Of a DNA stretch of 64,000 nt, positions 1 through 64,000 are shown piece after piece. The notes below the pieces were generated by a model. That model did not search any database. It saw only the letters and a list, made by a program, of their open reading frames with translations, and was not told the DNA's origin. The DNA lies in assembly GCA_025786725.1 (NCBI GenBank), contig JAHLTZ010000019.1:411083-475082 (forward strand), in the 5' to 3' direction. Both the position numbers and the translations under genes were made by a program. Source of the DNA: Syncephalis fuscata (taxonomy: Eukaryota > Zoopagomycota > Zoopagomycetes > Zoopagales > Piptocephalidaceae). Position 1 is the stretch's first letter. Every line of letters begins with the position of its first letter.

Positions 1-82
1 CGCCCGCTACCGTGAGACATGGTGCCAATACGAGTAGCACTGGTAGGATGTAGTCGACAAGCTGTACAGTGCCTAGTCCCAT
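1..82 (-). CDS. 5' end of a possible membrane or secreted protein (cut by window edge)
   Basis: Reading the minus strand, an ATG at 82-80 opens 27 codons that run off the window. After a short N-terminus (MGLGTVQLVDY) there is a hydrophobic stretch, ILPVLLVLAPCLTVAG, which looks like a signal peptide or a first membrane segment. Nothing more of the gene is visible, so neither family nor function can be given. It could also be a chance open stretch. Confidence 0.3.
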   Translation of the reverse strand, partial: MGLGTVQLVDYILPVLLVLAPCLTVAG

Positions 83-1122
83 ATTGTAGTTTCTCTTCCC
101 TCCTATACAAATAGTAATGACAAATATAGTTGGAAAGAAATAGAAGAAGTAGAAAGAGTGAACCGAGTACTAAGAAGATAACTATAGAAAGAAGGATCAA
201 CGGTCACACGATGTTCTACGTAAAAGTGTTATGCATATTCACACATCGCCATATACATTTTATATTATTAGTAAGAGTAAGTACACACTTGGTTACAATG
301 GTTAATTACCACTTTAATATTTACATATTTGTGTTATTATTTGTTCTATTATATTTACGCTTTGTATTGTGGTTATTGTCATTGTTATTTACATTGGTCT
401 ATTCACTTAATGTACATATAAATGCTTTTTATACTGTTTATCTATTGAATACTCTTTATTATCAACGCCATTGCTATTACTCCTCTTGTCTACAACTCGT
501 GTTACTATGACACACAGGTTCCAATGTTAACAAGGTTATCTGTAAACACGGATCCTATTTATTATACAAATAAATTTGTCTCATTGATGTAGCACATAAT
601 ACACACACACACACACACAGACACACGCTCACAAGGTATTTCCTTTTCTTTCTCTTCTACACAAATACTGATTGGCTATTTCTGAATACATTGTTCGTAT
701 TTTGCATCGATTCATCTTCATCTCACCTTCTTCTTTCTGTCCTGCCGTCTATTTTTGTGCATATAGGCACAGATATTCATCGTGTACTTGCTGGGGCGTC
801 ATCTTTACGGAGGACTATCTCTTTTATTAAAGGTAAGCATTCTGGCTGTAGCATTTCATGCCACTATCCACTCGCTTAAACAGTAGACTAACTATCAGTG
901 ATATCAACGGCAATAGTCCTTCTGGAGTGAACTAATGTTGGATCCTGGCTAATAAACCGTGGTTTGCCTGCAGTGAACAAGATTGTTATTGTTCACCGGT
1001 GCAGTATATAGCCAGAGTTTATCTCTACTGTTGTTTTCCCCTTCCTTTAACGCTTATCTGTGTTTGTTTGTCGTCAAGATCGGTCGTAAATATCGATTGA
1101 CTGATTGGTTAGCCGTTCTAAT
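83..1122. other. Intergenic stretch with a CA microsatellite
   Basis: About 1 kb with no supported gene. A (CA)n run lies at about 601-619. Open frames at 130-510 and 691-879 encode biased, hydrophobic sequence typical of AT-rich noncoding DNA. The last few hundred bases should include the promoter and 5' leader of the phosphatase gene at 1123; no clear TATA box was found. Confidence 0.5.
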
Positions 1123-2349
1123 ATGGCCGATTCCAAGCTAGATACAATAATACCCGATATGGTAGAAACGATGCCTTCACGCCAATCCACAGATCTGTCT
1201 GCTTTATCTGCTAGTGCTGCCGCTACCAAGCTAGCATCACCAACCTTGGTGTCGAGTCCGGCATCGCCTACAACTATTACAACGCCAGTGGTGGCCAGCG
1301 GGTCAAATGTCGGCGGGTCAGGCGTGGCTAGCAACAATTTGCCGACCACCGCCACACAGCGTGTAACGCGTCCACCACAGGCCGGCGTAAAGACATCACT
1401 ACCTGCCGGGTGGGGTGCGCCAACGATGCCTACTAGTCGTGCTGTATCACCAAATGGTACCCCTAACAATCAATCACCTCATCTTAATGGCACTTCATTG
1501 ACATTGATGGCGAATAGAAAAAGCTTTGTAGGTGATGGCCGTACGGCTACTGCAATTGCACCACGCACGCTAAACGGTTTACAGAATCAACAGCAACAGC
1601 CATATACATCTACGGCAGCCAATGGTCATTCTTCTACATCGCTTCCGCGCTATAACACGCCGAATACGATGTCTTCTCCAGGCCTAACTTCTAACATGGG
1701 CCTTATTAATCCGCCATCGCTTGTTACATTTGGTTCACTGCGTATTCTAATCGCTGATGCGCCATCTGATCATACATTGCCTCTTTATGCAAAGGTAATG
1801 TCGCAAATCAAATACAAAGCTATAGCTATTAACAATTGTTATTGTTGTTATTATTATTTAGGAGTTTCAACGCTATAGTGTAACAGATGTTGTTCGTGTT
1901 TGCGATCCAACTTATCGCCGAGCTCGTTTGGAACAATTAGGCTATCGTGTACACGATTGGCCATTTGATGACGGTGATCCGCCACCAGATACCATTATTG
2001 AAAGTTGGCTAGCACTATTGGATGAAACCTTTGGTGAAGAGCTGCCTACACCACGTAAAGAAAAGGAAAATATTGTTCCTAGCCAAGAACGATGCGTGGC
2101 TATCCATTGTGTGGCCGGACTAGGACGGTAAGTAGTTACTAAATGTATGTATTTGTAATCAAAGCTAATAAATGGTATGCTACTAGAGCACCAGTCTTGG
2201 TGGCAATCGCCCTTATTGAACAAGGTATGTCACCATTAGACAGTGTTGCTTATGTACGAGAACGACGTCGTGGTGCTATTAATCAGCGACAGTTACGCTA
2301 CGTAGAGCGTTATCGACGACGGGCTCGTAAAGGATGCATTATTTGCTAG
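1123..2349 (+). CDS. PTP4A: PRL-type (PTP4A) protein tyrosine phosphatase with long N-terminal extension
   Basis: Three exons (1123-1794, 1862-2127, 2187-2349) give about 366 residues. The C-terminal ~150 residues are a phosphatase of regenerating liver. They contain the general-acid loop ([12 protein letters not shown]), the catalytic P-loop [10 protein letters not shown] (split by the second intron inside the Arg codon) and a CAAX prenylation end, CIIC, which should anchor it to membranes. The first ~225 residues are rich in Ser, Thr, Pro, Asn and Ala and look disordered; ordinary PRLs are only about 170 residues long. The ATG at 1123 is the first in frame, and the frame is open only a few codons further upstream. 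PRLs dephosphorylate phospho-Tyr substrates and bind CNNM magnesium transporters; that role is inferred from the family. The gene converges on COX17 with 133 bp between the stops. Confidence 0.9.
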
Positions 2350-2482
2350 TTATTAGTACCATTTTATTCAATACTATTAAATAAAATTATTTAATACGAT
2401 AAAACAAGTAATTTATTATTACAAAGAGATCGTTCGTTCATTTAACCATCATTCAGCTGTTCTTTCAACGACGCCCCACAGC

Positions 2483-2818
2483 TTATATTTTAAATCCTAA
2501 AGCGCGTAAACATGCTTTATGTGCTTCAATCTCCTTACTACACGCTTGTTCGTCTCCGGTACGTAACATACATTCATCGCGTAGCTTTTTTGTATCTGGA
2601 CAGGAACAGCATGGCTTCAATGGTTTGCCATCCTTATCTAATGGCCGACCCGTTTCTGGGTCACGAAGAATAGCTGTGGCGGTAATTGTAGCAGAATTAC
2701 GGTCATGGGATGTAGTAGATTCGTTGGTCGATGGCAATAGCGGCTTTAAGTTGTTTACTTTAGCGTTCAAAGTAGTTGCCGGTTCCACACTGGCTGCTTT
2801 AACTGAAGATTGGCCCAT
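2483..2818 (-). CDS. COX17: Cox17 copper chaperone for cytochrome c oxidase
   Basis: Intronless, 111 residues. The C-terminal half is a classical Cox17: the Cu(I)-binding motif KPCCSC followed by a twin CX9C arrangement ([11 protein letters not shown] and [11 protein letters not shown]). These form the disulfide-bonded helical hairpin of intermembrane-space proteins imported through Mia40. Cox17 hands copper to Sco1 and Cox11 for complex IV assembly. It is longer than usual (about 65-70 residues): roughly the first 50 residues are a Ser/Thr/Ala-rich extension followed by [20 protein letters not shown]. The start is the first ATG of the open frame; a shorter product cannot be excluded but no internal ATG precedes the domain. 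Confidence 0.93.
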
Positions 2819-3814
2819 AGTTAGTTGGGAGGAATGCTAGATTTGTTGGACGAAAAGTAAAAGAAGAGAAAGAGTGTCGTAATGACTGGTTACACGAGAT
2901 TGAGCAAATTAATGTCGGGAGATATCGGACACCATTTAGTTCTGTATTACAGCGCCACCATTCTTTTTGCTAGCCACTAATGCTATAATGTTACTTTATA
3001 CATGATTATAACTGCTAGATAATAAGTTTGTGATTTTTGTTTATCTGCTACTATTGTAACTGTTCTACTATATAGATTTAAAGGTATGGTATTAGTATTA
3101 TTGCTTATATGTATGTTAATATAATTTGATTTGAATAATAAAGGTTTTATTAGAAGAAAGCAAGTTTAACAAATATTAGCAAAATAAGTAATAAATGATA
3201 TCATATCATTATCGCTGTCATACAGTCTATTTTATTTACCATAATAATGTCATTTAATTATTCATTAATTATTCATTGTATTGTACATTATTCTATCATT
3301 TATTGCTTAAATACCATTGATAAACGTTATTTGTTTATTATTGATTGTGTTTGTTATAATTGTTAATCCATTTTGTCATTTTGATTACTCAATCATAAAA
3401 CTATAGCTCTACCATTAGTATTAGTAGTATTACTATTATTCATTTTACTCTATTTTATGCTTTATTAACTAGTCTCTATTAATAAAAGTTATTTGTTACC
3501 ACTAATTATATTATTTCTAATGTCAATTCGGTTCATCTAAACATGTGTGTCATTATTTTACTAGTAAAATAGTGATTATAATAAATAGTTAAATAAAAAC
3601 TAATAAAAGTTAATTGATCACCAAAAATAAAACACTATTTTAGAACATATTAATAATTTACTAATGATTGTATTTGTGTATAACAATTAATTTACACAAC
3701 ATATCAACCACTACACACATCATCATTACCGTCATTTATTGGTATTACTATCAGTATTAGTATTGTCATCATCTTCGTTACTATCATCTAGGCAATTATT
3801 GTAAACATTTCATC
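2819..3814. other. AT-rich divergent intergenic region between COX17 and GTR1
   Basis: About 1 kb of strongly AT-rich sequence with short ATT/TAT runs and no coding signal on either strand. It separates the divergent COX17 and Rag GTPase genes and must hold both promoters. No specific element is recognisable. Confidence 0.5.
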
Positions 3815-5172
3815 ATGAAGAAAAAGGTACGTTATAGCTAGAGATGATAGAACAATACAACAACTATAGTAGGTGCTATTGATGGGCAAGAGCGGTGCCG
3901 GCAAGACGTCAATGCGGTCGATTATATTTTCCAACTATATTGCCCGTGATACGCGTCGTCTAGGAGCTACTTGTAGGTGAATGCATAGGCAATTACCAGC
4001 TACACAGCTTGTAACTAATATGGGACTTATTGACAGTGGATGTAGAGCACTCGCATGTAAGATTCCTTGGCAATCTTGTGCTTAATCTATGGGACTGTGG
4101 TGGGTAAGTAATATACAGGCTATTAGTAAAAGAGTGTAAAAATAAGCGTTAGTATTAATCAGTGTGTAGACAAGAAACATTTATGGAAAACTATTTTGTC
4201 AGTCAACGCGACCATATCTTTCGTAATGTTGAAGTGCTTATCTATGTATTTGACGTGGAAAACTGTGATGACCGCGACATGCACTATTATCAAAGCTGTC
4301 TAGAGGCGATCATGACACATTCAAAACATGCAAAAATATTCTGTCTCGTGCACAAAATGGACTTGGTACCGGAAGAAATGCGTAGCCAAGTATTTCAAGA
4401 GCGTTTAGATGAACTGCGTACCCGCTCAGAGCCATTGGAAATTACAGCATTTGCTACAACCATTTGGGATGAATCATTATTTAAAGTAAGTTTATATAAT
4501 AATAGTAACAATAATAGCACGATAGCATAACAATCATTCTATTTTATTAATAATTATAGGCCTGGTCATCTATTGTTTATACATTGGTGCCAAATGTTAA
4601 TTTATTGGCATCGCATTTGAATAAGTTTTGTCGTGTTTGTGATGCTGACGAGGTTGTACTGTTTGAACGAGCAACTTTTCTAGTCATAGCACATGCATCG
4701 CAACGGCCTCATGCAGACCATGCTCGCTTTGAAAAGATTAGCAGTATTATCAAACAGTTTAAACTAAGTTGCACGTAAGTAATAGAGTATATGATGCAAA
4801 TTACATTTAAAACTATCTTTATCTAATATTGTTTATATGTGAATACACAGTAAGTTACAGACGCAATTTAAAAGTATGGAGATTCGTAAAGATGGATTTA
4901 CAGCGTTTATCGATGCACTGACAAGCAATACGTATGTTATGGTGATTATGTCGGACCCAACAATTGGTAAGTGTGGCCTATAGTTGTAGTAGATGGCAAT
5001 AGTGCTAGGCACACGACAATTGTCTGTGCACACACATAAACACCAATGAACGAACAAATTCACTGATGACTGGTATATATTTCGCACAAATATAGAATCG
5101 GCAGCTACTCAAATGAACATTGCCGTGGCTCGACGTCATTTTGAAAAATTAGAAGCCTCATCCGGCGTCTAA
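3815..5172 (+). CDS. GTR1: Rag GTPase, RagA/RagB/Gtr1 type (TORC1 amino-acid signalling)
   Basis: Seven exons (3815-3826, 3873-3972, 4037-4103, 4170-4485, 4560-4774, 4851-4966, 5096-5172) give 300 residues with every intron phase consistent. The protein starts [20 protein letters not shown], so the P-loop follows at once. [14 protein letters not shown] is the switch II/G3 region, and CLVHKMDLV is the Rag-type G4 motif. The second half has the Rag roadblock-like dimerisation domain ([41 protein letters not shown]). In the family, RagA/Gtr1 pairs with RagC/Gtr2 on the vacuole or lysosome and recruits TORC1 when amino acids are plentiful. The first exon is only 12 nt. No frame problem. Confidence 0.96.
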
Positions 5173-5380
5173 TAAACAAAATAGGCATTAGTTTTATACC
5201 CATTTATTCATTCTTTTATTTCATTTGCTCGTTCGTCGTTTGTTCGTGCATTGTTTATAAATACATTTAGCAGCTATGATACACTAGACTAGACTCGATT
5301 GTACACTTTATTTCCATGGCCAGTGCATGGCGTGGGTAATTTATACAGAAAAAAAGAGAAAATTTCTTTCTTTTCCACCT

Positions 5381-5473
5381 TATGATTGGATCTCCGCTAT
5401 GGGCGGTGATTGGCCTAATGTAAAACTGTGATAGTTTAGCCAATGGCCGAGAACTGGCGTTGGGTGGTATAAA
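5381..5473 (+). promoter_or_regulatory. Core promoter of the EF-1alpha gene
   Basis: A TATA box (TATAAA, 5468-5473) sits about 110 bp upstream of a leader intron donor. Upstream there are two inverted CCAAT boxes (ATTGG at 5385-5389 and 5409-5413) and one direct CCAAT (5440-5444). This spacing is typical of a strongly expressed housekeeping promoter. The transcription start is inferred to lie near 5500; it is not directly visible. Confidence 0.65.
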
Positions 5474-5582
5474 GGACGAGCTGTCCACCCGTGCCCACAA
5501 GCTCTTGCTTCTTCCCTTCGTTTCATTCACTCTTCGAAGTAGCACTCTCACATATATCTACGCTTGTAGTTAGTATCATCAG

Positions 5583-6046
5583 GTGTGTAATTGTCTATTG
5601 CTTGTTTTGCGTACTTGCGTGTGTGTATATGCATGTATACTGGATCTGTATGTTTGTATGAATCAGTATTTGCTGTTTATACGGATGTATGCATAGATGG
5701 ATGGATGGATGGATAGATGAACGTATATACGACTGTGATATGCTATCATCGGTGTTTTACGTAGATGGCTTGCAAATAAGCAAGCTATTAATGTGAAATA
5801 CAGACAGATAGCATATAGACAACATATGCATTTATTTACTCATTAGGCAGTCTATTCATGAGCATATGTGCAAATTTACTAGCATATAGGCAGATCTACT
5901 AGTATATGTGCAAATTTACTGGCATATGCAGATCTGCCAGTAATGTGCAAGTTTACTGACATGTACATTCTAGTATATATGCAGTGTAGCATATATAGTC
6001 ATTTTTACTAGCATTTACTAATCTGCATTTGTTTGTTATTATTTAG
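5583..6046 (+). other. Leader (5' UTR) intron of the EF-1alpha gene, with internal repeats
   Basis: A donor at 5583 (CAG|GTGTGT) and an acceptor ATTTAG at 6041-6046, two bases before the ATG, define a 464-nt intron. It is far longer than other introns here (40-80 nt). A leader intron just before the start codon is a known arrangement for EF-1alpha genes in many eukaryotes. Inside are GGAT tandem copies (about 5697-5713) and a diverged repeat of about 40 nt from 5862 to 5965 built on ATATGTGCAAATTTACT and GCAGATCT. Intron-mediated enhancement of expression is plausible but unproven. Confidence 0.7.
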
Positions 6047-6048
6047 CC

Positions 6049-7428
6049 ATGGGTAAAGATAAGACTCACGTTAACGTCGTCGTCATCGGTCACGTCGACT
6101 CCGGCAAGTCGACCACTACCGGTCACTTGATCTACAAGTGCGGTGGTATTGACAAGCGTACCATTGAGAAGTTCGAGAAGGAAGCCGCCGAGTTGGGCAA
6201 GGGTTCTTTCAAGTATGCCTGGGTATTGGACAAGCTTAAGGCCGAGCGTGAGCGTGGTATCACCATTGATATTGCTCTCTGGAAGTTCGAGACCCCTAAG
6301 TACAACGTCACTGTCATTGACGCCCCAGGACATCGTGATTTCATCAAGAACATGATTACCGGTACCTCCCAAGCCGATTGCGCTATTCTCATCATTGCCG
6401 CCGGTACTGGTGAATTTGAAGCTGGTATCTCCAAGGATGGTCAAACCCGTGAACACGCTTTGCTCGCTTTCACCCTTGGTGTCAAACAGCTCATTGTTGC
6501 CATCAACAAGATGGACACTGCCAAGTGGTCCGAAGACCGTTACAATGAAATCGTCAAGGAAACTTCCGGTTTCATCAAGAAGGTCGGTTACAATCCAAAG
6601 GCCGTCGCATTCGTCCCAATCTCTGGCTGGCACGGCGACAACATGTTGGAAGCCTCCGAGAACATGGGATGGTTCAAGGGATGGAAGAAGGAGACCAAGG
6701 CTGGTGAGAAGAGCGGTAAGACCCTTCTCGATGCCATTGATCACATCGAACCACCAACCCGTCCAACCGACCGTCCTCTCCGTCTTCCACTCCAGGACGT
6801 CTACAAGATTGGCGGTATCGGTACCGTGCCAGTCGGTCGTGTCGAAACCGGTATCATCAAGGCCGGTATGGTTGTAACTTTTGCTCCAGCCAACGTCACC
6901 ACTGAAGTCAAGTCCGTTGAAATGCATCACGAACAGCTCGTCGAAGGTGTCCCCGGTGACAACGTCGGTTTCAACGTCAAGAACGTCTCCGTCAAGGATA
7001 TCCGTCGTGGTAATGTTTGCTCTGACTCCAAGAACGACCCAGCCAAGGAAGCCGGTTCCTTCACCGCCCAGGTTATTGTCTTGAACCACCCTGGTCAGAT
7101 CGGTGCTGGCTACTCTCCAGTTTTGGATTGCCACACCGCTCACATTGCCTGCAAGTTCGAACAATTGATTGAGAAGATCGATCGTCGTTCCGGCAAGTCC
7201 CTTGAAAACGACCCAAAGTTTGTCAAGTCTGGTGATGCCGCTATCGTCAAGATGGTTCCATCCAAGCCAATGTGCGTTGAGTCCTTCCAGGAATACGCTC
7301 CTCTCGGTCGTTTCGCCGTCCGTGATATGCGTCAAACCGTTGCCGTCGGTGTCATCAAGTCCGTCGAGAAGGTTGACAAGGCTGGCAAGACTACCAAGTC
7401 TGCTGCTAAGGCTGGTGGCAAGAAATAA
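6049..7428 (+). CDS. TEF1: Translation elongation factor 1-alpha
   Basis: One uninterrupted coding exon, 459 residues, the normal length. It begins [20 protein letters not shown], with P-loop GHVDSGKS, G3 DAPGHRD and G4 NKMD, followed by domains 2 and 3. The segment [20 protein letters not shown] is the short insertion shared by opisthokonts. The protein delivers aminoacyl-tRNA to the ribosomal A site in a GTP-dependent way. Codon use is markedly richer in C-ending codons (GTC, ACC, AAG, ATC) than in neighbouring genes, which prefer A/T-ending codons; this is expected for a very highly expressed gene. It is the only intronless long gene in the left block apart from the pseudokinase, and its sole intron is in the leader. 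Confidence 0.99.
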
Positions 7429-7963
7429 ACATCTTGCTTTGTTTTGTCTCTATGTCATTACTGTTCGTCTTTCTGCCTTCTTGTTTTTTTTCTCTGTTGA
7501 TGTGTGACTACTCTACGCGTACATACTTGTTTGCGAGTGTTGTCTGTATCGTGGATTGCAAAACGTGTTGCAGTAATGGCGGTAGTTGTTTAAAGGTTAG
7601 CTTTAATCGTCGTAGCGCCTTTTTGTCGACGTATTTTTAAGCCTTTGTTTAAATACATTCCGCTACTCTTTAATTAACGTGTGCAAAATGATATTCTATT
7701 GGTATAATGTTGTTAATGTTTTATTGTGTACAAATTGGATTAATGGTAAATAAGTTGGTATTTATTATTACAATTGTTATTAATATCAATATTAGTACAT
7801 GTTATTATAGTTGCATTTCATTAGTACTATTGTTATAATTATAGCATTTTTATTACTGCTAACTACTATTAATTTTTGATTAATATTTTATATTATTGCT
7901 ATTTTTTATTCGCGCTTTGATTCCTCCGACTGTCGTAGACCATTAGTCGACACGCGTACCACT
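7429..7963. other. 3' region of EF-1alpha and upstream region of uL4m
   Basis: The first ~240 bases are T-rich and probably 3' UTR of EF-1alpha. After about 7680 the sequence is AT-rich with no coding signal, then the short leader of the mitochondrial ribosomal gene. No clear terminator or TATA element seen. Confidence 0.45.
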
Positions 7964-8991
7964 ATGTCGTTACGTCCAACAGCCACAGCGCTATTTGGCC
8001 AACTATTACGCACAGGTTGTTACCGTCAGGTAGGTATATAGTGAAATTAGCATACTAAACAGTAGGATCTAATCATTTTAACGATAGATCGCAGGTGCGG
8101 CTACGGCAAACCATGCAATGGGGGCGCGCTTTTTGGCGACTGTTGCTGAAGCAACTGATCGCGAAGATAATGCAGTAGTACCAGAACTTGCGGTAGATTC
8201 TACTGAAGTTATGAGATTAGCACTTGTCGAAGCAGCGGCAAAACTTGCACCGCGTTATGAAGCAATACGCGCTAATCCATTTCCACCTAAAGTACAGGCC
8301 TGGATCCATGAATTCCAAACGGCTCGTCCTTACACAATTGAAAAGCTAAATGCACGAATCTTTTCGGCACCACTACGTGTCGATCTTATGCATCGTGCCG
8401 TCATATGGCAACGCGATGGTATGCGTCAAGGCACGCATTCAACAAAAGGTATTAGCGATATTCGTGGTACAACACGAAAAGCTGCACCACAAAAAGGTGG
8501 TGGTCGTGCGCGTGTTGGCACATATCGTGCTCCACAATTCCGAGGTGGTAAGTTAATACACTTTAATTAAAAAAGTTAATAATAATAATAATAATAATTT
8601 TATTATAGGTGCAACGGTGTTTGGTCCACAGCCACGCGATCATAGTACAAAACTACAGCATAAGGTACAATTGGCCGCTTTGCGATCAGCATTATCAACA
8701 AAATATATGCAGGATGAATTGATACTTGTTGATGCACTACAGTTAAATACGCACAAAACACGCGAATTTGTCGATCTTATCCAGCGACACAACTGGTCAA
8801 ACAGATCAGTTTTATTAACCACTGGTCGTGCAGATATTGATAAGAATTTGACCGCTGCATCTAAAAATCTACAAGCAGTGACGTGCACACTGGCCGACGA
8901 TCTTGATGTCTATCGTATGCTACAAAATGATCTACTTGTTCTGGATCGAACGGCAGTACGCGCACTTGAATCAAAGTTACAAGTGGATTAA
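7964..8991 (+). CDS. MRPL4: Mitochondrial large-subunit ribosomal protein uL4m
   Basis: Three exons (7964-8029, 8088-8547, 8609-8991) give about 302 residues. The N-terminus (MSLRPTATALFGQLLRTGCYRQ, continuing as IAGAATANHAMGARFLATV) is rich in Arg, Ala and Leu and acid-free, as expected of a mitochondrial presequence. The uL4 core is clear: VWQRDGMRQGTHSTKGISDI-type sequence (here VIWQRDGMRQGTHSTK), the basic loop KAAPQKGGGRARVGTYRAP that enters the exit tunnel wall, and QFRGGATVFGP. The second intron contains an (AAT)n run. The gene converges on the ZRSR2-like gene with only 31 bp between stops, so their 3' ends must overlap. Confidence 0.93.
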
Positions 8992-9022
8992 GTCATTTAT
9001 TAACAATAAATCAAATAGCTAT

Positions 9023-11160
9023 CTAATCCCTATATCTATGTGATCGATGACGATGACGTGAAGGTGATCGGCTTGAATGCCTATCAGACGTGCGTCTACT
9101 TGTACTTGATCTAGTTCTTTTAGTAGACCGACTTGGTAGTGCATCCGTTGTTGAATGATAAGAACGAGATGTAGATGCTGTTGGTAATGTAGACGTTGAC
9201 GTTGAAGTTATAGCCGTACTAGCTGTTAAATACTCATTTAATGATTTGTTTCTAGTGTTCTTATTAGTATTTGGATTTCTATAAAAATGTAATAATTGGC
9301 ATTGACTTTCTCCTTTAGCACATCCACCTGTTCGTTCATAACTGCCTATATATTATAAATACGCAATATAAACTATAAATACATTAATTGTAGATTCTAT
9401 TATATGCCACATACCACAAATAGCCTCTTGCCAACTAGTTAAATGTATCAATTCAGGAAATAATCGCTTGCCAGCATACCAGCGACCGCGTAATTGCCGA
9501 ACAGCACGGGCAGCATCTTCTTCCTCGTTATATTCGATATAGACATTACCGCGTAGATGGTCTACTTCATTGCGGCACACCTAAATGATTAAAAATTAAA
9601 TTAATAAAAGTGAAAATACTGGTTATTACTAGTAATTTGCCTTAAAGTGCTTTATAGTGCCGTATTTAACCAGCTCTGACATAATATCCGTATAAAAGTT
9701 TAGATAACGTTCTTCTTCTTCATCGTCGTCGTGCTATAAACAAATAAATAGTGTTAAGGTTATAGACATGCATATATAAATATATATATAAGGTTATTAA
9801 CAAAGTATATCAATAGCACTTCAAGGGATACAATAGCCAGCACCGTTATCTGACTCTGATAATAAACTGCTTGTCATACTGCGTTGCCGGCCATCAATGG
9901 ATTTCTAAAATGGCAGCGCGACTCACCTCAAGAGCGTCGTCAAGGTCGGCCGGTAGAATACGTCTTTGTGGAGCAAATAGGCCGCGTAACAGTAATCGTT
10001 TTGAAGATGGTGGTGGTGGTGGATGACGTAAATTACATTGAAAGCCCAATCGACAAGCAGCTGTTTTAGTATACCATGGACATAATGCCTAATACAATTA
10101 TATATATATATATATATATATTAGCATTAACGCCATATTAACGTAGCTATTTAACCACTTACCGTTGATGATTCAATCGCCATTGCTTCATTTGACATTG
10201 TCTCTAAGGCTGTTGCTACTGCTACTGCTGTACTTGACACGTTGGTCGGCAAATTAACACGACCTGGTTCAAATACATTTACTGTTCCTTGTCCACTGGG
10301 TATAATCTGACAGTTGCCATCAGTTAATTGATATATCATTCGTAATATTGATATTGATATTTACCATAGGCTTTGGTATACTTGATGCCATTCGCTGTGT
10401 AATCATACGTGCCAATGTTTGATTCCATTCCATCTAGATTATAATCGATAAATAACTAAACAATTATACATTTTATCTACTACTTACCGCCGCTGTCGCC
10501 TCTTGTTGTTGTCGAGCTTGTTCAGCTTCCCGTCTGGCTTTATTGGCTTGTTCAATCTCTATTTCACGCATCTCCCATTGTTTCTTTTGCCGTTCACTAT
10601 AATTATTAATGAATACATGTAATATTTATAGATAAATACGCCAATACTTACTATTCAGCTTCTGCGTGTTCTTTCTCGATCTCTATTTGTTAAAATAGTT
10701 ACATTAACGATATTTAATTCAGTATATCGTAGTACATACTTTTGATTACTTTTAATGCAGGATTTGCTTCTATTTCTGCTTCCATTTGTTGTTGTCGTTG
10801 TTGTGCGCGTGCCTGTCGTTCAGTAGCCTCCTGGCGTCGCAGATCACGCCGACGAGCTAACTTGGCTGCATGTCGGAATTTGACACGCGATGTCCTTGAA
10901 CAAGCAGTAGTAGCAGCAGCAGCAGTAATAGAATAGTCACCACCACTATTGCTTGCTGTTGGTTGCTGCTTATCAAGTGGCAGTGCCTCTTTGCCAATAG
11001 ATCGTGTCTGCGCAACAGTAGGTAGCGCGCTATAACTATCCTCAATAGTTGCCCCTGTATGGTCAGTTGATATGGACCGAGTCGGTGATTCGGGCGTCCA
11101 TGTTGGTTCCTTAGCTGTCTGACTCAACAACGGTACTTGCTGTTTGTGGGGACTGGTCAT
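9023..11160 (-). CDS. ZRSR2: ZRSR2/U2AF35-related splicing factor (CCCH-UHM-CCCH-RS)
   Basis: Nine exons on the minus strand (11160-10740, 10682-10652, 10596-10488, 10433-10365, 10306-10163, 10088-9927, 9733-9641, 9580-9415, 9346-9023), about 505 residues. In order: a basic charged helix region (RRRDLRRQEATERQARAQQR, then ERQKKQWEMREIEIEQ); the first CCCH finger CPWYTKTAACRLGFQCNLRH; a UHM-type RRM with HLRGNVYIEYNEEEDA and GRWYAGKRL; a second CCCH finger starting AICGSYERTGGC; and an Arg/Ser tail (SRSPSRHRHRS). The long charged N-terminus before the first finger favours ZRSR2 (Urp) over canonical U2AF35. ZRSR2 recognises the 3' splice site of minor U12-type introns and also acts on major introns. 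The intron from 9640 has a GC donor. The last finger needs one base removed near 9300 to stay in frame, probably a sequencing error. Confidence 0.85.
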
Positions 11161-11250
11161 GACCACAAAGTCAAAGAATAAAAAGTAAAAGTTCGTTGTG
11201 ACAGTTAAACGCAGCTTATTCTAATTCCCTTTATTCTTCTATTTAACATC

Positions 11251-12503
11251 ATGTCGGCTTTATCCAATGGTAATAATCTATCGAATAAAGTTACTGTATT
11301 TGATAAACAGTCGATAACCTGCATTGATAGGACGTTCTCGCGAGTATGACTTGGACGAGCAGGAACTTCATACAGCAGCCGTGACCGAAAGAGATATAGC
11401 TCCTATATCGGCGTATAGCGGTAGTCGACGAGAGTTGATCGACGATGCACCTGTATCGGTTTCTCTAAGTGGTTCGGGAATGTCAACTGTTGAACAGATG
11501 ACTATTGAGGAACAACGGTATGTATTCTACCGAGCAGTAATAGTTTATGCTAACGGTATACAATCGATGCCTAGACAGTTACAAGCATTTGTGCAAGAAT
11601 TAAGTAAACGGCATACAGTTCATCAGAAACGGATGGCGCAACTTCAAAGTGAAATTGAAACAAAAATGCAGCGATTACACGAACAGCAACGCCGTTTGGT
11701 TGAACTGGATAGTGAGGAGCAAGTAAGTAGGCGATAACGATAAAATAATACTAGTATTGATTTATAAATGAATTATAGGACCTACAAGAAGCATTACAGT
11801 TTGCTGTTGAGCGTGGTGTAAGCGATCAACTGGATCAGCTACGAAGTACGCGAATGAATACCGAAAATGCCCAAGATCGACTACAATTTGCCAGTATGAA
11901 GTTAAACGAACGAACCGACTTTCTTGGTCAGAGTCAAACTAAAGTAAGTTGGCATATAATAACTGATATGGTTTATAGACACTAATAACGACATCGTTAT
12001 AATAGGTCGATCAATTTCGGCGTCAATTAGATGTATTGCGAGAAAATAAGCAATATAGAAGTATGATTATACGACAAGCATTGTTGGCTGGTAAATAGGC
12101 AGTTTAACTATGCAATAATATAAAACTAACAACTGATATTATAGGACTTTTATGTATACTTACTGGTGTGGTAGCATGGCTAGTTGGACATATGTGGATG
12201 TCATATTCATTGGTACCAAAAACGCCATCAGTATTGGATAGTACACTATTGTCCAATGATATAGATAAAATCACTACATTGAATAGGGATAAAGTTAGTG
12301 ATGAAAAAACGAATATAATCAATACAGCCGGTAATCATGATAAATCCAATGAACAGGATAGCACCAAGTCTATTAAGACAGAAACTAAACCTCTAATATT
12401 AATAGATCGCTTAATCCCTAAACCACGCTACAACGTGGCAACAACACCTGCAACAACATCTTTATTAAATACACTAAACGCATCGTTTTATTGTTTTGTC
12501 TAG
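11251..12503 (+). CDS. Coiled-coil protein with one C-proximal membrane segment, family unknown
   Basis: Five exons (11251-11269, 11331-11722, 11779-11943, 12006-12090, 12145-12503) give 339 residues with consistent phases. Residues ~95-215 are charged and heptad-like (HQKRMAQLQSEIETKMQRLH, VDQFRRQLDVLRENKQYRSM), so probably coiled coil. A single hydrophobic helix follows (GLLCILTGVVAWLVGHMW), then about 100 polar residues. A mitochondrial, ER or Golgi tether or fission-type adaptor would fit such a layout, but I do not recognise the family. It is divergent from the ZRSR2-like gene with only 90 bp between the ATGs, so the two must share a promoter region. Confidence 0.75.
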
Positions 12504-12787
12504 AAACAATTGTATTATCACCTTTACATTGTCATATGACGCTAACAAGTCAAATGGATGATGTAGCCAACTATTATGACGTCAGGAAGCACTAGAATAT
12601 GTAAACTGATTTATTTCAATAAATATTTTTGAATTTAGTAAATACGATTTGAAACATGAAAAAGATAAAAAAAGATAATCGCCGTATTTAGATTGATAAA
12701 AGCGACACACGTACTCGTGTGTTCTCCACCATCTTTTCCTCTGCGTGTTCACCGCCAATATCTGGGCAAGTTCTCTTCCATAACAGA

Positions 12788-14010
12788 ATGCCGTGCAAAA
12801 CCATACTTGCCTCCAGTGTGGCTGCCAAGTTCACGTAAGTAGACTGTCGACCCAGTTATATCATTTAATAACCAGGCACTAGTCAGGAACTTAAAGAGCA
12901 AATTGCGGCCCAGCCGGACACTCGGCCAACACTCGTTGGATTCCTCGCCAATGACGACCCGTTTGCCGCCAAGTACGCCGAGTGGACGGGCAAGACTTGC
13001 GAAGAAACGGGCATCAAGTTTGAGCTTCGTCGCGTAGACCGTGAATTGCTTGAAGAAGCTATCGTTGAGGCTAATAGTGATGTAGCGTCAATGGTATTAT
13101 TGTATATTACCCGGTGTTTAATAATCGTCAGGCAAGTAACAGAAGGATTTAAAAAGTAGCCTGTACCAAATAGCTAATTTATGTATATGTGTATATGTTG
13201 TATTTATCAATTATATATAAATTTTATATTTACTGATTAATAGGATCAATATTTACAGAATGTAGTAAGCCCGGCCAAGGATGTTGAGGGATTGTGCCAT
13301 TTATACTGCTATAACATGTATCACAATGTTCGTTTTATGGACGAGGAAAAGCATCGTAAATGTATTATTCCATGTACACCACTGGCCATTGTAAAGGTAA
13401 TAAGCCATGTGTTATATTCAAATAATTATACCACTTACATAAACAATACTATGTTTAGGTGCTTGAACATCTTGGTGTCTATAACTCGATTCTACCTTAT
13501 GGTGATCGACTACATGGAAAGACAGTGGCCATTGTTAATCGCAGTGAAGTAGTTGGTCGTCCATTAGCCGCTCTTCTTGCTAATGATGGCGCTCGTGTCT
13601 ACTCTATTGACATCACGGGTGTTCAAGAGTTTTCACGCGGTCCAGGCATTTCTCTACAACGTCACCGGGTAATGATGGCACTATTAATGAACTATATAAT
13701 AAATACTAATATTTGACCACTTTATTCGCTAATAGGTCGTTGATATACGGAAACAGCCGATGAAGTGTTGCCACGATGTGATGTTGTCATCACCGGTGTT
13801 CCTGTTGAATCCTACAAAGTAGACACTAGCATATTGAAGGATGGTGTCGTGGCAGTCAATTTCTCAAGCTACCGCAACTTTTCTGACGACATCAAGCAAA
13901 AGGCCTCGCTTTATGTTCCATCAGTTGGTAAGGTGACTGTTGGTATGTTACAACGCAATTTATTACGACTTGCTGCCTATCAACGCTCACAGAACACTGC
14001 TACACAGTAG
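12788..14010 (+). CDS. MTD1: NAD+-dependent 5,10-methylenetetrahydrofolate dehydrogenase (Mtd1 type)
   Basis: Five exons (12788-12834, 12883-13131, 13244-13396, 13459-13668, 13736-14010), about 311 residues. It starts MPCKTILASSVAAKFT and shows the fungal Mtd1 landmarks LVGFLANDDP, KDVEGLCHLY, IIPCTPLAIVK, AIVNRSEVVGRPLAALLAND, DVVITGVP and KASLYVPSVGKVT. It oxidises 5,10-methylene-THF in cytosolic one-carbon metabolism. The second intron has a GC donor (CAG|GCAAGT at 13132). Two one-base frame breaks are needed to follow the family, near 13081 and 13749, each cured by one extra base next to a T; exon lengths agree with this (249 and 275 nt are each one short). Sequencing errors are the likeliest cause, although a decayed gene is possible. 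Confidence 0.9.
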
Positions 14011-14126
14011 AATGTGATCGCTTATCATCGATTGAAATAAAGTAAATGTTTATGAATGACATCGATTTATTATAAAAATCAATGACACTATTTATTTGTT
14101 AAAGATAGTCTTTAAGAGCTGTCCTA

Positions 14127-15176
14127 TTAAATAGGCATTCTTTCATAAGCTAAAGCTTGACGGAACCTGGCCCAGTCGCTGATAGGTGTTTTGGCAGCCT
14201 TATGCAACGATGTACGATATCTAGCCCCTGGTCTTAGTAGTCCATCCATTAAACCCAGAAGCGATGCTTCATCATTAGATAATGTCTTTATAAGATTAAC
14301 AACAGGCGGACAGAAATTAAGACCAGCTGTTATGGTTTGCTTTAGTGTTTCTTTCGCATAATAATGGGCATCAGCAAAGCCAACTTGATAAACTGATAAA
14401 GAGGGATCATAGGGCGGTAATCCTGAGAAGCACTCATAGATAAGTGCACCCAACATCCAAGCATCGTAGGATCGACCATTAACTTTAGATCTGGTGAGTA
14501 TTTCGGGCGGCATAGCGTTATAAAATGTTTTTTTAACTTGTACTTTGGCCGAGTCCAATGGTATAGCCTGCTCTAATCCAACAATGGCTACTGTAGGTTC
14601 TTGGCCTGGCACATACTCACTAACTAGGATATTACTTGAAATAATAGCTGAATGCATATAATTGATGGAATGTAATGCATCAATGCCCTTCACTACTTCA
14701 TGAATAACCTTAGAAAGCCATCGCTTATCGTTATCCTTCACTATTAAAGGAATAGCTGTTTTAAGCGATTGAGTAATAGTAGAACGTAGACTATACAAAG
14801 TACAGGAGCCATGTGCTTTAGTTGAAAATTCACTAATGGATTGAGGGAATAAACGGTTTTCATCGAGCTTTGATAACCGTTTGTATACAATCTCTGCATG
14901 AACCAATTTGTAATTTGTGTAGTCCTTTTGGTTGGCCTTTGTAGCCTTATTACATCGAACATAGAATTGCTCGCCATTGAGTCTAAATATACTGGATTTA
15001 TCTCCAGCAGGATCAATCATCCAATTAGTAGTTTTTAATGCATTGTCTAGTTGAAGTGGATGTGGTCGTGGATCAATATATATAAGTCTTCGGGCCAAAG
15101 CCGACGAGTCTAATGCTAGTAGTAAAAAGCAAGCGACGCCATAAGTCGCATAAATGATAAAAGGTAATGTCCACAT
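14127..15176 (-). CDS. Pseudokinase with N-terminal signal or anchor sequence
   Basis: Intronless, 349 residues. Residues ~4-27 (LPFIIYATYGVACFLLLALD) form a signal peptide or membrane anchor. The remainder has the protein-kinase fold: catalytic-loop region DALHSINYMHSAIISSNILV, an APE-like MPPEIL, and the F-helix YDAWMLGALIYECFSGLPPY. Catalytic residues are lost. HRD is HSA and the loop Lys is Ile, DFG reads as GLE, and the VAIK segment is FYVRC. It should therefore be catalytically dead and act by binding, in the secretory pathway or outside the cell. A second kinase-like gene with a signal peptide lies at 33.6 kb. Substrate and role unknown. Confidence 0.8.
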   Translation of the reverse strand: MWTLPFIIYATYGVACFLLLALDSSALARRLIYIDPRPHPLQLDNALKTTNWMIDPAGDKSSIFRLNGEQFYVRCNKATKANQKDYTNYKLVHAEIVYKRLSKLDENRLFPQSISEFSTKAHGSCTLYSLRSTITQSLKTAIPLIVKDNDKRWLSKVIHEVVKGIDALHSINYMHSAIISSNILVSEYVPGQEPTVAIVGLEQAIPLDSAKVQVKKTFYNAMPPEILTRSKVNGRSYDAWMLGALIYECFSGLPPYDPSLSVYQVGFADAHYYAKETLKQTITAGLNFCPPVVNLIKTLSNDEASLLGLMDGLLRPGARYRTSLHKAAKTPISDWARFRQALAYERMPI

Positions 15177-15508
15177 TAAATAGTTTATAAGAGGTGGTAG
15201 TAAAGGTAAGAATGGTACGAGTAGTGGTTGTGGTAGTAGTGAATGAGTGCGATCGTGATAAACAATATAAAATGTTGTTGTAAATGTGGGTCACTAGCCA
15301 CTTATCATTCTTATAAATAGAAACTATTTGCAATTCGGAATTGTACCACGTTGAAAGCTACATTTCGTAATTTTCGTTTTATTTTGACAATAGCTATAAG
15401 AACATGTACTATTTAAGCATTGCTACCACGGGATAATATCTAAATAGTGCTCTTTTCTCATGCATGATGTTTGCCTTCTGTAATTGTGACAGTCATGTTA
15501 CTTTTCCA
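15177..15508. other. Intergenic, pseudokinase upstream region
   Basis: 332 bp between two minus-strand genes. It holds the 3' end of the RBBP5 transcript and the promoter of the pseudokinase gene. Nothing specific recognised. Confidence 0.4.
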
Positions 15509-17343
15509 CTATAACTGGCTATCCATTAATGGCAATGGTTCTGATTCTGGCTGTACTGGTATGTAAAATGTTGTCTCTTCATCAGAACAACTATCACTAA
15601 CCATCCCGTCCGAATCGTCATAAGGATTCGGATCATTGATGGTAGTCACATCTATTTCCTGCAATTGTTGGGTGCCAGCGTGTGTTCTATTATCTGCTGT
15701 ACTGGTCATTATAGACGAGTTTGTACTGTTAAATGATGCGGATGCCTCGATTGAGTCCACCATCGGCTTATCGATCATGATTGTTAGTGTGGGTCTACAA
15801 AATAGATTAATCTTTGGATGCCATACTTACCAAATCGAATTCATCTTCTCGTTCTACATAATAAATGTTTTCTTCGAGTTGAGAGAAATCAGGAGCATAG
15901 GCACTCCAATGCTCTTCGCGATGTACTGACCACAAGTATACACGACCAGCAGCTGACACAGTTGCCATAACCGGCAGAAATGGATGCCACTAATTATATA
16001 TGAGTTATGATATAAGCTGACCAGTTGTATACATACACAAAGATCTTCAATAGTTTCTTTTGGACCTTCGACCATTTTAACTAAACTGCCTCGATGTAAA
16101 TCCCAAATATAAGCATTGTGTTCTGCCTTATGGGCCGATCCTATAATTTATTAATATTATTTAATTATTTATATATATATATATCTTGATACTTACCACC
16201 AATTACATATTCTTCATCTGAACTAAATGTGCATTGATTCCATTGATGTCGATCAATAACATCTTGAAATTTATGTCGTTGCGTAAGATTAAAGGTTGTT
16301 TTTGAATTATCATTTGATGGTAAAGTAATATTAACATCAAATACGCGAATTGTCCTATCCAATGAATTGACGGCCAAATAACTAATTGTATAAATGCTGC
16401 ATTAATTCATTGTAATAATATTAACGATAAACTATTTACCTATTTCTTTTACTTAAATGCAATTGACGAATGCAGCTACTTGATATTTGCATTGTATGAA
16501 TAATCTAATCGTTGTAATAGATAGTTAATAATGACTATTATTTAATTTAATTAGTATCATTCACAAACACTTACTTCGCCCGTTTCCGCTTCTAGAATAA
16601 CTAGTTTGCCTTTATAAGTGCCCAGATAAAGATAATTGCCACGTCGGTCGAAACATAAAGTTACCACAAAATTTTTTCTATTGTATTTGTATTAGCAGTT
16701 AAAAGTATAAGTACCGCCTAACTTACGCTAAATCATCTTCAGGTCCATCGCCCGCGTATAAAATACTTCGCTGTTTCCGACCATCAGGCAACATACGTAT
16801 TTGTGTTACTGGTCCCATAAATGTACACGCTACAAATAAATCACTACACTTACCAGGTAGAATTAGCATTGATTTAGAAGTATTAATGGTGATAGCTAAT
16901 ATACTATGAATATTTACCTTTGGCGTGGATGCATGGCCGATGACATAACAATCGATTCAAATCGAGCTGTCATACGTCGATCGCCCGTCTTTAAGTCCCA
17001 ACAAATACAGTTCCAATCGGCTGCACTTGTTAGTAAGTAGCGGCCGTTACGCGACCAGCTAGTGAACAAATGAGTACAATCATACTGGTTATTGTTTTAA
17101 ATGCAGTGAACTTCTTGTTCTGTACCTCACACAAGTGACCGGTCGAACGTGTCCTTCGAGCATACAAGCTACACCGCGTGTTGCATAGTCCCAGACGTAA
17201 CAGCGGCCATCGCGACAGCCTACAGCCAAATAAGAGCCTTGGCGATTCCATCGTGCACACTGCGCTTCTCCCTCCTCAATACACGCATCAAGCAATTCTG
17301 GATAGTTTTGCTCAGCGGGTGCTACGTATACGCAATCATTCAT
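15509..17343 (-). CDS. SWD1: COMPASS/MLL complex WD40 subunit RBBP5 (Swd1)
   Basis: Nine exons (17343-17126, 17058-16918, 16843-16727, 16677-16575, 16504-16440, 16381-16197, 16140-16037, 15989-15831, 15766-15509) join in frame to 449 residues. The start MNDCVYVAPAEQNYPELLD matches the family, followed by GSYLAVGCRDGRCYVWDYAT and later WD40 repeats including TLCFDRRGNYLYLGTYKGKL and NSLDRTIRVFDV. After the propeller come HWSAYAPDFSQLEENIYYVE and the acidic EREDEFDL segment, then EIDVTTINDPN and SDEETTFYIPVQPESE, which correspond to the Ash2L- and WDR5-binding tail. RBBP5/Swd1 is a core subunit of the histone H3K4 methyltransferase complex in the nucleus. It is divergent from NSE3 with a 223-bp shared upstream region. 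Confidence 0.93.
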
Positions 17344-17566
17344 TCATTATCAGCTGTCATTCTATTAATAAACAGGTAAGGCTTACGTAAAAGCTGGAGA
17401 TTCATAATAAAAGATGCGGTTAAAGACGCAGCTTTAAATTCAAATAAACGTGTTATTCTTTTCTAAATTTCTTTTTTATAAACTTTATACTTTTTAGTTA
17501 AATCGTACTCATCGCACTATTCTACCTATTAGCGCGAAGTAACAGCTGTATAATAGTTTATGTCGA
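17344..17566. promoter_or_regulatory. Compact bidirectional promoter region (RBBP5 / NSE3)
   Basis: Only 223 bp lie between the two divergent ATGs, so both transcription starts must be inside. It is AT-rich in the middle (about 17430-17510). No TATA box is obvious. Function is inferred from layout only. Confidence 0.45.
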
Positions 17567-18668
17567 ATGGAAGGCTCACAAACACACACACCAGTTAGAG
17601 TGAGTGCGGCTGAGCGAGCTGCTTCCCGCCTCACCGAAGAGGTAGCAGTGTGAATGAATAGCAAGTATTGATACTAATAATACTCGTATACCTATAAATA
17701 TAAATAATTATATTTATGTTGATAGGAACTTGAACGTAAAGTTAAAGACTTTGTACGGCTAGCTTTGTGTTCAGAAAGACGACGTGTTCCATTAAAACGC
17801 GGTGATATCTCGGAAAAAGGTAATTTATCTGTGTAGTAGTCGGTAACTAATAGTATTTAATAACGATATTATTATAATTATTAAAGTGCTTATGGAACAT
17901 TCAAGAGCATTTCAATTAATTTATGAACGGGCTCAAATTCAGTTACGAGAAGTATTTGGCATGGAACTTATTGAATTGCCTACAAAAGAGAAATCACATA
18001 AAATTGGCGTATCTGCATCACGTCGAGGTAAGTTTAAATGTTTTTTAGTTAAATAATTTATATTTATTGTTTAATGTATTATAGCGGTTGTTAATCGAGA
18101 AAAGACATCAAGTAATACATTTATATTGCGTAGTATTCTACCAAAAGAGTTACGCCGAGAGAATCTCATTGACTGGAGAGAAGATACAGCATTTTACGGG
18201 TTTACTCTTACTGTGCTTAGTCTTATTTATGTTAATGAACGACGCTTAACTGAAGGTAGATACAATATATACAATTGTTAAGCCATATAACCATCTAACT
18301 AAATATAATAATAGATCAGTTACGACCATTATTAAAGCGATTAGGTGTAACAGATCGGACACATCCTCAATTAGAATCGCTAGACGCTGCCCTACTGCGT
18401 ATGTCTAAAATAAAATATCTTGATCGATTAGTTATTGGTCCTGATAGTCAGGCAGAACCTTCAGCCATCGAATATCGATGGGGACCGCGAGCTAAGGTAG
18501 AGGTGGCCGAAGAAGAACTAATCGACTTTATTACCGAGGTATGTATATTTATGATAACTGCTATCTTAATGAATAGGGTAATTGATATTTAATTAGATAT
18601 TTGGCGAACAAGCACCAGCAGGATTGGCCGAATCAGCAAAACGAGCTAGTGGTGCTAATGTTGATTAA
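17567..18668 (+). CDS. NSE3: SMC5/6 complex subunit Nse3 (MAGE homology domain)
   Basis: Six exons (17567-17641, 17726-17819, 17887-18027, 18085-18255, 18315-18538, 18597-18668), 258 residues, all phases consistent. The MAGE homology domain spans nearly the whole protein: KVKDFVRLALCSERRRVPLK, RGDISEKVLMEHSRAFQLIY, LREVFGMELIEL, then the second winged-helix half with YGFTLTVLSLIYVNERRLTE and YLDRLVIG, EYRWGPRAKVEV. In the family Nse3 pairs with the RING protein Nse1 and Nse4, binds DNA and supports SMC5/6 in DNA repair. Its stop lies 59 bp from the stop of the convergent BRF2-like gene. Confidence 0.92.
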
Positions 18669-18727
18669 TTAATGGATTAGCACATTGCATCCATTACAGT
18701 AATATTATTATAGTAATAAAATACAAT

Positions 18728-20418
18728 TTATTCATCTGTTGATGTATTTTGGTATCTATTATGATAATGATTAAACAGTTGAATTTCAGATGGAGTGCGA
18801 ATATAAGCTGTCTCTTCTTCTTGCGTTAAGTCTTGATCATTTAACTCAGTTGACATCATTGCGTCTATTGATCGATGCTGAATAGTTATGGTTGATGGTC
18901 TATTTGCAGATAACTTGCTTTTGCGTGTATTGATTCGTTTAAACGATGGTGCTGCACGATCAACCATATGTAGATTATTTAATAAAGGTGGTTCATTTAC
19001 TGGTATAGCATAGGATGATGATGATGATAATGATGATGGTAATGAAGCCATATCAATATTAGTATTACGTGATACAGGTGTAGCTAATTGGGCTAATGCA
19101 CTTGCTGAGGGTTCATCAGTTGCATCATTAGCTTCTAACCTAGATGAAGTCAATGTTTCTATCGATGTTGTATCTACAAGTTCATGTGTTGCTGTTGCTG
19201 CTGCTGTTGTATCTAATTGTTTATCATCTGCCAACTTGACAATTTCTTGCCATCGTTGGATAAGTGTATTTAAAGATGAATAAAAAACAGATTGTTGCTG
19301 TCGTGGTCCTAATTTCTTAATTTCCACTAGATCTGGTAATAGACAGAGATAGTTTAATAGTACGCGTTTATGTTCTTGTCGGCTACGTTGTACGGTAGAA
19401 ACTGCCACGCCCATTGCTTTACTTAATGATGTGACTCGATTGGGTAAATCCTTATCTAAATGATAGCCTAATTGTGCCTCTAAAGCAAATAGAATGGCTA
19501 CAACAGCCAATGTATCTGGTCGACGTCCTGTTATAAGGCCAGATCGCGCCATAAACATAAGAAGAATACGGGCATTTTGAGCGAGTAATGGATCAGGTAA
19601 TGGTAATTGATGTTGTACTGCAACATCTCGTAATTGTGACAATTTACTTGGAATAAATAAAGATGGATCAGTAGCATTAACTTTTGTTGTTGTCGTAGAT
19701 GATGTTATTAATGGAGGAGATAATACTTGTTGTTGTTGTTGTTGTTGTTGTTGTTCCAATTGTTTAAGATATTGTTCAGTTTGCGCATATGCTTTTCCTA
19801 AAGATGTCACACTGCTATTTACAAGTACCTAATTAATTTATATTATTATAAATCAATTAATAAAGCAATATCATTTAATATTTATATTAATATTGTATAT
19901 ATAACTTACTGCTAAATCAGCTAAACTCATGGATCGACTCGATTCACGTAATACATATAAGATACATGATGCACACATTAAAATACGCGACCTTATACGA
20001 AGATCACCATCTAAGCATTGCGTAAATAGATACCAAGCACGTTCTTGATTAGCACCTAAATTAACGCTAACACTTAAAGAGCGCATTTGTTTACGCCATT
20101 TTTGCTAATAGTATAGCGCAATAATAAACGATTAGACTATATTACACTATTAAATACTAAAATACTTACTCTTGATCGTCGTTCGCCAGCTATTTGCTGG
20201 CCAGTAATACCCGCAACTTTAGGTCGTTTACTCAGATTCGTAGCAAATACTGTAGCTGGACGATTCAAGTGTACGCCTTCATTAAACGATAGTCGCTCAT
20301 CGAGTATTGTCCCACTAAGTATAGTACCACACTTTGTGCATACAATCTCGCCCGATTCTATCGTTTCTTCAGCTTCAATCACGGTTTGACAAACGGTACA
20401 GTATTGACTAGATAGCAT
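18728..20418 (-). CDS. BRF2: TFIIB-family RNA polymerase III factor, BRF2-like
   Basis: Three exons (20418-20170, 20104-19910, 19828-18728), 514 residues. The N-terminus is a zinc ribbon (CTVC and later CTKCGTI), followed by two cyclin-type repeats (RILMCASCILYVLRES; LITGRRPDTLAVVAILFALE). A conserved short motif near the end (AYIRTPSEIQLF) resembles the end of vertebrate BRF2 more than the long C-terminal homology blocks of Brf1. TFIIB-family factors of this type recruit RNA polymerase III. A run of 14 Gln follows the first cyclin repeat, and the tail is Ser/Thr-rich. A divergent Brf1 remains possible. The gene is divergent from VPS13 across 259 bp. Confidence 0.8.
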
Positions 20419-20677
20419 ACTGCCAAAAAAGAAGTATAAAAGATAACGTCATACTAAAAGAAAGAAAAAGTCATGTGATTTATGTAAATGACTACGTCAG
20501 CGGTATTTTTAGAACCTATTCTGCCTTCTTTTCCACTTCATTCACCTTCTACCTTCATACGTCTTTATCATTGAATTGTCTACTGTTATTTCAACGTATT
20601 TAACAACATAGTTAACTACTACATTAGCGACAACTGTTTATATTTCTTAGCCACTTTTGCGGTACATTGATGACAAT

Positions 20678-23600
20678 ATGTTTGAATCCATTGTTGCCAA
20701 CGTGCTCAACAAGTTTCTTGGTGATTTTGTCGATAATTTAGAGCACAAGCAGCTCAATATCGGCATCTGGAGTGGTAAGTAAATATAATAAGCAAGTAAA
20801 TGGCCTTTAATCAATGAATGTTAGGTGATGTTACGCTTAACAACCTACGTTTAAAGAAAGAAGCGCTTAATCGCTTCAATCTACCGGTTGATGTTAAAGA
20901 AGGTAAGCTTGTGAGACTATATCGCCACCAAATGACACTTGCTAATTAAATCAAATAGGCTATCTTGGCAGCTTAGTACTTAAGATTCCCTGGAGCAATT
21001 TAAAGGGCCAACCTGTTCGAGTGATTGTTCAAGATGTCTACTTGTTAGCAGCACCACGTGTATCTACAACGGTACTTAATCGTATATACTATAATATACT
21101 TTTAATAATCTATAATTAGTATGACGAACAAGAGGAAATAGAACGGGAATTTCAACAGAAAATGAGTCGATTGGAAACGGCTGAGATGTTACAACCAAAA
21201 GCCAGTACACAAAATCAAGGTAATAATAAGAATAATCAAGTAGATATATTTATTTATACAAGTATTAGAGGATAATATGAAGAGTACTTCATTTACTACA
21301 CAGTTAGTAACAAAGATTGTTGACAATTTACAAGTATCTATTAGCAATATTCATATTCGATATGAAGATGCTGTCAGTCATCCAGGACATCGATTTGCAT
21401 TAGGCATTACATTGCATAAACTATCTGCTCAGTCCACAGATGGTCAATGGAATGAGATATTTATTGAAAATGCCTCAGATACTATTCATAAACTATGTAA
21501 ATTGGACTGTCTAGCTGTGTATTTCAATACAGAAACAGTCTCGTTGGAAGCACAACAGAAACCAATTGAGAAGTTTACATCATTGGTAATTGTTATATAA
21601 ACAGACGATATGGTAATTCATTACTTATCATAATTACTATAGATTGCTACAGATCAAAATGCCCAACTTAGTCACCAGTATATTCTAAAGCCTGTTTCAG
21701 GTGTAGGCCGAGTAAGTTATAATAGATCAGTAGTTTCAGTGACTAGTTAACACTTTGTATAGATTAAGCTGAATAAGAACTTTTCATTGGAAAAGCCCAA
21801 AACAAATGCTACTTTGTTATTCGATGAATTAGCATTTGTATTGGATGATGAACAGTATCGTGATGCATTACTGTGTCTTAATTTTTATCACTTTTCAATT
21901 AGACAACAGCAAGTAAGTAATATGAAGATATATATATAGAAAGTAATCATTAATAAAACATTAATTATATAACATCAAATAGTATCGTAAATATCGACCA
22001 CCTAGTTATATGACAGCAAAGACCAATCCACGTGAATGGTTTAAATTTGCCGGTAACTGTATATTAAATGAGATTCATGAAAGACGTCGTAAATGGACCT
22101 GGGAACACTTTGCCCGTCGTCGAGATGAACGTAAAGCCTATATTCGTTTATTTATGAACTCACAACTTGAAACACAAGTACCGGTAATAGTTATTATTTA
22201 ATATATACATATATAATTATATAATTATATAAACTAATTATCAATCGTTATTAGGGATCCCATAATGCAGTTGAATTGGCCAAATTGGAACGAGAATTAT
22301 CATATGAAGATATTCGATTCTATCGTTCTATTGCCCGTGCTAAATTGCGTAAAGAAAAGGCTTATCAAGGTAAATGTGACAAACTATTTTGTAAATGAGC
22401 CATTGTATTAACACATAGTACATTAATTAGAGCAAGTAAAGAAGCAACAACAGCAACAACAGCAACAACAAAAAGGTGGCTGGCTTGACTGGTGGTATGG
22501 CTCTAGCGGCAATCAATCAGCCCAGAAACCAGCCGATCCAGTACTTTCTGAACAAGAAATCAAAGCACTTTATGACACTATTGACTTTGATGAACAAGCA
22601 AATTTATTTGATGTCCCTAAAGAAGTAAGTATTTATAGTATATATATATTAGTAGTATCATATTCACCATTCTATTTATACCATTATAGTGTATACTGAT
22701 GGCATTAAAGACGGTATTGCAACGTGGATCGCTTACTCTACGCTATTCGCCACGTTCAGGCGATAAAGAATTAGTATCTGTCGTATTTGATACATTCACC
22801 GCCTCATTGTCCAAAGACCCGAGAATCTCACTGCTAGCATGGAGCTTAACGACTTTCAAATTCGCGATAGTACAACACCCGATACGCTCTATCCATTGCT
22901 GGCCAAAGTACAAGAAGTAGCCAAAAAGGCCGCCGCATTAGAGGGATCTGTTCAATCAGCGGCCATTACCGAGATTACTGAAGAGGATCAATCATCGCTA
23001 AATGAGATTATGTCGGTATCACGTAAAATCGAGCCATTCTTGTATGTTCAATTCGAGCACAAACCATTGGATGAACGAGCAGACAACGCCATTTTATTGA
23101 AGATGCGTAATATTGAGTTCATCTACAGTAGAGTGGCCTTTAGTACACTTGAAGCCTTCTTTAAACCACCCACCACTGCTCTAGAGTCGATTAATGCATT
23201 GATTGTAAGTGGTTATTTAATAGAAATACTCTATAGTAACTTTATGCAACAACAATAGGAAGCGGCCGGTGATACGTTTGAAGAGTTTAAAGAGAAAACA
23301 CTTGCTGGATTTGAGCATGCACTCGATGAACATAAAACAATGGATGTTCGTGTAGATATTGATGCCCCTATCTTCATTTTACCTGAAAGGTAGATAACAA
23401 CTGTTATACGTATTGTCAATACTAATGATTGATATGATATAGTTGCACAGATCCTAATTCTAATGTTGTGGTCATTGACTCTGGTCGAATTAAAGTGGCC
23501 AGTGATTTGGCCAGTAAACAACGCAAAGAAGAAGTACAAGCAATGCGTGGCCGTCAAGTGACGCCAGAAGAGTTTCAAAAACTTGAACTACTTATGTATG

Positions 23601-26600
23601 ATCGATTTAATGTTGACTTTTCTTCAGTACAAGTAAGTAATTAACGTAGCAATAGTATTGCTATTATTTACTAATATTAATGCTATTCTAGGTGGTTATT
23701 GGCCAATCGGTTGAAAAGTGTTTAGATTTAGTACGAACACCAGATTCAGACGATGTACGACATGTATTGAATCGTGTTAATATGTCATTTGTATTAGAAA
23801 CATCTATTCTACCGGATGCATTTGATTTACCGGCTATTAAAGTTGGTGGTCGATTGCCATTATTGCAAATCAACTTTTCAGATCGTAAATATCGAACATT
23901 AATGAATATTCTTGATTTGATATCACCGCCCGATGAACCGGATGCTGATTTCGAACCATATCCATATTTGAATCGACGTTCACCCAATCTAGATCGAGTA
24001 TTTTCACTTGGTCTACGCCGTGAACTATTGCTGGAAGGTGCTGGTGATGATAGTGGATTGGAGACAACATCCTCTACCAAGAATACATCCACCGATGATG
24101 TAAGCGACGACGACGATGACGATACCTTCTACGACGCCGAAGACCGACCATCCGTAAGTAAAACAATTGTAATAATACTTTTGCTAACAATATCTATGCC
24201 TATTGTAGATGAGCCTGAAAAAGGTCACTAGATTGGCTAACAAGACCCAAATCAAGTTAGCCTTTAATGCAGAACATGTGGTCGTCAATATTCGACGCAG
24301 TCATCCATCAGCGCCAATGGAAGAATTTGACTTGGCTGTTATGGAATTACAGAAATTCGATCTACAATTTACCAAACGACCATTTGATATGAATGTAGAT
24401 GTGGCACTAACTTCTATTATTATCAATGATATGATAGTGAAGAGCGACACACCTATTCGTATGTTAAGTTGTGGTCTAGACTCGCAAGAGAGTGAACATG
24501 AATTAGCACTGAAGGCCAACTTCATCCGTGTTCTACCCAAATCACCTGACTATATGGAAAAGTATGAGTGTATTGATCAGTCATTGCTAGTTACTATGTC
24601 ACGGTTAAATATTAGAGTGGAGGCCAAAAGTGTATTAACTTTACAAGACTTTTTATTAGTAACATTTACCGATGCCAAAAAGTCTAGTAATAGTAAAACA
24701 TCTCGATCTGATCTACATCAAAGTGATCATGGTCCATCATTATCATTATCGCCGCCACCACCACAACCACCACCACCATCAGCCGTATCTGTACCGAGTA
24801 ATACAGCGGCTATTAAACGACAGGCCAATACACCTAAAACAAAGATTGTCGCTGATATGCGTGCCGTCTGTCTTACGTTTGCCGATACCCATCGATCTAT
24901 TGCTGTGGCCTTACTCGAAGATATGCATGCCGGACTATTACTCGTTAATGATACGATTAAACTGGGGGCAAGACTAGGTAACTTTACCGTAATGAACGAT
25001 AAAGGTGATGCCAAATTACTCGAAATTGTGGGCCGTGAATTAGTTGATTTGCGTTACGAAACATTCCTACCTGATCAATCTGATTATCCCGGATATGATG
25101 CCAATATTTATTTGCATACTGGATCAATGCAATTCACCTTTTTGGATAAAGTAGTACGTGATTTAGTGGTATTTGCCAATCAATTTACTCAAATGCAAAG
25201 CTTTTACGACAAAGCACGTGCTGCAGCCGTTGAATCAGCCACTCAATTACAAGAACAAACGAAGCATATGCGATTGGATGTTAAAATACTCTCGCCTATT
25301 CTTGTATTGCCTCTACAAGGTACATCGGAACTAATTAGAGCCCATTTGGGCGAAATATCCGCTCAGAATGAATTCAGTCCTGATCCACATGGTGTACCGG
25401 GTAGTCAGATTGATAACATGAAGATTCGTGTTAGATCCATGTTTGTCGAATCTATATTTGACGTACAACAAGCTGAATTACAAAAACTACAAATGATTGA
25501 AGATGTCCACATATCGTTAGATCTAGTCCATGCCAAGCATATCAACGACTTTGATCGACCCGATCTACTAGTAAGTATATTAAGGAGTAATAGTGCTTTA
25601 CCTAATCAGCATCATCGTTAGGTCATGTCTAATATATCGAATGTTAATATTAAATTAACACAACGACAATACAAAGAAGCTATGGGACTCGTCCAACGTA
25701 TTACGTCAGTATTTAATAACGATAGTACATCTACATCACCTATGCGGGCATCCACCGTACTTTCACCTTCATTAGCTATTACGCACAGTGCTGCTATGTC
25801 TCGTACACCTACTGAATCTGAACTAGTCACCAAACCATCGTCTACGAATGAGAAGCCGTGGAGTCGCATCGATGGCAAACTATTGATTCAACAAGTACGA
25901 CTTGAACTATTTGTCGGTGATGGTAGCACCTTTACTAGTCTAGAAGAATCGAGTCTATCCTATTTCTCGTTAAATAAGATTGAATTGAAGTTTAATTTGA
26001 ATACACGTGATGTTCTAGAAACTGAATTGCAACTGGCATCATTTATAGTGGATGATTCACGCGTACGGTCTAATAATCAGCATCGACATATTGTACCGGC
26101 TATTGAAACAGATAATCCACAATTTATGGTTCATTTATCACGTCTACCCTCCAACGATATGGTGGCCAATGTTACCGTAGATAGTCCCAAGGTTATTCTC
26201 GTATTGGATTACCTATTTGCACTAAGAGATTTTGCACTAAGTGGTGTAGATGCTCTACAGTCATCGCCACCCAATCAAGCATCTACAGCAGCCACTACTA
26301 CTGCTAAGACATCATCAGCAATGGAGACCCAATTAAGTTTACGACTTAATATAGTAGATACAGAGATTATTCTACTTGCTGATCCAGAGAGTAAATCGTC
26401 AGAAGCCATTGTATTATCTGCCTCTCAGTTAACATTAACTAACAGAATGTACTTACACTTGCGGTTGATTATATGGGCATGGTATTATGTCGTATGGATA
26501 ATCGTGAATCAACAAGTTTACGTCTAATTGATGAATTTAATGTTCTACTTTCTCTTAATGGACAACGAGCACCTACAGGCGAGGATAGTACATTGATTGA

Positions 26601-29600
26601 TATCACGATTGATCCACTTGTTGTTCGAGCCTCTTATCGTGATATTAATATGATGATGGGTGTGGCCAATAAAGTGGGTGAATTGGCCTCTAAAGCGGCT
26701 ATTCCATTTGAACCACCAGAACTATTGGCGGTTGATCCAGTTCTGACGGGTACTGCACCAGTTACTACGAGTGGAGAAATGCGTCGATCTAATTCAGAGG
26801 GAGGACAGACACCGCGTAGACCGGCATTAATGAATACCCTACAAGAGACATCGACTAAGGCATTAACTTTGATAGTAAACAGCGATCCCGTATTTTAGCC
26901 AGAGAACAAGTAAGTATTCTGTATACACTGTAGTAATATAGGAGGATGGCTAATAGATCAATAGTTGTCATTGAATATGAATGGTGTACAATTTGCGCTT
27001 ATTGGTGATGTATCAGAAGCGGTTATTCTAGATTTACATGTTGGTGCCTTCACTCTAGCCGTGGATGATTGGTCGACTGAAATGAAAATGGCGGTGGCTA
27101 TTCCATTCCATGCTAATTTCTTTAATTTTAAGAATTCACATTGGGAACCCGTCATTGAACCATGGCAATTTGAAGTACTTGTAAGTAGAAATAGATATGT
27201 TAATGTATATATTAATGTATATGTATTAATATAATGTATAAAATAGATGTCACGGCCAGTTGAATCGGGAGTGATTACTATTATTGTATCGGCCAATGAT
27301 CGTTTAGAATTTAATGTTAGTCAAGAGTTGGTCAGTACTGTATTGAATATGACCAAGGATTGGCAATCTACCGATAAAGTAAGTGATTTAACCAATATGT
27401 AAATATATAAATATATAAATATTCAAATATATATATCTAGGCTATTACATCTAGAGAAGAGTATGCGCCTTATTTAATTCGTAATCATACCGGTTATAAT
27501 ATGCATGTATGGACCGAGTTACACGAAAGAAGTAATGAAACAGTCATTAAAGAGTTGGCCAATGATGCTGAATTACCATGGAACTTTGATGATTGGCGTA
27601 CTCGTCGAGAAGTAAGTCAATTGTATACATATAATACAGATATGGTAATATTAATGCTGGTTATTAGCATATGAAAGTGACAAGTAGTTCATTGGGTATT
27701 CAATTAGAGGGTGCTGGTTGGGAGTGTGTTAAAGACATTGGTGTTGATCAAGAAGGCACGTCTCTTTACAAGTTACGACCAGATATTGATGGTGTATCAC
27801 ATCAGATTATTTGTGAGATTAAGCGACATAATACGGTGAAGACAGTGACATTTAGATCATCGTATCGTGTACATAATGCCACTAGTGTGCCTATAGAATT
27901 AGCACTTATGGATAATAGAGGACAGATTGTTGGTCTTATACACACTGTTGGTAAGTAGTTATTAATATCTATATGGCAATTATTAATGATATGTATACTA
28001 TTTAATAGCACCCAATAACTACTTTGCAGTACCTATCTTGGCCGGTTATCATCATCGACTATGTATTAGACCAGATCGTAAGTTGTTGTATTTATATATT
28101 TATATATATATATATATATTTATACTTATTATTAATGTAGGATCATTTGGTTATCGGTGGTGTACACATCCTATGAGTTGGAAGGAATTCGTGGCACCTA
28201 AACCACCCACAGTGGCTATTTGTTTACCATCAGAATCAGATCAGCCATCATTCCATTTTGCTCTATTTGGTCAATATGATACAAAGAATTTGGATAGTCG
28301 GTAAGTCTATTGTATACTATTTACATTAATTATAATTAATTAACCATTAATTAATTAACTAGATCATATCCAATTATGACATTACGAGTGGGAACACCAT
28401 TTGAATTGGAGAATTTATTGCCCTATGATGTTAAATGTCGTCTTATTGATAATGCGACACGTCATAATTACAGCAGTTATATGACTAAGAATTCAGTGAA
28501 TCCATTCCATTTGGTACAAATGAATCATATGTTGTTATTGAATGTTGAAGTTATTGATACAGGTCAGTATTATTATTAATATATAGTTAATATATAGTTA
28601 ATATTGATATTGGTTAATGAATAGATTTTCAACCAAGTGAATTTGGAGTTATTAATGCACCTAAATCGGATGAAATTGTTATTGATACAACGATATTTAT
28701 TGCTGATTCAGACGGTACTCGATTACAATTGAAGATTAATCGAGCGTAAGTATAAATAGTATAAATAGTATAAATGTAGATATTAATGTAAATATACAGA
28801 GAAATACCAGATTCAGGTGGTGCATTCCGTATTAGTGTCTATAGTCCATATGTTATGATTAATAAGACTGGACTTGAAATGTTATTTAAAACGAGATCAT
28901 TATTACAATCAGCACAACTAGCAGCAGGTCAAGGTAATGTTTATTATTTATTTATAAAATAGATAAATTTATACATTAATGTTAATAATGAATGTATAGG
29001 TGGTGCACAGCGTAGAGAAGGCGAGGTAAAGCCACTTATGTTCTCTTATCCCAAAGATGAACCTCGTAATAGAGCATTGGTTAAAATTACAGGTTCTGAT
29101 TGGAGTTCAGTAAGCAACTATTAACTATTAACTAATACTTGTATTAACATGAATTACTAGTCTTTAAGCTTTGAAGCTGTAGGTATTGCGTCAGAATTGA
29201 TACTTAACTGTACCAATAGCAATGAACGAGCTCATATTGGGTTGAAGTAAAAGAAGGCGAAGGAAAAGTAAGTTGATTCGTATATTTATATATTTATTTA
29301 TATATTTATATTTATATTTATATATATATACCATGTTCTAACTATTAATACTATATATCTATTTGTATATAGTATCATTTAACCAAGGTTGTTACATTTA
29401 CACCTCGATTTATTGTCAAGAATAATCTGGATGTCGATATCATGTTCCGTGAACCGACAACCGTCAAACATACCCTGTTACATCCTAATCAGCGTATTGG
29501 TCTAATCTACCTTCAACTTAAACAAGAGAAACAATTAACCCTACGCTTCCAAGGTGTAGGTCATCCATGGTCGTCACCCTTTAATATCAGTGAATTAGGC

Positions 29601-32600
29601 GATGTATTTGTTCGTATGTATGATGTGGATGGACGAGTTGAATTGATACGTGTACGTATATTGCTTGAACAAGCAACCATATTTATTCAACTGTACAAAG
29701 AAACAAATCAATGGCCATATCGAATTGAAAATCAATCTGATGCGGCAGTTATTGTATATCAACGACCTCCATTTGAAGCAGGAAATGCCGATGCTACCAG
29801 TGCTAAACGATACACGATACCGGCCCAGTCATCGCTTAACTATGCATGGGATTATCCATCATTGTCAGACAAATTACTTGTATTGAATGTGAACCATCGA
29901 GAACGTGACATAAGCTTACAAGAGATCGGGCCTTCAGTGCCATTACAATATCCAGTTAGTAGTCAGATGAATTGATTGTGTATCCATTAATATATGATCT
30001 ATCATAACTTAGAAAGCGGCTGGAACAACCGGCACCATGGCTATTGATGTCTATGCCGATGGCATGGCTCAAGTATTGCATTTATCTGATTTCAATCCGA
30101 TAAAGAGTATTTATCGACCCGCACGACGTGGTTCTTTATCTGATGACTTTGAAGTGGTAAGTTGTATTAAACAGAAGAGTTTATTAAAAGCAGTCTATTA
30201 ATTTCAAGTATTAAATAGATTAATATTAATACGAAGAATAACCTATCATTTAAGGTTTCATTGGCCGGTGTAGGCATTTCCGTTATTAATAGTCATGTTG
30301 AAGTAAGTTTAAGATGGTGTAATGGATTAATATTAATTAACAATAATAATAATAATAATAATAATAATTAGGAAATTGCTTATATTACATTACGTGGATT
30401 TGAGATTCTATTTAATGATTCAACTATTCAACAGTCATTCCATGTGATATGTCAATGGGTACAAGTAAGTTATTGATCGTACTCTATTTTATATATTTAT
30501 ACCTAAATTACTATTTACGCTGTAATAGATTGATAATCAAAAGTTTGGTGCTATTTATCCAATCGTGCTATTCCCTACCAGTATATCACGTAAACTAGAA
30601 GATACTGAACATCCCGCCTTCCATTTGGCGGTGGTTCGATCAAAGGATACATGTAAGTAAAGGATTGATCAATTATATAGTATAGATGGTGTATACTAAT
30701 GAATATTGTTATTACTCAATAAGCCCACGGTGTCGAGTATATTAAATACTTTTCTGTCCTATTACAAGAAATATCGGTGGAAATTGATGAAGATTTCCTT
30801 TATACGCTTATTGAATTCTCGAATTTCGATAATAACAATAATAATGCGTCCTCTTCATCATTATCATCGCCAACACCAATGACTACTTCTATTTCTGAAA
30901 GGTAGATGGTTCATCTATTATTGTAGCTATTTACTAACATTGAATAGACCTATTGGCTATGAGGGCATGGATATTCCGGAACCACGTCAGATTGAAAGCA
31001 CTACTCGAATTTACTTTGAAGTGTTACATATTCAGCCAATTAAGCTAAATATATCATTTATTAGTACGGATCGATTGGCGTTGGAATCGGATGCGAATAT
31101 GGCCCAATCCTCCAATAATCCCGTGACTTTCTTGGCCCGTGTAATGACCTCAACTATTGCTAATATATCGGTAAGTAATACTAACCAGTTATAATATATA
31201 TATTGGTATACTTATACTTTTTAATTTAGGATGCTCCTATTTTAATGAATGCACTATTGCTTGAGAATCTGCAATTAACACCAACTGTACTTGCTGAACG
31301 GTTGGAACAGCATTATCGACTGCAATTATTGTCACAGGCTAGTACAATGTTACATCTATTGGTTTTATTATACTAACTAATACGTTAATAGATTCATTTA
31401 CTCGTTGGCTCTGCTGATGCCTTGGGTAATCCAGTGGGATTATTCAACAATATTGCATCGGGCGTGGTTGATATCTTCTACGAACCGTATCAAGGCTTTA
31501 TTATGAGTGATCGTCCACAGGATTTAGGCTTTGGTCTAATTAAAGGCACGGCAAGCTTTATGAAAAAGACAGTATTTAGTCTGTCAGATAGTTTATCAAA
31601 GGTGACCGATACTATTGGCAAAGGTAAGGAGGGTTGTTAATGGATAATAATTGTATGTTTATTGTGTTAATTATAGGATTGACGGCTGCCACTTTTGATA
31701 AGAGCTTCCAGGATCGTCGACGTATTTCCAAAATACGAAATAAACCGAAACATGCTCTATCGGGTATTTCTCAAGGCGCTACATCATTTGCCAATAGTGT
31801 TATAAGTGGTATTACTGGTGTTGTGGTAAGTGGATTTTAATTAAACGCTAATAACTATTAATTCAATTTATTAGACACAACCATTGGCGGGTGCCGAGTC
31901 AGAAGGGGTTGGCGGTTTCTTTAGAGGTGTCGGCAAAGGATTAGTAGGGTAATTATTGATATATTCTATGATTTGTATAAAGATCTAATGAATAATCATA
32001 CTAGAATTGTCGCTAAGCCTATGGTTGGTGTTGTTGATATGGCAACTAATGTTTCTGAAGGTATTCGCAATACTACCACGGTATTTGACGATGCCGATGA
32101 ACTTGATCGTGCCCGTCTACCACGGCATATTCATCGTGATAAGATTCTTCGCGTAAGTATAGGAAGGGAAATCGATATAATAGCAACACAAACCAATAAT
32201 AATAATATTGATTAGAATTATAATGAACGCGAGGCAGTTGGTCAGAATCTACTAAGAAATGCTAATGACGGCACTTTTGCCAAAGAGAATTATTTGGCCC
32301 ATTTGGGTAAGTATTTTTATTACCCTGTATTATTGATTATTAACTAGCTTTAATTATAATAGAATTACGCGGTGATGGAGTGGATATTATTTTGACGGGT
32401 ACTCGTATACTTGCCGTTAGTATTAAACGATTACGTGTTGACTGGGAAGTATCATTTGCCGGTAAGTGGCAGTGCTAGGTAGGCAATACTCGTTTTAATA
32501 GTCTTTTTCTTTTCTTTTTTAGATTTGCGGGAAGTGAAACTCGACGATAGAGGCAATGTCAACGTTTTGTTAAAGAATAATGAAGCCGGTCCTAGCTTTA

Positions 32601-32698
32601 CTGTAACTTCAGCCATCAGTTTGGAAAGTTTGCCCTGGTTCCTAGGCTTATTGGACGAGGCACGTATTCAATGGAATAATTCACATCGGGCAGCTTAA
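20678..32698 (+). CDS. VPS13: VPS13 bridge-like lipid transfer protein
   Basis: About 40 introns of 50-80 nt; the product is roughly 3,100 residues, the usual VPS13 length. The chorein N-terminus is complete ([20 protein letters not shown], then [18 protein letters not shown]). The middle has the VPS13 signature [12 protein letters not shown] after a Gln run (about 22.44 kb), [15 protein letters not shown] and HWEPVIEPW. The C-terminal DH-like/ATG2_C region ([41 protein letters not shown]) and the PH-like end ([16 protein letters not shown]) are present. VPS13 forms a rod that moves lipids between membranes at organelle contacts. Four one-base breaks occur near 22814, 26440, 26869 and 29240; each is cured by one added base and the sequence resumes in the family frame, so they are probably assembly errors. 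Confidence 0.96.
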
Positions 32699-33564
32699 TC
32701 CTTATGATTGAATATATATATATATATTGACATAAGTTTTATTCATAAAAAGTTGCTTTTATAAACTTTTTGTGCATTGTGAATTGTTAAAAGTAATAGT
32801 TTAAAATAGTTATTAAATATATAACTCGATGTGGATAATGTGTATTTGATTAACACTTTTTGTTTATTAAATTAACAAATAGCCATACTGCCTATTGGAT
32901 TAAGAGATAGAAAGTCATTAATTAGTATAACTAATAACCCATTGTGTGCCTTGTAGACAGCTTCTAAACTTTTTCGCCATGTTCAATGCTTTCTAAAGTT
33001 GGTATATGGCGATAGCCATGGGGAAAATTACAAACATATCCGATAAGAATACCATTATTGTTATCAATTATCTCATAGCGTCTGCCATAGAACAGCCAAT
33101 GATGATCGAATTTTCCATTTCGAGTATTCGTAATTAGTAATTTGAAACCTGCTGTTGTTTACCCGAAGCAAACTACAAAAAGAAGCTATAAAATAAACTC
33201 AGTCTTGCTAAAAATAACACTTATTTATGCTGTTGCTTTCAATTATTCTTTAACAGCAAAGCATTGTCTAAATTTAGTAGCAATTATTTACTAATTTGTG
33301 CTATGGAAGAAATTTCAATTTGGCAATTATTATTACTTAAAAGGAAATAAACGTTTACTAATTTGGTGCTTATCAAAGGCAATTATAAACTGAGTTTCTA
33401 GTTTTGATTTCTGATCGGTGTTGTTTATTGTTTTGTCTGAGATTGAATATAAGCTATTTAAGAAGAGGGAAAGCTTTTGTTTTGTTTAATCATCATTAAC
33501 TTTTCATCACGTCTCACAACTCACAACTTACACCTCACTCAAGTCACTTACTAGAACCATTGCC
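32699..33564. other. AT-rich intergenic region
   Basis: Contains the VPS13 3' end, the short open remnant at 32964-33158 and the promoter of the kinase-like gene at 33565. Apart from these nothing is seen. Confidence 0.45.
32964..33158 (-). pseudogene. Possible gene remnant, open frame without a start
   Basis: On the minus strand, 64 sense codons run from 33158 to a TAG at 32966-32964, bounded upstream by a TAA. The content looks like protein rather than AT noise: TRNGKFDHHWLFYGRRYEII followed by GILIGYVCNFPHGYRHIP. There is no ATG and no convincing upstream exon. It may be a last exon of a decayed gene. No family recognised. Confidence 0.3.
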
Positions 33565-35096
33565 ATGTTTAACTTTGACAAAACATTACCTTGATTGCTG
33601 CATTGCAGGCATGCGCAATCCTTTTGGCACTTGATTTTAACGAAGCATCGCCACTTAGCAATCCTTTCAGCAAGAGTAAGTTAATATATAACAGTGTTTA
33701 GCATTATAGAGTAACAAGTATACAGAAACAACCAGTTCCGGAGCGTCTTTGGATCTTTCTATAGGAAAGCCTGGGTTCTTAAACAACAAGAATCTCCAGC
33801 TTGATAGTGTTCAGCCGATTTATGAAACCTATCAAGTAATGGCATATTCTACTTATCTTTTAAGCAAGGGAACTGAAACAGTAAAGACACCAGCTCTTAC
33901 AAAATGTTTGAACATTAAGTCTGGAAACACCCAGCAAGATGCACTTGTTTCAAAAGCAGCAGATAACGAACGCAACGCTTATAATGTAAGTTAAATATTA
34001 TAGCTATGGCAGTCTATATACATTATAGTTATAACAGCAATACTAACAATGTTAATAGATCATTGCCCGTGCCGCAGTGAACTATAATGGTGCTGCAGTT
34101 GCTGGCAAAAGCTATTTGGATGGATTTTTATCATATGATTTTAACGATAATTGGAGGTGCATTACAACGGCTAGAATTAACGGAATGAATATTCTTGCCT
34201 ATGATCGAAATGTGCTTAGTAACGATGTGAAAACTAGAGCTGAGCAGCATAAGAAATTTTTAACTCAGATTGTATCTAGTATGTATTATTTTATCAAGGC
34301 AAAATTATTGTGTTACTAACAACTTTATTAGCACTGGCCTATTTAAATGATATTGGTATAATTCATAACGATATCAAAACAGAAAGTAAGTCAATAGTAT
34401 ATGATATATAAGCATGGCCTAATAACCATTAATCGATGTAGATGTATTTGTTGATACAACCAATCCTAAGAACCCTGCAATCAAATTGATCAACTTTGGC
34501 AACTCGATTGCTATACAGCCTGGAGCAAATCAGCAAATCTTGAGTGGAGCTGGAGTACAAAGCAGCCTACTTTTCGATGCACCAGAAATTTATGCCTGTG
34601 ATCCATCAGAAAAACAATCAGCTTTAAGAAATATGGCCTCCAAGATAGGTATTGGCAAATCAAACAGCTGTAAACCAGTGAAGTACGATCCACGAAAGAA
34701 AGATATTTGGTCACTTGGTGTACTCTATTACTTGATTTTTACTGGTAAATACGTACTTCCAATCCCAACAGGCCAGAATTTCCGCGACCAGTATATCACG
34801 GAACTAAGGAATATATACGGCTCGGAAAATAAATTAAACCTTAACTTCCAAGACTACAACAGAGCTGATAAATCGACACAGCTTGACTGGCTGTTTACAC
34901 ACATAGAAAAGTATCTTAAGAATACCATTCAGCGCCCAACCCCTACGCAGAATCTACAGCTATATCCCAAGAGAGCGGTAGTGCTTTTAGCTTTTTAACA
35001 AAATCTAGTTCTGCAGGCTCCAGTACAAACAGTGATTCTCAAGCTAGTACTAAAAATAGCTTATTGAGTCGTTTCGGTATAGGCAACAGCAATTAA
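33565..35096 (+). CDS. Kinase-like protein with signal peptide and altered DFG motif
   Basis: Five exons (33565-33675, 33726-33985, 34059-34278, 34332-34385, 34442-35096), about 433 residues. After MFNFDKT there is a hydrophobic leader (LIAALQACAILLALDF) typical of a secreted protein. The kinase core shows the catalytic loop IIHNDIKTEN (Asp, Lys and Asn kept, Arg of HRD replaced), LINFG where DFG is expected (Asp to Asn), DAPEIY for APE and DIWSLGVLYYLIFTGKY for the F-helix. The DFG change should weaken Mg2+ binding, so activity is doubtful. The tail is Ser-rich. Two one-base breaks, near 33590 and 34950, interrupt the frame; exon lengths (111 and 655 nt) are each one base short of the expected phase. 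Without the second correction the protein stops at 34998. Target unknown. Confidence 0.75.
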
Positions 35097-36040
35097 GGCC
35101 AATAAAGATACGGAATTAATTAAATCATACATTTTGTGTAATACAATAATTAACTAACTAACTAACTAACTAATTAATAGCAATTGGTTAAACTTTACTT
35201 TGACTCTCACTTTTGAGTCTTCATAGCAAAATTCATTCCAATCAGAGTCATGCCGTTATTATACATAACATAGCTATATTACTTTTTATTAAAATGTTGT
35301 TAATAATCTGATTTAAATAAATAATGTAACATACTATTTTATTTCTTTGAAACGTTTGAGGCTGATTATTGTTATTGTTGGCCATGTGTAGAAAGATTGA
35401 TAGAATATTAATAGAAGCCATATGATTGTAATTTCATGTCATTCTGCATTTGTTGTTATTGCATCTGAATGGTCTCATCTATTTTCTATTATTCTACTAT
35501 TGCATTATGGGTATATCTGTGCTGTAAGATCAGTATTAATATAAGTATTATAAATATTGTTTATTAAACAGCCACTTTTCCTATAGCCAATCTGACTAAA
35601 TGAAGGACAATATATATATTAAAGCAACAATAAAAATAACTAATTGCCTACATTATTGTATTAATAATTACACATAATTAATTAATGTTGGATGCAATAT
35701 TATACATTCTATAGTGATGTATGGGTGTTTAATTGTATTTAAAAGTATTAAGAAAATGAGATGAAATAGATAAATAAAAATGTGGGAGTCAAAGTACAAT
35801 AACACTTAATAATTAATTTTTATAACTAATTTTCTTTTGTTATCAATATTCTCTTTATTATTATTGCTATTTACAAACTACTACATTGTTGTGTTTAAAA
35901 CCTTGTTTGACTACCTGCCTACTTTTCCGTAGTCAGTAGTATATGCTCGATTCTTTTATATCTTATCGACAATTATCTATCTATTACCATTGCTCATGTA
36001 TCGAGTCTGTTATTGGCCCGATTGCTGCAAGTAACGCATT
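35097..36040. other. AT-rich intergenic region with TAAC tandem repeat
   Basis: No coding signal in either strand over about 940 bp. A (TAAC)n run of nearly six units lies at 35151-35173. The region separates the kinase-like gene from the EST1/SMG6-type gene and includes the promoter of the latter. Confidence 0.5.
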
Positions 36041-39000
36041 ATGGAAGCGGCATTTACAAAGACCACCGATGATACGTCTGTAGTGACCGCGTCTTCTGTA
36101 AAGCAACAGTCTTATGATGATCAAAATCAAGATGAGCGATGTACAAAGAAGATAGATCGTACAAGCGCATCCAAATCACGCTTACGAGGAAAGAAGGCTG
36201 ATAAGCAGAGCAAGCGCGTTGAAGATGATCTAGTGGCCAATGAGCTAACAACTAAAATGATGACTTGGAAAAGACGTAATGCCAAGCAAGTAACTCGTAG
36301 CTATTGTATTTCTTAAATGTACTAATATAAGAGTAGTGGACGAACAAACGATATACCACCTACAGTACACGGCCGTGGGCGTGGGCGTGGACGGGGAGGG
36401 AGCACCAGTATAGCAGCAGCGCCTATAGGGACAGGAACAGAAACGGCCTCACTGCATGACTCGTCAAAGTTTATCGAAAAGCAGTTATATGAACCAGGTG
36501 CCAATACTATGGTGACTGTTCATGAACGTGTTGGACGTGGACGCGGTCGAGATGGTTTAACAACTACTGCCATAAATAATAATCATAGTAATAATAATAA
36601 TAATACGAGTAATATGACGGCAACAACGGCAGTTACAGCACCTTTGTTAGCAAGTACAGCTATGGGAAATCGCTTAGATGGTGTATCAGGTAGCGTTAAT
36701 ATATATTTAATTACAACATGGTTCTATTATTTACATTGATTAGATTCGGCCAATGAACCAGTAGGACGGAAATCAAGCAGAAAGACTCGAGGTACCTCAA
36801 CTTTAAGTGGTCGTGGCAAATCTATTCGAGGACATGATACTGGCAATACAATGCCTGGATTAGAACGTGGACGTCGAGGCGGTGGAAGAGGCGGCCATTA
36901 TGGTCGGTCATCCGATCGACGATTTGATTCTGACGACGATGACAGTTGGTATGTACGAGGCGAGCCAGAAGAGTTGGAACCAGAAGTGACAATTCCACAT
37001 ACAGCAGCAAATCCTAAGCTATCGATAGAAGCAACAGCAGTACATTCATATAAAACATCTGATGAACAACATCGACTTTGTTTGCCATCCACTATCGCTA
37101 CTACTTCTACCGAGCAACAGCGTACTCGTCGACGACGTTCAGACCGTGATAAACAGCCATCACACTATATGAAAGGTTCTAATACACGGCATCAGCCGTT
37201 AATCGACGATACAGATGCACTTGAATCATTTTCACGTGACACTACTGGTCTAATTCACTCTAATGAACGCCAGCTATTTGATCCAACAACTGGCACCCTT
37301 CAAACTGCATCTAAAGGTGCAGGACATGAAGGTTCAACAACAAGAAGACACCGTACTGCTAAATCGCGGGATCTATCAACCTCTCATACTCATCCAAATG
37401 TATCAGTTCCAGTAACAGAAATAGTATCAGAACGTGACAGCACGACAATGTTGAGGTCAACGATTATTCACTTGGAGAAACGCATTGCCAGTGTGTTACG
37501 TGATTGTGATGATAAAGAGGCAATAGATACAATAATTGTCAATACAGTTGAGCATTCAGATACAACTGAATATTGGAGGAATAGATTGGATTTGTGTCAA
37601 AAGTAAGTAATTAAGTAATTAAGTAATTAGTAACTTGTTATTAATATTAATACTATGTATCTAGTCTACTTAATTATTATACACAATGGGCAGAAATCCA
37701 CCCAACTATGGATGGTCTACCAAATGCTTATGGTCGGATATGGAAGTTTGGTGTTTATCAGTGTATGGACGCACTTAGACGGCGTATAAAGTATAAGACT
37801 ACACTAGAACTGAATAAGATGACCATAGCCAATAATGAAGATAGTACAGGTCCAAATCAAACGGTAACTGATAATTTACGCCGTTTATTAAATGAGCATA
37901 TTTCAATGGCCGAGGAATTCTATCAATCTGCTCTTTATCGACTATCTTCTTCTTCTTCTTCTTCTTTACCATCAAGACCATTAATTGAAATGGGTCTATG
38001 GTCATGTGTTATGGCATTGGGTGATTTGTCTCGATATCGTGGTATGTTTGGACTGGCCAGTGGTGGTGAAGTGGAAACATTACGTCGTTATTGGCTTAAG
38101 AAATCACGGGCATGGTATCGGTGGGCAGCTCGTTTTACACCTGATCATGGTGAGTAATTAGTGATTAGTAATTACTACTTACTAATTAATGTAATTTAGG
38201 CAAAGTGTATAACCAATTGGCTATTCTTGCTTCACATCATGAGTTTGAAGCCTTTTATTATTATAGTCGAAGGTAGATATACTTGTATTAACACACAATG
38301 TCTTACATATACTTTATATAGTTTAACGGCTGATAAGCACTTTGATAATGCACGTGAATCACTTGTTATGCTTATTGAAATGAATCGCACTCGATATGCA
38401 TCAAGTTTGGCAAGTGTTCAATTATCATCTGATTTGTATTGCAACGACAATGGCTTGAGCGGCTATTTGTTCAACTACACGGCATGCTATTCACTAAAAC
38501 AAAGTAAGGTTATAGCAAACAATTGATTGTATAGTTACTAATGTTTGATTATAGTTTAGAACAGTTTACAGAATTACTTGATCAATTATTAGCAAAAATG
38601 ACAGATATTCTATTCGTTGATCCAACCATAGTAGGCTTAACTGACCATACTCAATATTCATTCTGGTTTCTATTTAGAGCTATTGTACTGAATATATCGG
38701 CAATTAACCAACATCAACACCAATCAAGTAATGAATGGTCAGAAGCAACAAATACCATGTCATCTATTGGAGAACATGAAGTGTTGGACGGTTATGCTAG
38801 TGGAAGAGCATTGGCTGCACAATTAATAGCCCAATTCTCAACAAATCTATGGCAACAGACAACCAGGCCAATCAATGATCAATTAAATGTTAATAGTGGT
38901 GTTTTACTTTATACATCAATTCTATTGGCATGGCTTGTTGGTAGCGGCTTGTATTCTATGGATAAGGATGCTATAAATGATTCATCGTTACCACCAACAA

Positions 39001-40690
39001 CAGTGATAGGTAAACGAGGCATTGTTTTAGCCAAGGTAAAGCTTTGTATATTATATAGACTATAAATCATTAATACAATATTTAGATGTCCAGTACATTC
39101 TGGCAATTTTTAGCGGAATATTTGAATAATATTCAACGAACACTTGATGAGCCATGGACTGAATCAGATAATATAACCTGTCGTTCTTTCACTGCAACAT
39201 CTCCACCATTACCGGAAGATTTTGAATTACAAGGACTAGCATGGTCGCTTACCTTTATAGCTGACCATAATCCTGCTTCATTGCTAACCCCATGGGATGT
39301 AACTAGACGACATAATGTTGAAGATGCCGTTGAGATTATCGATACAGATTATGGTCATTGGGAAGAACCAGAACTAGAACCAAAACATATAATGTCTATA
39401 GACGAAGATGAAGATGATATGAGAATGACCGCCAATGAATTATTAAGCTATCGTAAACGACGTGCATTAACATTGGGTCATCTATTAACAGCGGTAAGTA
39501 ATAAAAAAGACTTTTAGTAACCGTATTAATAGTAATCTAAATAATATATAGATGGTGACAGGATTTGAATGGTCATTAGCTTCAAAAGAATTTACAGTAG
39601 ATATTTCATTATTATCACAAAATACCAACCAGATACTGCTGTGAATAATATTAATATAATAATAAGTGAAGATGAAGAAAATGAAAGTGAAAGTGAAGAA
39701 GATGAAGATGAAGAGATATCAAATGATACACATGGTCATTTAGCCAATCTTAAGGTTAGTAACAATATACATATATATATACATATATATATAATCATGT
39801 ACTTTTAATAATAGTTAATAATCATGTTATAATAATAGGCTCGTAAACGTGAATTAGAAGATCTATTGACGGCTGATCGTCGTGATCGTCGTCTCTATGA
39901 ACGAACAACTACATCAACCATATCAAAGACAAACAGTGCTACACAGTCTTCAACATTAAACAAACCACATAAACTATCACCAGATAAGATAACAACACTA
40001 TTAATTGATACAAATATGTTTATTCGTGATTTATCAACCATTAAATGTATTATTCAATCAGGACACTGGTCAATTATTCTACCATTGGCTGGTACGTATT
40101 ATAATGGCATCATTATAAATGTAGTTAATTAAAGTGTGTTTAGTGGTTATTGAATTGGATGGTTTACAGAAGAACGATTCAGCTTTAGGAGTGGCAGCCC
40201 GTGAAGCAATTACTTATTTAGAGATCATTTTGCCTTAACTATCGAACAACGTATTAATAAAAGAACAAAACAGCAACAAATTCGTGTACAAACGGCAAAA
40301 GGCAACTATCTACCGGATATTCGATATCGTAGTGAATCATTCTACTCAAATGAAGAAACAGATCGATGGGGTGACTACACGGATACAACCTCTCAATTGA
40401 CAGCTATATCAACAACAACAACCAATGAATATGAAATTGAAAAAGAGTTAATAGCTACATCTCAATCAATGAGCACTGCTACAACAACAACAACTACAAT
40501 AACAACTAATCAATTACATTGGCCGCGTAAAACACTTGATGATGTTATTCTTGAAGTATGCCAACATCATACTAATGAAGCATCTGCGCTTGTAACTGAT
40601 GATGCTAATTTAAGAGTCAAGGCTCGTTCATACGGTGTAGCCGTCATGAGTGATCGACAAGTTAAACGTCTATTACGACAAGCTCTGTAG
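36041..40690 (+). CDS. SMG6: EST1/SMG6-type protein with PIN nuclease domain
   Basis: About ten or eleven exons, roughly 1,350 residues, close to animal SMG6. The N-terminal third is disordered with RG-rich stretches (VHGRGRGRGRGG, RGRRGGGRGGHYGR) and Asn runs. The 14-3-3-like/EST1 region follows (YTQWAEIHPTMDGLPNAYGR, GLWSCVMALGDLSRYRGMF), then the EST1 helical block (LPEDFELQGLAWS). The C-terminus is a PIN domain with its acidic residues: LLIDTNMFIRDL, VVIELDGLQKND and ALVTDDANLRVKARSYGV. SMG6 is the endonuclease of nonsense-mediated mRNA decay; yeast Est1 relatives work at telomeres. The preserved PIN acids favour the SMG6 role. Breaks of one base occur near 38500, 39622 and 40222, each cured by one extra base. 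Confidence 0.9.
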
Positions 40691-41384
40691 TACAGTAATC
40701 ATTGGGATATACTTTAGGATATGGTCATCTATAACACCATGGTTAATAGTTTGAGTATATATATATAATAGGAATACTCGAATATAATATAGCTATTGGG
40801 TTACCGGTAATACTATTATATCGGACAACGACAGTATACTTTTACTCTTTAATTAGAGATAAGAAGAAAGTGATACAGAAAAAACAATGTATCTTTTTTT
40901 TACTATTGTCGATGATAGCCACTCACCATTATAACAACAACAGTAGCAGTAGTAATAGCTACAGCAGTAACTGCACCTAGTTTATTACATTGATAATGGT
41001 GCAAGTAGTATTGAAGATGCCAATTGATTGCGTTACTTTTCTATTTCATTATTATTATTATTATTATTACTATTATTTCCTACTATTGATCGTACAACAT
41101 TTTGTCGTTTACTTGTATAGAGACGATGATGCAGTGATATATACATTATATACTATATACACTTAATACTAATATCAATAACACTGATGATGATTGGATT
41201 GGATGGATTTGGTGTTATAAATATAATAATATGACTGTAATAGTAAATAAATAAAAGGATGATAGTCATAATAATATAAATTGATAATAAACATGATGAT
41301 TAGTTGTTTATTATTAAATATAATGCTATTAAGCATTAGATGATAATCATGATAGTGTTACTAATAAAGAATTAATAATAATGG
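40691..41384. other. Intergenic region between convergent genes, with ATT microsatellite
   Basis: About 690 bp of AT-rich sequence between the stops of the SMG6-type and TPR-type genes. An (ATT)n run lies at about 41048-41069. No gene seen. Confidence 0.5.
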
Positions 41385-44300
41385 TTATGATGATGATGGT
41401 GGTGGTGGTTGAGGTGGTTGAGTTGTTGTGGCTGTGGTTGTACCTCCTGTAGATGGTGGTTGATTACCACTATGACTACTGCCACCACGACCGCGGCCAC
41501 GGCCACGACCACGTCCTCCTCTACCTGTATGAGCGGTTGTACTAGTTGTTCCAGTAGTGGTAGTAGCAGGAGTTGTAGTAGCAAATGGGTTTGGCGATGG
41601 TGTAGCCATTGTAGTTGTTGTTGCTGTTGGTGGTGGTGGACGACCAGCTGCTGCTAAGCCTCGTCCACGGCCTCTTAATGAAGCTTTTGCTCGTTCACGT
41701 AATTCGCGTGCTGTTGCTTCTAGATCGGATAAAGTCGAGCCTGTATCGCTAGGTAGCTTTGTTGCCGTCACCACTGGTTCTGTAGCAGTAGCAATGGCTA
41801 AATATTAAATAAAATATTGCTTAATTTATTTAATAGAATATTAATAATGAATAACTTACCTGGCACGCTAGGTGGGGTTGCTGCTATGCCTGTTGCTGCT
41901 GGTGTTATAGTAGTAGCAGTGGCTGGAGTAGCAGTACTAGTACTTGTTGGTACACCACCAAACTTTTCAAATCGTCGGGCACGCATTTCATTGGCATCAA
42001 TTGTAGTAGTCGTTACAGTTCGTACTATTATTAACATAAAAATATTATTAGTATGCTTATTATTCATTATAGCTATTATATCGTATTAAATACAGCCTTT
42101 CTCTCTCTTCTCCATCTTATATTAATTATATTTACCTGGACGAGGCAAGTCAAATTCAATTTTTTGAAACTTTTTAGCTGATACCGGTTTTGCTGCTTCG
42201 GTTGCGGCAGCAGCAGTAGTTGCTGTTACGGCCGTTACAATAGGAGTAGTTGTAACAGCAGTTGTGACAGTTTCGGCAGTAGTAATAGGTACAGAAGGTG
42301 TTGTTGTTATTGCCGTTACAATAGGTACATTTGTAGCTACTGGTGTTGCTGTCGTAGTTGCTACATTCGATGATGAAGCAGTTACTGCCGGTGTTGCTGT
42401 CACTGTAGTTGCTACTGTGGCAGGTGTACTCTTATCATCGCTAATTGTACTTGGTATAGTAGGTGTAGAGACTGCAGTAGTTGCCGGTGATTCAACCGTT
42501 GAAGTAGATTCAGTAGGTGGTGGGATTGCCGGTGTTGTAGATACACTTTCGGGTAATTCAATTCTAATGATTCATATTAATAAATTAATATTTATATTTA
42601 TATCAATATTTACCGAGTAGGTGTCACTTCATCCATCGATGCTTTAGTGGATTTCTCAGATTGATTTCTAGTTACAATCAATTAATAACATGATTACATT
42701 AATGACTACTAATAACTTACACTTCTTCTAGTTGTACTAAATGATCTTCAGCCATAGACGCTGTTGTATCTTGTACTGTTGTCGTCTCTGCTTCCATAAC
42801 TATTCCCTCTTCTACTTCTGTTGGTTCAACTACCAATGTTGGTGACACTGCTGCAGGTTCAAATGAATCAGTAACAGGTGCCGTTGTTACTTGTTCAACA
42901 ATGGTAGCTGGTATAGTATCAGCAGTTGTTCTAATAATCAATGATTAAATTAATATAAATCATATGCCTTATAGTCCTAACTTACTGTTCCGTAGTCAAA
43001 GTAGTCGTAGAAGATAGTTCACTTGGTGTAAATGCCGGTGCTTCAACGTTTAATGAGTGTGTAGTGGTCGGTATTGATTCATCTAAACGTACACGTTTAC
43101 TTTCCGGTTGTTGTTGTTGTGATGTAGATACAGCAATGGTTGGTGGTGTTGTTGCCGCACCTATTGGCACTTCTTTCTTTTCACTATCTACATCGCTCGA
43201 CGCTAGTTCGTTCATTTCCACATCTTCGTCAATAGGCAATGGCCGTTTGTGTGTTTCGGTGGCGATTGATGGCGTTGGTAGTTCAGGAGCCGTATCCGTT
43301 AATGGCGTTGATGGTACAGATAAAGAAGTGGCCGCTGTATCTTCAGTACCACCAAGTGATACAACCTTGGCTTTGAGTTGAGTAATTTGATCACGTTGTC
43401 CTTCAACACGTCGCTCAAGCATGGAATAACGTGCACGCCATCGCATATCACATACACTACGTTCTTGTTGCCGGGCTGCTTCAATGGCCACTTCATTCGC
43501 TGTTGTTTGATCTCCTCCACCGTTACCGTTAGCTGCAGCGACGGCAGCAGCATTATCTAATAATAATTGCTGTTGTTGTTGTTGCATCTTTGTTTCATAA
43601 CTTGTTTTCATTTCAAGCAATTTCGCTTTTGCTCGTTGATGCAGTAATTTAAACTTTTCCTAATAAAAACAGCTATTATTAATATCAATATTATTAAACT
43701 GTTTAAAAGCAAAACTTACTTGCTCTTGATTAATCGTTGTTTCAAGTTCAGTAACACGTGCAGTTAACGCTTCCTTTTCTGTAACTAGCTGTGTACGTTC
43801 CGCTTCTAATTGTTCACGTTCACGATTATCCTGCGCCGCTTGTTGATGTTGCGCGGCCGCTTGCTGTGCTTCCTTCAACTGCTCCTGCAATGCTTGTAAA
43901 CGCTCTTGGCTCTTCTGTGACATATCACGATAGCGGACTTGCCATTGATTGATATACTCGGTAAGTTGAGCAACCTTGTGCTGTTCACCTTCTTTATTGT
44001 TTTCAAACTCATCGACACGTTGTTGAAGTTCCGTTTGCGCCGTTTGTGCCGTCTCCAGTGATTGTTCAAGCCGTGTACACTCTTCCTGTAGCCTTGTATG
44101 TTCAAATGGATCAATACGTTTATAAGTTTGTAATATTTGCTGTGCACGATCCTTCCAATGCTGATTATCACGTTTCAATAAATCAATTTCTGCATCCTTT
44201 GCTTCAATATCGGCTGTCAACTCGGCCGTCTTTTCACGTAGTGGATCGACCTGCGATTGAGCATCGACAAGAGCAGCTTCCAGTTGGGTGACGCGCTGTT

Positions 44301-46393
44301 GAAGGCGTACATTATCGGCACGTAAAGCTACATTACTTTCACGCAGTATATTCAATTGGTTCACCTTTTCCATTAGCTCGTTATGTTGTGTTGCCGTTTG
44401 TAACGATGATTCTTGTCGTTTACGCTCCTATTACATAATAAATAAGCGTTTAATATACCGACTGGTTATACAAACCATAACAAATACTTGCCTCCATAAG
44501 TAAAGCACGGCATTCGGCCAATTGTCTATCTGACTGAGTCAACTGCAGACGTAGTCGACGTGCTTCACTTTCTTTAAGATCAAGCTGTGATCGTAGTCGA
44601 ACACTCTCTGTACGTAAATCTTGATTAATGATTTGTAACTGCTCATGGGCAATAGCCGGTGTATCCTCAGAACCATTCGCATTTGCTGTACTGGCACTTG
44701 TGGCTGTTTCACTTGTCGCCACTCGACGTGATTGAGCCGCAGCGGTATCCAAATAGGATTGAAGATTATTGTTTTGTACCGTCAATTCAGAGCATCTATT
44801 AATATTTATTAGTAAAATATCTACACATTATTGCAATATTGATTGATTTATATGCATTTTTACTTACCGATCCTCTAATTCAGTAATATTACGTTGCAGA
44901 ATCGATCGTTGTTCTGCCCATGATGATTCGGCACTCTTTAGCTTGGCTTCAGCCGTAGTCGTTTCGGATCGGAAGGTAGCCAATTGATCTTGAAGTGCTT
45001 GGCATTGCTCTTTAACTTCACCTAATGCTTGAACATCTGCGGCATGAGCTACCAATTCGTGTTGATACTGCTTTTGAGCATTGCGAGCCATTTCAGCATG
45101 TCGACGTAGATCTTCTCGCATTGTGTCGCGCATATTGATAATCTATATAACAAATTAGTACAATAGCATGCAATAACTAAAATACATACATTCTGTTCAT
45201 CACGCTTCAACTGCTCAATACGCTCTTCCAAAAGGTGTTTCTCGCGTTGCCAGTTCGATCGTTCAGCTGTTGTATCTTCTTGTAGTTGTGAATATTCTTG
45301 TGTTGTCTTTACGAGCTCACTAGTCAATTCAGTAACCTTTTCCCGTAAATTTGTAATAGTCAACTAAAAATTTATAAATTTAATTAGCTATTTAACCGAC
45401 TAATTGTATTGTCATTATTTAAATCAATTTACCTCTTGATCAGCTTGTCGTTTCTCTGTATCACGTTCAAATTCCGATAGCGTTGTTTGCAGGCTTGCTA
45501 ATGCTTCTTCACTAGCTGAACTGATTGCTCTATACTGTTCAACTTGTTCTGCTGCTCTTTCTACTGCTTTCTTTGCCTCAACCAATTCGCCACTAATTAA
45601 CAGTATTCCGCATTTGTGTATATATTAATTATGTAATCCAATAGAAAATTATATAATCAATCTTACCGTAATTTAACCAGTTCTTGTCGTTGTTGTTCCT
45701 CAACCGAAACTGATTCATTAGAATTGGCCGCACTTGTTCCCGTAGTTCTTGGTCGTTCGTATTCTTGTAAACGTTCTTCGGCTGATTGCAGTTTGTCTTC
45801 AAGTTCACTAACTCGTTGATTTTGATGTTTCAATGATGTTTTAGCTACCATCCATTGTTCACGTGTTGTTTGATATTCCGTTGACTATTATTACAATTAC
45901 GCTATTACTATTATTACTATTGCTACTACTAACTACTAACCAATTTATCTATACGAGTTTGATAGTCTTTAGATTCCATTTCTTTACGTAATAACAATCC
46001 ACGATGAGCAGTTGATTCTTCATTTAATTTAGCCTTGGCAGTTTCCCTATTCAATCAATAATTACCATTACTATTACCCTTACTATTGCCATTACTATTA
46101 ACTTACAATTCTCGTTCTGTGTTCTGTAATTGTTGCTCAAATCGTGTTCTCGCTTCATTTGATGATCGTTCAACTTCCTTTTGCATCTGTTCAAGATTAC
46201 GCATCATGTCATTAAGATTTGCTCGTTCTTGTGACAGTGAATTATTCTCTTGCATCATACGGTCCTGCATAGTTTGGAATAATTGTTTTTCAGCTCGTAG
46301 ATTTGCACATTCTTGACGTAGTTTTTCTTGAACTTCACGTGCTGTTAATAGCTCTTCATTGGCCTAATAATAGTAATATCAAATACATTAAAT

Positions 46394-46455
<62 letters not shown>

Positions 46456-49225
46456 TCAATGACTATTATTATCTATATGAATTACCTTGCGTGTTGCCAA
46501 TTCTTGACGGCCTTGTTGTTCTTGAAGCACAGCATTACGTTCACGCACTTGTTGTAGCTCAGTCTTTTGTAACTCGGTATTTTCAACCAAAAGTTGATAA
46601 CGTTCTAGTATGAATTCATTAGTATCATCGGCTACCACTATAGATACAACTTACCATTAAGATAGGTAACTTGAGCATTAGCCTGTGCTACTTCAATTCG
46701 ATATGTTGTACACTGATTTTGTGCCTGTTCTAATTGCTCTTTAAGTGTATGTAGATCTGCGCCTGATTCAGTGCGATAAGCATCAAAGTGTTCTTGCAAT
46801 TCACGTAACATAACTGCCACATCTGGATGGGGTCCGGTGCCAGTATTACCAGTATCCATGGTCGCTGGTTGATTTGGCTCAGGTGTATGTGGTTCTTCAC
46901 GTCGTGTCGTATTCACTTCACCAGATTCATCTTGCGGCAATGATTGACCGGCATTCTCTAGCATACGCCGAAGTAAATCGCGTTCACGTGTATATGAATC
47001 AATACGCAAATGAGCCGTCTGCAATCGATCTCTTAATTCTTGTATCAACTGTTGTGCCTCAGCAATTGCTTCACTTTCTAGTTCCGAATGATGTTGGCGT
47101 CGTCTATTCTCCTCCTGTTCAAGACGTGATGCCAAATCCTGTGTGACCTTGAGTAAACGTTGATTCTGCTGTTGTAACTCTTGAATATTACGGAAAGTTG
47201 TCAACTGTGACGTAATAATCTGTTCAACTTCAGTACCACTTGTTGTATGACGGGATGGTGATCCAAATGATGCCATTGCTATTTCACTTGGTGGCACACC
47301 TTGTTGTTTTGCAATAAGTGTTTGTACCTGTAAAGCCAACCGCTCCGATTCTATTAATATAAGTATAAATATAGATTAGTTATATGTATGTGTATTATGT
47401 TTTTATGTTTATTATACCTTTCTTTAGTGCTATATTCTCACGATCAACACGTTCTTGGTGAAGACGAGCATCTTCTGCCTGTTGAGCCAGTTCTTCTCGG
47501 TCCTTCATGGCCGTTGTCAACTGATCGGCCAATTGAGTCGCTTCATGGCAAATAATCTCGTATTCTTCTCGTTGCTTTTGCAATAATGGGGCCTATAGCA
47601 TTGTTATTGGTCAACTAATGTCATTATTAACTAAATTAATTCACTTTACCCGCTCATCAATTTCTCGTAAAATGCCCGTTAATGATTCGGTAATACGTTG
47701 ATTTTCACGCTGTTCTGCTGTCAATTCCTCTTGCACTCTAATGTAATCAGAATACTGTATCATAAAATATATTAGCCTTTTTAATTATAATACAACTGAT
47801 CATAATAAATAACCACTTACTATTTGAGTGAACGTTTTACCAGATTTTTGCATACGTGAAACGGCCGCAGCAGTCGGCGATAGTATAACACTGGCATCAG
47901 CATTTGGTGCTTGTAATGATTCACGATTACCGAGCAATTCATTTACAGTGTGTAGCTCTTCCTTTAATCGATCGAGTTCTGTCGTTTGTGTTTCCAATTG
48001 CTGGCCAAGTTCTTTTTGAGTTTCAGCTTCTTGCAATTCAGCTAAACGACAGCGTTCTTCTGCTCGATCAACAGCTGCTCGCATCTCGAGCATTAAGCCT
48101 GTTTTCAATATAGCAATAAATGCATATACAGTTAACTAAGTATGCTTTATATGCCATTAGTATCCTTTACCTTCAAGCTGTTCAACTCGTTCGCGTGCCT
48201 CACGCTGACCACTCTCCCATAGTTCGCATACTCGTCTCTGTGCCTCCATTTCTGTTTTAAATGCTGCATCTGTTTCTGCTTGCTGTTGTTCCAAATCACG
48301 TTGTCGTTCCAGTGCTTCTTCAAGTTTACGTGTGCAAACTTCTAGACGTCGTTCAATAGCAATAGCTTTCTGAACAGCCGTTGTCTGTTCCTCACGTGCT
48401 ACAGACAACGCCGTTTGAAGCTGAGTCGTTTCTTCAGCACGTTCTTGCCGTTGTCGCTGTAATTCTAGCGACTTTGCTTCCAGTTCTTTTGTGAGCCATT
48501 CGCTGTTCTGCTGTGCCAGCGTCAGTTCTTGTGTGGCCCGTTGTTCACGTAGGTTCACAGCTAATTCCGATGAGCGTAGCTGCTGTAATTCTACCTCTAA
48601 TCGGCGAATTTCAGCACGAGCTTCAGTACTTTTTTCAAGTAAAGAGCGCTGCTCTTCAGCTACTACATCGGCATTCTCAGCACGTCGTTCTAACAGTGCG
48701 TTTGTATCTCGTAGATCGGCTTCAAGCTTCAGTATTTTTCGCTTAGCTTCATCCAATTCATCAGCAACATGCTGAGTATCTCCTTGCTGCGTTTTTGTGC
48801 TTGCTTGTAATTGTTCCAATGCAGCCACTATAAACAATATATATTTATATTAATATTAATCCATAGTTTAATGATTATTGATCGTTTAACTCCTTACCGG
48901 ATTGTGCACGCTCCTCTTGTGCTTTTACTACTTCTGAACGTAATCTTTCCTGTTGTGATGTAATAAACTTTAACTTTGTTTCCTGTTGATTTAATAATCT
49001 ATCACGATTCACTTCCATTTGACTACGTATCGCACGCTCTTCTTCTAGCGCATTACGCGATTCAGCGAATCGACGGTCGCATGCTTCCACTTTTATCGCG
49101 ATAGTTGTAAGTAATGCCTCACTGGCCGTGGTAAACAATGGAGATAGGTCATCTACGGAAAGCGAGAGATGTGCTGCCAATAACTCGATTGGCCCTTTAG
49201 CCAGCTCGTCAACGGCCGTGTCCAT
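41385..49225 (-). CDS. TPR: TPR/Mlp1-type nuclear pore basket protein
   Basis: About twenty exons on the minus strand, roughly 2,150 residues. The ATG at 49225 opens MDTAVDELAKGPIELLAAHL, then nearly continuous coiled coil for about 1,600 residues (for example EARRLRLQLTQSDRQLAECR). The block LAQQNSEWLTKELEAKSLEL matches the conserved early segment of TPR/Mlp proteins. The last ~500 residues are low-complexity Thr/Val/Ala/Pro-rich, ending in an RG-rich tail (GRGGRGRGRGRGRGG). TPR and Mlp1/2 form the filaments of the nuclear basket and act in mRNA quality control and chromatin tethering. The RG tail is unusual for yeast Mlp proteins. Exact exon edges in the middle were not all checked. One intron holds a long AAT microsatellite. 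Confidence 0.85.
46397..46453. repeat. (AAT)n microsatellite in a TPR intron
   Basis: About 18 uninterrupted AAT units. It lies inside an intron of the TPR-type gene. Shorter AAT/ATT runs occur in introns of uL4m (about 8579-8599) and VPS13 (about 30344-30369). Confidence 0.9.
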
Positions 49226-49762
49226 AGCTTATTCACCTCTACTGCCGGTATTTCGTCAAATACACGAAAATAGCCAAGGTAGTAGGCGATAGAAAGGCAC
49301 ATACACGTTTATAGACGCGTCGTAATTACTGTACAAAGTAATACTGTAGATCCAATAGCATAAGTATATTTATACTCTTCTGGAACGTATAGCTTACCGG
49401 TCACTCTATGGCCCAGTCGACTGAATAAGTAGTTGGAATGTATATAGTCTTATATAACGCTTAATCTTAAAGAATCAATACAGAAAATCGACATCAGACG
49501 TGGTAAACCAAGCCAGTTAAGAATGGTGATAGTGCGAGTGGAGATAAATAGGCCGATCAATGACACCACCACCACCACTATAATTATTTATCGTATACGT
49601 GTCTACTCTCAATCAATAATAAATGATTTTATTAATAATAATAAACTTATAAATCTGCGAATTAATTCATTCATTTACACAAAGTTTGCTTTTTTTCTTT
49701 TTACGATTTCATTGGATTGAGTTTATTAAATACTACAACTACGATTATCACGTATAAAAAAT
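49226..49762. promoter_or_regulatory. Divergent promoter region between TPR and CHZ1
   Basis: 537 bp between the two divergent ATGs, with no coding signal. It must contain both promoters. A short ACC repeat (about 49563-49577) is present. No specific element recognised. Confidence 0.4.
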
Positions 49763-50383
49763 ATGAGTGCGGAAGATCTAAGCAAAAATACAAAAACCAA
49801 AGACACTTTGGTCTTAAACGAAAAAGAAATTAAAAAAACAGGAGATAATAAGCCAAAAATAACGTATGACTCTGAGGAAGATATTAACGACGTAGAAGAA
49901 GTAGAAGAAGAGGAAGAGGAGGAGGAAATAGAAGAAGAGGAGGAGGAAATAGAAGAAGAGGAGGAGGAGGAGGAGGAAGAAGAAGAAGAAGAAGAAGAGC
50001 TTCAGCCAATACCAAGAAAACGAAAGTTAGAATCGTTGAAAAGCAGCAAAAGTAAAAAACCTGAACATTCTAAGGTAATATTTTAATAACACAATATGTA
50101 ATTTATTTACAAATATTTATTACAATTAGAATAAAAAATCACGCAAATCCAAAAGTAAAAAGGACGATGATGAGGATGAAGACGATTTTGATGAAGAAGC
50201 ATTATCAGATATTGGTATGTAGTTTAATAATCAATATAAATTTTATTAATTAATACTAAATAAATAGAGGATGATCTACAAGAGATTGATACAAGTAACA
50301 TTATCTCTACAGGGCGGCGTACACGTGGTCGTCGTGTAGATTATCGTCAGTTTGGCTTGGACAAGGATGAAGATGAGCACTAG
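49763..50383 (+). CDS. CHZ1: Chz1-type H2A.Z-H2B histone chaperone
   Basis: Three exons (49763-50074, 50130-50214, 50268-50383), 170 residues. The diagnostic CHZ motif lies near the C-terminus: EIDTSNIISTGRRTRGRRVD followed by Tyr, preceded by an acidic helix (DEEALSDIEDDLQEID). Upstream is an extreme Glu run of about 45 residues (encoded at 49894-50000) and a Lys-rich segment likely to be a nuclear signal (PRKRKLESLKSSKSKK). In yeast Chz1 carries H2A.Z-H2B dimers to SWR1 for deposition. The Glu run is longer than in typical Chz1 and may vary between strains. Confidence 0.88.
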
Positions 50384-50899
50384 CTATTTGATTACTTGAC
50401 AATGTTACTTGATAGTAGATATTTAATATGTCACGGCATTGGCAATTAGTGGCTACTGCTATATTATAAACACTAACGGCTATGCCTGCCATGTTCATTA
50501 CTATCAAAGCTTTATTGCTATTGTATCTATACATAGCCATTATGTTTAAGTAGCTATAAAGTATTTTATGCTTCTTTTACAATAAACATATATACTACTT
50601 TTATCATTCATAAATTATATTATTATTTAATGCTTATTGTATGATAACGAATAATACTAATGACAACAGACAACTTTTATAAGTAGCTTGTAGTTATTAG
50701 AATATCTTGTTGTATAAAGTAAAATAAAGTAACAGTGTGAAGTATATGATGCAATAGACAAGATGAGTTGAAATCAAAAAATAGTTGTTAATAGAAAATA
50801 ATTACTATCGATAGAATAATATACAATAGAATAAATACATAATAGTAATCGGAAGACCAATTTATTGAAGAAAACGATAATACCAAGAATAATGGATGA
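50384..50899. other. AT-rich region between CHZ1 and the Gypsy element
   Basis: About 500 bp of AT-rich sequence with the CHZ1 3' end. No gene recognised. It shows no similarity to the truncated pol that flanks the other side of the element. Confidence 0.45.
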
Positions 50900-51237
50900 T
50901 GTAACCGTAGATACAGCGAACTGTTGCGGTTACTACGAGTCACAATACAATAATGTATATAAAATAAAAATGAATATTGAAAGTGAACTAATGTCTTTAT
51001 TTGTGGTCATAATCATACGCGTATTTATATTGTTCTATTGGATATATGGAATATCTAAGTAGAACAATAAAAGAAAATAAAATAAAAATAAAAGAAAATA
51101 AAAGATAAAGATAAAACAATACGCGGTGGCGGAGTGTTAACTTCATCGTGGACCATGTGTGATGATCGGTGTGTTTAAACACCGATCATAATGTCTAAAA
51201 ATGGTAATAATAAATGAGAGGGAGAATTTTTGTTACA
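50900..51237 (-). repeat. 3' LTR of family-1 Gypsy element (338 bp)
   Basis: Ends TGTAAC...GTTACA. Identical to the copy at 56107-56439 except for seven single-base indels. It contains a palindrome around GATCGGTGTGTTTAAACACCGATC (51156-51188), which could be the transcript end or another hairpin signal. Confidence 0.95.
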
Positions 51238-51252
51238 ATACCCCCCTCCCTC

Positions 51253-54200
51253 TCAGGCGCTTGTCCCAAGTGCTAATCGTATGTGTGTGGAGTGTTCGTA
51301 TTGATTTAATAGTTCTTGAGCATTTTGCAAGTTTTCAATTGGCTCCCAAGAACTGTCATCTTTTGAGTATCCTTTCCATTTTACTAAGTATTCCTCCACG
51401 TCATTCATCCCCACTTTTCTTGTTCTTCTACCTATTATTCTTTCCACTTCCCACTCAGCTTGTCCTTCAATCATTTCTGGCATAGGCATAGTAATTGCCG
51501 TTGGTCGTCCTGGAAATACGTTCGGATCTTTATACCTGGTAAGCTGAGAGATGTGTATAACTGGGTGAATGCGCATGCCTGGTGGTAGTTCGATCTTGTA
51601 CGCGGTCGGACTAATGACCTCTATGATAGTGTACGGGCCAGTTTTACGCGTACGAAGGGCGGAGTTTGACTGTTCTGCTACGTGTCGTGGCATTGTGTGT
51701 CGTGTTGACAGCATTACTCGATCACCTATTTGGAAGGTGTCATCTCGACGTCGTTGGTTAGCATATTGTGCCTGTCTATCCTGAGCGTACGATATGTTGT
51801 CTTTTACCGCCTTTTGTATCGCTTCTAGTCGCTGTAAAAACTCCTCAGCTGCTGGTACTGTTATATTATCGCTATCAGCTGGCATAGTCGTTGTTATTGG
51901 ATGACGTCCATATACAGAGAAGAAAGGTGTAATACCAGTAGTAGCGTTAGTACTATTGTTATAGGCAAATTCTAATGCAGGTAAGTATTTATCCCAATCA
52001 TCTTGTTGTTGGCTAATAACATGACGTAACATTTCTTCGATGGTTCTGTTGGTTCGCTCAGTCTGGCCGTCAGTCTGTGGATGATTTGCAGTTGATCTGG
52101 CTAATTTAGTACCGGTAAATTCAAATAAGGCTTCCCAGAATCGGCTAGTAAATCGTGGGTCACGATCAGAGATTATGGATCGTGGAAGACCATGTAGACG
52201 ATATACATGGTCGAAGTATAGTCGTGCGGTGTCAACAGCTGTGACAGTGTTGGTAGTAGGCACGAAGTGGGCTTGTTTACTAAAGCGGTCAACTACTACC
52301 ATTAACGCATCTGCACCTTTTTCAGTGAGTGGTAGATGTGTAATAAAATCCATACTAACTGAGTCCCATGCATGTGCAGGTATTTCAAGTGGTTGTAATA
52401 AGCCACCTGGTCGTCGATTAGTGGCCTTATTACGTTGGCAAGTATCGCAGGAAGTGACATAGCGGTGGACGGTGTTGTGTAGTGATGGCCAGTAAAAATG
52501 GCGATGAATAGCCAGGTATGTTTTATCTACACCTAGATGGCCGGCTACGATGGCATCGTGATGATCGTGTAGTATATCTTGACGTAATTGGTTATTTTTA
52601 GGTACACATAATCGATCACCGTTGAAATATAACAATCCATCAGTTAGTCGATACTTGACTAACTTGGTACGAAGAGCTGGAAGTGGCGTTGTCGTATTAA
52701 GCTGGGCGTATATTTCACCAAAGTCAACATCGTTGGCGTACAAGTTTTTAATTTGATCAATATATGTAAAACTGACAGTAGTTAAACTGGACAGTTGTAA
52801 ATCAGGCCGTCTGGATAATGAATCGGCTACAATATTGTTTTTCCCGGGCTTATATTCGATCAATACGTCATATTCTTGTAATAGTTCTGACCATCTTGCT
52901 TGTCTGGTTGATAAATTCGGTTGACTCTGGAAGTACTGCAAGGTTTTATGGTCAGTATACGCGTGAAATGACGATCCATGTAAGTAGTGGCGCCAAATCT
53001 TTAAAGCATCTATTAATGCTAATAGTTCTTGTTCATGTACCGGATAATTGCGTTCAGCGGGCTTCATTTTGCGCGAATGATAAGCAATGGGGTGCCAATG
53101 GCCATCACGATCTTGCTGCAACAAGGCAGCACCTACAGCAAAGCCAGAAGCATCGGTTTCTACACGGAAAGGCTGATGTACGTCGACTATTTGTAATACT
53201 GGAGCTTGGGTCATTGTCTTCTTTAGTATATCAAATGATTTTTGAGCTTCAATGGTCCATAAGAAACGACGATCTTGACATAGTAGATCGGTAAGTGGTG
53301 TGGCTATAGCAGAGTAATTTTTAATAAACTTTCTATAGTAGTTGGCCAAGCCTGTAAAAGCGCGTATATCAGTGACGTTTCGTGGTGTAGGCCAATCAGA
53401 AATGGCCTTTATCTTAGCTGGATCAGCTTTTACACCATTAGCACATAGCAAATGGCCTAAATATTCAACTTCATCTTTAAATAATTCACATTTTGACCAT
53501 TTGGCGTATAAGTGGTTGTCGCGAAGTATTTGTAATACTTGGCGTAGGTGTCGTTCGTGGTCTTCTGGTGTTTTACTGTAGATGAGAATATCGTCCAAAT
53601 AGACAATAACACATTTGTCTAGTAATGGCCTAAATAGATAGTTTACCAGTGTTTGAAAACTGGATGGTGCATTACTTTGACCAAAACTAACTACTAGCCA
53701 TTCAAAGTGACCATAGCGGGTGCGAAAGGCCGTCTTGGGTATATCCTCTTCTACTACACGTAGTTGATGATAAGCAGAGCGTAGATCTATCTTAGAAAAG
53801 ACAGTTGCGCCTAACACTTGGTCGAATAAATCTTCAATCCTTGGCAATGGGTACTTGTTCTTGATAGTGATTTTATTCAGCGCTCGATAATCAACACACA
53901 TGCGCATACCACCATCTTTCTTCTTGACGAAAAGAACAGGCGCACCGTAGGGCGATATACTAGGACGAATATATCCCGCGTCAAGTAATTCGGTAAGTTG
54001 TGTTTTAAGTTCTTTAAGTTCCAGAGGGGACAATCGGTATAAGGCGTTACTGGGTGGTGTTGCGCCTGGTATCAAATCGATACGATGATCTAATCCATCA
54101 CGTTTTGGCGGCAATTGTTTCGGTAGTTTGTCGGGAAATACGTCAGCAAAGTCGTTGCGTAATCCAGTCAATACTGGAGTGATGGATGGGTCATTTGAGT

Positions 54201-54849
54201 GATTAGCAGCTTCATTTAGCGGATTATCGGCTGGTCGTACAATGGCTAGGTGTAATTCATCTGTTCGTTTAGCATAGCGTTTAAATTGTAAGGCAGATAA
54301 TGGCAATATGGTTGGTTGTCTATGTGCATTTGCTTGCCATACAATGTGTCGATTATCATGCATAAACGTAACAGTGTTAATTAACCAATCTATCTGTGGA
54401 TTATAGCGGGCTAGCCACGGTTTACCGAGTATTACGTCGTGTTCTAAAGGAACAACCAAAAACGATAACGGTCTTTGTAACCAGTGGAAGTAAGGAGCGC
54501 ACCAGCCAGTTGGCGGTCACACGTATACGAACGGCCATCTGCCACGTGTACGGTCGATGGGTATTTAACTTTATGGGTGTGTGCGCGAATATGTTTCACA
54601 AGATTTGCGGATACAAAGTTATCAGCTGCTCCACTATCTATTAGTACCGTAACTTTTCTACCTAATAAACGAGCATTGATACGTAATAAATCGTGAGCGT
54701 GTGGATATTTTGACAATAAACTTTGTTCCTTTAAAAGTGCATCAGTGTCATCAACAACATTAGCATGAGGAAATAATGGCGCAGAAACAAGCAATTCATC
54801 ATCAGAAGTAAGCGAGAGAAGATCGGGGTGGCATCAACAGAAATAGTAT
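51253..54849 (-). CDS. Family-1 pol: protease, RT, RNase H, integrase, chromodomain
   Basis: The long open frame 54459-51253 (1,068 codons) covers RT onward; the protease lies in another frame just upstream (54794-54444), separated by a one-base break at a T run near 54457. Visible motifs: protease LIDSGAADN (about 54640); RT with [10 protein letters not shown]; RNase [14 protein letters not shown]; the integrase HHCC finger ending CDTCQRNK; the DDE core with [18 protein letters not shown] and [12 protein letters not shown]; and a C-terminal chromodomain [18 protein letters not shown]. The chromodomain classes it as a chromovirus, which may steer integration toward modified histones. Enzymatic motifs are all intact, so the element may be young. 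Confidence 0.92.
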
Positions 54850-56064
54850 TTAGTTGGGCACCAGTAGGTTGTGATGCTGACACTACTGGTGCTGGACTTT
54901 TCCCGTATTCAAAGGACAAAAACGCATGATGTGGCCATATTGGCGACAGCGGAAACAGCCGCCGTTTTGTCGTAACGTTTCGCGTTCAGCATCAGTGAGT
55001 GGGGTAACCGATTAATGGTGTCTAGTTCCATTGGTATAGGGCCATTTCTTGGTTGTGTGTTAATCGGAGGGCGAAACTGTTGTTGTTGCGTTGGACGAGG
55101 TGTGTTATGGCGAACGTTGTTAGTTGCTGATTTGCCAATGTACTTGCGTAACGAATCAAAATGAGTAGCCACTTCTATGGCTGATTGTAATGTAGACGGT
55201 GTAGCTTTTTGTACTTCGTATTTAACTTCGTGATTCAGTCCATTAATAAACATAATACGTAAAGCTAACTGCCACATTTCGGAATCAGGCATAGGAAAAG
55301 TGTGCTTAAATTGTTAAATTCTAACGTATAATCATTGACACTTTTGTTGGCTTGTCGTAACATGTGAAGACGACTAAAAGCGTCTTCTTCTACCGAAGTA
55401 CCGGGACAGATGTGTTGGCGTAGTGCGTGAGCAAACGACTCCAAGTGGTATATGGATGACTATAGTCACCGTCAGAGTGAATAGTATTACTCTGCCACCA
55501 ACTAGAGGCAGTGCCATCTAAATAAGTGGCGGCTACTTCGATGCGTTCAATTTCATCAGGGATATACCTGACATATTGCCGTGCACGGTACAACCAAGTC
55601 TCTACTGAAATATCCTTATCATTGCCGTTGTATCGTGGCGGGGCAGATGGACGAGCAGTAGGAGGGGCAGTGACAGAAGTAGATGGAATAGCGGCAATAG
55701 CAGCGGCAGTATTGGCAGCGGCAGTAACAACAGCATCGGCAGTAGCAGCATTATTTTGGGACACAATTTGCGTTACAAACTTGAAATAAAGTCAGCGTTG
55801 GTAACGAAACTTGTGTTAGGCAATTCTGGGTTCATAATGGGTGTTATTTCTTCTTGAGTATCAGTAGTGTATTCGTTCGTGTGGCTTGTGATCGGTTCGT
55901 AGGTTCGGTATTCGTGTGGCTTGTGATCGGTGGTTCGTACTGGTTATCTGGGTTCGAAAGGTTACTGGTGGATCTTGGATGAGTTCGTCGGCGAAAGATT
56001 GACGGGCTTGTTCGTGGTCGAAGTATTTCGCACCACGTCGTTGGTTCATATCACTGTAAGTCAA
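54850..56064 (-). CDS. Family-1 gag with CCHC zinc knuckle (frame-broken)
   Basis: Starting near 56064 (MTYSDMNQRRGAKYFDHEQA), gag continues through a Thr/Ala/Pro-rich segment, a capsid-like part (VETWLYRARQYVRYIPDEIE, WWQSN) and FINGLNHEVKYEVQ. It ends in a zinc knuckle CFRCRQYGHIMRFC at about 54961-54920. The parts lie in different frames, with single-base breaks near 55800-55850, 55390-55290 and 54990. Whether it is translated as one polyprotein with pol cannot be told because of these breaks. Confidence 0.75.
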
Positions 56065-56106
56065 GGCAACGAGGTGGATAGGTTTAAACTACCCGTTGCT
56101 ACCATA

Positions 56107-56439
56107 TGTAACCGTAGATACAGCGAACTGTTGCGGTTACTACGAGTCACAATACAATAATGTATATAAAATAAAATGAATATTGAAAGTGAACTAATGT
56201 CTTTATTTGTGTCATAATATACGCGTATTTATATTGTTCTATTGATATATGGAATATCTAAGTAGAACAATCAAAAGAAAATAAAATAAAATAAAAGAAA
56301 ATAAAAGATAAAGATAAAACAATACGCGGTGGCGGAGTGTTAACTTCATCGTGGACCATGTGTGATGATCGGTGTGTTTAAACACCGATCATAATGTCTA
56401 AAATGGTAATAATAAATGAGAGGGAGAATTTTTGTTACA
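56107..56439 (-). repeat. 5' LTR of family-1 Gypsy element (333 bp)
   Basis: Same sequence as the 3' LTR, five bases shorter overall through single-base differences at A, G and C positions and no substitution. The right edge at 56439 is the exact point at which the family-2 pol reading frame stops. Confidence 0.95.
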
Positions 56440-58164
56440 ATAATTCTTTTCGGCTGCCTGTAATATACGTGACATAAATGCAACAGGATGTTCATTATTA
56501 TCGGTTATTTGTGATAATACTGCACCAATTGCATAATCAGATGCATCTGTAGTAACGATAAATGGTGCATTAACATTTGGTATAACCAATACCGGTGCTG
56601 TAACTATCGCATTACGTAGTGTGTCAAATGCTGTTATTTTGATTATCTCCCATGTGAATGGCTCATCATTCTTAGTCAATTGACTTAAATGCCGTGCAGT
56701 ATCAGCATATCCACGAATAAACCGTCTATAATAGCCAGTTAATCCGAGGAAAGAGCGCAGTTCTTTCAGATTGTTTGGTATAGGCCAATTTGCAATAGCC
56801 ATTACTTTATCGTGTAGTGGTCTTATACCCTCGCCACTAACAATATGTCCCAAAAATTCCACCTCATCTTTACCAAATTCACATTTGCTTAATTTGGCAT
56901 ATAATTTGTTTTCTCTTAGTAATTGTAACACTTGCCGTAAGTGCCACTCATGTTCGGTATGATTTTTACTAAATATTAAAATATCATCCAAAAATACCAC
57001 TACACACTTGTCTAGTAATTTATGAAATACATTATGCATTAATCGCATAAATACTGACGGTGCATTAGTCAATCCAAATCCCATCACCGTCCACTCATAA
57101 TGCCCATAGCGCGTTCTAAACGCTGTTTTGTGAATATCATCCTCATTTACTCTTATTTGATGATATCCACTTCTCAAATCTATTTTTGAGAATACTTTCG
57201 CCCCATGTAACTGATCGAATAATTCATCGATCAGTGGCAACGCATAACGATCACGAATTGTTTGTGCGTTTAACATTCTGTAATCCACACACATACGTAA
57301 ATCACCTCCTTTCTTCCGCACAAATAGTACAGGTGCACCAAATGGTGATGTACTAGGCCTAATAAAGCCTTTTTCTAACAAATCATCGATCTGTTTCTTC
57401 AACTCGTCTAACTCTTTCTTTGCCAGATGGTATGTAGGCCGAAATGGTGGCTGCTGATGTGGCACCAAATTGATACGTATATCAATGTCTCTTTTTGGTG
57501 GTAAACCAGGTGGTAATTCTTCTGGTCCAACATCGGCAAATTCACCCAACAATCGCGCGTAACGGCCATTTAACGATGTATCATTTTTTTCTTTGTTTTC
57601 TTTTATCATCGCTAATAAAATCATATCATTGGCTTCTGTTTGCTCGACTTCTTCTATTGACATGAATGAAGGCTGAATTTTGTCGGTAATTTCTAATGTA
57701 CTTTTGGGTGCTGAATTACAATTAGAATTAATAACACCGGTCTTCCAATCTACTTGCGCTTCATGTTTTCTTAGCCATGGCATACCCAGCACTGCATTAT
57801 AGTTGCCCAATTTCATAATAGTAAAATCAATTTGTTCTTTCAGATAATTGAAAATAATAGGCACTTTATTAGCAGTACCAGATACACCGCACTCCATACC
57901 ATTTCCCAACTTTACATTGGCTGAATTTGCTTGTTTCGTAACATGTACTTGAGCCCTCTTGGCAAATTCAATATCCATAAAGTTGGTGGATGCACCAGAA
58001 TCGATTAATACATGGGCTGGAACACCATTGATTTTGAGTGCTACTGTAATTAAACCGGAGCTAGCGCGACCTTGAATGAGTGTAGACTGCTCAAATCCGG
58101 GTGGTATCGGAGTATTAGCGGCAACCTGGCCGTCAGTAAGTGTGCCGCACTTAATTACTGACGG
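56440..58164 (-). CDS. Family-2 pol: protease and RT, truncated in RNase H
   Basis: The pol frame is -1 relative to gag and is open through the gag stop. Protease motif [11 protein letters not shown] (about 57990), [12 protein letters not shown], then RT with [31 protein letters not shown] and the active-site [11 protein letters not shown]. The beginning of RNase H ([15 protein letters not shown]) is present; the frame is lost at the junction with the family-1 LTR. No chromodomain or integrase remains. Translation is expected by -1 frameshifting at 58176-58170. Confidence 0.88.
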
Positions 58165-58176
58165 TTGTCGTTTCCC
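58130..58176 (-). promoter_or_regulatory. Predicted -1 programmed ribosomal frameshift signal (gag-pol)
   Basis: Reading minus: slippery heptamer GGGAAAC at 58176-58170, in the exact frame CAG-GGA-AAC of gag (X XXY YYZ). Then a 5-nt spacer (GACAA), a perfect 10-bp stem CCGTCAGTAA (58164-58155) with TTACTGACGG (58139-58130) and a 15-nt loop. A -1 slip leads directly into the pol frame ([15 protein letters not shown]). The gag stop is within the first stem arm. The arrangement matches known retroviral and retrotransposon signals; function is inferred. Confidence 0.8.
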
Positions 58177-59018
58177 TGAATTACGTTGTTGTTTGCTTGG
58201 ACGTCGACATTTGTTGATTGTAAATCTAAGCTGTTAGATTGCTGTTGATTGTTGTTATCGCGGTTATTGTAATTACGGTTGTTATTGCGATTACAATTTC
58301 TGGCTAGATGGCCACGTTTGTTACATGTGTAACATCTAGGCCCGTTATTGTAATTTTTACGGTTATTGTAATTACTGCTGTTGCTATTATTAATAAAACC
58401 TAAACTATTTAAAGCTTGGACTATAGTATCTAAATCCATTGGTGTTGGGCCGTTATTAGATTTAGTTGGTGGTGGTATTAAGTGTTGTAATCCATGTTTC
58501 CTTGAGTAATAGAAAGCACGTGTGGAAGCGTAAGCTTCGTTGATATTGGTGGGTTTATTATGTATCGAATCGGTTAAGTATTCCGGCGGCAATGTAAGTC
58601 GAAATGCCGTAACCAATTCCATGTCAGCGGCATCTGGAATTCGACTACGCAGTGCTGTGAAATTTGTAATATGTTCTTCAATGTCTTTATCTTCTGTCCA
58701 GCGCAATCGTGTGAGTTCCAAACGCGCGATGTCCGCTGATCGATTGCCACCAAAACGTTCTAAAATTCCGTCCCTTAGTTGTTCCCACGTGCTATATGGC
58801 GTATTACCGCCGCGTATCGATTGATACCAAACTGCCGCTGGTCCCGATAGTTGTTGGGACGCCATTATACGTTTTTGTTCGTCTGTAAATGTACCCAATT
58901 CCCATGCGTCTTCTACCATGTTACACCAATGTTCCACAGGCAAACTGGAATCACCGGTGAACTTTTCGGTGTGTGTGAGTGGTGAGCGGGAATTCGGTGA
59001 GAATAAAATCGGTCTCAA
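58155..59018 (-). CDS. Family-2 gag with CCHC zinc knuckle
   Basis: 287 residues, open throughout. It has a Gypsy capsid ([64 protein letters not shown]) and a zinc knuckle [14 protein letters not shown] within an Asn-rich tail. The stop TAA (58157-58155) lies inside a hairpin that forms part of a frameshift signal. ATG choice: first in the frame downstream of the leader repeats. Confidence 0.9.
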
Positions 59019-59108
59019 CGTGTACTATATACTGAATCGTAATTTTAAAACAGCGGTGCTTATTTTCAAACACTGATAAGCAAAAATAAAATAAAATTGA
59101 AAAGAGGA

Positions 59109-59287
59109 CAATGCGACAAACGCGATATACGGTGCGACAAACGCAAAATAACGGTGCGACAAACGCAAAATAAACGGTGCGACAAACGCAAAAATAAACG
59201 GTGCGACAAACGCAAAAATAACGGTGCGACAAACGCAAAATAAACGGTGCGACAAACGCAAAAATAACGGTGCGACAAACGCAAATA
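59109..59287 (-). repeat. Tandem repeat of ~22-24 bp in the family-2 leader
   Basis: Eight units of about GGTGCGACAAACGCAAAATAAC, the first degenerate. Units differ almost only in the length of A runs (AAAAT/AAAAAT, TAAC/TAAAC). It lies between the primer-binding site and gag. It could be part of the packaging or translation leader. Confidence 0.9.
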
Positions 59288-59311
59288 CTAGTAACTACCC
59301 GTTGCTACCAA

Positions 59312-59482
59312 TGTAACAACCGTAAAATAGGATATAATGGAATAAAGATTATCTTTTATTAAACAGAAATTGTGTGTTATTTATAAGCTTTGCGGAGCTT
59401 TAATTTAAGGTGTTGTGGGAAAATAATTGCATAATATTTAAATTATACAATTATTTCCCGTAACGAATATAATATCGTTACA
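59312..59482 (-). repeat. 5' LTR of family-2 element (171 bp)
   Basis: Starts TGTAAC and ends GTTACA, like family 1 but otherwise different in sequence and about half as long. A single base separates it from the primer-binding site. No second copy is in the window. Assignment as LTR rests on ends, primer site and position upstream of gag. Confidence 0.75.
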
Positions 59483-59690
59483 GGATGTTATTTCTTTTTG
59501 TGACAGTAGTATTCGTTGGTGAAACTTGTGATCGGTTGTTCGTAATGGGTATTGGTGTGTTGAGAAATCACTGGTAGATCTTGGATGAGTTTGTCAGCAA
59601 AAGCGGGGCTTGTTCGTGGTTAAAGTATTTAGCACCACGACGTTGATTCATATCTGTTGTAGTAAACAGTTGGTTCAATAGGAAACAATT
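59483..59690 (-). repeat. Fragment related to the family-1 gag start
   Basis: The sequence 59484-59650 parallels 55845-56055 (both contain CTTGTGATCGGT, TAGATCTTGGATGAG/TGGATCTTGGATGAG and GCACCACG-CGTTG), encoding MNQRRGAKYFNHEQA on the minus strand before the frame is lost. It is a decayed copy of the first family, interrupted by the family-2 LTR at 59482. The remainder to about 59830 may be of the same origin. Confidence 0.7.
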
Positions 59691-60287
59691 GGATATGAGA
59701 TAAATGGATAATGATTTTGTTTATGTAGTAAATTGTTGCTGTATTTATAGCAATGTAAGTGTATGTAGAAAATACTCGTTTCATTGTAATGGAATGTTGT
59801 CGAATGTTTATTGATGTCATAGGACATCAAAAACATTGGGAAATCTAGATTTCATATTTTGCTTACTATATTTAGTAATTATGATCGGGAAGATCAGGGT
59901 GACGTAATAATCCCAAATGTCATAAATGCTGAGTTGTGAATCTAAAAATAGAATTTTAACAAAAATAAAGTAGCTGATAATGCCTATTAAAAATACTAAA
60001 TTATGTGCTCTTTTATAGTAAAATGAGCTAAGATTAAGAGGTATTTGTAAAGAAAGAACTTGTTTGTTCCTTCCTTTTAATATTGTATATGGGTATTAAG
60101 TTACTTAAAGTAAATTAGTACCCATGTTCTGTACTTAATATGTTAGTTGGGGGTACTAGCCGCGTGTTAAGTAAAAGCTACACAAATGTTGTACCTGACT
60201 AGATCACGTGACTAGATGCCAAATTAATTATAATTACCATATTTGGTAATAGATAAATAATTCAATCATGTGATCAAATTATTATTA
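59691..60287. other. AT-rich stretch between retroelement fragments
   Basis: About 600 bp without a recognised gene or repeat. It may be decayed retroelement sequence. Confidence 0.35.
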
Positions 60288-61065
60288 TTAGTGCCTTCGT
60301 AACAATGTGATGGTGGCGTCCACGTCATTTTGAACCACAGCGATAGCATATGTGGGGTATAGATTTTTTGCCGTTGTTTTTGGTGCTATACCAAAGACCA
60401 ATTCGAATGGCGAATAACCAATAGTGTCTTGTCTTCGACTGTTATATTGGTGGGTGATTTGCGGTAGTAATCGATACCAATGTGTCGTGGATGGTCGATC
60501 GGTGGCATATTTAGCTAATAGTTCTTTGAGTTTACGATTTGTGCGTTCAACTAGTCCATTAGTTTGAGGGTGATATGGGCTAGATTATGCGTGTGTAATG
60601 TCGTGTTTTTCTAGCAATTTTTTTACTGATCCAGTAAATTCTTTACCATGATCTGTAAGTATTTCAGACGGAATACTGTGACGATTCAAAATTTCTCTTC
60701 AATAAACTGAGCAACTCTAGCAGCTGTATTGGCTCCGATAGCTCTAGTTTTAATCCATTTGGTCAGATAATCGATAGCAACAACAATGTATCGTTTGTTG
60801 GTTGAACTACGAGGTAGTGTAATTAAATCAATACCGAACCGGTGAAATGGTGCAATAATGGGTATTGGTTTTAATGATTGTACGTGTCGTATTTGCGTCC
60901 TTAATTGGCAGTTACAACAGCCTCGAATATATGCTTGTATATCGCTGTCCATTTATGTCCAAAAATAACGGCGTTTAATTAATTCACACGTACTATGATT
61001 GGCAAAGTGTCCTGCTTCATCATGGTGTAGTTGTAATAGTGTAACTAATATTGTCGCACTTTTAA
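60288..61065 (-). pseudogene. Integrase relic of a third Gypsy-like element
   Basis: On the minus strand: a zinc-binding half (LHHDEAGHFANHSTCELIKR, then GCCNCQLRTQ) followed by the integrase core (FGIDLITLPRSS, VVAIDYLTKW, ILTDHGKEFTGS) and SSPYHPQTNGLVERTNRKLK. Two in-frame stops, a TAA just before MDSDIQAYI (near 60953) and a TAA near 60593, plus a frame break near 60697, interrupt it. No chromodomain is seen before the end at 60288. It is probably dead. Confidence 0.8.
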
Positions 61066-61279
61066 CACTTGGTTTATCGTAACAAGAAAGTTGTTATCAT
61101 TTTACTTGTTACGCAAACGCTACATGTTACAATTATAATCATACATTAATTGTTTTTTGTATGGTTATAATTCTATTATTTCGTACTAATTATTAAATGT
61201 AAGCTTAGTCTAACAATCACTGCTAGACTGAGATAATCAGAAAAGACTCTAAATTCAGTAATAAAGAGAATAAATTTAA

Positions 61280-61877
61280 AGTAAAAAATACTTGTACCAT
61301 TTTGTCGCGATCTGTCCATTCATGTCTTCTAGCATCTCGTTCAAATTGTATTAGCCATAAAATTGGATATTCGTTCTGTACTGTTCCTTCAAATGGCAAA
61401 ATGTTACTGCCTACTTTTAGCGTAATTTGATAATTTGATATTAGCGCGTGATAATCGTATTCTTAATTATTAAATATTGCTGGTACTTATTGGCAAGTAT
61501 ATTCCTTTTTTTTACTGAAATGATGGCAAATTAATATGTTGATTTAGTGGTGGTTGACTATTGGCGTTTAATACACTTCTTGGGTCGGGAAGTATAAGCT
61601 GTGTGTTAGCGGTTGGTCTTAAACCGTAATCTCTATTAAAACTAGTAGTCGACTGTTTCTCTTTCCTACTTTTAATAATAAAATACAGTTGTTTATCTAC
61701 TTTAATAAATAGTGATTCTTTTATCTTTTGTTCCATTCCGTCTGCTACCATGTCCTTAATTCCATCTCTACCTAAGTCTACTGCCATTTGACCTAAAAAA
61801 TGGGCTAGTGATAATACAAATCGTTTCATATCTGTCTGGTCACCTTTTCGCGCATGGATGCGATTATAGAACTCCAT
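61280..61877 (-). pseudogene. Gag-like relic of the third element
   Basis: 121 codons from an ATG at 61877 (MEFYNRIHARKGDQTDMKRF) are followed, after a stop at 61512, by a gag capsid-like segment on the same strand (LPFEGTVQNEYPILWLIQFE, HEWTDRDKM) at about 61440-61294. With the integrase relic downstream and no RT between them, this looks like an internally deleted element. The identification of the first part as gag is weak; the capsid-like second part is better. Confidence 0.5.
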
Positions 61878-63268
61878 GCTAATATTGATTTGTCTAGGCT
61901 GCCTGTGCAGTTCATATTTTGTATGAATAATAGTATTCTGCCGCGTAGTGATTCTAACTCTTTTGGGACGTCTTTTATGAAAGCTGAATTATATACTTCT
62001 TCGGTGTTATCGTCAGTTAGTTGACTAACAATAAGTTAAGTGTATTTTATATTTTTGCATTGTCTCGTGTTTGGATGGTCCAAGCGGTGGCCTTTTTAAC
62101 GCGTCTTTAGTTGGACCATCCATTGTACCATATCTTGTTCTTTTAGTACCAAGAGATCTTTCGGGATTGATAGAATTGTTTTACTAGTCTGAGTGGGCTT
62201 GCTAAATGTTATTATTCTATCCCTGGTAGAATAGTAACATCATGTAACTATTGGTATCGAAAAGTGTATTTTCAATAATCTAATGGTATTAATTACGTAT
62301 TTTATGTTATCATATGTGATCTAATTTTTATCTTTGTTCTTTCCATATCAACCAAACTAGATGTTTATAGAGTACATTAATATAATAATAATAATAATAA
62401 TGCATTTTTCGCCCCTGAATTTCATTTCATGTCAATAGTAATATCAGTCAAAAACAAACATGCAAAATTTAAATAACAATGATATAATAGAGCGACGGAT
62501 AATAGTTTATTGCAATATAGGCAATGTATATATTTATATTAAGCATGAGCTACACAAATATTATATATATATTATGCCAAGCAATCTCTAAAAGCTTCAT
62601 ATCTTTGGCTCTATATTTAGATTGCAACTACATTACCTGTTATTGCGTAATCTCACGTGCTTTAATTATTTACATTATTAGTACCCTGTTAGCTATTTAT
62701 TACTTAAATAGTCAGCTATGTATGATACTCGTATAGTTTTTATATTGTTCTAAACAAGGCAACTAATTAATAATAAACATTAATATAGTAGAATTCAATA
62801 ATTTATTAAAAATAACAAACTATGCGTGTATCTATATATAGTAAATGATACACAAATGTCTGTTTATGTATATGCTAAGCAATTTCCAAAGCATAAAACT
62901 CTTGATTATAAATGATAACCTATGTGTCTTTAAGGCAAGAACTAACATTATAATTAATTTTTAAACTTCAAATAATAAACAATAGAATTTTGAAGTATCA
63001 AAATAGTAATGGCTTTTTCAAATCAATAAATCGTAAATACACAGAATTGATGTGTAATTTGCATATTAATTTGTTTTTAATACATCAGCTTATCATAATG
63101 AATTGTGATTTGGCCAAGTAATTTACCGCAATTTATATAAACTCAAATTGTATTTAACACAACAAATATTTAATTGCTGAATATATACTAAATATAGCTA
63201 TTTACGATTACACAATAGTTATGTGTGACTTAGTCATGGTTTACTGCATTTTAAAGATATCAGTAATT
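61878..63268. other. AT-rich noncoding region with a short hairpin
   Basis: About 1.4 kb with no supported gene. A perfect 12-bp inverted repeat (TGGATGGTCCAA, 62072-62083, with TTGGACCATCCA, 62111-62122) encloses 27 nt. Open frames here encode only AT-driven hydrophobic sequence. Confidence 0.4.
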
Positions 63269-64000
63269 TTAGATAACTTTTAATTTATAATTTATTGACA
63301 TCAAGTAAAATTCATAAAGGCAGTGATGCCATAGCTTTTTTAATTTAGAAATATATATAGTTACTAACAGGTATAAGCCGACTAGAATAGCTTGTTGAGT
63401 TTCATTTATATGGATATCAGCACTGCGGATATTGTTTGGATCATTCATTGCTGAGGTGTCGGAGTCATTATTTATAGGTTTTTTTGTAACGTAATTCACA
63501 GTATCGTTGATGTAATATACCTAGAAAATGTTAGCTTGTATAAGTCGCATGAATACTTGCCAGTCAACGGTATAAAATATTCTTGAGAATCTCCTCCAAC
63601 CTCGAAAACAATAATAAGGCAACAGATTACATTGCAGAGAACTATCAGGCACATTATCTGAATACCATCACGGGCCAGTTTCCTCCATGCTTCATAGCCA
63701 TATCTTTGATAGCGTCTATAGGCTACAGTGCTAAAAATGATTGAAAAAAGTATGTTGCTTGGAACCATTGTGCCGATCCAGTAGAATGGGATAAAGAGAT
63801 GATAGTAAGAAAGCATCCGGCAGATTTTCCAATACAATGTGTGAGTAGTTGTATACAATATAAATAAAGAAAAGCTGTGGCAGAATGCAAATGGTGCCAC
63901 AAATGGCTACCCAGCGTTGCGATAACAGCACAAGGTAGGCTTTGTAAAGTACAATATGCTGTTGCAAAAGATTGAAAAGCTTACTGCCGCTACAATATAC
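63269..64000 (-). CDS. 3' part of a multi-pass membrane protein gene (cut by window edge)
   Basis: The minus strand from 64000 to about 63497 shows at least four hydrophobic segments (WVAICGTICILPQLFFIYIV region; FCHSFSLFILYTT; FIPFYWIGTMVPSNILF; DGIQIMCLIVLCNVICCLII) with basic loops (YRRYQRYGYEAWRKLARDG). This resembles a seven-helix receptor-like layout. There is a one-base frame change near 63900. A short intron may follow ...IPLT (GC donor GCAAGT near 63572, branch GCTAAC, acceptor TAG near 63534), leading to a polar tail up to a stop at 63269, but its phase does not fit without another base change. Otherwise the protein ends near 63496. Family not recognised. Confidence 0.5.

Follow-up and report, generated by a model that had tools for sequence, protein, structure and literature searches.

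Frameshifting in both directions is known among fungal retrotransposons, with a 2003 survey recounted in a later paper finding -1 as well as +1 elements (PMC5009743). Chromoviruses of the Tf1/sushi group outside fission yeasts are predominantly -1 in a 2023 comparison, the set of which includes grasshopper, MAGGY, Cgret and skippy, with -1 stated singly for grasshopper; the comparison also names self-priming as a feature that members of the group share (PMC10085805). Gypsy elements of Verticillium also carry pol in the -1 frame (PMC3441728), while Ty3 of S. cerevisiae, the same general type of element, has pol in +1 and uses a mechanistically distinct shift (PMC7175516, PMC5009743). The mammalian gene PEG10, which originates from a sushi-ichi-like Ty3/Gypsy element (PMC5009743, PMC10570562), combines the heptamer GGGAAAC, a 5-nt spacer and a downstream pseudoknot with a -1 shift into a protease motif (PMC2800197). 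On mammalian ribosomes, few heptamers shift as readily as G_GGA_AAC (PMC5009743).

The 64,000-nucleotide stretch of Syncephalis fuscata DNA analyzed here (the window) contains, on its minus strand, a gag-pol junction of a fungal chromodomain Ty3/Gypsy family (family A) that we interpret, with a probability of about 0.9, as a programmed -1 ribosomal frameshift site. The gag frame, whose product matches Retrotrans_gag (a capsid-like domain) and a CCHC knuckle, ends CAG GGA AAC GAC AAC CGT CAG TAA. It overlaps by 79 nt with pol, which lies in -1 and matches aspartyl protease, reverse transcriptase and RNase H. A scan for XXXYYYZ reveals a single heptamer in this overlap, and it is in gag phase, giving the canonical eukaryotic arrangement of X_XXY_YYZ in the zero frame within an overlap with the -1 frame. 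The 10-bp stem that follows 5 nt past the heptamer covaries between families and is the predicted stimulator. The first-pass annotation had read the heptamer (CAG-GGA-AAC, 58176-58170) correctly base for base; its 5-nt spacer, perfect 10-bp stem, 15-nt loop and enclosed gag stop are all exact, and a pol in -1 leading into protease agrees with the open frames and the aspartyl protease match. Stop-codon readthrough was rejected, as pol is not in the gag frame.

Table 1 Features of the family A and family C gag-pol junctions in the window
Feature	Position	Strand	Remark
Slippery heptamer G_GGA_AAC, family A	58170..58176	-	in gag phase
Spacer GACAA, family A	58165..58169	-	5 nt, read 58169-58165
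Stem 1 5' arm CCGTCAGTAA, family A	58155..58164	-	10 nt; holds CAG and gag stop TAA (58155-58157)
Stem 1 loop, family A	58140..58154	-	15 nt
Stem 1 3' arm TTACTGACGG, family A	58130..58139	-	perfect complement of CCGTCAGTAA
Stem 2 5' strand GCGGCA, family A	58143..58148	-	proposed pseudoknot
Stem 2 3' strand TGCCGC, family A	58118..58123	-	proposed pseudoknot
gag open frame, family A ("family 2")	58155..59024	-	stop to stop, 289 codons
pol open frame, family A	56398..58233	-	-1 to gag; protease, reverse transcriptase, RNase H start
Protease within pol frame, family A	about 58041-57769	-	pol residues 65-155
Heptamer G_GGA_AAA, family C ("family 1")	54898..54904	-	
Stem 1 5' arm, family C	54883..54892	-	holds gag stop TAG; 10-bp stem
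Stem 1 3' arm, family C	54858..54867	-	
Stem 2 5' strand GCATCA, family C	54872..54877	-	
Stem 2 3' strand TGATGC, family C	54831..54836	-	

In the proposed mechanism, ribosomes translating gag would arrive at G_GGA_AAC and be made to pause by the folded RNA 5 nt downstream (the 10-bp stem 1, probably pseudoknotted). The P- and A-site tRNAs would then slip by one base, from GGA-AAC to GGG-AAA. A minority of ribosomes would bypass the stem-embedded gag stop and produce Gag-Pol from protease onward, and the majority would terminate at that stop to yield Gag. Phase, spacing, stem, frame, recurrence and stem 1 covariation are direct observations; we infer the occurrence of slippage and its efficiency.

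Chance was assessed by scanning both strands of the window for heptamers of the form XXXYYYZ (Y = A or T, Z not G) with a stem within 4-9 nt. Two of the 219 heptamers precede a stem of at least 10 bp, at 58176 (family A) and 54904 (family C), and both are gag-pol junctions; among the remainder, one is followed by a 9-bp stem and two by an 8-bp stem. In 20,000 dinucleotide shuffles of the family A junction, an in-phase heptamer appears in the overlap in 6.1%, and a heptamer with a stem of at least 9 bp in 0.005%. These values bear out the earlier statement that the agreement of the elements is unlikely by chance. The nested fold of the 52-nt family A segment is by itself unexceptional (z of -1.59; 15 of 200 shuffles fold as well), and z is likewise modest in family B (-1.31), as opposed to -3.46 and -3.36 in families C and D.

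A search of the source genome (28.95 Mb in 299 contigs, window included) identified at least 16 copies of the family A junction within 3 mismatches. This genome also has chitin synthase matches, which are absent from 14 control genomes, as fits a fungus. The heptamer is kept in all 16 copies found, and 13 agree at every position of the 59-nt signal, which starts with the heptamer and runs through the proposed stem 2. The three deviating copies have lost one base from the stem region (C259) or carry a single stem mismatch each (C297 and C226), and in each of the three the gag or pol frame is broken; in C226, stem 2 by eye has one pair with both sides altered and another that is disrupted. Eight of the 16 copies, including that in the window, have an identical 289-residue gag frame, and several have one fused pol end in common, so we rejected counting the copies as 16 independent witnesses.

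The family A copy in the window is a defective relic, since its gag frame has no start codon before the capsid homology and its pol is truncated where it enters, inside RNase H, sequence shared with the family-1 LTR. A gag start codon is found at four other loci (C267, C124, C168, and C50), and copies with open gag and pol frames are present elsewhere in the genome; the signal would act in these rather than in the window relic. Between the primer-binding site and the family A gag (window 59112-59285), a 23-nt unit is repeated in tandem in 7.7 copies, and the length of the open frame through this array varies between family A copies. Families A and C are also found near each other, either on short contigs or towards the ends of contigs (C10, C13, C50, C98, C101, C188, C189, C191, C192, and C259), several with identical defects. 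This clustering suggests duplicated blocks, perhaps subtelomeric; neither TTAGGG nor CCCTAA was found in the last 3 kb of the window.

The same layout recurs in three other Gypsy families of the genome, whose pol proteins are approximately 52% (B), approximately 45% (C, the other family in the window), and 42% and 58% (the two pieces of D) identical to that of family A. All tested loci of A, B, C, and D, one or two copies in each family, show G_GGA_AAM, 12 nt from heptamer to gag stop, CAG before the stop, the stop within the 5' arm of a stem, and pol in -1. The pattern GGGAAAM-N9-CAGTRR occurs at 36 sites genome-wide, against 3 for the pattern read backwards. Judged by place and letters, all 36 are gag-pol junctions, 16 in A, 3 in B, 16 in C, and 1 in D. 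Pol is -1 to gag in A, B, C, D, and E, and a Ty3-like +1 shift was therefore rejected for all five. In family C, reverse transcriptase through Chromo lies in one frame.

To compare stem 1 between families, we aligned seven rows (three from A, one from B, two from C, and one from D). Sixty-six of the 70 cells pair (94.3%), leaving four unpaired, and none of 500 shuffles pairs as well; the covariation score and the number of two-sided cells are likewise reached by none of 500. Two-sided changes fall at six of the 10 pairs (12 of 500 shuffles reach this), while the measure of further pair types stays within the shuffled range, with 457 of 500 shuffles at least equal to it. When the arms are slid against each other, pairing is never above 59%. 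The shuffle significance is overstated because the seven rows come from related families. On this alignment, stem 1 is conserved by compensatory change across families A-D. Together with the heptamer in 16 of 16 family A copies, this outcome supports the first-pass call of a -1 frameshift signal, for which conservation of the stem with compensatory changes among other copies had been named as a check.

Decay offers another account, in which the arrangement is chance or decayed sequence, functionless in every copy. The window copy without gag start and with truncated pol fits such a history, as does the single D locus with its broken gag frame; the family C copy in the window (signal at 54831-54904) has broken gag and pol frames as well. 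Against this account, the arrangement recurs in four families and shows compensatory changes there, some copies retain open gag and pol frames, and gag relatives on other contigs bear a footprint of it; we consider chance or decay very improbable. A spliced mRNA joining the gag and pol frames, with the hairpin incidental, is conceivable in a eukaryotic host. Splicing does not predict the heptamer phase, the constant spacing or the covarying stem, however, and we regard it as the least probable of the explanations weighed.

The length of the gag/pol overlap varies between families (79 nt in A, 31 in B, 103 in C, and 28 in D), and the overlaps of B and D mean that a shift there must occur within about 30 nt. 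The gag stop is close to the protease coding region, which would suit a pol made without frameshifting, by ribosomes that re-initiate or initiate internally past the gag stop, and in D, E1, and E2 a pol-frame Met does lie ahead of the protease motif. In A, B, and C, however, no pol-frame Met precedes the protease active-site motif, and re-initiation would lose that motif because the first such Met lies beyond it; we thus rejected re-initiation as the main route in A-C. It also leaves the heptamer, the 12-nt distance and the covarying stem unexplained, and overall we give it very little credence beside -1 frameshifting.

Further Gypsy elements of the genome differ in their junctions. Family E, with five junctions (L078-L081 and L086) and pol about 34-37% identical and in -1, has its gag stop directly after GGAAAAC, a non-canonical slip sequence, followed by a 9-bp stem. 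Two two-sided changes separate the E1 and E2 stems, a number reached by 116 of 500 shuffles with two rows, and the family E loop pairs with downstream sequence as well. Pol is in -1 also in family F (L082) and in the C245/C254 elements (L084 and L085); just before the gag stop (L082:541-560; L084:483-504; L085:474-495), the letters GGATTTT are seen in L082 and L084. No usable gag-pol junction was found in L083 or L087. In C113, C65, and C267 (300-304 kb), a single open frame, of 1507, 1471, and 1496 codons respectively, covers both the gag and the pol matches. The presence of both -1 junctions and single-frame gag-pol elements indicates that several expression strategies coexist in this genome.

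The structure after the spacer had been described as a 10-bp stem with a 15-nt loop. The stem stands; pairing of its loop with downstream sequence makes a pseudoknot more probable than a plain hairpin. Searching each family's loop against the 30 nt after its stem 1 yielded 6-bp pairings in A (GCGGCA/TGCCGC; single-family chance 0.019), C (GCATCA/TGATGC; 0.093, unremarkable alone) and D (CAACGG/CCGTTG; 0.003). Family B shows a weak pairing of four contiguous base pairs (chance 0.22), or by eye seven with one bulge. At least three of four families reach a stem 2 of at least 6 bp in 0.00035 of shuffles, and the summed stem 2 length over four families is reached in 0.003. Own loop/downstream pairings rank first of 120 permutations (A, B, C, D, and E2). 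Cross-pairings match the own score in 4 of 10 cases for B and 1 of 10 for C, and in none for A, D, E1, and E2; a reversed-loop control equals the own score in B and falls below it in the other families. The stem 2 sequences are unrelated between A, C, D, and E1/E2. We infer that the hairpin is probably one half of an H-type pseudoknot, in which 58148-58143 would pair with 58123-58118.

The same -1 slip could instead be stimulated by a plain hairpin, the complementarity between loop and downstream sequence being incidental. Stem 1 is strong alone and covaries, and stem 2 is weak in B. In family A, a competing nested extension within the loop uses one base of the stem 2 strand, and loop 3 is only 6 nt across the 10-bp stem 1. 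Such a loop is tight for an H-type knot spanning 10 bp. Against a plain hairpin stand the finding of a stem 2 in A, C, D, and E1/E2, each built from a sequence unrelated to the others, and the permutation rank and joint chance values given above. We consider a plain hairpin somewhat unlikely and favor the pseudoknot. In a reporter, readthrough was not supported by the pseudoknot predicted for the gag-pol junction of Tca2 (PMC7175516). None of the titles, abstract openings and passages searched, a body of text that left out most subscription papers, describes a pseudoknot where a fungal Ty3/Gypsy element has a -1 gag-pol junction.

Protein databases were also searched with gag queries, the profile search scoring the best 7995 candidates. 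Among the matches listed are 14 distinct proteins, 12 of which end in G-[K/N]-xxx-Q (P0001, P0002, and P0004-P0013), the encoded product expected of GGA-AAM, 9 nt, CAG, and stop; P0003 and P0014 have other C-termini. These footprint proteins are not independent, because 11 of the 12, P0001 among them, are mutually related, with 61-67% identity to P0001 in those for which a value is given. The protein ends are consistent with a putative heptamer and stem in the corresponding genes. Among pol relatives, none was found in a viral contig collection; of two scans of genome collections, the first found none and the second two loci (L088 and L089). No junction DNA from outside the source genome could be compared, because L088 stops short of the matched element's gag-pol junction and L089 matches within one open frame of 1522 codons. 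Both are records labeled as bacterial MAGs containing Ty3/Gypsy pol sequence, probably through eukaryotic contamination.

Chromoviruses are defined by the order PR-RT-RH-IN with a C-terminal chromodomain. In family A, PR, RT, and RH are present in the window, and IN, SH3_Tf2-1, and Chromo end the pol of C124, a copy with open gag and pol frames. We thus place family A among the chromoviruses and make no claim of Tf1/sushi membership. Families A and C have in common a PBS-like sequence, TGGTAGCAACGGGTAGTT (window 56092-56104 and 59298-59310, minus strand), for which no tRNA gene with a 15-nt match was found. The longest exact upstream complement of this sequence that might act as a self-primer is 6 nt in family A (588 nt searched, LTR ends unmapped) and 5 nt in family C (333 nt searched). 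Retroviral gag-pro signals, for example those of type D simian retroviruses, combine G_GGA_AAC with a pseudoknot. With their heptamer, short spacer and pseudoknot they would work like the family A signal, in a different class of element.

Fungal Tf1/sushi chromoviruses resemble family A as fungal chromodomain Gypsy elements with -1 shifting, but are described as self-priming (PMC10085805), whereas for A and C the upstream sequence searched yielded no self-primer. With Tf1/sushi elements outside fission yeasts being predominantly -1 (PMC10085805), a -1 signal is what one would expect of a fungal chromovirus. The first-pass annotation had thought -1 noteworthy since Ty3 uses +1, a view that is not supported given how common -1 is in fungal chromoviruses (PMC10085805) and its occurrence in Verticillium Gypsy elements (PMC3441728). 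PEG10 and family A have in common GGGAAAC, the 5-nt spacer, a downstream pseudoknot (probable in A) and the -1 shift into a protease motif (PMC2800197), although PEG10 is a domesticated single gene.

Taken together, these results point to a real signal with good comparative support and a mechanism ordinary in kind. That fungal chromoviruses shift -1 between gag and pol was already known. What is added is a probable pseudoknot, a module common to several families, a protein-end footprint in outside relatives, and the recognition that the window copy is a relic; the earlier annotation had mentioned neither the complementarity between the loop and 58123-58118, nor the similar signal at 54904, nor that this copy is defective. 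A prediction made by eye has become a comparatively supported recoding signal. One ancestral module, consisting of G_GGA_AAM, the 12-nt distance and a CAG-stop within the first stem of a pseudoknot, may have persisted throughout fungal chromoviruses even as its stems changed in sequence, with the GGGAAAC-pseudoknot of PEG10 descended from that module rather than convergent, a speculative proposal that we consider doubtful. The probable pseudoknot, for which four to five families within a single fungal genome show naturally occurring compensatory variants, provides a natural series that could be used to ask which features of a stimulator the eukaryotic ribosome requires, and whether the PEG10 signal is inherited.
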